From: Alphaproteobacteria bacterium
GTDB taxonomy: Bacteria > Pseudomonadota > Alphaproteobacteria > Puniceispirillales > Puniceispirillaceae
Reading direction: 5' to 3'
NCBI GenBank assembly: GCA_016780765.1
Contig: JADHLH010000015.1
Location: 1 to 36,885, forward strand
DNA: 36,885 nucleotides
In this document: positions 1 through 36,885 of the stretch, in pieces
Numbering within the stretch: position 1 is the first letter of the stretch
How the letters are laid out: every line of letters begins with the position of its first letter
The notes under the pieces: generated by a model
The model's input: only the letters and a program-made list of their open reading frames with translations
Databases searched by the model: none
Told to the model about the DNA's origin: nothing
Position numbers and translations under genes: made by a program

Positions 1-115
1 CTTGAACCCACCTCACTGCATCTGATTTCCTGCTGAAGGACTTGGTGAAACTCTGCCATCCAGCAACCCTTACTTGGGCATTCCAAGACCTGCCTCTTTT
101 ACGCACACAACCCAT
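1..115 (-). CDS. Tyrosine recombinase/phage-type integrase, N-terminal fragment (cut by window edge)
   Basis: The minus strand from an ATG at 115 stays open to position 1 (38 codons). It begins MGCVRKRGRSWNAQVRVAG and continues with a K-S-F-x-x-K-x-D-A pattern. This is the signature of the N-terminal arm-binding domain of tyrosine integrases, which typically read like 'IRKRGKSWQAQV...KTF..K.DA..WA'. An in-frame TAG five codons upstream fixes the start, and an AGAGG lies about 8 bases before the ATG. The catalytic domain would be left of the window and is not visible. The gene starts about 100 bp beyond the 3' end of tRNA-Arg and reads in the same direction, the usual layout of an element integrated at a tRNA 3' end. 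The family call rests on only 38 residues, so it is likely but not certain. Confidence 0.72.
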   Translation of the reverse strand, partial: MGCVRKRGRSWNAQVRVAGWQSFTKSFSRKSDAVRWVQ

Positions 116-130
116 CGATTTGACCTCTAC

Positions 131-150
131 TGTGTCAAATCTGTGTCAAA
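131..150. repeat. Two direct 9-bp repeats upstream of the left integrase
   Basis: TGTGTCAAA occurs twice (131-139 and 142-150) with an 11-bp period, which is about one helical turn. The repeats sit between the tRNA-Arg 3' end and the integrase start. On the minus strand each copy contains TTGACA. They may be integrase arm-type or excisionase sites, or part of the integrase promoter. The repetition is seen; the role is inferred. Confidence 0.45.
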
Positions 151-217
151 ACAAGGTTTCTCTGAGGACAGACTGATACCGTGAACTGGTAACTATCTGA
201 ATATATTGTCTAGGAAA

Positions 218-294
218 TGGCGCGCTCGGGAAGATTCGAACTCCCGACCCCCAGATTCGTAGTCTGGTGCTCTATCCAGCTGAGCTACGAGCGC
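218..294 (-). tRNA. tRNA-Arg (anticodon ACG)
   Basis: The minus strand folds into a full cloverleaf. The acceptor arm is GCGCTCG/CGAGCGC, followed by a G discriminator and an encoded CCA (220-218). The D-arm includes AGCTCAG..GAGC. The anticodon stem CCAGA/TCTGG encloses loop CTACGAA with anticodon ACG. The T-arm contains GGTTCGAAT-like TTCGAAT. It reads CGN arginine codons after A34-to-I editing. Its 3' end faces a recombinase gene, so it is a probable integration site. Confidence 0.97.
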
Positions 295-300
295 GTCGCG

Positions 301-322
301 GCAGGGCGTAAGCCAGCCCTGC
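301..322 (-). other. Inverted repeat in the tRNA-Arg leader
   Basis: GCAGGGC (301-307) and GCCCTGC (316-322) form a perfect 7-bp stem with an 8-nt loop. It lies between the predicted tRNA promoter and the tRNA 5' end. No T-run follows on either strand, so it does not look like a terminator. It may be a leader hairpin removed by processing. Confidence 0.35.
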
Positions 323-334
323 GAAAGATGGCGC

Positions 335-363
335 ACAATAGGCGAAGGCACTGGCGCTGGCAA
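335..363 (-). promoter_or_regulatory. Predicted sigma70-type promoter of tRNA-Arg
   Basis: On the minus strand, TTGCCA (363-358) and TATTGT (340-335) are separated by exactly 17 bp. Transcription would start near 328, about 34 bases before the mature tRNA. Confidence 0.5.
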
Positions 364-533
364 GCCCGAACTTCAGGCCCTGTCTGGCGCGATATTCCCT
401 TGCCCGGGGCTGTGCGGCTATCTGGATGCATCACGATTTTCTGCTGCCGGGTGGCACCTTCAGGCTTGCCATTATGCGCGCAGACACTACTCTCGGCGCA
501 GGTTTGAACTTCGCTTATTTCAGGGTGATCCAG

Positions 534-1016
534 ATGACTGAAAGCCAACAAAAATCCTTCCCGGTTTCGTGGGAGGAACTGCATCGCACCTCCAAGGCGC
601 TGGCCTGGCGGTTGCTGGAGCTTGGCCCGTTCGAAGGGATCGTCGCGGTCACCCGGGGCGGGCTGGTGCCGGCCGCCATTGTGGCGCGGGAACTGGAGAT
701 CCGGCTGATCGAAACAGCGTGTATTTCCTCATATCATGGCAGCGACCAGGGTGAACTGGCTGTGCTGAAAGATGCGCCAAGCGCGGGTGACGGCACAGGC
801 TGGCTGATCGTCGATGATCTGGTTGATACCGGCGAGACCGCACGGGCGCTGCGCACGATGATGCCAAAGGCGCATTTTGCCACTGTCTATGCCAAGCCGG
901 CCGGCCGGCCGCTGGTTGACACCTTTGTTACCGAAGTATCGCAGGATACCTGGATTTTCTTTCCCTGGGACATGGAACCGCAGCCCTCAACACCGATCAT
1001 CGGACAGCGCGCCTAG
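534..1016 (+). CDS. gpt: Xanthine/guanine phosphoribosyltransferase
   Basis: This 160-residue protein is a type I phosphoribosyltransferase. It transfers phosphoribose from PRPP to xanthine or guanine in cytosolic purine salvage. The PRPP-binding loop reads [14 protein letters not shown] (about residues 91-104). The early segment [20 protein letters not shown] is the usual Gpt N-terminal motif, and the C-terminal WIFFPWD is also characteristic of Gpt. Length is close to the E. coli enzyme (152 aa). An upstream in-frame extension to 426 exists, but the ATG at 534 follows GGGTGA and matches the family N-terminus, so it was chosen. The gene is convergent with the histidine kinase, 10 bp away. 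Confidence 0.9.
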
Positions 1017-1026
1017 CTGCAGGCTA

Positions 1027-2271
1027 TCAGTCTTCATCATCCGTGATGCCAAGAACCTGCAGCGGCAATTGCAGGCGAAACTCGCTACCATCATCGTTCG
1101 ATCGCGCCAGTTTCAGATTGCCGCCCTGTGCGACGGCCAGATCGCGCGCGATGGCAAGCCCCAGACCAGACCCGCCGCGCTGTTTGCTGCGAAACGCAAG
1201 AAACAGGTCATCCCAGTGTTTCTGTGGAATGCCGGGCCCGTCATCGGCAATATCGATCACGGCAAGCTTGCCGGCGCGCCAGATATCAACGCTCAGCTCT
1301 TGCGCCCCGGCCGAGACGGCGTTACGGGCAAGATTCAGCAGAATGCGTGATAGCATGGTGCGGTCCATGCGCACTTCATCGGGGCCCGAATAGCGGATAG
1401 GGATGCTGGCGCTCTCGCTGGTTTCGGCCACCAGTTCGGCGGGGGCGAATCGCACCGGTTCGGGCAACGGGGTTTCGGCAAGGTAATCCAGGATCGACTG
1501 GCAAAGGTCTACAGATTGTTCCAGCGATCGCACGATATGCGGTGCCATGCGGCGCACGCGTTCATCCTTTGATGCCAGCAGCGTGTCGGCAACCAGCGTC
1601 GCCGAACTGAGCACATTGCGGATATCATGGTTGATCTTGGCAACTGCCTCGCCGATATCGGCCAGCCTTTCACGCTGTCGCAATGCCAGCAATGTATTGC
1701 GTTGCAGCGCCTCCAGCGCGTTTGCCGCCTCGATGAATTCAGGCGCGCGCGACACCATGGCAGGGATCGGGGTCGCAACAGAGGGATCAACGCTAAAGCT
1801 GTTGAGGGAATCGACCAGCGCACCAAGCGGGGCGGATACGCGGCGAATCTGATAGCGCCGGAAAAGCACTGCAAGCAGACCAAAGACACCAAGACCGCCG
1901 ACCAGTCGGACAAGAAAGGCGGAGCGCAGCTCTGCCCGCATGATGGCAAGTGGCACCATTGTGACATTCACAGCATCATCCCCGGGCAGGATCACGGCAA
2001 GGCGGCCGTGCTGCGCCGGGTCATCTCCATCGCGTGAGACCAATGTATAAAGCAAGGCGGCCAATTGCTGCGATGTGGCCGGGGCGTTCAGATCCAGCGG
2101 CGATGCGGCGACCGGGCTCTTATCGGCATGTATAACGGTGCTGGCAGGTGACAGTGCCCACGCCACAACAAGGTGATACTGCAGATGCATGGTGGCAAAC
2201 AGCGCCCACAGTGACACAAGCGAAATGGCAACAAGGGCTAGGCCAGCCTGCATTCTATGGTAAGGCGTCAT
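1027..2271 (-). CDS. Membrane-bound sensor histidine kinase (orphan)
   Basis: This 414-residue protein is a two-component sensor kinase. A membrane helix (about 8-28) and a second one (about 120-138) bracket a periplasmic region of about 90 residues. A HAMP-like linker follows (about 139-195). The dimerisation/H-box holds KINHDIRN, with H215 the predicted phosphorylated histidine. The ATPase domain has an N-box (LLNLARNAVSAG), a G1 box (DIADDGPGIP) and a G2 box (GGSGLGLAIA). No response regulator gene lies beside it, so its partner must be encoded elsewhere. It is divergent from rpmH and convergent with gpt. The signal it senses cannot be read from the sequence. Confidence 0.87.
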   Translation of the reverse strand: MTPYHRMQAGLALVAISLVSLWALFATMHLQYHLVVAWALSPASTVIHADKSPVAASPLDLNAPATSQQLAALLYTLVSRDGDDPAQHGRLAVILPGDDAVNVTMVPLAIMRAELRSAFLVRLVGGLGVFGLLAVLFRRYQIRRVSAPLGALVDSLNSFSVDPSVATPIPAMVSRAPEFIEAANALEALQRNTLLALRQRERLADIGEAVAKINHDIRNVLSSATLVADTLLASKDERVRRMAPHIVRSLEQSVDLCQSILDYLAETPLPEPVRFAPAELVAETSESASIPIRYSGPDEVRMDRTMLSRILLNLARNAVSAGAQELSVDIWRAGKLAVIDIADDGPGIPQKHWDDLFLAFRSKQRGGSGLGLAIARDLAVAQGGNLKLARSNDDGSEFRLQLPLQVLGITDDED

Positions 2272-2344
2272 TGAAATTAACCTGTCTATGCTGTCATTGG
2301 CGCGATTATAGGGGCGTTTAGGGTTCTGGTGAGCATGGAAACGC

Positions 2345-2364
2345 GGCCCACTCCAATGTGGGCC
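2345..2364. other. Perfect 7-bp inverted repeat between the kinase and rpmH
   Basis: GGCCCAC (2345-2351), a 6-nt loop and GTGGGCC (2358-2364) form a dyad in the divergent intergenic region. No T-tract follows on either strand. It could be an operator or a leader hairpin; no regulator is assigned. Confidence 0.3.
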
Positions 2365-2422
2365 ACCATGGTGATGTGGCTAACGCACGGGCGAGACTGG
2401 TAAAAGATGCGGGCAAAAGACA

Positions 2423-2451
2423 TTGACAGTCGCCGCCACGAACCCTACAAC
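2423..2451 (+). promoter_or_regulatory. Predicted sigma70-type promoter of rpmH-rnpA
   Basis: A perfect TTGACA (2423-2428) is followed after 17 bp by TACAAC (2446-2451). It lies about 45 bases before the rpmH start. Strong promoters are expected ahead of rpmH. Confidence 0.7.
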
Positions 2452-2497
2452 GCGTGCAGTTTCTGATAACCATCTGATTGTCTGAAGGAGCGTCCCT

Positions 2498-2632
2498 ATG
2501 AAGCGCACCTATCAACCTAGTGTTCTTGTCCGCAAGCGTCGTCACGGTTTCCGTTCGCGCATGGCCACTGTCGGCGGTCGCCGCGTTCTGCGTGCCCGCC
2601 GGGCAAAGGGCCGCGCACGCCTGTCGGCCTGA
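2498..2632 (+). CDS. rpmH: Large ribosomal subunit protein bL34
   Basis: This 44-residue, highly basic protein starts [20 protein letters not shown] and ends in an [13 protein letters not shown] tail, a full-length match to bL34. It is a structural protein of the 50S subunit. AAGGAG lies 7 bases before the ATG. It is first in the conserved rpmH-rnpA-yidD-yidC-engB order, and a near-consensus promoter sits upstream. dnaA is not adjacent here; a histidine kinase gene takes that place. Confidence 0.97.
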
Positions 2633-2652
2633 TCTTACGGGATAACGCCGCC

Positions 2653-3099
2653 GTGACCGGTCTGGTCAGCATCCCGTCGCGTGCCGGTTTTCTTGCAGCG
2701 CGCGCCAGCGGCATAAAGGCTGTCTCTGTCGGTTTTGTTCTGCAAGCCGTGCCTACGGGTCGCGACCAGTGGCGGCTTGGCCTTACAGCTTCGAAAAAAA
2801 CAGGGAATGCCGTGCGCCGTAACAGGGCGCGCCGCCGGTTGCGTGCGCTTGCCCGCACCGAACTGGCCGCGCGCGCGCGCGCCGGCACCGATTATGTGAT
2901 CATTGCCCGGCATGGCACGGTGGACCGGTCCTGGTCTGATCTGACAAACGACCTTGACAAGGCGCTTGGCTATCTGCACCGCCAGCTCGACAAGGGTAAT
3001 CTCGACAAGGGTAATCTCGACAAGGGTAATTTTGACAAGGGCCGGAGTAATGGGGGCTGGCGCAATGGGGGCCGGCGCAATGGGGGTGGCCGCCCATGA
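2653..3099 (+). CDS. rnpA: Ribonuclease P protein component, with a repeat-bearing C-terminal tail
   Basis: This protein assists the catalytic RNase P RNA in maturing tRNA 5' ends. The hallmark RNR-type basic segment reads KKTGNAVRRNRARRRLR (about 48-64), followed by DYVIIARHGTV. The start is a GTG 20 bases after rpmH. The family is usually about 110-125 residues, but this protein has 148. The excess is a low-complexity tail in which LDKGN occurs three times, then FDKG, then three NGG-containing 15-bp units. The tail is encoded by perfect or near-perfect 15-bp DNA repeats, so it looks like recent slippage growth. The stop overlaps the yidD start (ATGA). Confidence 0.93.
   Translation: MTGLVSIPSRAGFLAARASGIKAVSVGFVLQAVPTGRDQWRLGLTASKKTGNAVRRNRARRRLRALARTELAARARAGTDYVIIARHGTVDRSWSDLTNDLDKALGYLHRQLDKGNLDKGNLDKGNFDKGRSNGGWRNGGRRNGGGRP
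2986..3090. repeat. Two adjacent 15-bp tandem arrays in the 3' end of rnpA
   Basis: CTCGACAAGGGTAAT is repeated exactly at 2986, 3001 and 3016, with a degenerate fourth copy at 3031. A second 15-bp family based on CGCAATGGGGGCCGG follows at 3046, 3061 and 3076. Both keep the reading frame. Confidence 0.95.
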
Positions 3100-3458
3100 T
3101 ACCGGGTCAGGCAACCGGTCTGTTATGCATGGCCAGATGGGTGCTGTCAGCAGCGCTGTCACTGCCGATACTGGGGTTGATCCGGGTCTACAGGCTGTTC
3201 ATTTCGCCGTTGCTGGGATCGAATTGCCGGCATTTGCCAACCTGTTCGGAATATGCGCAGGATGCGATCCGGATGCATGGGCCCTTGCGCGGCGGCTACT
3301 ATGCGCTAAAACGTATCTCGCGTTGCCACCCGTGGGCACTGCCAGCTCTTGATCCTGTACCGCCGGTGAAAACCGGCATGCCGGGCGAGAATGGCATGAA
3401 ACCGCCACAAGGGAGTGCAAAAGCTGATCCTGGCTGCGCGAAAGCTGATTCTGACTGA
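3096..3458 (+). CDS. yidD: Membrane protein insertion efficiency factor YidD
   Basis: This 120-residue protein belongs to the YidD family, which helps YidC-dependent insertion of inner-membrane proteins. It has an N-terminal amphipathic/hydrophobic segment (about 10-30). Then comes the conserved core: IRVYRLFISPLLGSNCRHLPTCSEYAQDAI and GGYYALKRISRCHPW, split here at the family cysteines. The ATG overlaps the rnpA stop as ATGA, implying translational coupling. The C-terminus carries a 21-bp duplication (AKADPGC/AKADSD) that the usual 70-90 residue family lacks. Confidence 0.93.
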   Translation: MIPGQATGLLCMARWVLSAALSLPILGLIRVYRLFISPLLGSNCRHLPTCSEYAQDAIRMHGPLRGGYYALKRISRCHPWALPALDPVPPVKTGMPGENGMKPPQGSAKADPGCAKADSD

Positions 3459-3510
3459 CGTGATACGCACTGACTTTATATGCACTGACGCGATACGCAC
3501 TGACTTTATA
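3418..3510. repeat. 21-bp duplication at the yidD 3' end and 30-bp tandem repeat downstream
   Basis: A 21-bp unit containing AAAGCTGAT is duplicated within the yidD C-terminus (about 3418-3459). Immediately after, two 30-bp copies (3451-3480 and 3481-3510) match at 26 of 30 positions and share GATACGCACTGACTTTATA. The second array fills most of the yidD-yidC gap (3459-3584). Confidence 0.85.
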
Positions 3511-3584
3511 CTTGCCGACCTGATACTGCCTGACGACGAATGATCTGAAATAAGAATGACCGATATGACGACGGGGACAACCGC

Positions 3585-5342
3585 ATGAATCCAGAAAATC
3601 GTAATCTGATCCTGGCGATCACGCTGTCGATGGCAGTGTTGTTCGGCTGGCAGGTATTTTTCGTGGGCCCCGAACTGGAACGCGAGGCAGCACGCCAGCA
3701 GGTCATTGCCGAACAAATTGCCGCGGCCGATGCTGAAAGCCGCAGCACGCTTGCTGATTCTGCAGGCGGTACGGCAGCAATGCCGGCAGCTGGCGGCGAT
3801 GATGCAACCACCGCGGTGGCAGCGCCGCGGATCACCATTGATGCACCGCAGATAGCAGGGTCCATCTCGCTTGCCGGTTTGCGCATCGATGATGTTGTGC
3901 TGCGGGATTATCAGGAAACGCAGGCGGAGGATTCGCCGAACATCCAGTTGCTGCAACGCACCAATGCAAAGCTGCCCTTTTTCGCCGAGTTTCGCTGGAC
4001 GCTGAATGGCACGGGCGTGGCCCTGCCCGATGCCAGCACCGTCTGGACCGCTGACCGTGATGTGCTGTCGCCCGGCGCGCCTGTCACCTTCACCTGGGAT
4101 AATGGGCAGGGATTGCTGTTCTCGCGCCAGATGGCGATCGACGAGAATTATCTGTTCACAATCATTGATGCGGTGCGCAACGATACCGGTGCAACGCTGG
4201 CCTTTAATCATTACGGACGGGTGCGCCGGCATGGCACGCCCACGACAAGCGGCATCTGGATTCTGCATGAAGGCCCGATCGGTGTGTTTGACGAAATTGT
4301 CAGCTATCAGAATTACGATGATCTTGCCGATACGCGGACCGACAAGCGCAAGGCAGAGGATCTGACATTTGATGGCTCGCAGGGCGGCTGGATCGGATTT
4401 TCTGACAAATACTGGCTGACCGCGCTGATTCCCGACCAGCAGTCACCGCTGAATTTCAAATTCTCGGAAGTCGGCGCGCAGGATGCCCTGTATCAGGCCG
4501 GCTATATCAATGCGCAGGCACAATCGGTTGCATCAGGCGGCACGCTGGAATTCACCACGCGCCTGTTTGCCGGTGCCAAGAAGGTGACCCTTCTCGACAG
4601 TTATGGCGAGACATATGGTCTGGCAAAGTTTGACCGGGCGATTGACTTCGGCTGGTTCTATTTCCTGACCAAACCGTTCTTCTATGCGATCAACTGGCTG
4701 AACGGTGTTCTTGGCAATTTTGGTCTTGCGGTGATTGCCTTCACCGTAGTGGTGAAGCTTGTGTTTTTTCCGCTGGCCAATAAATCCTATCGCTCGATGG
4801 GCAAGATGCGGTTGCTGAGCCCGAAGATTCAGCAGATTCGCGAACGTCATGCCGATGACCGGATGGCGATGAACAAGGAAATGATGGAGCTGTACAAGAA
4901 GGAACAGATCAATCCGGCTGCGGGTTGTCTGCCGGTCCTGTTGCAGATTCCGGTGTTTTTCGCGCTCTACAAGGTATTGTTTGTCACCATCGAGATGCGG
5001 CATGCGCCCTTCTTTGGCTGGATAACTGATCTGTCGGCCCCGGACCCGACATCGGTGTTCAATGTGTTCGGTCTGTTGCCGTTCGGCGTCGATTTCCTGC
5101 CACCCTTCATGCAGCTGGGTGCCTGGCCGATCATGATGGGACTGTCGATGTTCTTCCAGATGCGACTAAACCCGGCACCACCAGACCCGGTGCAGGCGCG
5201 GATTTTCCAGTTCATGCCGCTGATCTTTACCTTCCTGCTGGCGACCTTCCCGGCGGGTCTGGTGATCTACTGGACCTGGAACAACCTGCTTTCAATGGCG
5301 CAGCAATGGTACATCATTCGTAGCATTGCCAAGGAAGCGTGA
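3585..5342 (+). CDS. yidC: Membrane protein insertase YidC (Oxa1 family)
   Basis: This 585-residue protein inserts and folds inner-membrane proteins, alone or with SecYEG. The N-terminal helix is at about 7-27. The large periplasmic domain, with an Ala-rich linker near 45-75, runs to about 345. The conserved five-helix insertase core is C-terminal. Within it, SYRSMGKMRLLSPKIQQIRE (about 400-419) and INPAAGCLPVLLQIPVFFAL (about 443-462) are classic YidC signatures. Length is normal for a Gram-negative YidC. The stop overlaps the engB GTG (GTGA). Confidence 0.97.
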   Translation: MNPENRNLILAITLSMAVLFGWQVFFVGPELEREAARQQVIAEQIAAADAESRSTLADSAGGTAAMPAAGGDDATTAVAAPRITIDAPQIAGSISLAGLRIDDVVLRDYQETQAEDSPNIQLLQRTNAKLPFFAEFRWTLNGTGVALPDASTVWTADRDVLSPGAPVTFTWDNGQGLLFSRQMAIDENYLFTIIDAVRNDTGATLAFNHYGRVRRHGTPTTSGIWILHEGPIGVFDEIVSYQNYDDLADTRTDKRKAEDLTFDGSQGGWIGFSDKYWLTALIPDQQSPLNFKFSEVGAQDALYQAGYINAQAQSVASGGTLEFTTRLFAGAKKVTLLDSYGETYGLAKFDRAIDFGWFYFLTKPFFYAINWLNGVLGNFGLAVIAFTVVVKLVFFPLANKSYRSMGKMRLLSPKIQQIRERHADDRMAMNKEMMELYKKEQINPAAGCLPVLLQIPVFFALYKVLFVTIEMRHAPFFGWITDLSAPDPTSVFNVFGLLPFGVDFLPPFMQLGAWPIMMGLSMFFQMRLNPAPPDPVQARIFQFMPLIFTFLLATFPAGLVIYWTWNNLLSMAQQWYIIRSIAKEA

Positions 5343-6019
5343 CCGGCGGGTCACACGGCGGCGACATGCCATCCGGTGCCGATGGGCCGGATGAGGCCGC
5401 GCTGGAGAATGGCCGGCTGCTGTTCGCCGGCGCCTGCGATTTCATTGCCGCTGCCAACAATATGAAGGTGTTGCCACCTGAAGGGCTGCCCGAGATCTGT
5501 TTCGCCGGCAGATCGAATGTCGGCAAGTCATCGCTGATCAATGCGCTGACCGGGCGCAAGACACTGGCACGTACATCACAAACGCCGGGCCGCACGCGGC
5601 AGCTGATCTTCTTTTCGCTGGCGGATCGCATTCAGCTGGTTGATCTGCCGGGTTATGGATATGCGCGGGCCCCCAAGACCGATATCAAGGCCTGGACAAC
5701 CCTGACCCGAAAATTTCTGGCGGGGCGGGCCTCATTGCAACGCGTCTTCCTGTTGATTGATGCGCGGCGCGGGATCGGCCCGGGGGATGCCGAAATCATG
5801 ACGTTGCTGGATGCCAGTGCGGTGTCCTGGGCCGTTGTGATCACCAAGGCAGACAAATTGAAGCCGGCCGCATTGGACGCCGTTTGCAACGATACCAGAG
5901 CTCGGATCACCACGCATGTTGCGGCCTTCCCCGAATTGTTTGTCACCTCGGCAGAAGCGGCCACGGGCATCGCTGAATTGCGGGCGCATATAGGTGCATT
6001 GGCACTGCCCCGCAGTTGA
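5339..6019 (+). CDS. engB: Ribosome-biogenesis GTPase EngB/YihA
   Basis: This TrmE-Era-EngA-EngB-type small GTPase is involved in 50S subunit assembly and division. The motifs are G1 GRSNVGKSS (about 58-66), G3 DLPGYGYA (about 101-108) and G4 TKADK (about 169-173). TPGRTRQ, before G3, covers the switch I threonine. The chosen GTG start overlaps the yidC stop by four bases; an ATG nine codons later (5366) is an alternative. The first 30 residues are poorly conserved in this family, so the start is uncertain. Confidence 0.93.
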   Translation: MTGGSHGGDMPSGADGPDEAALENGRLLFAGACDFIAAANNMKVLPPEGLPEICFAGRSNVGKSSLINALTGRKTLARTSQTPGRTRQLIFFSLADRIQLVDLPGYGYARAPKTDIKAWTTLTRKFLAGRASLQRVFLLIDARRGIGPGDAEIMTLLDASAVSWAVVITKADKLKPAALDAVCNDTRARITTHVAAFPELFVTSAEAATGIAELRAHIGALALPRS

Positions 6020-6184
6020 GACGTCAGTATGATATGTTGGGTGGACATTGCTGGGTCGCAACAGCATTGTCCGCACCACTGAAAGTCAAGGCTTGCACCG
6101 CAGGGGCTGTTGCCGATATTTTGGCGGGCTGATGACTAGCTGCTGCCTTTTGCGTGCGGCGCGCCGGGCTGTGAAAGGCAGATA

Positions 6185-7105
6185 ATGGGCAACGATACGA
6201 AATTCGACAACAGACTGATCGAAGACCGGATCTTCGAGAAAACCGGCATGCTGATCGAGGCGCTGCCTTTCATGCGGCGCTATTCTGACCAGACGCTGGT
6301 GATCAAGTTTGGCGGGCATGCCATGGGTGAGGCTGATTATGTGAATGCCTTTGCCGCTGACATCGCATTGCTGGACCAGGTGGGCGCACGTCCGGTTGTG
6401 GTGCATGGCGGTGGCCCGCAGATCGGCGAAATGCTGAAAAAGCTGGAGATCGAATCGAATTTCATCGACGGGTTGCGCGTGACTGATAAAGCAACCGTAT
6501 CGGTGGTTGAAATGGTGCTTGCCGGCGGCATCAACAAGGCGCTGGTGGCTGCCATTGCGGTGGCCGGTGGCCGCGCTGTCGGCATTTCAGGCAAGGATGG
6601 CGGCCTGATCCAGGCGCGCAAGCTGATGGCTGTCAGCAAAAGCGATGATGATGCCGCGCGCGGGGCCATCGATCTTGGCTATGTTGGTGAGCCGGCGCAT
6701 ATCGACACGCGGCTGATCGAGGCGCTGAACGCCGCGCGCCTGATCCCGGTTGTGGCCCCGATCGGTGTGGGCGCAGCTGGCGAGACCTTCAATATCAATG
6801 CCGACACGTGTGCCGGTGCCATCGCCGCCGCCCTTGGCGCAACGCGCATGCTGATGCTGACGGATGTGCCCGGCGTTCTGGACCATGACGGCAATTTGCT
6901 GACCGAGTTGAGGATCAGCGAGGCGGAAGCGCTGATCCGTGACGGAACAGTATCGGGCGGCATGATTCCGAAAGTCGAAACCTGCATCAATGCAGTTCTT
7001 GGGGGGGCAGAAGCTGCGGTGATCATGGACGGGCGGGTGCCACATGCGCTTCTTGTCGAATTGTTCACCGAGCATGGCATAGGTACTTTGATCAAGGCCG
7101 ACTGA
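6185..7105 (+). CDS. argB: Acetylglutamate kinase
   Basis: The enzyme phosphorylates N-acetyl-L-glutamate, the second step of arginine synthesis, in the cytosol. It is an amino-acid-kinase fold protein of 306 residues, slightly longer than E. coli ArgB (258). The N-terminal helix extension is typical of the arginine-feedback-inhibited hexameric type. Visible motifs are IKFGGHAMG (about 39-47), VVHGGGPQIGEML (about 72-84), GISGKDGG (about 133-140) and the C-terminal GGMIPKVETC lysine motif. GAAAGG-like AAAGG precedes the ATG. It follows engB after 165 bp with no recognised features. Confidence 0.96.
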   Translation: MGNDTKFDNRLIEDRIFEKTGMLIEALPFMRRYSDQTLVIKFGGHAMGEADYVNAFAADIALLDQVGARPVVVHGGGPQIGEMLKKLEIESNFIDGLRVTDKATVSVVEMVLAGGINKALVAAIAVAGGRAVGISGKDGGLIQARKLMAVSKSDDDAARGAIDLGYVGEPAHIDTRLIEALNAARLIPVVAPIGVGAAGETFNINADTCAGAIAAALGATRMLMLTDVPGVLDHDGNLLTELRISEAEALIRDGTVSGGMIPKVETCINAVLGGAEAAVIMDGRVPHALLVELFTEHGIGTLIKAD

Positions 7106-7137
7106 TCGGCCGCTTTTCCCCGACAAAGGAGCCATGA

Positions 7138-7830
7138 ATGGCCATCGATCCGAAATCACCTGACGGGTTTCCCACCGACCAGATCAATGACTGGGTGTTT
7201 GACCTCGACAACACGATATATCCGGCGAAGTCGAACTTGTTTGTTCGCGTTGCGGTGCGAATCACCGCCTTTGTCGCGCAGCATTTCAAGGTGCCCGAGG
7301 ATGAGGCGCGGGTGATCCAGAAGGACCTGTTCCAGCGCTATGGCACGACAATGCGCGGCCTGATGGTCGAACGGGGGTTGACGCCTGAGGAATATCTGCA
7401 TTTTGTGCATGATATTGATGTCAGCGACCTGCCGCATGAAACCGAACTGGACGCCATGATCGGCGCCTTGCCCGGCCGCAAGCATATCTTTACCAACGGC
7501 ACGGTGCCGCATGCCGAGAATATTCTGAACGCCTATGGCATCCGGCATCATTTTGACCAGATTTTTGATATTGTGGGTGCCGATTACGTGCCAAAGCCTG
7601 AAAAACAGGCTTTTGAAAAATTCATGCAGGTGACATCAATTGATCCGGCAGGTGCGGTCATGATCGAGGATATGGCCCGCAACCTTGAACCGGCGCATCA
7701 TCTGGGCATGCGTACCGTCTGGCTGGCAAGCGATATCGACTGGGCAGCGCGCGGTGCAGACGAGGATTATGTACATTTCGTTGCTGATGATCTGAAAGCC
7801 TTTTTGTCGGCACTTGCCAAGCCGGCCTGA
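7138..7830 (+). CDS. HAD-family pyrimidine 5'-nucleotidase-like hydrolase
   Basis: This 230-residue haloacid dehalogenase superfamily protein is of the Sdt1/PhoA-type pyrimidine 5'-nucleotidase group. The nucleophile motif FDLDNTIYP has D22 and D24. Motif II is FTNGT (about 119-123), motif III has a Lys in PKPEKQAF (about 151-158), and motif IV IEDMARN supplies the acidic pair (about 175-181). It likely dephosphorylates nucleotides or small phosphoesters, but the substrate is not determinable here. AAAGGAG lies about 9 bases before the ATG. The position between argB and dapD is commonly seen in alphaproteobacteria. Confidence 0.85.
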   Translation: MAIDPKSPDGFPTDQINDWVFDLDNTIYPAKSNLFVRVAVRITAFVAQHFKVPEDEARVIQKDLFQRYGTTMRGLMVERGLTPEEYLHFVHDIDVSDLPHETELDAMIGALPGRKHIFTNGTVPHAENILNAYGIRHHFDQIFDIVGADYVPKPEKQAFEKFMQVTSIDPAGAVMIEDMARNLEPAHHLGMRTVWLASDIDWAARGADEDYVHFVADDLKAFLSALAKPA

Positions 7831-7904
7831 AATGCTGATATCTGCAGAACAGAATAAACCGGTCGTGTCGCAAAACGACCCCGAACTGACCACAGGAGAC
7901 TACC

Positions 7905-8795
7905 ATGGACCGGGCACAGCTTGAACAGGATATAGACGCGGCCTGGGATGCGCGTGATAGCATCAACACCGACACCGGCGGCGCAACCCGCGATGCGGTG
8001 TATGCGGCGCTTGGCATGCTGGATGATGGCAGTGCCCGGGTTGCCGAACCGCTTGGTGATCATCAGTGGCAGGTCAATCAGTGGCTGAAGAAGGCGGTAT
8101 TGCTGTCCTTCCGTCTGAATGACATGGCTGTCATTCCTTCAGGCACCAGCTATCCGGGCAATGGTCAATCTGGCGGGGGTCAATCTGGCGGGGGTGAAGC
8201 TGTGTGGTGGGACAAGGTGCCGTCGAAATTTGCCGGCTGGGATGAATCCCGCTTTCGTGCGGCCGGCTTTCGTGCGGTCCCCGGCTGCATCGTGCGCCAT
8301 TCAGCGCATATTGCCAGCGGCGCGGTGCTGATGCCAAGCTTTGTCAATCTTGGTGCGTTTGTTGACAGCGGCACGATGGTTGATACATGGGCCACGGTCG
8401 GGTCCTGCGCGCAGATCGGCAAGAATGTTCATCTGTCAGGCGGGGCCGGTATCGGCGGTGTGCTGGAGCCCTTACAGGCTGGCCCGGTGATTATCGAGGA
8501 TGACTGCTTCATCGGTGCTCGTTCCGAGGTTGTTGAAGGTGTCGTTGTTGAACAGGGCGCAGTGCTGTCGATGGGCGTGTTTATCGGCGCCTCTACCAAG
8601 ATCGTGGACCGTGTGACAGGCGAAGTGCATATGGGCCGGGTGCCTGCCTATTCGGTGGTTGTGCCGGGCACATTGCCGGGCAAGCCGCTTGCCGATGGCA
8701 CACCGGGGCCGTCCTTGTCCTGTGCGGTGATCATCAAGCGGGTGGATGAAAAGACCCGATCGAAGACATCGGTCAACGACCTGCTTCGCGACTGA
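7905..8795 (+). CDS. dapD: 2,3,4,5-tetrahydropyridine-2,6-dicarboxylate N-succinyltransferase
   Basis: This enzyme succinylates tetrahydrodipicolinate on the succinylase route to meso-diaminopimelate and lysine. The N-terminal helical domain (about 1-100) is followed by a left-handed beta-helix with hexapeptide repeats, including [20 protein letters not shown] (about 146-165). The next segment, [20 protein letters not shown], is diagnostic of DapD. At 296 residues it is longer than usual (about 275-285). The extra length is a Gly/Ser-rich stretch at about 85-98, made of a 15-bp DNA duplication plus flanks. AGGAG precedes the ATG, and the TGA overlaps the dapE ATG. Confidence 0.96.
8164..8193. 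repeat. 15-bp tandem duplication inside dapD
   Basis: GTCAATCTGGCGGGG is present twice in a row, encoding the [10 protein letters not shown] linker. It is in frame and sits at the boundary between the N-terminal domain and the beta-helix. Confidence 0.95.
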
Positions 8796-9946
8796 TGACA
8801 ACCAAGGCGCATGCAGTTGATCTGGCGCAGCGGTTGATCCGTTGCCCGTCGGTAACCCCGGCCGAAGGCGGGGCGATCGACCTTCTCGAGGCAGAGCTGT
8901 CTGCCATCGGGTTTGCCTGCACGCGCTTGCCCTTTGGCGAGGGCAATGATCGCATCGACAATCTGTTTGCGCGTTATGGCAGCGCTGCGCCGCATGTCTG
9001 TTTTGCCGGTCATACAGATGTTGTGCCGGTTGGTGATGCCGCGGCCTGGACGCGGGACCCGTTTGGCGGTGACATTGTTGACGGCGCGCTGTTCGGGCGC
9101 GGCGCTGCCGATATGAAGGGCGGGGTTGCTGCGTTCGTTGCCGCTGCCGCCGCTGTTATCGAAGGCGGTATTGGCGGGTCTGTCAGTCTGCTGATCACCG
9201 GTGATGAAGAAGGTGATGCTGTCAACGGCACCGTGCGGATGGTCGAATGGGCGATGGCGAATGATCAGATTCCCGATATGTGTGTTGTTGGCGAGCCGAC
9301 AAACCCTGATGCGCTTGGCGATATGATCAAGAATGGCAGGCGTGGCAGTCTGAGCGGGCATCTTGTGGTGACAGGCCGTCAGGGGCATGTTGCCTATCCG
9401 CATCTGGCCGATAATCCGCTGACCCGTCTGGTGGCCATGCTGGCGCCTGTGAACGGCACCGAACTTGATGGCGGCACGCCGCATTTTCTGCCATCTGCCG
9501 CGAATGTGACAACCATCGATGTGGGCAATCCGGCGACCAATATCATCCCGGCGCGGGCCGAGGCAAAATTCAATATCCGCTTCAATACTGAACATAGTGC
9601 CGACAGCCTGCGTGGCTGGCTGGAAGAACATTTCACACGCGTCGGGGGCGACTGGCATGCCCAGTGGAAAGCGAATGCTGATCCGTTCATTACCGACCCC
9701 GGTCCCCTGACCGACATGCTGGCAGCCGCGGTGACCGAAATCACCGGCAGAACGCCGGCGCTGTCGACAACGGGCGGCACATCGGATGCCCGCTTCATCA
9801 CCCGCATGTGCCCGGTTGCTGAATTCGGGCTTGTCGGCAAGACCATGCATCAGGTTGACGAACATGTTGATGTGGCCGACATAGAGGAATTATGTGCCAT
9901 CTATCAATCGTTTCTGGTACGTGCGTGCGGCGAGGTGGCGGGCTGA
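8795..9946 (+). CDS. dapE: Succinyl-diaminopimelate desuccinylase
   Basis: This M20-family zinc hydrolase removes succinate from N-succinyl-LL-diaminopimelate, two steps after DapD. It has 383 residues, a normal length. The metal and catalytic motifs are GHTDVVPVGD (H73, D75), GRGAADMKGG (D106) and TGDEEGDA (E138 general base, E139). Downstream, GEPTN supplies the next acidic ligand, and TGGTSDARF and a near-C-terminal H (KTMHQVDEH) complete the site. The ATG overlaps the dapD stop as TGATG, so the two genes are translationally coupled. Confidence 0.96.
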   Translation: MTTKAHAVDLAQRLIRCPSVTPAEGGAIDLLEAELSAIGFACTRLPFGEGNDRIDNLFARYGSAAPHVCFAGHTDVVPVGDAAAWTRDPFGGDIVDGALFGRGAADMKGGVAAFVAAAAAVIEGGIGGSVSLLITGDEEGDAVNGTVRMVEWAMANDQIPDMCVVGEPTNPDALGDMIKNGRRGSLSGHLVVTGRQGHVAYPHLADNPLTRLVAMLAPVNGTELDGGTPHFLPSAANVTTIDVGNPATNIIPARAEAKFNIRFNTEHSADSLRGWLEEHFTRVGGDWHAQWKANADPFITDPGPLTDMLAAAVTEITGRTPALSTTGGTSDARFITRMCPVAEFGLVGKTMHQVDEHVDVADIEELCAIYQSFLVRACGEVAG

Positions 9947-10515
9947 TGGACAGTCAAAAATCAGTGATATCCCCGGGTGCTTTTGTCGAGATGATCAAGC
10001 GCACCTTGCTTGTGATGCTGGGGCGGCGGCCCATTTCCGGCAGCTATGCGGCTGATCCGGACGGGGTGTGGCAGGCAATCTGGGCGTCTGTTGTCATCAG
10101 CATTGGTATTGGCATCAGCCTGAAGATGACTGTCGCGGTCGGCAGTCTGGTGTCTTACACGCTGTTTGAGCTGGTGCAGATTCTGGCTGTGGTTCTTGTG
10201 CTGAATGCCATTATCCGGCAGCGCGGCCTGCAACCGGCAGCCTGTCAGTTTCTGGTGCCGTTCCTGTGGATGGTCAATGTGCAAAGCCTGTTTTCGGCGT
10301 TCGCGCTGAACTCGATGGTGCTGACCGGTGACTATACGCTGGGCATCCTGTTTATCGCGCTGGGCGCGTGGTCCATCTACTGGATGTGGCGGATCGGGCG
10401 TGACACGCTGGGCCAGGGCGGTTTCTTTGCGACGGGCCTGCTGGCCGTGACCTATATCATTCATCTGATGCTGGCTATTTTCCAGCCGCTGCGGGTGAAT
10501 ATTCAGATCGGATAG
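9946..10515 (+). CDS. Five-helix inner-membrane protein of unknown function
   Basis: This 189-residue protein starts at an ATG overlapping the dapE stop (TGATG), so it is probably cotranslated with dapE. There are five hydrophobic segments, at about 46-64, 75-93, 103-122, 130-148 and 160-180, with short connecting loops. The layout resembles small Yip1-like membrane proteins, but no diagnostic motif is visible and no function is assigned. Its last 13 bases overlap the 3' end of truA on the other strand. Confidence 0.8.
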   Translation: MDSQKSVISPGAFVEMIKRTLLVMLGRRPISGSYAADPDGVWQAIWASVVISIGIGISLKMTVAVGSLVSYTLFELVQILAVVLVLNAIIRQRGLQPAACQFLVPFLWMVNVQSLFSAFALNSMVLTGDYTLGILFIALGAWSIYWMWRIGRDTLGQGGFFATGLLAVTYIIHLMLAIFQPLRVNIQIG

Positions 10516-11249
10516 CTGACGGCGGTCAGATACAGGCCTTCGGGCGGGGCTGTCGGGCCGGCGGCGCTGCGATCGCAGGCAGCAAGAGCTGTCGCCACCG
10601 CATCAGGCTGCCATTTCCCGCTGCCGACGAGCGCCAGCGTTCCCACCATGTTGCGCACCTGATGATGCAGGAATGAACGTGCTGCCGCGTGGATATGAAC
10701 CTCTTCGCCCACAGCCTCGATGCGCAATTCGTCAAGTGTGCGCAGCGGGCTGTCTGCCTGGCAATGGGTGGCACGAAAGCTGGTAAAATCATGTCGCCCG
10801 ACCAGAAAATTGGCGGCCTGCTGCATGGCATCAGCATCCAGTGCCGTCCGGTGGTGCCAGACGCGCCCCTGATCCAGCGCCGGGGGCTGGCGTCGCGGCA
10901 GAATGCGGTAGAGATACCGCCGTCCGGTTGCCGAAAACCGGGCATGGAAATCAGCTGGCACTTCACGCGCCGACAGCACCGAGACCGGGTGATCACCTGT
11001 CAGCGCATTCAGCGCCTGCATCACGCGTTCAGCATCAAACTTGTCAGGCACATCCAGATGCGCTGCCTGACCTGTTGCATGAACGCCTGAATCGGTGCGG
11101 CCAGCCCCCTGCACAAGGGTTTCACTGCCGGTCAGGGTGGCGGCGGCCTGTTCGAGAACCTGCTGGACAGTCGGTCCGTCAATCTGCCGCTGCCAGCCAT
11201 AAAATGGCCCGCCATCATATTCGACAATTATCAGGATTCGGCGGGTCAT
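10503..11249 (-). CDS. truA: tRNA pseudouridine(38-40) synthase
   Basis: TruA converts uridines 38, 39 and 40 in the anticodon arm of many tRNAs to pseudouridine. The catalytic aspartate lies in GAGRTDSGVHATGQ (D53), and the N-terminal EYDGGPFYGWQRQ is conserved. A later SFLHHQVRNMVGTL segment is also a TruA signature. It has 248 residues from the ATG, which overlaps the fmt stop as TGATG; a GTG one codon upstream (11252) is possible. It is the last gene of the def-fmt-truA operon. Confidence 0.96.
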   Translation of the reverse strand: MTRRILIIVEYDGGPFYGWQRQIDGPTVQQVLEQAAATLTGSETLVQGAGRTDSGVHATGQAAHLDVPDKFDAERVMQALNALTGDHPVSVLSAREVPADFHARFSATGRRYLYRILPRRQPPALDQGRVWHHRTALDADAMQQAANFLVGRHDFTSFRATHCQADSPLRTLDELRIEAVGEEVHIHAAARSFLHHQVRNMVGTLALVGSGKWQPDAVATALAACDRSAAGPTAPPEGLYLTAVSYPI

Positions 11250-12241
11250 CACACATCTTCCGGCAGATCGGATGCCATGGGCTGACCGACAACAAGACGC
11301 GCCCCGTTCAGAAAGGCCTGCGCCGGCATCGGTTTGCTGCCAGCAGGCTGCACCGTTTCAAGCACCAGAACTCCGTCACCGGTGCCCACCTGCAAGCCGC
11401 CATCATCCGTGCTGCCAAGATAGCAACCGGCAGGGCCATTCCCAGTCCCATTCCCAGTCACGGTCTCGGGCGTGGCATGGGCTTTCAGCACCCGCACCCG
11501 TCCACGATGACCGGTGAACCAGGCGGCAGGTGCCGGGGCAAAGGCGCGAATATGGCGGGCCAGTTGGTCGGCTGGCCGTGACCAGTCAATCACCGCCTCG
11601 GCGCTGGAGATTTTATGTGCATAGGTGGCGGCGCTGTCATCCTGCGGGGCGGCGTCATCCAGAATATCCGGCAGGCGCGCGGCAACATCGGCAAGCAGGT
11701 CCGCATTCAGGCTGGCCAGCCGGTCATGCAGGCTGCCGGCATCATCATCATCACTGATCGGCGTGCTGCGGCGTGCGAGAACCGGGCCGGTATCCAGCCC
11801 CTCTTCCATCAGCATGGCACAGACACCGGTTTCGGTATCGCCAGCGGCAATGGCCCGCTGGATGGGTGCTGCCCCGCGCCAGCGTGGTAACAATGAGGCA
11901 TGCCCGTTGATACAGCCAAAGTGCGGCATATCGAGTACCGCGCGCGGCAATAACAGGCCGTAAGCGACAACCACGAACAGATCGGCGTCATGGCCCCCAA
12001 GAATGGCAAGATCATCCTGACCAGACAGGCTCTGGGGGGACAGGCTCTTGGGGTGGAAGGTCGGGATGTCATGCGTGGCAGCATGCGCGGCAACAGGCTG
12101 CAGCTGTTCCTGCATCCCGCGGCCGGCGCGGCGCGGAGGCTGTGAATAGACAGCGACGATGTCATGCGATTCGGCCAGCCGGTCGAGTGCCGGAATGGCA
12201 AAGCCCGGGCTGCCCATGAAGACAATACGGCGACGCGGCAT
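11249..12241 (-). CDS. fmt: Methionyl-tRNA formyltransferase
   Basis: Fmt formylates initiator Met-tRNA using 10-formyltetrahydrofolate. It has 330 residues, a normal length. The Rossmann-like formyltransferase domain covers about 1-200. Its catalytic set is N112, H114 (INGHASLLPRWRGAAPIQ) and D150 (EGLDTGPV), and a C-terminal OB-like tRNA-binding domain follows. Two small in-frame duplications are visible: SLSPQSLSGQ at about 66-75 (15-bp unit) and a GNGTGNGP linker (12-bp unit) in the C-terminal domain. Fifteen bases separate it from def. Confidence 0.96.
   Translation of the reverse strand: MPRRRIVFMGSPGFAIPALDRLAESHDIVAVYSQPPRRAGRGMQEQLQPVAAHAATHDIPTFHPKSLSPQSLSGQDDLAILGGHDADLFVVVAYGLLLPRAVLDMPHFGCINGHASLLPRWRGAAPIQRAIAAGDTETGVCAMLMEEGLDTGPVLARRSTPISDDDDAGSLHDRLASLNADLLADVAARLPDILDDAAPQDDSAATYAHKISSAEAVIDWSRPADQLARHIRAFAPAPAAWFTGHRGRVRVLKAHATPETVTGNGTGNGPAGCYLGSTDDGGLQVGTGDGVLVLETVQPAGSKPMPAQAFLNGARLVVGQPMASDLPEDV
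11437..11460. repeat. 12-bp tandem duplication inside fmt
   Basis: CATTCCCAGTCC is followed by CATTCCCAGTCA, giving a Gly-Asn-Gly-Thr repeat in the C-terminal domain of Fmt. Confidence 0.9.
12024..12053. repeat. 15-bp tandem duplication inside fmt
   Basis: GACAGGCTCTGGGGG is followed by GACAGGCTCTTGGGG, encoding the SLSPQ/SLSGQ duplication near residues 66-75. Confidence 0.88.
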
Positions 12242-12256
12242 AGCGCGGCTTCCCCC

Positions 12257-12775
12257 TTATCCCTTGCCACCGGTCTGGCGCAGGTCTTTCAGGACCCGGC
12301 GGGTGATCATATCGCGCTTCAGACGTGAAATATGATCGATGAACAACACGCCGTTCAGATGGTCAATCTCATGCTGGACGCAGGCCGCCAGCAGCCCCTT
12401 GCAATGCAGCATCTGCTGATTGCCATCAACATCGATATAGCGCACATCGACATGCGCAGGGCGTTCGACATCTGCGGTCTGACCGGGGATCGACAGGCAG
12501 CCTTCCTCAAGCACCGTTCGGTCTTCGGCGGAGTCGACAATTTCCGGGTTGATCATCTTGTAGAGCTGGCGGTCTTCCTCACCGCCGCAATCCATCACGA
12601 TCAGACGCTGGCTGATGCTGATTTGCGGTGCGGCGAGACCGATCCCCGGCGCGTCATACATCGTCTCGGCCATGTCATCCAGCAAGGTGCGGATACCGTC
12701 TGACACCTCGGGCACCGGCGTGGCAACCACGCGGAGCACCGGGTCGGGTATGGAAACGATCGGGATCAACGCCAT
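12257..12775 (-). CDS. def: Peptide deformylase
   Basis: This metalloenzyme removes the N-formyl group from nascent proteins, completing the cycle begun by Fmt. It has 172 residues with all three motifs: GIGLAAPQ (44-51), EGCLS (C93 metal ligand) and QHEIDH (H135, E136, H139). The ATG at 12775 is preceded by AAAGG with 7-base spacing and matches the family N-terminus; the longer open frame to 12850 lacks support. It is first gene of def-fmt-truA and divergent from rmuC, with a shared 129-bp control region. Confidence 0.97.
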   Translation of the reverse strand: MALIPIVSIPDPVLRVVATPVPEVSDGIRTLLDDMAETMYDAPGIGLAAPQISISQRLIVMDCGGEEDRQLYKMINPEIVDSAEDRTVLEEGCLSIPGQTADVERPAHVDVRYIDVDGNQQMLHCKGLLAACVQHEIDHLNGVLFIDHISRLKRDMITRRVLKDLRQTGGKG

Positions 12776-12904
12776 GCTGCTGCCTTTCTGCCCTTGGAAC
12801 GCGTTTGGAGTAGAAGAAGCGATCGTTGCAGTCAAGCCACCGGCATGCAAGACTGCACCGCATCTCCCACATTGTTACTGCAGTTTCAGACCCGAAGGCA
12901 CCCT

Positions 12905-13993
12905 ATGGCAACCGGAAACGTCATCATCATCAGCATCCTGATTGCCGGGCTGGCTGCGGTGATCATTCTGTTGCTGGCGCTGCTGCGTCGCCCATCTGCC
13001 GGCAGTGATACTGACGCCAATGCGCTTGCCGATCTTCGGGCACAGCTGGCGCATCTGACGGCGCAGTCTGGCGAGTTGCAAAAGACCGTGGCAACACAGA
13101 TGCATGAAACCGAAGGGCGGCTGGGCGTGCGGCTGGAAAAATCAATGCGCGACCAGAATGACCGGACCAACCAGTCGCTGACCGGGATGGCTGAAAAGCT
13201 GGCTGTGATCTCCGAGGCGAATGCCCATATCTCGGCGCTATCGGGACAGGTCAACACGCTGCAGAACATCCTGTCCAACAAGCAGGCGCGCGGCAGCTTT
13301 GGTGAGGTACAGCTGGAAAATCTGGTGCGTGACGCGCTGCCGGACAGCGCCTACAGTTTTCAGCACACCCTTGGAAATGCCAAGCGTGTGGACTGCTATA
13401 TCAAACTGCCGAACCCGCCGGGTGCAATCTGTATCGATTCAAAGTTTCCGCTGGAATCCTATCGCGGGCTGACTGACTCGCCAGATGAGGCCGCGTGTGA
13501 ACGTGCCCGCCGGGCCCTTGAAAGTGATGTCAAAAAACATATCACCGATATTGCCGAGCGCTATATCGTGCCGGGCGAAACCGCAGACAGTGCGATCATG
13601 TTTCTGCCCTCGGAATCCGTCTATGCAGAGATAAATCTGCAACTGCCGCGGCTGGTCGATGAAAGCCGCAAGCGCCGCGTCTATATGGCCGGGCCCGATA
13701 ATCTGATGCTGATACTGCATACGGTACGCGCCATCCTGCGTGACGCCCGCATGCATGAAAAGGCCGGGCTGATCCAGGCTGAAGTTGACCGGATGATGCA
13801 GGATGTGGGCCGGCTGGATGAACGCGTACGCAAACTGGCGACGCATTTCCGTCAGACGGAAAAGGATATTGACGATATCCAGATTTCAACGCGGCGCATT
13901 ACATCGCGCGGTGGCAAGATTACCCAGATCGATGTCGATGATGGTGCCGCGGATGACCAAATGGCAGATGACACAAGGGAACTGCCGATTTAG
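12905..13993 (+). CDS. rmuC: DNA recombination protein RmuC
   Basis: This 362-residue protein belongs to the RmuC family, implicated in limiting inversion-type rearrangements at short inverted repeats. A membrane anchor (about 5-26) is followed by a coiled-coil region (about 40-125). The RmuC nuclease-like domain includes ARGSFGEVQLENLVRDALP (about 137-155) and ICIDSKFPLESYR (about 177-189). The ATG at 12905 gives the hydrophobic N-terminus expected of the family. The gene is divergent from def. RmuC in the same window as an inverted-repeat element is probably coincidental. Confidence 0.93.
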   Translation: MATGNVIIISILIAGLAAVIILLLALLRRPSAGSDTDANALADLRAQLAHLTAQSGELQKTVATQMHETEGRLGVRLEKSMRDQNDRTNQSLTGMAEKLAVISEANAHISALSGQVNTLQNILSNKQARGSFGEVQLENLVRDALPDSAYSFQHTLGNAKRVDCYIKLPNPPGAICIDSKFPLESYRGLTDSPDEAACERARRALESDVKKHITDIAERYIVPGETADSAIMFLPSESVYAEINLQLPRLVDESRKRRVYMAGPDNLMLILHTVRAILRDARMHEKAGLIQAEVDRMMQDVGRLDERVRKLATHFRQTEKDIDDIQISTRRITSRGGKITQIDVDDGAADDQMADDTRELPI

Positions 13994-14007
13994 CCCTGGC
14001 AATTGGC

Positions 14008-14035
14008 GCGATGTGATTTGGGCGATGTAATTTGG
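14008..14035. repeat. 14-bp tandem duplication, rmuC-recR intergenic
   Basis: GCGATGTGATTTGG is followed directly by GCGATGTAATTTGG. It lies in the 51-bp gap between the convergent rmuC and recR genes. Confidence 0.9.
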
Positions 14036-14044
14036 GTGGGCAGG

Positions 14045-14635
14045 CTAGCCAAGACGGGCGCGGGCTTTCAGTGCCTGTGCCAAGGTTCCGTCATCCAGAA
14101 AATCCAGTTCGCCGCCAATCGGCACACCATGGGCCAGGCGGGTTACCTCAACCGGCAAGGACTGCAATCTTTCATGAATGTAATGCGCTGTCGTCTGACC
14201 CTCGACAGTGGCTGACAGTGCCAGAATAACCTCGCTGACGGCGGTGCTGGCGCGGCTGACCAGACGATCGATATACAGATCTTCGGGTCCGCGCCCGTCA
14301 ATCGCACTCAGCGTGCCGCCCAATACGTGGTAGGTGCCGCGAAACACGGCCGCGCGTTCCATGGCCCACAGATCGCCGACATCCTCGACAACGCAAAGAA
14401 GGCTGCGATCACGCTGCGTATCGCTGCAGATGCCACAGATATCGGCATTTCCCAGATTGCCGCATTCGGCGCAGTTGCGGACGGTGCGCGCCACACTGCC
14501 AAGTTCCTCGGCAAGGGGCAGCATGAGCCGGTCCCGGTTCTGCAGCAGATACAGCGCGGCGCGGCGGGCCGACCGTGGCCCCAGACCGGGAAGGCGTGCA
14601 AGACGCTTGATCAGCGATTCAAGTTGCGTGTCCAT
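14045..14635 (-). CDS. recR: Recombination mediator protein RecR
   Basis: RecR works with RecO (and RecF) to load RecA on SSB-coated gaps. It has 196 residues, the family norm. The helix-hairpin-helix is near the N-terminus (LARLPGLGPRSARRAAL). The zinc finger has C55, C58, C67 and C70, and the Toprim domain follows (CVVEDVGDLWAMER, about 81-94). It is third in the dnaX-ybaB-recR operon, one base after ybaB. Confidence 0.97.
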   Translation of the reverse strand: MDTQLESLIKRLARLPGLGPRSARRAALYLLQNRDRLMLPLAEELGSVARTVRNCAECGNLGNADICGICSDTQRDRSLLCVVEDVGDLWAMERAAVFRGTYHVLGGTLSAIDGRGPEDLYIDRLVSRASTAVSEVILALSATVEGQTTAHYIHERLQSLPVEVTRLAHGVPIGGELDFLDDGTLAQALKARARLG

Positions 14636-14636
14636 A

Positions 14637-14963
14637 TCAGAAAGGCAGCGACATGCCTGGCGGCAGCGGCAGGCCGCCAGTGATGTCTTTCATGCGGGCA
14701 GCCATGGCGGCATCTGCATCAGCACGTGCATTGTTGGTGGCCAGACAGATCATGTCTTCCAGCATGCCGATATCGTCAACATCGAGGGTAGCAGGGTCGA
14801 TCCTGACAGCCTGCATCACACCCTTGCCGGTTACGGTCACGCTGACCGCCCCGCCACCGACTGTAGCGCTGAATTCGGTTGTGGCCATCTCGGCTTGCAG
14901 CTCTTCCATGCGGGACTGCATTTCCTGCACTTTCTTCATCATCCCGGCCATATTGCGCATCAT
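14637..14963 (-). CDS. ybaB: Nucleoid-associated protein YbaB/EbfC
   Basis: This 108-residue small dimeric DNA-binding protein has the Met-rich start MMRNMAGMMKKVQEMQSRME. The TVGGGAVSVTVTGKG beta-hairpin typical of YbaB follows at about 54-68. It sits between dnaX and recR with 1-2 base gaps, the standard arrangement. The precise role (nucleoid organisation or repair) varies between species. Confidence 0.95.
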   Translation of the reverse strand: MMRNMAGMMKKVQEMQSRMEELQAEMATTEFSATVGGGAVSVTVTGKGVMQAVRIDPATLDVDDIGMLEDMICLATNNARADADAAMAARMKDITGGLPLPPGMSLPF

Positions 14964-14965
14964 TG

Positions 14966-16909
14966 TCAGTGATCCTCATTCGAAGGGGCGCCCGATTCCG
15001 CATCGGACGGCATATCGGTTTCTATCGGGTCGGTTTCTATCGGGCGAATATCTTCAATTTTTGCACCCGGAAACACATTCATCACGGCCTGCACGGTCGG
15101 CGTGGCGGCAATTTCATCCTTTTGCGCATCGCGGGCGGCGCTGCGTTCCTCCGCAATTGTCTGTCCGCCCTTGCCCTCGGCAAGGCTGACCATCCAGCGT
15201 TGACCGGTCCACTGGCTGAGATTGCGGGCGATATCACTGGCAAGCGTATCGGGTGCGCCGTCGGCCAGCGCAATTTCCAAAAGATTGGGCTGCAGCCTGA
15301 CAGGCCGCACAAATGTCCGAATGCGGGCTGCAAGCAAGGCTTCATCATGTGATTCGGCCAAGGCGGCCACGTCGTGCAAGCTGGTCAGAGAGATGTCTGT
15401 ATTGCCCGTCAGGTCCGCTGGTGGTGGTGCCGACGGATCGGCCATCTGCCCGGCATCAAAATGCGGCGTCCGGTCCTCGGGCAGCATGTCGGGTGTGGGT
15501 TCAGTCAGAGGTTCAGCCTGGGGTTCAGGTTGCGGTTCAGCCTGGGGTTCAGGTTGCGGTTCAGCCTGGGGTTCAGGTTGCGGTTCAGCCCGGGGTTCAG
15601 CTTGTGCCATTACAGCGTTGCCGGCTGCAGCGCTCATACCCGCTGGCGGGGGCGGCGTGTCCGATGGCGCGCCGACCTGAGCAGCGTTTTCCGGGGCCGG
15701 GCTTTCTGCAGCGGGTGTGGATGCCGGCTTTGCAGCAGCTGTCGGGGCGGCATCTTCGCCGCGTCCCAGCTTGCCAATGATATCCGCCGGGGTCGGCATG
15801 TTGGCCAGATGCGCCAGACGGATCAACAGCATTTCTGCTGCCGCCATGGGTTGCGGCGCGGTGGTGATCTCGGCATGCCCTTTCAGCAACATCTGCCAGG
15901 CGCGCCCAAGGCGGGCAATGCCTATATCCGCCAGCGCAGTGACAGGCGCGCGCTCAGCCTCGAGCAGGCTGTCAGCACTGCCGCCAGCCGCAATCAGGCT
16001 GGCCCGGTGGATGAGGTCCATCAGATCGGCGATGGTCATTTCCGGTTCCGCCCCGTTGGTGTGGGCGCTGGCCAGCGCATCCAGTGCGCCAGCCGCATCA
16101 CCAGACATCGCGGCATCAAGCATGGCAATCGAATCAGTACGGCCGGGCCGACCCAGCATGGCAGCAATATTGTCGGCGCTGATCTGGTCGGCGGTCATTG
16201 CGGCCGCCTGATCCAGCAGGGATAGCGCATCACGCACCGACCCTTCGGCCGCACGGGAAATCACGCTCAATGCTTCCGGGTCTGCATTAATAGACTCATG
16301 CGTGCAGATGCTGGCCAGATGGGCGGCCAGAACATCGCTGTCCACGCGCCGCAGATCAAAACGCTGGCAGCGCGAAAGGATGGTGACGGGCACCTTGCGA
16401 ATCTCGGTCGTTGCGAAGATGAACTTCACATTGTCGGGCGGCTCCTCCAGCGTTTTCAGCAGCGCGTTGAACGCACTTTTCGACATCATGTGAACTTCGT
16501 CGATGATGTAAATCTTGTAGCGCGCTGACACCGGGCGATAGCCGACACCTTCGATGATATCGCGGGCATCATCCACACCGGTATGGCTGGCGGCGTCGAC
16601 TTCCAGAACATCAACATGGCGCGAGGCCGCAATCGCCACACAGGGTTCGCATTTGCCACATGGTTCGAGCGTTGCATCGCCTGTCCCGTCGGGACCGATG
16701 CAGTTCAGGCCGCGGGCCAGCAGCCGCGCCGTCGAGGTTTTGCCGACACCGCGAACGCCTGTCAGAACGAAGGCATGCGCAAGCCGGCCCAGTGAGAGCG
16801 CATTGCCAAGGGTCCGGACCAGCGCTTCCTGGCCAATCAGCTCGGAAAACCTGTCGGGCCGGTACTTGCGTGCAAGGACGCGATATCCTGTCTGGATGTC
16901 GTCAGTCAT
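14966..16909 (-). CDS. dnaX: DNA polymerase III tau/gamma subunit
   Basis: This is the AAA+ clamp-loader subunit of the replicase. Walker A is GVRGVGKTST (51-60). The zinc-binding cysteines C70, C84, C87 and C90 and the Walker B IIDEVH (about 135-140) are present. AAA+ domains extend to about 370. The following Pro/Ala/Glu/Gln-rich linker (about 375-500) carries a 24-bp tandem array giving repeated EPQPEPQA units. The C-terminal tau region (about 520-620) would contact DnaE. A 15-bp duplication (PIETD twice) lies near the C-terminus. No obvious A-tract slippery site for a shorter gamma form was seen. It lies just downstream of the SRP RNA gene. Confidence 0.96.
   Translation of the reverse strand: MTDDIQTGYRVLARKYRPDRFSELIGQEALVRTLGNALSLGRLAHAFVLTGVRGVGKTSTARLLARGLNCIGPDGTGDATLEPCGKCEPCVAIAASRHVDVLEVDAASHTGVDDARDIIEGVGYRPVSARYKIYIIDEVHMMSKSAFNALLKTLEEPPDNVKFIFATTEIRKVPVTILSRCQRFDLRRVDSDVLAAHLASICTHESINADPEALSVISRAAEGSVRDALSLLDQAAAMTADQISADNIAAMLGRPGRTDSIAMLDAAMSGDAAGALDALASAHTNGAEPEMTIADLMDLIHRASLIAAGGSADSLLEAERAPVTALADIGIARLGRAWQMLLKGHAEITTAPQPMAAAEMLLIRLAHLANMPTPADIIGKLGRGEDAAPTAAAKPASTPAAESPAPENAAQVGAPSDTPPPPAGMSAAAGNAVMAQAEPRAEPQPEPQAEPQPEPQAEPQPEPQAEPLTEPTPDMLPEDRTPHFDAGQMADPSAPPPADLTGNTDISLTSLHDVAALAESHDEALLAARIRTFVRPVRLQPNLLEIALADGAPDTLASDIARNLSQWTGQRWMVSLAEGKGGQTIAEERSAARDAQKDEIAATPTVQAVMNVFPGAKIEDIRPIETDPIETDMPSDAESGAPSNEDH
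15016..15045. repeat. 15-bp tandem duplication at the dnaX 3' end
   Basis: CGGTTTCTATCGGGT is repeated as CGGTTTCTATCGGGC. On the coding (minus) strand this encodes PIETDPIETD near the C-terminus of tau. Confidence 0.9.
15511..15606. repeat. 24-bp tandem array in the dnaX linker
   Basis: Three nearly exact 24-bp units start at 15511, 15535 and 15559. A diverged fourth starts at 15583. Each unit contains GGTTCAGCCTGGGGTTCAGG, which is itself an imperfect 12-bp repeat. They encode EPQPEPQA units on the minus strand. Confidence 0.95.
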
Positions 16910-17024
16910 GATGCCTGAAACTTATCGCAGTGCGCAGGCTTTTGCCACAGCGAAACACGCCAAACGGGAATCATCCCGCAGGATCATCGGGGACATGGCA
17001 GGGAGACTCGGACATGTGAGAAGC

Positions 17025-17114
17025 GGAAGACTGAACGACCCGCAAAAAGCCAGCCCTGGCTGCTTCCTCTCGGACCTGACCGGTTAGACAGGCGCTGCGT
17101 CCATCCAGCCTTCC
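17025..17114 (-). ncRNA. ffs: Signal recognition particle RNA (4.5S, small bacterial type)
   Basis: The minus strand carries the SRP core GGTCAGGTCC-GAGA-GGAAGCAGCC, which is the Ffh-binding hairpin with a GNRA tetraloop. E. coli has GGAA in the same place. The flanks close into one long hairpin. GGAAGGCTGGATGG (17114-17101) pairs with TCGTTCAGTCTTCC (17038-17025) over 14 consecutive pairs including G-U pairs. Both internal arms between outer stem and core are 19 nt. Length of about 90-97 nt fits the small bacterial SRP class. Location just upstream of dnaX is a known arrangement. The exact ends are approximate. Confidence 0.92.
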
Positions 17115-17121
17115 TGACCCC

Positions 17122-17150
17122 TATATGGCCGAAAGCGGGTGAGCCGACAA
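17122..17150 (-). promoter_or_regulatory. Predicted promoter of the SRP RNA gene
   Basis: On the minus strand, TTGTCG (17150-17145) and CATATA (17127-17122) are separated by 17 bp. They lie immediately before the predicted RNA 5' end near 17114. The -10 match is only moderate. Confidence 0.4.
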
Positions 17151-17169
17151 GCCCTTAATGGCGGTGGTT

Positions 17170-18024
17170 TCAGTCAGCGTTGCGCGCGCTGCCGGCCGGA
17201 TAGGTGCCAAGGATCGACACCGCGCCATCTTCGCAGTAGAAGCGCAATTCCTCCATCGCCAGCTGCATCGCCAACGAATCGATATGGCCCTCAACATCAA
17301 CGTAGAACTGGGCCGATGCTGAAGAGCCGGGCCGCATATAGCTTTCCAGCTTTGTCAGGTTCACACCATTTGTGGCGAACCCACCAAGCGCCTTGTAAAG
17401 GGCTGCTGGCACGCTGCGCACGGTAAAGACCATGGTCGTCAGCATTGCCATATCGCTCAGCGGCGGCGTTTCAGCTTCACGCGACATGACCAGAAAGCGC
17501 GTTGTGTTGCGCTCGGCATCCTCGGCATTTTCGACCAGCGTTTCCAGACCGTAGATTTCACCGGCAAGGGACGAGGCAATGGCACCGATCTTCGGATCAT
17601 TCCAGGCGGCCACGTCCTTTGCCGCACCGGCCGTATCGGGATGTACCATCTGGCGCAACCCCAGTTTGTGCAGCCGCTTGCGGCATTGGGCCAGCCCCTG
17701 CGCATGGCTATGCACCTCAACCAGCGTATCAAGGCTTGCGCCTTTTGGAGCCAGAAGCCGGTGGTTCACCGGTTGAAAATGCTCGGCAATGATAAACAGT
17801 CCGGATTCCGGCAACAGGTGATGGATGTCGGTAACCCGGCCGGCAATCGAATTTTCGACCGGCACCATGGCAAGACCGGCCCGTCCTTCCTGAACACTCA
17901 GGATCATCTCCTCAAAAGAGGCGCAGGCCAGCGGGATCATCTCCGGTTTTACGGCGGCGCATGACATATGCGAATAGGCGCCGGGAACGCCCTGAAAGGC
18001 GATGATGTTTATTGGATCGGTCAT
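17170..18024 (-). CDS. pheA: Prephenate dehydratase (monofunctional, with ACT domain)
   Basis: The enzyme converts prephenate to phenylpyruvate in phenylalanine synthesis. It has 284 residues, the length of a stand-alone prephenate dehydratase without a chorismate mutase domain. Conserved blocks are FQGVPGAYSH (about 10-19), MVPVENSIAGRV (about 53-64), HSHAQGLAQC (about 105-114) and the catalytic TRF motif (175-177). A C-terminal ACT domain (about 195-278) with LTKLESYMR would mediate phenylalanine feedback inhibition. It lies 98 bp downstream of kdsB. Confidence 0.95.
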   Translation of the reverse strand: MTDPINIIAFQGVPGAYSHMSCAAVKPEMIPLACASFEEMILSVQEGRAGLAMVPVENSIAGRVTDIHHLLPESGLFIIAEHFQPVNHRLLAPKGASLDTLVEVHSHAQGLAQCRKRLHKLGLRQMVHPDTAGAAKDVAAWNDPKIGAIASSLAGEIYGLETLVENAEDAERNTTRFLVMSREAETPPLSDMAMLTTMVFTVRSVPAALYKALGGFATNGVNLTKLESYMRPGSSASAQFYVDVEGHIDSLAMQLAMEELRFYCEDGAVSILGTYPAGSARNAD

Positions 18025-18122
18025 GGCTGTCTGTCTGCGTGGCGCGTTAGGTGCGTGGCTGGATGCCGTGGCGGAGTATCATTGGCTGGCAGGGAGCTGT
18101 CAATATCGGGTGCCAATGCGAA

Positions 18123-18881
18123 TCAGGTTCCAGCGAGGCGCAGGCGTGCGGCGTCCAGATCATCTGGTGTATCGATGCCGCCGGGGGCTTGATCAATCTC
18201 GGCAACCGCGATGACCATGCCGGCTTCGATCGCCCGCAACTGTTCCAGCCTTTCGGACAATTCCAGCGGTGACGGCGGCAGGGCGACAAAGGCAGTCAAT
18301 GCTGACCGCCACCAGCCATAGACGCCAATATGGTGATATTTGGGGGCCGGTCCCGTCGGCACTGCCGCGCGGCTGAAATAATGCGCTGTGCCGATCCGGC
18401 TGGCAGACGGGTCTGGCTGTGGTGCCCAGGTGACAACGGCCTTTACCACCTGCTCGCGCGCCACCTCTTCGTCGCTGGCTGGTGTGACAAGAGTTGCCAG
18501 CGCGGCATCCTGATTCGCCATGGCGGCCAGCAATGCATGCGGCACTGCCGGATCAAGTTCCGGCAGATCACCCTGCAGATTCAAAATGGCATCATGGCAG
18601 TGATCAGGATCAATGGTCTCTGCTGCCTCGAACACACGGTCCGATCCGGACGGGTGATCGGCGCGGGTCATCACCGCTTTGCCGCCAGCATCCTGAATGA
18701 CGGCGGCTATGTCCGCATGGTCGGTGGCCACCCATACCGGTGCCAGATCGGCTTCGACGGCGCGTTCCCAGACATGCTGAATCATCGGCTTGCCAGCAAG
18801 ATCGGCAAGCGGTTTGTCGGGCAGGCGCGAGGCTGCCATACGGGCTGGAATGATGATCACAGGTGACGTCGGGTTACTCAT
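18123..18881 (-). CDS. kdsB: 3-deoxy-manno-octulosonate cytidylyltransferase (CMP-Kdo synthetase)
   Basis: KdsB activates Kdo with CTP for the inner core of lipopolysaccharide. It has 252 residues from the ATG at 18881, matching family length; the open frame upstream to 19115 has no support. The nucleotide-binding start IIIPARMAASRLPDKPLADL is diagnostic. GKPMIQHVWERA, TRADHPSGSDRVFEA and NLQGDLPELDP (a QGD/QGDEP-type motif) are also visible. The gene implies an LPS-bearing outer membrane. Confidence 0.95.
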   Translation of the reverse strand: MSNPTSPVIIIPARMAASRLPDKPLADLAGKPMIQHVWERAVEADLAPVWVATDHADIAAVIQDAGGKAVMTRADHPSGSDRVFEAAETIDPDHCHDAILNLQGDLPELDPAVPHALLAAMANQDAALATLVTPASDEEVAREQVVKAVVTWAPQPDPSASRIGTAHYFSRAAVPTGPAPKYHHIGVYGWWRSALTAFVALPPSPLELSERLEQLRAIEAGMVIAVAEIDQAPGGIDTPDDLDAARLRLAGT

Positions 18882-19041
18882 AATGCGGCAATTCATCACA
18901 TAAATGCGGGTTTGCCTAGGCAAATGCGTCAAATCGGCGTTGCGGGGCTTGAGAGCGCTGCGCAATTTCGCTAGAAGATTGGCCTGCGGTTGTGTGCCTG
19001 ACCGTGGATGTGAGGGGAGCTCCCGACAGGGAGATACAAGC

Positions 19042-19611
19042 ATGGATGAACTTGGTCTCAATAAATTATTTGCTGCGTTTCTGGTGGCCGGCCTGCTGCT
19101 TATGACGGGTATCAAACTTGCCGATGTCCTGGTGCCGCATTCCGAACTGCAACAGAATGCCTATGTCATCGAAGTGCCGGAGGGTGGCAGCGATGCCGCT
19201 GCGCCGCCCGTTGACAAGGGTCCCGAGCCGATTCTGGCCATGCTGGCCAGCGCGGATGCGGTTGCTGGTGAAAAGCTGGCAAAGAAATGCGTTGCCTGTC
19301 ATGTGTTCGACTCAGGTGGTGCCAACAAGGTTGGCCCGGCATTGTGGAACATCGTCAATACTGACAAGGGTGTTGCTGACGGCTTTGCCTATTCGAAGGC
19401 GCTGGCCGAATTTGGCGGGGCGTGGGATTACGCCGCGCTCAACCTGTTCCTTGCCAAGCCGAAGGCGTATATCTCGGGCACCAAGATGAATTTTGCCGGT
19501 CTGAAAAAGCCGCAAGACCGGGCCAATATGATCGCCTATCTTCGTCAACAGGCAGATGCGCCAGCAGCCCTGCCAAGCGAAACCGAGATCGCTGCCGAAA
19601 GCGGAAGCTGA
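19042..19611 (+). CDS. Membrane-anchored class I cytochrome c
   Basis: This 189-residue protein has one N-terminal membrane helix (about 8-30) that probably stays as an anchor. A linker of about 40 residues follows, then a cytochrome c domain. Heme attachment is CVACH (C83, C86, H87), and the likely axial methionine is M149 in SGTKMNF. The layout resembles the CycM/cytochrome c552 type found in alphaproteobacteria, which shuttles electrons between bc1 and terminal oxidases; that role is inferred. AGGGAGA precedes the ATG. It lies 6 bp before the HisN-like gene. Confidence 0.9.
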   Translation: MDELGLNKLFAAFLVAGLLLMTGIKLADVLVPHSELQQNAYVIEVPEGGSDAAAPPVDKGPEPILAMLASADAVAGEKLAKKCVACHVFDSGGANKVGPALWNIVNTDKGVADGFAYSKALAEFGGAWDYAALNLFLAKPKAYISGTKMNFAGLKKPQDRANMIAYLRQQADAPAALPSETEIAAESGS

Positions 19612-19617
19612 TCGCGT

Positions 19618-20451
19618 ATGGCAGGTGATACCGCCGATACGCCCGAAACCGGCAGGAACCGCACGCACAGCCAGCTCAGCGATGCCGAGCTGGCTGACTT
19701 TTTGGCCGGGCTGTCCGCCGTCAGCAGACCGGTGATTTGCGACTGGTTTCGCGGCAGTGAGGCGGTGGAATGGAAGCCCGATGCATCGCCGGTAACGCGC
19801 GCTGACAAAGCTGCCGAAACGGCATTGCGCGCCGCCATTGAAGCCCGCTTTCCAGATGATGCCATTCTTGGTGAAGAACACGCGGCCCGCCCTGGCAGCG
19901 GCAAGACCGGATATTCATGGGTGATTGATCCGATTGACGGCACCCGCGCCTTTGTCTGCGGGCGGCCGGTATTCGGCACGCTGGTCGGGCTGGTTGATGG
20001 CACCACCCCGGTCGCGGGACTGATCGACATGCCGATGCTGGATGAATGCTATGTGGGTGTTGGTGGCAAGACGGTGCTGAATGGGGCGGCAGCAACCACC
20101 AGTCAGGTGACCAGTCTGGCGCGGGCGCGCATTGCCAGCACGGCACCCGAAGCCCTGCTTGCCGACAGTCTCGCCGCGTTCAACCGGATGGTGGATCAGG
20201 CGGCGATCACCGTATATGGCGGGGATTGTCACAATTATGCGCTGCTGGCAGCCGGGCATCTGGATCTGGTGCTGGAAGACGGTCTTGCCACGCATGACAT
20301 CATGGGTGTTGTCGAGGTGGTGCGCGGTGCTGGTGGTATCATCACTGACAAGCAGGGCGCGCCCGTGTCGCTTGACGGGACCAGCAGCCTGCTTGCCGCG
20401 GCGACGCCGGCGCTTCACGCCGAAGCGCTGCGCATCGTGAAGGCCGTATGA
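19618..20451 (+). CDS. hisN: Inositol-monophosphatase-family phosphatase, probably histidinol-phosphatase
   Basis: This is a metal-dependent phosphatase of 277 residues. The metal site is formed by GEEH (E86/E87), DPIDGTRAF (D104, D107) and the C-terminal HDIMG motif. The segment DPIDGTRAFVCGRPVFGTL is typical of the HisN subgroup, which dephosphorylates histidinol phosphate in histidine synthesis. Generic inositol or sugar phosphatase activity is the alternative. It follows the cytochrome gene at 6 bp. Confidence 0.78.
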   Translation: MAGDTADTPETGRNRTHSQLSDAELADFLAGLSAVSRPVICDWFRGSEAVEWKPDASPVTRADKAAETALRAAIEARFPDDAILGEEHAARPGSGKTGYSWVIDPIDGTRAFVCGRPVFGTLVGLVDGTTPVAGLIDMPMLDECYVGVGGKTVLNGAAATTSQVTSLARARIASTAPEALLADSLAAFNRMVDQAAITVYGGDCHNYALLAAGHLDLVLEDGLATHDIMGVVEVVRGAGGIITDKQGAPVSLDGTSSLLAAATPALHAEALRIVKAV

Positions 20452-20496
20452 TGCGCCATATCCCGTTCATTATGCACTTTCCGGACATGTATTGAG

Positions 20497-21426
20497 ATGA
20501 TTCGCATCGGGTTTTATGGAAGTGATGTCGATATCGATTTGTGGCGCGCAGCGTTGAAGACACGCCTGCCATCCTTCGAGATTGCGCGTCTTCTTGATGA
20601 TGCTGGCCAGCAATGCGATGTGGCGCTGGTCTGGGCCCCGCCGCCGGGCGCGCTGAGCGACTGTGCCAACCTGCTTGGTATCATCATGCAGGGGCAGGGT
20701 GTTGATCATATGATGCGTGATGAAACGGTGCCGCGCAGCGTGCCGCTGGTGCGGCTTGTCGATCCGGACATGTCGAATGCGCTCAGCCATTGGGCGATAT
20801 TGTGCGCGCTGGATTTTTGGCGTGATGCTGATCATTACCGGACCGCACAGGCAGACCGCAGATGGGACCCGCGCCCGCAGCGTACGGCCACCGGTGGACA
20901 GGTCGGCATTCTGGGCACTGGTGCCATTGGCAGCGTGATTGCCAGCCGGTTTGCCGCACTGGGCTTTTCAGTGCGCGGTTTTGCCCGCTCGGAACGCCAT
21001 ATCGAGGGTGTGGAGATGTTTGCTGGCGGTGATCAGCTGGCCGCTTTTGCCGACGGGCTGGATATCGTGGTATCGGTGTTGCCGCTGACCCCGGATACGA
21101 CCGGCATCATCAATGCGGATTTTCTGGCCCGGATGTCGGCTCGCGCCTTTGTCATCAATGGCGGCCGCGGGCCGCAGATTGTCGATGATGACTTGCTGGC
21201 GGCCCTTGACAGCGGGCATATCGGGGGTGCGGCGCTGGATGTATTTGCCGTTGAACCGCTGCCGCAGGATCATCGCTACTGGACGCATCCATCGGTGCGT
21301 GTCTGGCCGCATGTGGCCGCGCAGACGAATGCCGATACCGCAGCCGATCAGGTGGCGGCGGCGATCATCAGCATGATGGACGGGCAGGTTCCGGCCAATA
21401 TGGTGGACTGGTCACGCGGCTATTAG
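20497..21426 (+). CDS. D-isomer 2-hydroxyacid dehydrogenase, glyoxylate/hydroxypyruvate reductase A type
   Basis: This 309-residue NAD(P)H-dependent dehydrogenase fits the GhrA subgroup by length. The dinucleotide motif is GILGTGAIGSVIA (about 138-150). The catalytic triad is R224 (NGGRGPQ), E253 (AVEPLP) and H272 (WPHVAAQT). It probably reduces glyoxylate or hydroxypyruvate; substrate preference cannot be read directly. It is convergent with pepA, 18 bp away. Confidence 0.85.
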   Translation: MIRIGFYGSDVDIDLWRAALKTRLPSFEIARLLDDAGQQCDVALVWAPPPGALSDCANLLGIIMQGQGVDHMMRDETVPRSVPLVRLVDPDMSNALSHWAILCALDFWRDADHYRTAQADRRWDPRPQRTATGGQVGILGTGAIGSVIASRFAALGFSVRGFARSERHIEGVEMFAGGDQLAAFADGLDIVVSVLPLTPDTTGIINADFLARMSARAFVINGGRGPQIVDDDLLAALDSGHIGGAALDVFAVEPLPQDHRYWTHPSVRVWPHVAAQTNADTAADQVAAAIISMMDGQVPANMVDWSRGY

Positions 21427-21444
21427 CGGCATAAGACCCCAGAT

Positions 21445-22899
21445 TCAAGCGAGACCGCAGATATAGTGGAACAGCGCGCGAAGCCCCATGGCCTCACCGC
21501 CTTTTGGCCGGCCAGCGCGCGATCCAAGATTCCATGCCATCACATCAACATGCGCCCAGTTTGTGGATTTGCCGGCAAAGCGGCGCAGAAACAGCGCAGC
21601 GGTAATCGCCCCGCCATATCCCGATGCGCCAGTGCTGGACAGGGCTACATGGCCGCCATCGAGATGGCGTTCATACGGATCAAACAGCGGCAAGCGCCAC
21701 AGCGGATCATCGGCCGCGTTGCTGGCAGCCAGAATGCCGTCGGCGGTCGCATCCTGATTGCAGAACAGGGCTGGCAGTTCGGTGCCAAGCGCGACCCGCG
21801 CCGCACCTGTCAGCGTGGCAAAGTCAATCATGAAATCGGGCGTATCCTCGAGCGCCAGGCTGAGCGCATCGGCAAGAACAAGCCGTCCTTCAGCATCGGT
21901 GTTGCCGACCTCAACCGCAATACCGGCGCGTGTATCAATGACATCAAGGGGCCGCATGGCGCGCTCCGACACCGCGTTTTCAGCAGCCGGTACCAGAACG
22001 CGAAGCTGCAATTGCAGCCCGCTTTCCATGATGGCCGATGCCAGACCCAGCACGGTTGCCGCCCCGCCCATGTCCTTTTTCATCAGCTCCATCGCCTTTG
22101 ACGGCTTCAGGTCAAGGCCGCCGGAATCAAAGGTGATGCCCTTGCCGACAAGGGTGATTTTCGGACCGGCTTTACCCCAGCGCATATCAATCAGCCGCGG
22201 GGCAATTTCGGCGGCGCGTCCGACGGTGTGAATGGCCGGAAAATCTGTTTCAAGGGCGGTGCCACTGGTGACCGCGATCGTGGCACCATGTTCATCGGCA
22301 AGGTGGCGTGCGGCGGCTTCAAGGCCGGCCGGAGTCATATGGTTTGGTGGCATATTGATCAGATCGCGGCAGAAACTGACCCCGCGCGCAACACCTGAAA
22401 GTCGGGCAGCATCATCGCCGGTCTCTGGCAATACAAGACGACGCCCCGGCAGGGTATCGCTGTCACCGCCACGAAACGCATCAAACCGGTATTGGGCCAA
22501 CGCCCATCCAAGAGCAAAATCTGCGGGATCAATCGGGGCGCTGGCTGCCGGGTTATCTGTTGGCAGGTCAAGCTGCCAGGTGCCGGCAGGCAGTGCCCGT
22601 GCAATGGCCGCCGCATCCCAGATGGGGATATTGCCGATAATGCCGATGGCATCCATCGCAGGCCCGCCACCCGCTGTGTTGCCGAACAGGCTTTTGGTCA
22701 GCACCAGCGCGCTGCCGGACGTGCCGGTGAAGGCGTTAGCGGCAATCCAGTCCTGCAACGCAGCATCGCCAGCATCGCGCCAGGCGGTAAATTCTGCCGG
22801 TGTCATCAGGTGCAGCCGACGCGCTGTTTTATCCGGACCAACAAGACCGAGGCTTTCAAGTCCGCGCAGCTCTACATGTTTCATCGTCACATGTGTCAT
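21445..22899 (-). CDS. pepA: Leucyl aminopeptidase family protein (M17)
   Basis: This cytosolic metallo-aminopeptidase trims N-terminal residues from peptides. The metal-binding core has GKGITFDSGGLDLKPSKAME with KKDMGG after it. The signature NTDAEGRLVLADALSLA carries the bicarbonate-site Arg and two acidic ligands. From the ATG at 22899 it has 484 residues, normal for the family. That start has AGGAAA at suitable spacing; a second ATG five codons later (22884) does not. It starts 5 bp after the MATE gene stop, so the two are probably cotranscribed. Confidence 0.92.
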   Translation of the reverse strand: MTHVTMKHVELRGLESLGLVGPDKTARRLHLMTPAEFTAWRDAGDAALQDWIAANAFTGTSGSALVLTKSLFGNTAGGGPAMDAIGIIGNIPIWDAAAIARALPAGTWQLDLPTDNPAASAPIDPADFALGWALAQYRFDAFRGGDSDTLPGRRLVLPETGDDAARLSGVARGVSFCRDLINMPPNHMTPAGLEAAARHLADEHGATIAVTSGTALETDFPAIHTVGRAAEIAPRLIDMRWGKAGPKITLVGKGITFDSGGLDLKPSKAMELMKKDMGGAATVLGLASAIMESGLQLQLRVLVPAAENAVSERAMRPLDVIDTRAGIAVEVGNTDAEGRLVLADALSLALEDTPDFMIDFATLTGAARVALGTELPALFCNQDATADGILAASNAADDPLWRLPLFDPYERHLDGGHVALSSTGASGYGGAITAALFLRRFAGKSTNWAHVDVMAWNLGSRAGRPKGGEAMGLRALFHYICGLA

Positions 22900-22904
22900 C
22901 GTCG

Positions 22905-24314
22905 TCAGTTTCCTGTTTCTGGAGTGCCGGCGCGCCGCCGGACGTGATGCATCCGCCATTGCAGGGTCAGACCCCGCACACCCAGATATAGGGTGAAGGC
23001 CCCCAGAATGCCATTCAGGCCGAAATCACGCAGCATCAGAACCAGCACGACATAACCGGCTGCCGACAGGATCATCGCGTTGCGCATGTCACGGCTGCAC
23101 ATCGCCCCGACAAAGATGCCATCCATCTGGAACGCAAGAAATGATGCCGGTGCCAGCAGGACCAGCCAGTGCCAATGCTGCAATGTCATGGCGGCAAGAT
23201 CGGGCTGGGTGGTCATCATCGCCACAAAGACCGGCCCGCCCAGCCAGACAACAGCGGCAATCGCCACCGCCGACAGTCCGGCCAGAATATTGGTGCGGCG
23301 TACCACGCGGTCCAGCATCGGCCGGTTCTGCCGTCCGATTGCCTCGCCAACCAGTGCCTCTGCTGCATGCGCGTACCCGTCGAGGCCGAATGCAATCAGC
23401 CCGAACATCACCAGATAGAGCTGTGCACTGGCCAGGGTCAGATCACCAAGGCTGGCAGCAGAGTTCAGAAGCACCGCTTCGCTGGCCAGCAGCAGAAAGG
23501 TACGGATGACAAGATCGCTGCCAGTGTGGAAGAACCGGGTGAAGGCGTCGCGGTCAAACCAGGCGGGTCGCCATTGAAGACTGCGCCGCAAGACACCTGC
23601 CAGAATATCGCGCCACTGCCAGCGGAGTAATGCCAGCGTGAAGACCAACCCCATCCATTGTGCCGCGACCGAGGCCAGTGCCACGCCCTCAATCTGCATG
23701 CCAAGGCCCAGCACGAAGGTGACGTTCAGCACCAGATTGCCGACATTCACCAGCGTGATCTGCAGCATCACAAGCCGCATTTGCTGACGCCCGAACAGAC
23801 ATCCCAGCAACACCGCATTGCACAGCGCCGCCGGCACGGCAAACAGCCGGATATCGATATAGGTCTTCATCAGCGATTCGACCGTGTCACTGGCAGTCAG
23901 CAGGGTGCCAGCCGCCAGATGAACAAGCGGCATCAGCGCTATGATCGCGCAGCCCAGAAGAAAGGCAACAAACATGCCGCGCACCAGATGATGCTCAATG
24001 GCAGCATTATCGCCGCGCCCATGGGCCTGGGCCACCAGCCCGGTTGTGGCCATGCGCAGAAACCCGAAACCGAAATAGATGAAATTGAACACTAGACTGC
24101 CAAGCGCCGCACCGCCAACAAAACTGGGATCATCAAGCCGTCCCATCATGGCGGTATCGGCAGCACCAACAAGCGGGAAGGTTATGTTTGCCAGAAAGAC
24201 AGGCCAGCTGATCGACCAGATTCGCCGCCAGCTGGTATGCTGGTGCCAGTCGGCAGCAGCGGCCGTCTTGCTGCCTGCGGGTGGGCCGCCTTGTGATTGG
24301 TTGCTGTTATTCAT
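22905..24314 (-). CDS. MATE-family multidrug/toxin exporter (DinF-like)
   Basis: This 469-residue, strongly hydrophobic protein has about 12 predicted helices in two homologous halves, as in MATE/MOP-superfamily exporters. N-terminal ISWPVFLANITFPLVGAADT (about 34-53) matches the family entry helix, and the following MMGRLDDPSFVGGAALG is also typical. It would export substrates in exchange for Na+ or H+; the substrate is unknown. It is divergent from the glycosyltransferase cluster across 193 bp and upstream of pepA. Confidence 0.9.
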   Translation of the reverse strand: MNNSNQSQGGPPAGSKTAAAADWHQHTSWRRIWSISWPVFLANITFPLVGAADTAMMGRLDDPSFVGGAALGSLVFNFIYFGFGFLRMATTGLVAQAHGRGDNAAIEHHLVRGMFVAFLLGCAIIALMPLVHLAAGTLLTASDTVESLMKTYIDIRLFAVPAALCNAVLLGCLFGRQQMRLVMLQITLVNVGNLVLNVTFVLGLGMQIEGVALASVAAQWMGLVFTLALLRWQWRDILAGVLRRSLQWRPAWFDRDAFTRFFHTGSDLVIRTFLLLASEAVLLNSAASLGDLTLASAQLYLVMFGLIAFGLDGYAHAAEALVGEAIGRQNRPMLDRVVRRTNILAGLSAVAIAAVVWLGGPVFVAMMTTQPDLAAMTLQHWHWLVLLAPASFLAFQMDGIFVGAMCSRDMRNAMILSAAGYVVLVLMLRDFGLNGILGAFTLYLGVRGLTLQWRMHHVRRRAGTPETGN

Positions 24315-24507
24315 GTGGTGCCGTATTTCGATCTGGCTGAGGGTGGTGGCAGATGCTGTGCCGCGCCGACGAGGGTATGTGTCATGACATCCAAATGATA
24401 TAGCAAACCGCTGTTAAAAATGCTTTAAACGTCAGCGATGTCTTTGTTGTCAGCACATTTTGAACGCCGCCGGGGCAAGGCCGCCATAGGGGCCGGGGAA
24501 TGCGATC

Positions 24508-26190
24508 GTGTCCGTCTTGAGACATAAGACTGTCCTGTTGATGATTGCTGCGTTGCTTGGCGCGGCGGTGCTGATCGGGCATCAGACATTGCCGCCAATG
24601 GACCGTGATGAATCCCGCTTTGCGCAGGCTAGCAAACAGATGCTGAACAGTGGTGATCTGGTCACCATCCGTTTTCAGGACGAATTGCGGGCAAAGAAAC
24701 CAGCCGGCATTTACTGGCTGCAATCTGCATCGGCTGCGCTGTTTGGTGACGAGGATATCGCGCCCTACCGGTTGCCCAGCCTGCTGGCCATGTTGCTGAG
24801 CATCTATGGCACCTACCGGATTGCGCGCACGCTGTACAAGCCGCAACGCGCGGTGCTGGCTGCGGCGGCTTGCGGTGGTGCGTTGCTGGTCTTTGCCGAA
24901 GCGCATCTGGCAAAGACGGATTCGATGCTGATGTTGTGTTGTCTTCTGCAGCAATTCGCCCTGATGCGGATCTATCAGGGGTGGCAGAATGGCAGGCGGC
25001 TGCCCTACTGGTCCTATATGGGGGTCTGGTTGCCGATGGCTGCCGGCATTCTGATCAAGGGCCCGGTGGCACCGCTGCTGGCGCTGACGACAATTGCCGC
25101 GCTGTCTGCCTGGCACCGCGAGATCCGCTGGTTGCGGCTGATTCGGCCCCTGCGCGGGTTTGTGATCGTGGCGGCGCTGACCTTGCCTTGGGGTATTCTT
25201 GTGACGCTGGCGACCGATGGTGCCTTCCTTGATCTGGCCATTCGCGGAGACTTTGTTGCAAAGGTTCAGTCGGGTCAGGAATCGCATGGTGCGCCGCTTG
25301 GCACCTATCTGTTGCTGTTGCCGCTGTTGTTGTGGCCAGCCAGCCTGTTATTGCCACGCGCCATCAGTCAGGCCTCGCTGCTGTTGACTCATGTTGAAAG
25401 CCGCTTTCTGATCGCCTGGATTGTGCCATTCTGGCTGGTGATCGAACTGGTGCCAACCAAGCTGCCCCATTACCCGCTGCCGGTTGTACCGGCGCTGGCG
25501 GTGTTGCTTGTCTGCGCGGTTGATGCGCCCTTGGCAGGCAAGCTGAATGGCAAGTTTTCCGACCTGTTGCGTCGTTATGCCGGCATCGGGCTGGAATGGG
25601 CCATGCTGGCGGCGGGCCCGGTTCTTGGCATGGCGATGATCTGGGTGGCCCTGACATATGGCGGGGTGACAGGCGGGCGGGCTTTTGCCTTTGCCATGAT
25701 GGCCTGCGCGGCGATAGCCGGTGCGTTATTGTTTGGCATTCTGTGGCATCGCCAGGGCGGTATTCGACATGTCGCGGCTGTCATCGCATGTGGTGCAATC
25801 TTTCACTTCATCGTGATTGCCGGTCTGTTTCCTGCCCTGTCGCGGATTCATCTGGCCCGCGCAATTGATGCACAGCTGCATACAATGAAGACACCACCAG
25901 CGGCGATAGCGGCTGCCGGCATTCACGAGCCGTCACTGGTCTTTACGCTGGGCCGCGACCTGCTGCTTGTCGACGGGCAGGAGGCGGCACTGTTTCTGGC
26001 CGAGGCCCCAAATGGTCTGGCCATCATTGAGCAGACGCAAAACGCCGCCTTTGTCACCATGGCAGACGCATTGCAGCTTGATGTTTTGATGATCCACCAG
26101 CTTGAAGGGTTCAATATGTCGAAGGGAAGTGATGTGCGAATCTTTCTTTATCGTGCTGCGCCGTTTGACCCGAACGCCCCCAAGGGCTAA
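24508..26190 (+). CDS. ArnT/PMT-type (GT39/83) membrane glycosyltransferase
   Basis: This 560-residue polytopic protein belongs to the ArnT-like family. Members move a sugar from an undecaprenyl-phosphate donor to lipid A or another acceptor on the periplasmic face. The catalytic Asp-Glu pair sits in the first periplasmic loop, MDRDESRFAQAS (D34, E35). KKPAGIYWLQS (about 63-73) is the following conserved motif. About 10-12 helices are visible, with a C-terminal periplasmic segment. It starts with GTG. The adjacent GT2 and LAB_N genes suggest a lipid A sugar-modification set. Confidence 0.87.
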   Translation: MSVLRHKTVLLMIAALLGAAVLIGHQTLPPMDRDESRFAQASKQMLNSGDLVTIRFQDELRAKKPAGIYWLQSASAALFGDEDIAPYRLPSLLAMLLSIYGTYRIARTLYKPQRAVLAAAACGGALLVFAEAHLAKTDSMLMLCCLLQQFALMRIYQGWQNGRRLPYWSYMGVWLPMAAGILIKGPVAPLLALTTIAALSAWHREIRWLRLIRPLRGFVIVAALTLPWGILVTLATDGAFLDLAIRGDFVAKVQSGQESHGAPLGTYLLLLPLLLWPASLLLPRAISQASLLLTHVESRFLIAWIVPFWLVIELVPTKLPHYPLPVVPALAVLLVCAVDAPLAGKLNGKFSDLLRRYAGIGLEWAMLAAGPVLGMAMIWVALTYGGVTGGRAFAFAMMACAAIAGALLFGILWHRQGGIRHVAAVIACGAIFHFIVIAGLFPALSRIHLARAIDAQLHTMKTPPAAIAAAGIHEPSLVFTLGRDLLLVDGQEAALFLAEAPNGLAIIEQTQNAAFVTMADALQLDVLMIHQLEGFNMSKGSDVRIFLYRAAPFDPNAPKG

Positions 26191-26235
26191 GACAGTGGCT
26201 GGGTCAATAATTTCCTCTGAGTGCCGAGCTCCCGC

Positions 26236-27048
26236 ATGACATCACAGCCTCGCAACAGCGCAGGATCGCCGGATCTGGAGATTTCGGTCATCGTGCCTGT
26301 GATGAATGAAGCAGGTAACATACGCCCGCTTATCGACGAAATCTGCGACGCCTTCAAAGGGCGGCGTTTTGAGGTGATCTATGTCGATGATGCCAGCACC
26401 GATGACGGGCCGGCCGAGCTGGCGACAGCCGCTGCCGAGATCCCGCAGCTGCGCGTCTTGCAGCATGAGAAAAGAGCCGGACAGAGTGCGGCTATACGAT
26501 CAGCCTTGATGGTGGCGCACGGGCATCTGATCGGCGTGCTGGATGGCGACGGGCAGAATGTGCCAGCTGATCTGCCGAATCTCGAGGCAGTGCTGAACAA
26601 GGCAGTTGCGGATGGCAAAGGCCCGGTCGGCATGGCCGCCGGCATTCGGGCCAGACGCAAGGACAGCGCAAAACGCCTGATTGCATCGCGAATGGCACGC
26701 TGGATCAGGGCGCGGCTTCTTGCCGACACACATCCAGACAGCGGGTGCGGGACCAAGGTTCTGCACCGTTCGCTATTCCGCAGCCTCCCCTTTTTCAATC
26801 ATATGCACCGGTTCATGCCAAGCCTTGTTGCGCGCCATGGCGGCTTTGTCATTGGTGCTGACGTTGCGCATCGTGAACGCCTTCGTGGCACGTCGAAATA
26901 CCGTGTTCTTGACCGGCTTCTGGTCGGGATCAGTGATGTGTTCGGCGTGATGTGGCTGTTGCGCCGGGGACCGCAGCAAGGTCTGGTAAGCGAAATCGGC
27001 ACGACCGCCGCCAGAACAGAAAACGGCAGAAAGGACGCCGCCAGATGA
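26236..27048 (+). CDS. GT2 glycosyltransferase, polyprenyl-phosphate sugar synthase type
   Basis: This 270-residue GT-A enzyme begins ISVIVPVMNEAGNIRPLIDE (about 15-34). YVDDASTDDGP and DGDGQNVPADL provide the nucleotide-sugar and metal site. It resembles dolichol-phosphate mannosyltransferase and ArnC/DPM1 proteins, which load a sugar onto a lipid phosphate. Unlike ArnC it lacks the C-terminal pair of membrane helices; only a short hydrophobic segment near the end is visible. Start: ATG at 26236 is chosen; a GTG at 26221 is equally open. The stop overlaps the next gene as ATGA. Confidence 0.85.
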   Translation: MTSQPRNSAGSPDLEISVIVPVMNEAGNIRPLIDEICDAFKGRRFEVIYVDDASTDDGPAELATAAAEIPQLRVLQHEKRAGQSAAIRSALMVAHGHLIGVLDGDGQNVPADLPNLEAVLNKAVADGKGPVGMAAGIRARRKDSAKRLIASRMARWIRARLLADTHPDSGCGTKVLHRSLFRSLPFFNHMHRFMPSLVARHGGFVIGADVAHRERLRGTSKYRVLDRLLVGISDVFGVMWLLRRGPQQGLVSEIGTTAARTENGRKDAAR

Positions 27049-27422
27049 TTGCCCTTCTGTCACAGAATATCGAGGCAGGCGCGCGCGCATTTGCGAACCT
27101 GTTGCTGACGATCTTTCCCTTTTTGCCAGCCAGCCTCGAGACCAATCCCGAACAGATCATGATTGTTGTCGGTTTTGCCGGCCAGGGTCTGTTTGCGATG
27201 CGCTTCATCATCCAGTGGCTGTCATCGGAAAAGCAGGCGAAATCGGTGATACCGGTGGCTTTCTGGTATTTTTCGATTGGCGGCGGTGCCGTGCTGTTGC
27301 TGTATGCGATCTGGCGGCAGGACCCGGTGATCATCTGCGGCCAGGGGCTGGGCCTGTTTATCTATCTGCGCAATCTGTATTTTATCCGGCGTGATACTGG
27401 CGAAGAAAGAGACAGCTCCTAA
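27045..27422 (+). CDS. Small membrane protein with a lipid-A-biosynthesis N-terminal (LAB_N) domain
   Basis: This 125-residue protein has three or four hydrophobic segments. The LAB_N pattern is present: GFAGQGLFAMRFIIQWLSSE (about 44-63), then SVIPVAFWYFSIGG and GQGLGLFIYLRNLYFI. The domain is known from some LpxB proteins and from stand-alone proteins beside lipid-A glycosyltransferases. It may help flip or position the lipid-linked sugar, which is inferred. Its ATG overlaps the GT2 stop (ATGA). Its last four bases overlap the EVE gene end. Confidence 0.85.
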   Translation: MIALLSQNIEAGARAFANLLLTIFPFLPASLETNPEQIMIVVGFAGQGLFAMRFIIQWLSSEKQAKSVIPVAFWYFSIGGGAVLLLYAIWRQDPVIICGQGLGLFIYLRNLYFIRRDTGEERDSS

Positions 27423-27838
27423 AGAGATGTCTGGCCAAGCGCCATCACGATAGCCCAGTGTTCCGGGCTGACCGGCGTGACAGACAGGCGTGACTGGCGC
27501 ACCAGCGCCATATCGGACAGCCGCAAATCTGCCTTGATTTCAGCAAGCGTGACGGGGCGATTCATACTTTGTACCGCCTTTACAGTGACCATGCCAAAAC
27601 GCCCGCTGGCATCAGTGGGATCGGGGTGATAGAGGGCGCATACCTGAACAATACCGACAATCTGCTTTTCATTGACCGAGTGATAGAAGAAAGCCAGATC
27701 ACCGATCTGCATGGCTTTCATATTGTTCGATGCCTGATGGTTGCGAACGCCGTCCCAGCCTTCACCTGTGTCCCCCTTTGCAAGCTGGTCATCCCACGAC
27801 CAGTTGCCGGGTTCGGATTTCATCAACCAATACTGCAT
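27419..27838 (-). CDS. EVE-domain protein
   Basis: This 139-residue protein is a single EVE (PUA-like) domain. The start MQYWLMKSEP and the WDGVRNHQASNNMKAMQIGD segment are hallmarks. FYHSVNEKQIVGIVQV follows. EVE domains bind modified bases in DNA or RNA; the ligand here is unknown. A GTG three codons upstream (27847) is an alternative start. It lies downstream of gpsA in the same direction (gap about 55 bp), a frequent alphaproteobacterial neighbourhood. Confidence 0.9.
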   Translation of the reverse strand: MQYWLMKSEPGNWSWDDQLAKGDTGEGWDGVRNHQASNNMKAMQIGDLAFFYHSVNEKQIVGIVQVCALYHPDPTDASGRFGMVTVKAVQSMNRPVTLAEIKADLRLSDMALVRQSRLSVTPVSPEHWAIVMALGQTSL

Positions 27839-27893
27839 GCTCTGCACTTCATGTTGTGTGCTGGCCGTGTTGGTGCCAGCTATTCATTGCCGA

Positions 27894-28880
27894 CTATTCG
27901 TTCCGGGCGCGGCGGGCCAACAGACCGCTCACCACATCCTGCAGATTATGGTTCTGATTAACCACCTTGTCGACAGCTTCGGTGATTGGCAGTTCAATAC
28001 CGGCTGCCCGGCCGCGCGCCACCATAGCCGCAACTGTGTGCCGACCTTCGGCCAGCACCGGATCGGGCGTCCGCCCCGCCCCAAGTGCCAGTCCGAATGC
28101 CATGTTTCGCGAATGCGGTCCGGCGCAGCTAAGGGCCAGATCACCGGCCCCTGACAGGCCATAGATGGTGCCGGGGTTGGCCCCTAACGCAATGGCAAAT
28201 CGCGCCATTTCAGCCAACCCGCGGGTAGTAATGGCGGCGCGTGCATTATCGCCAAGGCCAAGCCCGGCTGCGCATCCGGCGGCAATGGCGATGACATTTT
28301 TCATCGCACCGCCAATGGCCACGCCGATTGGATCATCGCTGGTATAAACCTTGAGCGCACTACCTTCAAAGGCCTGCTGGATGATGGTTGCGGCCTGCGG
28401 ATTATGACTGGCAGCGGTGATGGCTGCCGGCTTGCCCGATGCCACCTCATCGGCAAAGGTCGGGCCGGAAAATACCACGGCGTGATGGTCTGGCAGCAGA
28501 TGGCCAGCCACCTCGGGCATCAGCATGCCAGCGGTATCTGCTGTTGCCATCAACCCCTTTGCACACAAGGCGACTGGCACTTCGGGTGCCAGCCGTTCGG
28601 CCAGCCCCTTCAGACAATCGGCAGTGGCGCTGACAGGCAGCACGACAAAGACAAGGTCTGCGGTATCCAGAATCCTGTCTTCGGTGCTGGCAGCAAGCGG
28701 CGGCAGGACAGGCGCATCTGACAGCTGGCGGCAAATCCCCCTGGCCAGGGCATCTGCAGTATCGGGGCTGCGCACCAGCAGCTGTGCCGGGGTGCCGGCC
28801 TTCACCAAGGCTGCCGCGATGGCGCATCCCCAGCTGCCACCACCAATAACAACCGCGTTTTTTTTGTGATCACCGGTCAT
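27894..28880 (-). CDS. gpsA: Glycerol-3-phosphate dehydrogenase [NAD(P)+]
   Basis: GpsA reduces dihydroxyacetone phosphate to sn-glycerol-3-phosphate for phospholipid synthesis. It has 328 residues, the usual length. The nucleotide-binding motif is VIGGGSWGCAIA (about 11-22). FSGPTFADEV and the substrate-binding KNVIAIAAG with the catalytic Lys are present. The GLSGAGDLALSCAGPHSRN segment is diagnostic. The ATG overlaps the tsaD stop as ATGA, so the two genes are coupled. Confidence 0.96.
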   Translation of the reverse strand: MTGDHKKNAVVIGGGSWGCAIAAALVKAGTPAQLLVRSPDTADALARGICRQLSDAPVLPPLAASTEDRILDTADLVFVVLPVSATADCLKGLAERLAPEVPVALCAKGLMATADTAGMLMPEVAGHLLPDHHAVVFSGPTFADEVASGKPAAITAASHNPQAATIIQQAFEGSALKVYTSDDPIGVAIGGAMKNVIAIAAGCAAGLGLGDNARAAITTRGLAEMARFAIALGANPGTIYGLSGAGDLALSCAGPHSRNMAFGLALGAGRTPDPVLAEGRHTVAAMVARGRAAGIELPITEAVDKVVNQNHNLQDVVSGLLARRARNE

Positions 28881-29932
28881 GCGCGCACCCCGCGACCGGG
28901 CGGCGGCGGCGCATCAGGATCAAGTGGCCAGCGTGGCCGCGGTGCAAAGTCCAGATTGTCGGGCTGCTGGCGGCGTTCGAGTGCGGCCCAGGCAATCATC
29001 GCGGCATTATCGGTGCACAGCCAGGCTGGCGGCACGCTGATGGAAAAACCGGCAGTAGCAGCCGCATCTGACAGGCGCGCAAAGATAACCCTGTTGGCAG
29101 CAACACCGCCGGCAATGACCAGTGTCGACGGGCCATGCGTCTCGGCAAAGCGGGCCATCGCGCGGCTGCTGCGCTCGGCAAGGCAATCGGCAATCGCCGC
29201 CTGCAGTGATGCAGCCAGATTGGCCGGCCCGGCCGGATCATCCGGATCAAGGGCAGCGTGGCGTGTGGCGACAGCTGTTTTCAGTCCAGAGAAAGAAAAG
29301 TGACAATGCGGACTGCCCTTCAGCGGGCGCGGCAAGGCAATGGCACGGGCATCGCCCTGCGCCGCCAGCATCTCGACAGCGGGTCCGCCCGGATAGCCAA
29401 GCCCCATGATCTTGGCGCTTTTGTCAAAGGCCTCGCCAGCGGCATCATCCATCGTGGTGCCATAGCGCTCATACGCGCCGGGGCCATGCACGGCCAGCAA
29501 CTGTGTATGGCCGCCTGATACCAGCAGCAGCAAATAGGGGAACGCCACCTTGTCCACCAACCGTGCGCTCAGCGCGTGCCCTTCCAGGTGGTTGACCGCG
29601 AAATAGGGAAGATTGCGGGCGCTGGCGATGGCCTTTGCGGTGACGGTACCGACAACAACGCCGCCGATCAGCCCGGGCCCGCCTGTGGCCGCCACCCCGT
29701 CAATGTCATCCATGCCAATCCCCGCATCGCGCAGGGCGCCTGCGATCACGATGTCTATTGAATCGAGATGCGCGCGGGCTGCGATTTCCGGCACCACCCC
29801 GCCATGGCTGGCGTGAATGTCCATCTGCGAGGCAATCTGGCTGGCCATCACGGTGCCGTCATCACGCACAATGGCCGCTGCCGTTTCATCGCAGCTGCTT
29901 TCAATGCCAAGCATGATGAATGTCTTGCCCAT
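28877..29932 (-). CDS. tsaD: tRNA N6-adenosine threonylcarbamoyltransferase
   Basis: TsaD transfers threonylcarbamoyl to A37 of ANN-decoding tRNAs, acting with TsaB, TsaE and TsaC. It has 351 residues from the ATG at 29932, normal length; the longer open frame to 30088 has no family support. Visible are LGIESSCDETAAAIV (about 8-22), SHGGVVPEIAARAH (about 42-55) and the metal ligands in VNHLEGHA (H115, H119). AAGGG precedes the ATG. It is upstream of gpsA and divergent from hemC. Confidence 0.96.
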   Translation of the reverse strand: MGKTFIMLGIESSCDETAAAIVRDDGTVMASQIASQMDIHASHGGVVPEIAARAHLDSIDIVIAGALRDAGIGMDDIDGVAATGGPGLIGGVVVGTVTAKAIASARNLPYFAVNHLEGHALSARLVDKVAFPYLLLLVSGGHTQLLAVHGPGAYERYGTTMDDAAGEAFDKSAKIMGLGYPGGPAVEMLAAQGDARAIALPRPLKGSPHCHFSFSGLKTAVATRHAALDPDDPAGPANLAASLQAAIADCLAERSSRAMARFAETHGPSTLVIAGGVAANRVIFARLSDAAATAGFSISVPPAWLCTDNAAMIAWAALERRQQPDNLDFAPRPRWPLDPDAPPPPGRGVRA

Positions 29933-30149
29933 GGATGCCCTTCCCGCCGTGATGCTGGCTGTTTGATATTCGATATGGTCAGTCAGACGGCAGCTGTTAT
30001 GTGACCGGTGCGCCGGTGCATGGGGCCAGCATAGTGAGCGCGCGCGTGATTGACAAACGGACCGATGATCATCTGCGACACAATGCACGGCATATCAACA
30101 GTGCTTTTTGTTTTGCAACTGGCCTGCAGCAGCATTAGAACAAGCGCCA

Positions 30150-31085
30150 ATGACCCGATATTCCCCTCTCTTTGATCAGCAACCGCTGATACTCGCTAGC
30201 CGCGAATCCGCGCTTGCCACCGCTCAGGCCAGAATCGTCGCTGACGGGCTGGCACCACTGCCGGTCGAGGTGCTGAGTCTGACCACCAAAGGTGACAAGA
30301 TTCTGGACCGCTCGCTGGCCGAGGCCGGCGGCAAGGGCCTGTTCATCAAAGAGCTGGAAAGCGGGCTGCTGCGCGGTGATGCCGATGCGGCTGTGCATTC
30401 GATGAAGGATATGGAAACAACGCTTGCCGATGGCACCCGTCTTGCCGCTGTCTTGCCACGCGATGACCGACGGGATGCGCTGGTCGGGCCGTTTCAGACG
30501 CTGGAGGATCTGCCATCCGGGGCGCGGGTTGGTACGGCGTCGGTGCGCCGCCGGGCCCTGTTGCTGCATCACCGGCCGGATCTGGATATCGGACTGTTGC
30601 GCGGCAATGTGAACACCCGGATCGCGGCGCTGCAGGACGGTCAGTTTGATGCGATCATTCTGGCGGTTGCCGGGCTGCGCCGCCTCAGCCTCGACGTTGA
30701 TTATGCGCCGCTTGATCTGGCAGTGATGCTGCCCAGTGCCGGTCAGGGGGCGCTGGCCATTCAGACGCGTGACCGAGATGATCCGCGCAGTCTTGCCGTG
30801 ATGGCTGCCAGTGCCGATCTGGGCTGCGCGAAAACCACGACTGAAGTGACGGCGGAACGCGCGCTGCTGGGACGCCTTGACGGGTCATGCCATACACCGA
30901 TTGCGGCAAGCGCGACCTGCGATGAAAATGGCAGGCTGCATCTTGACGGAATGATCCTCAGCGAAGACGGTCGTCAGGCTTTTCGGGACAGGATTGACGG
31001 GTTTGGCAGCGATGCAACACAGCTTGGCGAGGCGCTGGCAGACCAGCTTCTTGGTGCAGCTGGCGGGCGGCATTTCCTGGCCTGA
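30150..31085 (+). CDS. hemC: Hydroxymethylbilane synthase (porphobilinogen deaminase)
   Basis: The enzyme polymerises four porphobilinogens into hydroxymethylbilane in tetrapyrrole synthesis. It has 311 residues, normal. Conserved segments are LASRESALATAQA (about 15-27), KGLFIKELE, AVHSMKDM and the DRRDALVG stretch. The dipyrromethane-cofactor cysteine lies in GSCHTPIAA (about 250). The ATG at 30150 fits the family start. hemD follows after a 201-bp gap containing a 14-bp tandem array. Confidence 0.96.
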   Translation: MTRYSPLFDQQPLILASRESALATAQARIVADGLAPLPVEVLSLTTKGDKILDRSLAEAGGKGLFIKELESGLLRGDADAAVHSMKDMETTLADGTRLAAVLPRDDRRDALVGPFQTLEDLPSGARVGTASVRRRALLLHHRPDLDIGLLRGNVNTRIAALQDGQFDAIILAVAGLRRLSLDVDYAPLDLAVMLPSAGQGALAIQTRDRDDPRSLAVMAASADLGCAKTTTEVTAERALLGRLDGSCHTPIAASATCDENGRLHLDGMILSEDGRQAFRDRIDGFGSDATQLGEALADQLLGAAGGRHFLA

Positions 31086-31090
31086 CAGAT

Positions 31091-31160
31091 GTTGTGGGTC
31101 AGGCGTTGTGAGTCAGGCTTTGTGAGTCAGGCGTTGCGGGTCAGGCGTTGCGGGTGCAAT
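31091..31160. repeat. 14-bp tandem array in the hemC-hemD gap
   Basis: Five units starting at 31091, 31105, 31119, 31133 and 31147 follow GTTGTGAGTCAGGC with one or two changes each; the last is more diverged. The rest of the gap (31161-31286) shows no gene or clear terminator. Confidence 0.92.
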
Positions 31161-31286
31161 GTTGCGTTTCGATCCTGTGTGTGATGGCATGGCTGCAACG
31201 CGCGCAGTCTGCAAGGAGCGCGCGGATCGCAAAACATAAGCAGACAGCAGATGCGCAACAACAGATACGCATAAGGCAAATCCGCC

Positions 31287-32051
31287 ATGGCTCCTTTCAT
31301 TCTCTCTGTTCGTCCTGAACCTGATTGTGATCTGGATGTTGCGGCGCTGGCGCGGCGCGGCGTACCGGCGCTGGCTGCCCCGTTGCTGGCGCCGCGTTTG
31401 ATCGGTCCTGACACACGGCCTGATCCGGCCGGCTATTCAGGAGTTGTTTTCACCAGCCGCCATGCTGTGACCGGGCTGGTCGCGGCGCTTGGCGGCGCAG
31501 CAGAAAATGTCGGGCAAGGCGGGTGGTCGCAATTGCCTGTTTTTGCGGTGGGACGGGCCACGGCGCGGGTTGCACGAATGGCCGGGTTTGCCTTTCCGCA
31601 GGTGGGGCATGGCGGTGGTGCGGGGCTGGTGCCGCTGATCTGTGCCCATATACCGGCCAATGCGCCGCCCCTGTTATGGCCGGCGGCGCGGGATCGCGGT
31701 TTTGACATGGTGGCCGCGCTGGCCCCGGACAGGGCGGTTGAAGATGTTAGCGTATATGCGATGGAACAGACGCCGCGGCTGAGTGACGATGCGCTGGATG
31801 CGCTTGCCTATGGCAAGATTCTGGCGGTCAAGTTGATGTCGGCGCGATCGGCAACGCTGTTCTGTGCGCAGCTTGCCGAGAACGGTATGGATCATTGCCG
31901 TCCGGAAATCATCATCATTGCGGGCAGCGAGACGATCGCCGCTGCGGCGGGTGGCGGGTGGCGGCAAACCTATATTGCCAAACGGCCGACGCGCGTGCGC
32001 CTTTTAGCCATTGCGTCTTTGCTCTATCATCGACGCGAGGTGCTGGACTGA
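31287..32051 (+). CDS. hemD: Uroporphyrinogen-III synthase
   Basis: HemD cyclises hydroxymethylbilane with D-ring inversion, the step after HemC. It has 254 residues. The family is poorly conserved, but SGVVFTSRHAVTGL (about 52-65), FAVGRATARVARMAGF (about 88-103) and the late AGSETIAAAA region fit HemD. Its position between hemC and the hemX/hemY pair supports the call. Confidence 0.88.
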   Translation: MAPFILSVRPEPDCDLDVAALARRGVPALAAPLLAPRLIGPDTRPDPAGYSGVVFTSRHAVTGLVAALGGAAENVGQGGWSQLPVFAVGRATARVARMAGFAFPQVGHGGGAGLVPLICAHIPANAPPLLWPAARDRGFDMVAALAPDRAVEDVSVYAMEQTPRLSDDALDALAYGKILAVKLMSARSATLFCAQLAENGMDHCRPEIIIIAGSETIAAAAGGGWRQTYIAKRPTRVRLLAIASLLYHRREVLD

Positions 32052-32125
32052 CCGGCCCGGATGATGCTCTCCGGACAAGGCGATCTCCAGCGCGCCACAA
32101 CGCAACAAAGGCACATCAACAGATC

Positions 32126-33571
32126 ATGGCAACACGCAAGACAGCGGCTGACCCCGATGATGTGATCGAAGGGGTGGCTGTGGAAAAAGAAGACCAGCAA
32201 GCGGACAAGGCTGGCAAGAAAACACGGTCAGGCGGCGCGCGCGGCACCAGCAAGCAGGGGACCGGCGCACAAGCGCCGGGCAGTCATTCATCAGAAAGCA
32301 ATTCACCGGAAAACAATTCCTCGGGCCGCAAGCTATCGGGCCGCTGGTTTTCTGTCACGCTGCTGGTGGGAGTGCTGATCATCGCCCTGGCCGGCGCGCT
32401 CTACATGCTGCAATCGCGCAATAGCCAGCAGGATATTCTGCAGGCGCGGCTGTCAGATATAGAGGCACAAATCGCGGCGCAGGGAATGGATTTGTCAACG
32501 CAACTGGCAACCGAAATGGCAACCGAAATGGCAGCCGAAATGGCAGCGGCGCGGGATGAAGATGCCGCTGCCCGTCGACCGCTGCAGGACAACCAGCAAA
32601 CGCTGATGGCGCAGGTCGCAGCATTGACCGGGCGGGTTGATCAGCTGGATGAGCAGGTGTCGCCAGATTTCGCGATGCGTCTTGATGCGATGGCGGACCG
32701 GCTGGCCGCCCTGGAGAATAATCTGGAGACCAGTCTGGAGACCCCGAGTAACACAGCTGGTAATGCATCGGCTGGTAATGCATCAGCGTCTTTGTCTGAC
32801 ATTGATCGCGTGTCCGATCTGATTCTGGCCCAGACCGGGCTGGCAACGCTGGCCGGCATGCTGGCTGACAATTCCGCCGGTGGTGATCTGCAGAGATGGC
32901 TGCCAAATCTGCAGGCACTGGAATCGGCCGGCCTTGAGCTTGGCGATCTGGATGCGCTGGCGGCGGCGGCGGCGGCCCGCCCGCCATCCACCATGCAGCT
33001 GCTGGCAGCCGGCCGCGATCTCGCAGTCACGCTGACGGCAAACACATCGCCGCCGGGTGATGCGGGCAAGACGCAAGAGTCGGGTGCAATAAAAGATTCG
33101 GGTACGACAGATGAGACTGGCTGGTGGTCATCGATTACCAGCGGTCTGTCATCCTTTGTGCGCATACGTGATGTCGACAGCGTATCCGGTGCTGCATCTG
33201 GCAGTGAGAGTAGCGGTGATGGCAACACTGAGCCAACCCCGCTTCAGAATTTCCGCATGGCGGTGGCGGCGGGCCAGCTTGCCGAGGCGGTTGCTGTCTC
33301 GCACAGTCTGGATGCCAGCTTGCAAACGGGCCCGCAGATGGACCAGTGGCGCGATGCGGCGGCGGCGCGTCTGCACATCGATGGCGCGTTGACCAACCTT
33401 GCGGTGCAGCTGACAGCGTCGCTTGCCAACAGTCTGCAGACACTCAAAGACGGGCCGGTTTTGAATGAGGGGCCGGTTTTGAATGAGGGGCCAGTTTTGA
33501 ATGAGGGGCTGGCACCAAACAGCAATAGCGGGTCGGACGGCAGGCAGCCGGCGCTGGCGGAGGATCAGTGA
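32126..33571 (+). CDS. Mitofilin/HemX-like single-pass membrane protein
   Basis: This 481-residue protein has a charged, low-complexity cytoplasmic start (about 1-72) and one membrane helix (about 73-94). A coiled coil and a long periplasmic region follow. Position and architecture match the HemX/mitofilin-like proteins between hemD and hemY in alphaproteobacteria; the family is not an established enzyme, and the molecular role is open. At least four in-frame tandem arrays (12, 12, 15 and 18 bp units) fall in it. The ATG at 32126 is used; the open frame extends to 31895 inside hemD without support. Confidence 0.8.
   Translation: MATRKTAADPDDVIEGVAVEKEDQQADKAGKKTRSGGARGTSKQGTGAQAPGSHSSESNSPENNSSGRKLSGRWFSVTLLVGVLIIALAGALYMLQSRNSQQDILQARLSDIEAQIAAQGMDLSTQLATEMATEMAAEMAAARDEDAAARRPLQDNQQTLMAQVAALTGRVDQLDEQVSPDFAMRLDAMADRLAALENNLETSLETPSNTAGNASAGNASASLSDIDRVSDLILAQTGLATLAGMLADNSAGGDLQRWLPNLQALESAGLELGDLDALAAAAAARPPSTMQLLAAGRDLAVTLTANTSPPGDAGKTQESGAIKDSGTTDETGWWSSITSGLSSFVRIRDVDSVSGAASGSESSGDGNTEPTPLQNFRMAVAAGQLAEAVAVSHSLDASLQTGPQMDQWRDAAAARLHIDGALTNLAVQLTASLANSLQTLKDGPVLNEGPVLNEGPVLNEGLAPNSNSGSDGRQPALAEDQ
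32506..32541. repeat. 12-bp tandem array in the hemX-like gene
   Basis: GGCAACCGAAAT occurs at 32506 and 32518, with one change at 32530. It encodes the ATEM/ATEM/AAEM coiled-coil stretch. Confidence 0.92.
32711..32785. repeat. 12-bp and 15-bp tandem arrays in the hemX-like gene
   Basis: Three 12-bp units beginning CTGGAGA start at 32711, 32723 and 32735 and encode LENNLETSLETP. Soon after, GCTGGTAATGCATCG is duplicated at 32756 and 32771 with one change. Confidence 0.88.
33452..33505. repeat. 18-bp tandem array near the hemX-like 3' end
   Basis: GGGCCGGTTTTGAATGAG occurs at 33452 and 33470, and with one change at 33488. It encodes three GPVLNE units in the C-terminal tail. Confidence 0.95.
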
Positions 33572-35043
33572 TGTTCATTCGCCTTGTCTGGCTGATCCTG
33601 CTTGTTCTTGTTGCTGGTGCCCTTGCCAGCTGGCTGGCATCGCAGCCAGGCATGTTGCAGCTGGAGTGGCTTGGCTATCAACTGGAAATGCGGACCAGCC
33701 TTGCTGTTGCGCTGGTCGTGGTTCTGGGGCTGATCGTGATTTTTGCCGACCGGCTGTTGCGCGGTCTGCTGGATCTGCCCGGCCTGTTGGGGCGCAATCT
33801 TGCCCGCCGCCGTGCGGCGCAGGGGCATCGGGCGCTGGCCCTTGGGATGATTGCTGTCAGCGCGGGTGAGCCAGCCGAGGCGCGCCGTCAGGCATCGCGG
33901 GCGCAGCGTCTGTTATCGGCACCGCAGCTGACGGATCTTCTGTCGGCGCAGGCGGCGAATCTGTCTGGTGATCACCGGGCCGCTGGTCGTTATTTCACAT
34001 CATTGACGGGCAATGCGGACACGGCGTTTCTAGGCCATATCGGGCTGGCGCGCCTGGCATTGGAGGATGACCGCAGTGATGATGCGCTGGCCGAGGCGCA
34101 AAAGGCGCTGTCATTGCGCCCGAAATCTGCCCTTGCCGCGCGGCAGGTGATGGTGCTGCAGGCTGAACGCGGCAACTGGGATGCTGCCTTGCCGGCGCTG
34201 AATGTGATTGCGCTGAATGTGCCGACGCCGCAAATGAAGGCGCCAAATACGAAGGCGCCAAATACGAAGGCGGGCGCCGATGATGAGGATGCGCAGGTGA
34301 TTGCCCGCCACCGGGCAGCGCTGAACTTTCTGCTGGCGCGCGAAGGTGTTCCTGAGTTTATGGGGGCCGAATCGACGGGCGGAGGCTTTATGGAGACAGG
34401 CTCCAGCGGCGCGGTTCACAGCAGCACGGTCAACCAGCTGCAGACGGCCCTTGCCGCGTGGCCCGCATTTTGGCCGGCGGCCATTTTGCTGGCTGATATT
34501 CATCTGGCCGCAGCCGCGCCGCGAAAGGCGGTGAAGAGCCTCGAGGCGGCGTTTCGGGTGATGCCGCATGCAGCGATTGCCACGCGGCTGCAAACCGCCT
34601 GGAACAGCAATGAAGGCAAGACAGTCGCGCGGTTGCTGAAACTGGTGGCAGCCAGCGGCGATACAGCCCATGAGGCGCGCAGCGTTGTGGCCGCTGTGGC
34701 GCTGGCCCACGGGCTTACCGGCGAGGCGGGCCGTCTGATTGGCGAAATTCCCGATGCCGAGCGTGATGCTGCAACATGGCGTCTGGCCGCGCAACTGGCC
34801 GAAAGCGGTGACAACCCTGATCCGGCAGCGGCCAACAAGGCATTGCGGATGGCTGGTGAGGCCCCGCGCCCGCGCCGCTGGCAATGCACGAGCTGTCAGC
34901 AACTGCATGATCGCTGGCAGGCGCATTGTGCCGGATGCGCCGGTTTCGCCACGCTGGACTGGCGGCGGCCGGACGGGCTGAGCCCGCTTGTCAGCAACAG
35001 CAATGCGGATGATCGTCTGGCGGCACTGCCGCGCCCCGACTGA
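33571..35043 (+). CDS. hemY: HemY-family TPR membrane protein
   Basis: This 490-residue protein has two N-terminal helices (about 2-24 and 42-64), the HemY_N domain (about 25-130), TPR-like helical repeats and a C-terminal zinc-knuckle-like end. That end contains W-x-C-x2-C (QCTSCQQ) and, further on, C-x2-C (CAGCAG). It belongs to the HemY group linked genetically with heme genes; the biochemical role is unsettled. GGAGG lies 7 bases before the ATG, which overlaps the hemX-like stop (TGATG). The GTG one codon earlier is less well spaced. A 15-bp duplication (34245-34274) lies in a linker. Confidence 0.88.
   Translation: MFIRLVWLILLVLVAGALASWLASQPGMLQLEWLGYQLEMRTSLAVALVVVLGLIVIFADRLLRGLLDLPGLLGRNLARRRAAQGHRALALGMIAVSAGEPAEARRQASRAQRLLSAPQLTDLLSAQAANLSGDHRAAGRYFTSLTGNADTAFLGHIGLARLALEDDRSDDALAEAQKALSLRPKSALAARQVMVLQAERGNWDAALPALNVIALNVPTPQMKAPNTKAPNTKAGADDEDAQVIARHRAALNFLLAREGVPEFMGAESTGGGFMETGSSGAVHSSTVNQLQTALAAWPAFWPAAILLADIHLAAAAPRKAVKSLEAAFRVMPHAAIATRLQTAWNSNEGKTVARLLKLVAASGDTAHEARSVVAAVALAHGLTGEAGRLIGEIPDAERDAATWRLAAQLAESGDNPDPAAANKALRMAGEAPRPRRWQCTSCQQLHDRWQAHCAGCAGFATLDWRRPDGLSPLVSNSNADDRLAALPRPD
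34245..34274. repeat. 15-bp tandem duplication inside hemY
   Basis: AAATACGAAGGCGCC is followed by AAATACGAAGGCGGG, preceded by a shorter related copy. It encodes the PNTKAPNTKAG linker. Confidence 0.9.
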
Positions 35044-35080
35044 TACCGCTTGTGGTTGGGGATGGCGCCGGATATCGGGA

Positions 35081-35122
35081 TATAAATGCGGGCGTATAAA
35101 TGCGGGTGTATAAATACGGGTG
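35081..35122. repeat. 14-bp tandem array upstream of tRNA-Thr
   Basis: TATAAATGCGGGCG, TATAAATGCGGGTG and TATAAATACGGGTG follow one another from 35081. Each unit carries a -10-like TATAAA. It lies between hemY and the predicted tRNA-Thr promoter. Confidence 0.93.
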
Positions 35123-35129
35123 GGGCCAA

Positions 35130-35158
35130 TTGCCCTGATCGCGCAAACGCGTTATAAG
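35130..35158 (+). promoter_or_regulatory. Predicted sigma70-type promoter of tRNA-Thr
   Basis: TTGCCC (35130-35135) and TATAAG (35153-35158) are separated by 17 bp. Transcription would start a few bases before the mature tRNA. Read-through would enter the left inverted-repeat arm and the recombinase gene. Confidence 0.6.
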
Positions 35159-35168
35159 CGCCGCCATC

Positions 35169-35242
35169 GCCCGCTTAGTTAAATGGTATAACGGGTCATT
35201 CGTAATGATTAGTTGGGGGTTCGATTCCCTCAGCGGGCACCA
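35169..35242 (+). tRNA. tRNA-Thr (anticodon CGT)
   Basis: The cloverleaf is complete. The acceptor GCCCGCT/AGCGGGC is followed by an A discriminator and an encoded CCA. The D-arm is GTTA..TAAC. The anticodon stem GGTCA/TGATT encloses loop TTCGTAA with anticodon CGT. The T-arm is GGGGG-TTCGATT-CCCTC. It reads ACG threonine codons. The inverted-repeat arm starts on its final A, so it is the probable attachment site of the right-hand element. Confidence 0.95.
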
Positions 35243-35311
35243 CTCACCGTGTTACACCTGCCATAAAGCACCTTGATTCAAGCAGTTAGTCAATCACTGC
35301 TGAATTGGGTA
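35242..35311 (+). repeat. Left arm of a 70-bp inverted repeat
   Basis: These 70 bases match the reverse complement of 36816-36885 at 68 positions; mismatches are at 35264 (T/C) and 35284 (A/C). The match begins exactly at the last base of the tRNA-Thr CCA and ends 6 bp before the recombinase ATG. Inside are short dyads: GTGT-T-ACAC, TTGA-T-TCAA, and AGCAGT/ACTGCT spaced by 9. It is a candidate recombination site. Confidence 0.95.
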
Positions 35312-35317
35312 GGTCGC

Positions 35318-36445
35318 ATGGTAGGTCAAATAAACCATCATCTGTATCGCAAGCGTGGCTTCTACTACTTCTGTAGGCGTGTGCCGAAGGCATTGCTGGA
35401 ACATTATCCAAAGCCCCGCATCGTGGTGGCCTTGAAGACAAGGCAGTTCCGTGATGCCTTGAGGCAAAGCCAAATCATATCCAAGAGACTGGATGACCAG
35501 TGGTTCCATATGCAGCTGGATGCGATGGGGCTGGATAATGTGCAGAGCAAACTGTTCCAGCCTGTTAAGCTGTCTGCACCTCTGATGTCAGAAGCAACCA
35601 GCTTCTATCTGAGATTGAAGGGCGACGGTAAGGACAAGGTCTTCATCCGTGCAGCCCAACGTAATGCTGCCTCAGTAATTGAGGTATTGGGCGACAGACG
35701 CATCAATGACTATGCGTCATCAGAGGCTGGCAAGCTGCGTGATGTGCTGCTGGACAGAGGACTGGCTGTTACCTCTATCAAGAGGATGTTCGGGTCTGTG
35801 AAAGCCATCATCAATCTGGCAATGGCAGAGCATGGCATTGAAGGGCGCAATCCCTTTGCCAGCATCTATATGCCGGATGAGATGCCAGAAGAACGCCAGC
35901 CAATACCTGTGGATGCCATCAGACGAATCCAGAAGGAGTGCATGACCGCAGATGATGAGAACAGGTGGCTGCTTGCTCTTATCAGCGACACAGGCATGAG
36001 GCTGTCAGAGGCTGCTGGGCTGGCCAGAGATGACATCGTGCTACACACAGACATACCCCATATCATTGTCCGCCCCCATCCGTGGAGGCGTCTCAAGACA
36101 AAAGGCAGTGAAAGGCTAGTGCCATTGGTTGGGGCAAGCCTGTGGGCTGCCAAGAGACTGCAACAGCATGATAGTAGCTATGCCTTCCCCCGATACTGCG
36201 ATGGCAAAACATGTAACGCTAACTCAGCCAGTGCTGCTCTTAACAAATGGCTGAAGCCAAGAGTGAACAAGCATGCCGTGGTGCATAGCCTTCGTCATTC
36301 CATGCGAGACAGGCTACGTGCAGTTGAATGTCCATCAGACATCATCGACCAGATAGGTGGATGGTCATCATCAACGGTGGGTGCATCCTATGGCAAAGGC
36401 TTTGAACTGCCTGTGCTGGCCAAGTGGATGAAGATGATGGAGGGG
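35318..36445 (+). CDS. Tyrosine recombinase/integrase (tRNA-Thr-associated)
   Basis: This 375-residue site-specific recombinase is read from the ATG just inside the inverted-repeat arm, with TAGG a few bases upstream. A TTG-initiated form from 35273, inside the arm, would be longer. Its stop codon is TAG at 36446-36448. The N-terminal segment LYRKRGFYYFCRRVPKAL (about 9-26) is typical of integrases with a DUF6538-like start. A SAM-like core-binding domain follows. Catalytic residues are R228 (TGMRLSEA), K262 (KTKGSER), H323 and R326 (HSLRH), W349 in place of the second His (GGWSS), and nucleophile Y358 (ASYG). All are present, so the enzyme looks intact. Codon use is less GC-rich than the neighbours, consistent with transfer. 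Confidence 0.92.
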
Positions 36446-36472
36446 TAGTGGTGAATTCTAAAAACCCAGCAC

Positions 36473-36766
36473 CTACAACTGATACCCCTTTCCCAAAAAG
36501 TACCTTGAAATACCGTAGGAATAAATCAATAGAAAAACTAGGTTCACCCATTTTAACTGAGGTTCGGTGCGTAACCACGCACAGTAAATCCAAATCAAAC
36601 AAAACGGGAAGGACAAAAACATAGTGAGTGGGTACCAATCAAAAATGATTGCTATAGCGCTTAATAAACCAAGTAATAGGGCAATATTTTTTAGTATTTT
36701 TTCTGTTTTTACAGAGATTTCAGAGGGTAATAAAAATTTAAAAACTGCGTTAACTAAACTGTCCAC
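36473..36766 (-). CDS. Small three-helix membrane protein, AT-rich cargo ORF
   Basis: This 97-residue minus-strand ORF reads inward from the right repeat arm and converges on the recombinase gene, 24 bp away. Three hydrophobic segments are visible (about 27-43, 47-65 and 73-90), with Trp/Tyr near their ends. This resembles small DUF6552-type three-helix proteins, a tentative likeness. The start must be the GTG at 36766, because TAA directly precedes it; AAGG lies about 10 bases upstream. Base composition is markedly AT-rich compared with the rest of the window. The overlapping plus-strand frames look less protein-like. Function unknown. Confidence 0.55.
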   Translation of the reverse strand: MDSLVNAVFKFLLPSEISVKTEKILKNIALLLGLLSAIAIIFDWYPLTMFLSFPFCLIWIYCAWLRTEPQLKWVNLVFLLIYSYGISRYFLGKGYQL

Positions 36767-36815
36767 TTACATGTCGCCTTATGAAAAACTTATTACTGAG
36801 TTTCAGTATCTTAAA

Positions 36816-36885
36816 TACCCAATTCAGCAGTGATTGACTAACGGCTTGAATCAAGGTGCTTTGTGGCAGGTGTAACACGGTGAGT
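36816..36885 (-). repeat. Right arm of the 70-bp inverted repeat, running to the window edge
   Basis: This is the inverted copy of 35242-35311, 68/70 identical, with the match unbroken at the last base of the window. The next base outside would correspond to the second C of a tRNA CCA if the symmetry continues. It is therefore a truncated view of a longer repeat. Confidence 0.95.

Follow-up and report, generated by a model that had tools for sequence, protein, structure and literature searches.

Alphaproteobacterial elements integrated at tRNA genes carry an inverted copy of their attP site between integrase and cargo

Introduction

Genomic islands that integrate at tRNA genes, including the tycheposons, have a tyrosine recombinase beside the tRNA and metabolic or defence cargo, and they occur in marine plankton hosts; such islands generally duplicate the core of the attachment site at both ends (PMC10872708). 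Two direct att copies are therefore what one expects of a tRNA island. The family of elements described here resembles these islands in its tRNA-adjacent tyrosine recombinase and in its cargo and hosts. It differs from the islands in what lies between the integrase gene (int) and the cargo, where there is another core within a whole attP that is inverted, so that three att copies are present, one of them inverted and complete.

In ICEclc, Pcirc reads intB13 once the ends of the element have joined in the circle. The promoter is listed for intB13 and placed at the opposite end of ICEclc (PMC2892462). The likeness to our family is that a right-end promoter-like sequence, predicted from a positional consensus of 54 copies of the sequence called RE' below, would face int across the joined att site. 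The difference is that the right end of our elements is duplicated, inverted, inside the element, and the predicted promoter would also act while the element is integrated.

The inverted repeats of the yeast 2-micron plasmid carry the FRT sites, and recombination between them gives rise to two isomers and to double rolling circle replication (PMC3147054). Our elements are similar in that two inverted recombinase sites would divide the circle, to judge from the arrangement of integrated copies. In contrast to the Flp/FRT system, their sites are attP sites, which serve for integration into tRNA genes as well, and the host is bacterial. Among integrated copies the two isomers are far from equal, with orientations at 76 to 1, and we do not claim membership.

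RIT, GInt, SE and Tn554 elements also combine tyrosine recombinases with inverted repeats; they carry two to three recombinase-family genes and repeats of about 13-34 bp at their outer ends (PMC10214605). On the other hand, our family has one int per element, among the elements annotated, and its repeats are long and lie at an internal site. Searches for an inverted or second attP, for DUF6538 and for SAR116 integrase islands found no such layout in the open-licence literature, a body that leaves the primary tycheposon paper outside. This widespread family of marine bacterial elements is apparently undescribed.

Results and Discussion

The tRNA-Thr locus of the window

The window, by which we mean the whole stretch of DNA analysed, is the entire contig G000:C18 (36,885 nt) of a 2.25-Mb genome, and its right edge is the contig end. 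The following features lie next to that edge.

35169..35242, + strand: tRNA-Thr(CGT), the integration target, on the attL side (ARAGORN)
35229..35242, + strand: att core, the final 14 nt of tRNA-Thr, CTCAGCGGGCACCA (comparison with relatives)
35243..35317, + strand: left arm, the int-side half of attP (repeat pairing of 35242-35311 and homologous arms in relatives)
35318..36448, + strand: tyrosine recombinase, 376 aa from ATG 35318 (DUF6538 and Phage_integrase domains)
36473..36766, - strand: gene for a 97-aa hydrophobic (membrane) protein (coding supported by the substitution pattern)
36816..36885, - strand: right arm (arm'), the left arm inverted (repeat search and contig end)

A repeat search of the window gave inverted arms at 35242-35311 and 36816-36885 that are 70 nt long, 97% complementary and spaced 1504 nt apart. 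The two arms differ at 2 positions, and chance is ruled out for a match of this length and identity (E = 1e-24 within the locus). This agrees with the preliminary description, which had reported an inverted repeat anchored on the tRNA-Thr with its left arm starting on the last base of the tRNA (35242) and its right arm still matching at the window edge: the right arm does run to 36885, the contig end.

That end lies one base inside the inverted core. In relatives the att core stretch recurs twice, inverted downstream of int and direct where the element ends. For the window's own element, the inverted core (core') and all that follows it, namely RE', cargo, RE and attR, are outside the window, and our statements on them rest on relatives. 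On this basis, the predicted sequence past 36885 is the remainder of the inverted core, TGGTGCCCGCTGAG (whose first base is 36885), followed by RE'. A whole inverted tRNA-Thr, which had been anticipated past the right edge, is not what the relatives have; they carry just its last 14-17 nt, the att core, and then RE'. Just upstream of the tRNA-Thr, at 35081-35122 of the window, a 14-nt unit (TATAAATGCGGGYG) is present three times in tandem.

ATG 35318 is the best start for the recombinase, rather than TTG 35273. The protein belongs to the tyrosine recombinase / phage integrase family (Phage_integrase PF00589, E = 3e-14), and it has every catalytic residue, as first described: R230, K262, H325, R328, W351 and Y360 are intact and are invariant among 20 relatives. 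The closest solved structures by sequence are PDB 6EMY, 6EMZ and 6EN0 (E about 1e-6), entries titled only "Int protein", which we take to be the Int of Tn1549. The conjugative transposon Tn1549 has low target specificity. Its Int is thus presumably the closest solved relative of the window recombinase by sequence; the window's family is tRNA-specific, unlike Tn1549.

The gene for the 97-aa protein is convergent with int and is the first gene met when reading inward from the right arm. Each arm is thus followed by a gene reading inward, as had been observed, with the recombinase read from the left arm and the 97-aa gene from the right. A homologue in G030, a member of another genus, is 86% identical in amino acid sequence; of the codon changes between the two genes, 31 are synonymous and 13 non-synonymous, with most differences at third codon positions. 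Because the homologue is conserved and synonymous and third-position changes are in excess, we consider this ORF to be a genuine gene, in line with its earlier reading as an AT-rich membrane ORF carried as cargo. The homologue, at 1500-1775 of locus L018 (G030:C27), adjoins a guaA-like gene as judged by eye. No integrase of the window family was detected near it in L018, and the passenger gene may have come from such a chromosomal copy.

The unit in related genomes

Relatives were picked by similarity to the window integrase and came from SAR116, Roseobacteraceae and other Alphaproteobacteria. In an initial DNA search of 61 genomes, several relatives had the integrase followed by an inverted arm. 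Junctions extracted from relatives lead past the inverted arm into the inverted 3' end of the tRNA and then into new sequence, which we named RE'. We also used a de novo arm test, in which an inverted repeat is sought between the regions upstream and downstream of int without prior arm sequence. Across relatives of 43-93% protein identity, most gave a positive result.

Named genomes were also scanned and yielded 80 loci that partly overlap the first set. The carriers were SAR116/Puniceispirillum and a number of isolates, among them Ruegeria conchae TW15, Ruegeria sp. HKCCA6707, Donghicola, Thioclava, Tranquillimonas, Thalassovita, Nitratireductor and Maritalea. With duplicates removed, the arm-recombinase-arm unit, which the preliminary description had proposed to look for in related genomes, recurs with inverted arms at 83 of 112 distinct int loci (83 of the 101 where downstream sequence sufficed). 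Inverted arms were absent from 67 of 67 distant phage integrases examined as a control.

Architecture of the integrated elements

At 48 of the 56 loci with an annotated tRNA, the final 14 nt of the resident tRNA recur without mismatch, in inverted orientation, in the region after int. These exact matches represent 26 different cores, and the tRNAs are those for Thr, Leu, Arg, Phe, Gly and Asn. When the cores of other amino acids were swapped in as a control, there were 0 exact matches. The preliminary description had considered that the arms might be recombination sites; they are parts of inverted attachment sites, and at these loci the core at the far arm is that of the resident tRNA.

The integrated layout is tRNA-core-arm-int-(gene)-arm'-core'-RE'-cargo-RE-core-chromosome. 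A third core, in direct orientation and preceded by the same RE, closes the elements whose far end was located, and elements with both ends span 4.3-18 kb. In the 12 elements with both ends known, the inner att is RE plus core plus arm; RE' and RE match over 197-394 nt, with 95-100% identity in 8 of the 12. The inner site, which lies between int and cargo, therefore duplicates in inverted orientation the entire attP that would be re-formed on excision. We are highly confident of this architecture. The three-att layout is conserved although the integrases have diverged and the tRNA targets are many.

Single-cell or metagenome assemblies account for many of the carriers, and contigs frequently stop at the inner site, which could point to an artefact of assembly or amplification such as an MDA chimera or a contig-end palindrome. 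This explanation can be set aside with near certainty. The arrangement is present in single-contig genomes: G016 has a 12.7-kb element at a tRNA-Arg, with arms of 97 nt at 100% identity and RE of 304 nt at 99.7%, and G023 has a 4.3-kb element at a tRNA-Thr, with arms of 72 nt at 100% and RE of 197 nt at 100%. It is also carried by isolates of Ruegeria, Thioclava, Thalassovita and Tranquillimonas. In the window, moreover, the arms differ from each other, and the boundaries coincide with the tRNA core. That contigs stop at the inner site is to be expected, RE and RE' being long repeats: assemblies break at the inner core and RE' because these are repeated at the far end and are longer than the usual assembly words. 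At other loci, contig ends are often found 0-450 nt from the outer end of the right arm. The layout thus explains the assembly breaks at these islands in SAR116 and relatives.

Another explanation, raised in the preliminary description, is that two related elements were inserted head to head at one tRNA and left functionless remnants. tRNA islands do accrete, and contig C30 of the same genome carries RE-core-arm followed by a decayed int start. However, the identical arrangement occurs at 83 loci despite unrelated arm sequences, the inner core tracks the tRNA, the copies are near-identical inside each element and there is a single closing core per element. The inner site copies the element's own attP, and a direct third core follows 4-18 kb on. 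We consider head-to-head insertion very improbable and take the inner site to be part of the element. In C30 (locus L008, positions 1-643) the RE contains a promoter-like TTGACG-N17-GATTCT and is followed by a Thr-type core, the arm and the decayed int start. As a candidate for the right flank of the window's tRNA-Thr island, C30 was rejected, for the chromosomal genes on it do not adjoin tRNA-Thr in relatives.

The relatives are tRNA-targeting elements by their ends, with the tRNA 3' end rebuilt at one end and a direct repeat at the other, and by empty-site comparison. The opposite end of the window contig contributes to the latter.

1..294, - strand: tRNA-Arg(ACG), with another integrase beginning immediately after it (MGCVRKRGRSWNAQVRVAGW...)

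The sequence after this tRNA-Arg(ACG) reads '...ATATATTCAGATAGTTACCAG...GGTTGTGTGCGTAAAAGAGG'. In G016 the same sequence and integrase start are found after the far core of a 13.3-kb family element at the same tRNA. Judged by its sequence, the tRNA-Arg end of the window is the unoccupied-site equivalent of the location of this 13.3-kb element. For the tRNA-Asn element of G001, relatives yielded just one flank of an empty site at once.

A promoter-like sequence in RE

Aligned at the core, the RE' sequences have the consensus TTGACa-N16-TAaaCT, with the -35 about 84 nt from the core and aimed at core, arm and int. TTGAC was found within -100 to -81 of the core in 35 of 54 non-redundant RE', as compared to 1 on the reverse strand. 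The -10 is weak in Roseobacteraceae. Promoter scores were 8.29 for RE versus 5.18 for shuffled sequence, while the arm region from tRNA to int scored 4.95 versus 5.30; no promoter signal above shuffles was thus detected between tRNA and int. From consensus and position, we infer that a sigma70-like promoter is conserved in RE. It had been proposed that the tRNA promoter feeds either the recombinase or the membrane protein. This is not supported, as the promoter-like sequence sits in RE' and the tRNA-int stretch is no better than shuffles. It could still be that int is transcribed by read-through from the tRNA, but the arm gave no promoter signal.

At loci where the gap between int and arm' is at least 150 nt, the longest ORF was read from arm' in 35 of 50. 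Domains encoded by the genes read from arm' include DUF2938, DUF1330, methyltransferase, HpcH/HpaI aldolase, DnaJ and glycosyltransferase, and the 97-aa gene of the window fits this pattern. At 33 of 83 loci, arm' follows directly after int (gap <65 nt). Since these have essentially no gap, an antisense RNA to int would be the sole possible product there.

Orientation of int and the role of the inner site

In 76 distinct loci int points away from the adjoining tRNA, and in 1 (L361) it points toward it. L361 (1500-3975, AH-135-F23) consists of a tRNA-Arg, a gene for a 319-aa secreted-looking protein, int reversed, arm, core' and RE'. RE'-core'-arm stands in front of int, and the arm on the tRNA side does not match. 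This sole flipped locus, which is without a matching tRNA-side arm, may have a different history.

The preliminary description had proposed a two-state switch. The geometry permits it, and inversion by the enzyme is inferred; free switching would give about 50:50 and is contradicted by the observed orientations. A freely reversible 50:50 switch is thus excluded at equilibrium because the orientations stand at 76 to 1. The same ratio is equally expected if the inner site never recombines. The bias therefore means either that the inner site has never recombined or that the orientation is rectified.

One possibility for the first case is that the inverted attP is a static regulatory module, in which a promoter in RE behind int would serve the convergent gene, an antisense RNA that silences int, or both. 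The conservation of the promoter-like sequence and its direction toward the 3' end of int, the convergent gene in many elements, the near-absolute orientation bias and the 33 loci where antisense RNA would be the sole product are all consistent with this. On the other hand, a promoter needs neither a tRNA-identical core, which is present at 48 of 56 loci, nor a copy of the arm, while strand exchange by Int needs both. We regard a purely static module as unlikely, though worth keeping in view.

The window contains the left portion of an integrative element that targets a tRNA gene, from a family that when integrated reads attL - int - (gene) - attP(inverted) - cargo - attR. We favor the second case, in which the integrase would act on both sites and invert its own segment, with this inversion operating as a one-way latch, a reading to which we give about an even chance. 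In the excised circle, the two inverted attPs would separate int from cargo as two segments, comparable to the two inverted FRT sites of the yeast 2-micron plasmid, and attP x attP recombination would change the relative orientation of these segments. In the circle (RE-core-arm-int), int would be driven by the RE promoter. Once the element is integrated with int facing away from the tRNA, int would be severed from RE and hence be off, and the promoter of the inner RE' would read back into the int segment, giving a transcript of the opposing gene or antisense RNA to int. Had the element landed the opposite way, RE' would drive int, and int would flip the segment via attL x attP' until it was silenced. 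The near-uniform orientation would be the outcome of such a latch, as int would be expressed only when facing RE' and its expression would flip it away. In general terms, and more tentatively still, with confidence just short of even, we propose that these are bacterial integrative elements with two inverted attP sites whose Int inverts its own gene against the cargo and the outer promoter; an integrated copy would act as a self-silencing orientation latch, and the excised form would be an invertible circle resembling the 2-micron plasmid. This design is testable: it would couple the integration state to expression of the integrase and passenger gene, and it may be a bacterial parallel to 2-micron.

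Median arm identity is 96% within a locus versus 72% to the nearest other locus, and the within-locus pair was the closer one at 68 of 77 loci. The likeness within loci suggests that something keeps the two att copies alike, either mutual recombination or selection on both as Int substrates. Some elements have mismatched arms, as in the tRNA-Phe element of G016 and in G031, which counts against the latch reading.

Homogenised repeat copies are also compatible with a role of the two inverted attPs mainly in copy-number amplification, by Flp/2-micron-style inversion during replication of the circle (double rolling circle). The topology is that of the 2-micron plasmid, where site-bearing inverted repeats halve the circle and the recombinase gene is beside a site (PMC3147054), and tandem arrays of elements occur in G023 and G027. 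Amplification would leave the orientation bias and the convergent gene unexplained, however, and we consider it improbable as the main role. The latch that we favor would account for the bias.

Cargo

Cargo genes common to several elements were found in both orientations relative to int, most clearly in L150 versus L197. This is suggestive of inversion, although these are single genes that could have been acquired separately. In L137 and L143 and in two Ruegeria, conservation covers the int segment and about the first 110-165 nt of RE', and the cargo is wholly replaced. Because the cargo is replaced altogether between such close pairs, a comparison for whole-cargo inversion is limited to single inverted genes.

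In locus L069 (G002:C122), at 5423-5640, a tRNA-Arg(CCG)-like sequence has the 3' end CCGCCCCCGGGCACCA in place of the normal end; this tRNA gene was apparently damaged or re-ended through integration of a related element.

No relaxase or conjugation genes were recognised among the ORFs of six complete elements read by eye. Among the cargo genes of the elements read are those for an Mza-like defence system, for glycosyltransferases, and for a glycosidase together with a sugar ABC transporter. The order arm-int-arm'-core' can serve as a marker for the true ends of many genomic islands that carry defence and metabolic cargo. The Mza-like cargo belongs to the tRNA-Arg element of G016 (L155 onward) and comprises MzaB, MzaE, a DNA cytosine methyltransferase and a large helicase-like protein.

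What the first reader, a model, noticed from the sequence alone, without database searches (positions are those of the whole stretch)
36473..36766. Orphan AT-rich three-helix membrane ORF as element cargo
It is the only non-recombinase ORF between the arms, is compositionally foreign, and has a forced GTG start directly after an in-frame TAA. Small membrane proteins on minimal mobile elements can be toxins, superinfection-exclusion factors or holins. Nothing in the sequence decides between these.
Basis: partly seen in the sequence, partly recalled or inferred. Interest (0 to 1): 0.5.

Follow-up and report, generated by a model that had tools for sequence, protein, structure and literature searches.

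The report
Mobile single-gene membrane-protein cassette
A small three-helix membrane-protein gene next to a recombinase in a marine bacterium belongs to a conserved, widely shared family whose closest relatives sit in other ocean bacteria as precisely inserted single-gene units; what the protein does in the membrane is still a guess.

Summary
The ORF is real, correctly placed, foreign in composition, and not an orphan: 97 relatives were confirmed in genome contigs, and it is under purifying selection. 'Element cargo' is supported. Elements with an 86-93% identical recombinase have the slot between recombinase and inverted arm almost empty (17 bp) or 636 bp long (a DSBA-type gene in the one searched); the window, and one decayed relative, carry this gene there. 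The closest relatives are mostly single-gene units behind guaA, bounded by copies of the guaA 3' end; a sister genome with 98% identical GuaA has the empty site, so that 465-bp insertion is precise. 12 of 147 SAR11-order genomes carry repeated exact sites; the units read hold varied cargo. They resemble CIMEs, use the published GIsul2 att core, and show no integron-attC-like folding. The recombinase that moves them is unknown. Protein function is unproven: a SemiSWEET-like half-transporter is my best guess (weak evidence), superinfection exclusion the main rival, holin or toxin unlikely. The window ends at a contig end inside the right arm, so this element's outer boundary is unseen.

The parts
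36473..36766 (-). 97-aa three-helix membrane-protein gene, GTG start
   Evidence: ORF; homologues; dN/dS 0.048-0.068 against L049-L056; model
36449..36815 (.). variable slot between recombinase stop and right arm (367 bp here)
   Evidence: 17, 17, 636 and 636 bp in L151, L152, L150 and L154
35321..36448 (+). tyrosine recombinase gene (DUF6538 + Phage_integrase); longer TTG-start frame from 35273
35242..35311 (+). left arm, abutting the tRNA 3' end
   Evidence: similar copies in G000:C30 and in related elements
36816..36885 (-). right arm, inverted copy of the left arm; contig ends here
35169..35242 (+). tRNA-Thr(CGT)

Best explanation
The ORF is a selected gene for a small membrane protein that moves as optional cargo beside attachment sites of tyrosine recombinases. 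Here it fills the slot between a tRNA-linked recombinase and an inverted arm, and reads away from that arm. Shown: the slot varies in elements with near-identical recombinases; the closest relatives are largely single-gene units at the guaA 3' end with a site copy on either side, one of them with an empty site in a sister genome; near-identical copies lie beside very different GuaA proteins. Inferred: a tyrosine recombinase acting in trans joins site to site (join inside ATTGAGTGGGA) and so moves the gene without a recombinase of its own. How the gene came into the tRNA-Thr element is not seen. Inferred and weak: the protein is a homodimeric half-transporter that works like a SemiSWEET, with Trp59 and Asn75 in the place of its conserved Trp and Asn, moving a small solute. 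The confidence is for the cargo/cassette part; for the transporter part alone about 0.3.
For: Slot comparison. L046 keeps gene, recombinase and arm in the same order. Empty against filled guaA site: 98.7% over 447 bp after the right copy, 57% after the left copy, 96.7% upstream. Second site at +464/465 in 2 of 30 guaA loci, both with the AT-rich gene. GuaA 53% identical but gene 95% identical in nucleotides between L049 and L050. Purifying selection. Core GAGTGGGA is the published GIsul2 att (passages of PMC9376610). Fold: hhalign aligns W59/N75 with SemiSWEET W50/N66, probability 15%, P 0.0017; SWEET 5cth_C 1.6 A over 77 residues, Z 6.0.
Against: No recombinase for the guaA units found; no circular form seen. 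The window copy has no guaA-type site. For G045 no empty-site partner was found among five relatives. L054 and L056 show no second copy of 11 or more bases of their tRNA. The window's right side is a contig end. Transporter: no PQ motif; MtN3_slv hits only weak, and unrelated families (DUF6518 0.00046, YwiC 0.00061) score better; a re-run gave probability 9% and 1 of 150 shuffled controls reached its score; unrelated bundles have higher Z, up to 9.2. Between close copies dN/dS is up to 0.4 on few changes.
Confidence: 0.65

Rival explanations
1. It is a superinfection-exclusion or other defence membrane protein, spread by phages and cassettes because it protects the cell.
For: Relatives of 58-60% identity on two contigs with phage genes: terminase, sheath, tube and portal in L009; polymerase clamp in L129. 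A restriction-modification pair fills one SAR11 unit. Patchy: 18 of 101 genomes.
Against: Defence library: no hit for the window, 2 of 78 relatives weakly (E 0.045) to a 2TM effector. No match in 50,697 phage records. Most other unit cargo read is not defence-like. Invariant polar and aromatic residues also fit a solute site.
Confidence: 0.2
2. It is a holin, or a toxin of an addiction pair.
For: Size and helices; weak Holin_SPP1 hit, 13 bits.
Against: Cut-off is 27 bits; many chromosomal relatives without phage neighbours and without a constant partner gene in the 18 loci listed.
Confidence: 0.05
3. The guaA units and the window copy are ordinary chromosomal genes moved by homologous recombination; the site repeats are chance or leftovers of long-gone islands (CIME relics), with no present mobility.
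For: Short-form relatives are scattered chromosomal genes; no Phage_integrase match on the array contig in 12 of 12 array genomes. Relics of decayed islands would also leave site copies.
Against: Sites are not chance: reversed-pattern control 0 in 147 genomes. The empty-site comparison is exact at the core. Arm motif in 12 of 20 later sites and 0 of 14 first sites, though the motif was read off these same ends.
Confidence: 0.2

Closest known systems
GIsul2 / CR2-sul2 unit at guaA (PMC9376610, passages seen)
   Same: guaA 3' end as site, core GAGTGGGA; an inner unit bounded by att copies is moved by the GIsul2 integrase
   Different: Units here are about 0.4-2 kb with one or two genes and no integrase seen in the unit
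CIME (cis-mobilizable element; PMC5704250, passages seen)
   Same: Kept flanking sites without integration or transfer genes; tandem accretion
   Different: Origin by decay of a larger element is not shown here; recurring site-plus-arm modules with different cargo
Integron gene cassettes (recalled)
   Same: Single-gene units in one orientation in arrays
   Different: No folding excess like attC; no integrase at the array contigs
SemiSWEET (MtN3_slv, PF03083)
   Same: Three helices; Trp and Asn 16 residues apart, aligned by hhalign
   Different: No PQ motif; profile score below the reporting level for the window protein
DUF6552 (PF20189)
   Same: Weak hits in 24 of 78 relatives, best E 0.0014
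   Different: No hit for the window protein at E up to 1

Membership tests
SemiSWEET (PF03083) | PQ motif in helix 1, invariant in the 20 sequences aligned | tested here: not met
   A3 invariants P21 Q22; absent in A1 and A2
SemiSWEET (PF03083) | Trp in helix 2 and Asn in helix 3, 16 residues apart | tested here: met
   W59 and N75 aligned with W50 and N66
SemiSWEET (PF03083) | profile score over the curated cut-off | tested here: not met
   window: no hit at E up to 1; 14 of 78 relatives hit, best E 0.01
SemiSWEET (PF03083) | fold of a SemiSWEET triple-helix bundle | tested here: inconclusive
SemiSWEET (PF03083) | dimeric solute transport | not testable with these tools
   bench assay needed
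DUF6552 (PF20189) | profile score over the curated cut-off | tested here: not met
   window protein: no hit at E up to 1
SPP1 holin (PF04688) | profile score over the curated cut-off | tested here: not met
   13 bits, cut-off 27
CIME (guaA-linked relatives) | retained site copy on both sides | tested here: met
   L049, L051, L052, L060, L062 within 4 mismatches; L055/L228 right copy at 5 mismatches
CIME (guaA-linked relatives) | no integration gene in the unit | tested here: met
   the small gene fills the 465-bp unit of L207
CIME (guaA-linked relatives) | derived from a decayed integrative element; mobilised in cis by a partner | not testable with these tools
   no intermediate or partner seen
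CIME (window copy) | retained site copy on both sides | tested here: inconclusive
   inverted arm on one side only, then contig end; no guaA-type site
Integron cassette | folded attC-like site | tested here: not met
   mean z -0.79 in 24 unit ends against -0.50 in 15 guaA ends
GIsul2-type guaA island | core GAGTGGGA at the guaA 3' end | tested here: met
   for guaA-linked relatives, not the window
GIsul2-type guaA island | own integrase next to the site | tested here: not met
   12 of 12 SAR11 array genomes have no Phage_integrase match on the array contig

The most novel reading that the evidence does not exclude
The guaA 3' end anchors an integron-like gene-exchange system of streamlined marine bacteria: small units that share a site and, in SAR11, an arm module are exchanged between SAR11, SAR116 and gammaproteobacteria by recombinases supplied in trans. 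This membrane protein is one of its most mobile cargoes and was also picked up by a tRNA-linked element.
Probability: 0.35. Interest if true: 0.8.

Novelty: new variant of a known kind. Interest (0 to 1): 0.6.

Why it matters
How single genes enter and leave streamlined marine genomes is open. A 2007 SAR11 study reported polymorphic gene indels and found no attC sites with its hypervariable regions (PMC2217521, passages). A precise, site-bounded single-gene unit with an empty-site partner makes the question testable at the bench. It also ties an apparent orphan ORF to a conserved, mobile, phage-shared membrane-protein family.

Tried and rejected
Holin and toxin: see rivals. PnuC likeness: one relative hit phrog_1880 at E 0.012, but hhalign against the two 78-aa neighbours gave nothing. 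The better model had no Foldseek match at E 0.001 or below. SWEET chains do appear in the VIA list but are not the top rows. URAT1 and similar hits in solved structures cover about 35-40 residues (best E 0.0025 with A2) and were taken as chance. L028/L047 was a false hit, recognised by eye as a CDP-alcohol transferase-like frame. Integron attC rejected (simple base shuffles). Source phage of the guaA units not found: exact arm and extended core gave 0 and 0 contigs; looser patterns gave 12 and 2. Of the 12, six look like guaA 3' ends (L239, L241, L243, L244, L245, L247), four of them (L239, L241, L243, L245) beside a frame that looks like an integrase by eye; none carried the small gene's arm. 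The window recombinase in IMG/VR: 3 pattern matches, none confirmed. Repeats of tRNA ends in L054 and L056: none of 11 bases or more. Serine recombinases were not searched. Corrections: my note says 13 SAR11 genomes with repeated sites; the count is 12. The GuaA identities printed used a wrong stop codon and are replaced.

Full report
What is there. The ORF at 36473-36766 (minus) has 97 codons and a GTG start after TAA. Its GC is 0.347, the recombinase's 0.521, that of 1-35168 0.601, with no 294-bp window there below 0.493. The window is the complete contig C18 of a 2.25-Mb, 124-contig genome and ends inside the right 70-nt arm. The left arm abuts tRNA-Thr(CGT). Contig C30 of the same genome repeats the last bases of the tRNA, the arm and the start of the recombinase gene at 90% over 111 bp.

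It is not an orphan. 19 of 101 genomes matched; one (G014) was dropped as false, leaving 18 with the window's own. Five of the 18 have frames broken by stops or shifts: G013, G023 (in the last helix), G026, G027, G040. In genome contigs 134 stretches matched a pattern, 97 encode a relative, 80 were kept; some are loci already seen under other ids (for example L049 = L030, L051 = L031, L055 = L032, L056 = L033). Record titles name mostly Alpha- and Gammaproteobacteria, many of marine genera, with SAR116 or Puniceispirillum in two of the closest. 78 sequences were aligned: the window, 74 of the 80, L035, L008 and L009; left out were the 4 with a stop flag (L067, L075, L089, L093) and L116 and L128. 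Identity to the window is 44-87%; 16 columns are invariant, among them W59, Y61, W64, E68, Q70, K72 and N75.

Phages. Two IMG/VR contigs carry relatives of 58-60% identity. L009 has terminase, sheath, tube and portal genes around it, L129 a polymerase clamp and a CobS-like gene. 50,697 phage records gave no match.

Two forms. A long form with an N-terminal extension (window, L049-L062, L075) has GC 0.26-0.38 in loci of 0.28-0.57; a short form of about 80 aa sits in many chromosomes, without constant neighbours in the 18 loci listed. Window against L049-L056: dN/dS 0.048-0.068, dS 0.95-1.49; against L060-L062 0.072-0.102 at dS above 1.8; L057-L059 saturated; among close copies up to 0.4 on few changes.

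Cargo slot. Recombinase relatives are common (68 of 101 genomes at E 1e-20). The five closest are in G031, G040, G036, G045 and G026 (83-93%); in four the slot behind the recombinase is visible, in G045 the contig ends. From the end of the recombinase gene to the inverted arm: 17 bp in L151 and L152, 636 bp in L150 and L154, 367 bp in the window; the arm marker used for the 636-bp pair differs by necessity. The L150 slot encodes a DSBA-type protein; L154 has a matching stretch by eye. None of the four has the small gene. L046 (G026) keeps recombinase end, small gene and arm in the window's order at 70% identity over 650 bp, gene and recombinase decayed. In L154 the inverted arm runs on into 14 bases of inverted tRNA 3' end; L151 lies at tRNA-Arg(CCG).

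A precise single-gene unit elsewhere. In L049, L050, L051, L052 and L055 the long-form gene starts 66 bp after the guaA stop, in L058 55 bp (GuaA confirmed by NCBIfam for L049, L050 and L062). A second copy of the guaA end follows the gene within 4 mismatches in L049, L051, L052, L057, L060 and L062, at 5 mismatches in L228, the L055 genome, and 1138 bp on in L050's genome. Of the 15 long-form loci, 9 have a guaA-type site shortly upstream (L049-L052, L055, L058, L060-L062), L057 has one downstream only, L053 lies 1.75 kb on with degenerate sites, L054 is behind tRNA-Leu, L056 behind tRNA-Arg and an integrase, and L059 and L075 have none. The window has none.

Empty site. G054, with GuaA 98% identical to G030's, has one site. 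Its 447 bp from the site on are 98.7% identical to G030 from the right copy and 57% from the left copy; 300 bp upstream are 96.7% identical. The left copy continues AATGA, the right GTGA as in the empty site, so the join lies inside ATTGAGTGGGA. For G045 five relatives gave no match on either side (0.53-0.68, two of them over 37-40 bp only). 45 of 60 family genomes had a GuaA match; of the 30 loci returned, 2 have a second site at +464/465, both with the AT-rich gene; L209, L213, L232 and L236 have second sites elsewhere without it. L049 and L050 share 53% of GuaA residues but 95% of the gene's nucleotides: horizontal transfer.

SAR11 arrays. ATTGAGTGGGAATRA occurs exactly in 27 of 147 genomes of the order of G103 (itself reached through an array locus); the reversed pattern in none. 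12 of the 27 hold 2-4 copies, on one strand, successive copies 0.39-2.07 kb apart. Loci of 20 of the 27 were fetched, all 12 among them. Units read there include GNAT, glycosyltransferase, saccharopine-dehydrogenase-like, methyltransferase, 2OG-Fe oxygenase, a C5 methyltransferase with a BsuBI/PstI endonuclease, YdhR-like, zinc-ribbon and 78-aa NMN-transporter-like frames, the last two kinds from L060 and L062, and the small gene. Not each frame was searched. Three filled sites match the empty L200 at 0.86-0.92 after the last copy and 0.57-0.59 after the first. A 20-nt arm motif, read off these ends, is found in 12 of 20 later sites and 0 of 14 first sites; in the 20 loci 12 matches with up to 3 mismatches lie all within 150 bp before a site. 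No folding excess. The 12 genomes have 1-2 Phage_integrase matches each, none on the array contig; by length (302-343 aa) they may be Xer proteins, which I did not test.

Mechanism. The guaA end with core GAGTGGGA is the att of GIsul2, whose integrase also moves an inner unit (PMC9376610, passages); guaA is a listed target of mobilizable elements, and CIMEs are defined in PMC5704250 (passages). I infer movement of site-gene-site units by a recombinase in trans; it is unknown. Searches for SAR11 or Pelagibacter with guaA, GMP synthase, cassette or integron terms showed no account of these arrays in listings and the passages opened; subscription papers and preprints are not covered.

Protein function. 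Three long helices. Against 20 SemiSWEETs hhalign gives probability 15%, P 0.0017 over 53 columns, with W59/N75 on W50/N66. My re-run gave probability 9%, P 0.0036; 1 of 150 block-shuffled controls reached its score, the two reversed controls did not. The PQ motif is missing. Other families score as well or better in Pfam: DUF6518 0.00046, YwiC 0.00061, DUF6552 0.0014, MtN3_slv 0.01. SWEET 5cth_C fits at 1.6 A over 77 residues, Z 6.0, while unrelated bundles reach Z 9.2. So 'works like a SemiSWEET' stands at about 0.3 and membership is not claimed. Defence library: no hit for the window, 2 of 78 weakly. The remark that W and N form the SemiSWEET substrate site is recalled.

Noticed in passing
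L187-L206 (order of G103), behind guaA: Arrays of small gene units bounded by copies of the guaA 3' end, with a shared arm motif before many sites and different cargo; in the L187-L189 comparison the arrays are followed by a constant 171-aa frame and a photolyase-like gene.
   Followed up: partly
L159 (G105:C4, about 80.8-81.1 kb; the same contig as G099:C4): A second, decayed copy of the gene with a guaA-type site (1 mismatch in 15) beside it, far from guaA: a possible secondary-site insertion, like L057.
   Followed up: partly
L194: One guaA unit holds a C5 cytosine methyltransferase and a BsuBI/PstI-type endonuclease: a restriction-modification pair as a unit.
   Followed up: no
L053:3413-3646 and L060:1158-1391: 78-aa three-helix-like frames near the small gene with weak NMN_transporter (PnuC) hits, E 0.0037 and 0.0096.
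   Followed up: partly
L009:3808-4026 and L129:1697-1939: The gene family lies on two phage contigs, in L009 between an esterase/lipase-like gene and the tail sheath gene.
   Followed up: partly
L048 (G000:C30) 533-643; L150, L152, L154 beyond the right arm: C30 has tRNA 3' end, arm and recombinase start; a stretch of about 200 bp before it looks, by eye, like the inverse of a stretch beyond the right arm in L150, L152 and L154.
   Followed up: no
101 genomes: The window's recombinase belongs to an expanded family: 68 of 101 genomes at E 1e-20, up to 15 matches in one genome (G045).
   Followed up: no
35081-35122: Three tandem copies of a 14-nt repeat (TATAAATGCGGGCG-like) between the upstream gene and tRNA-Thr.
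   Followed up: no
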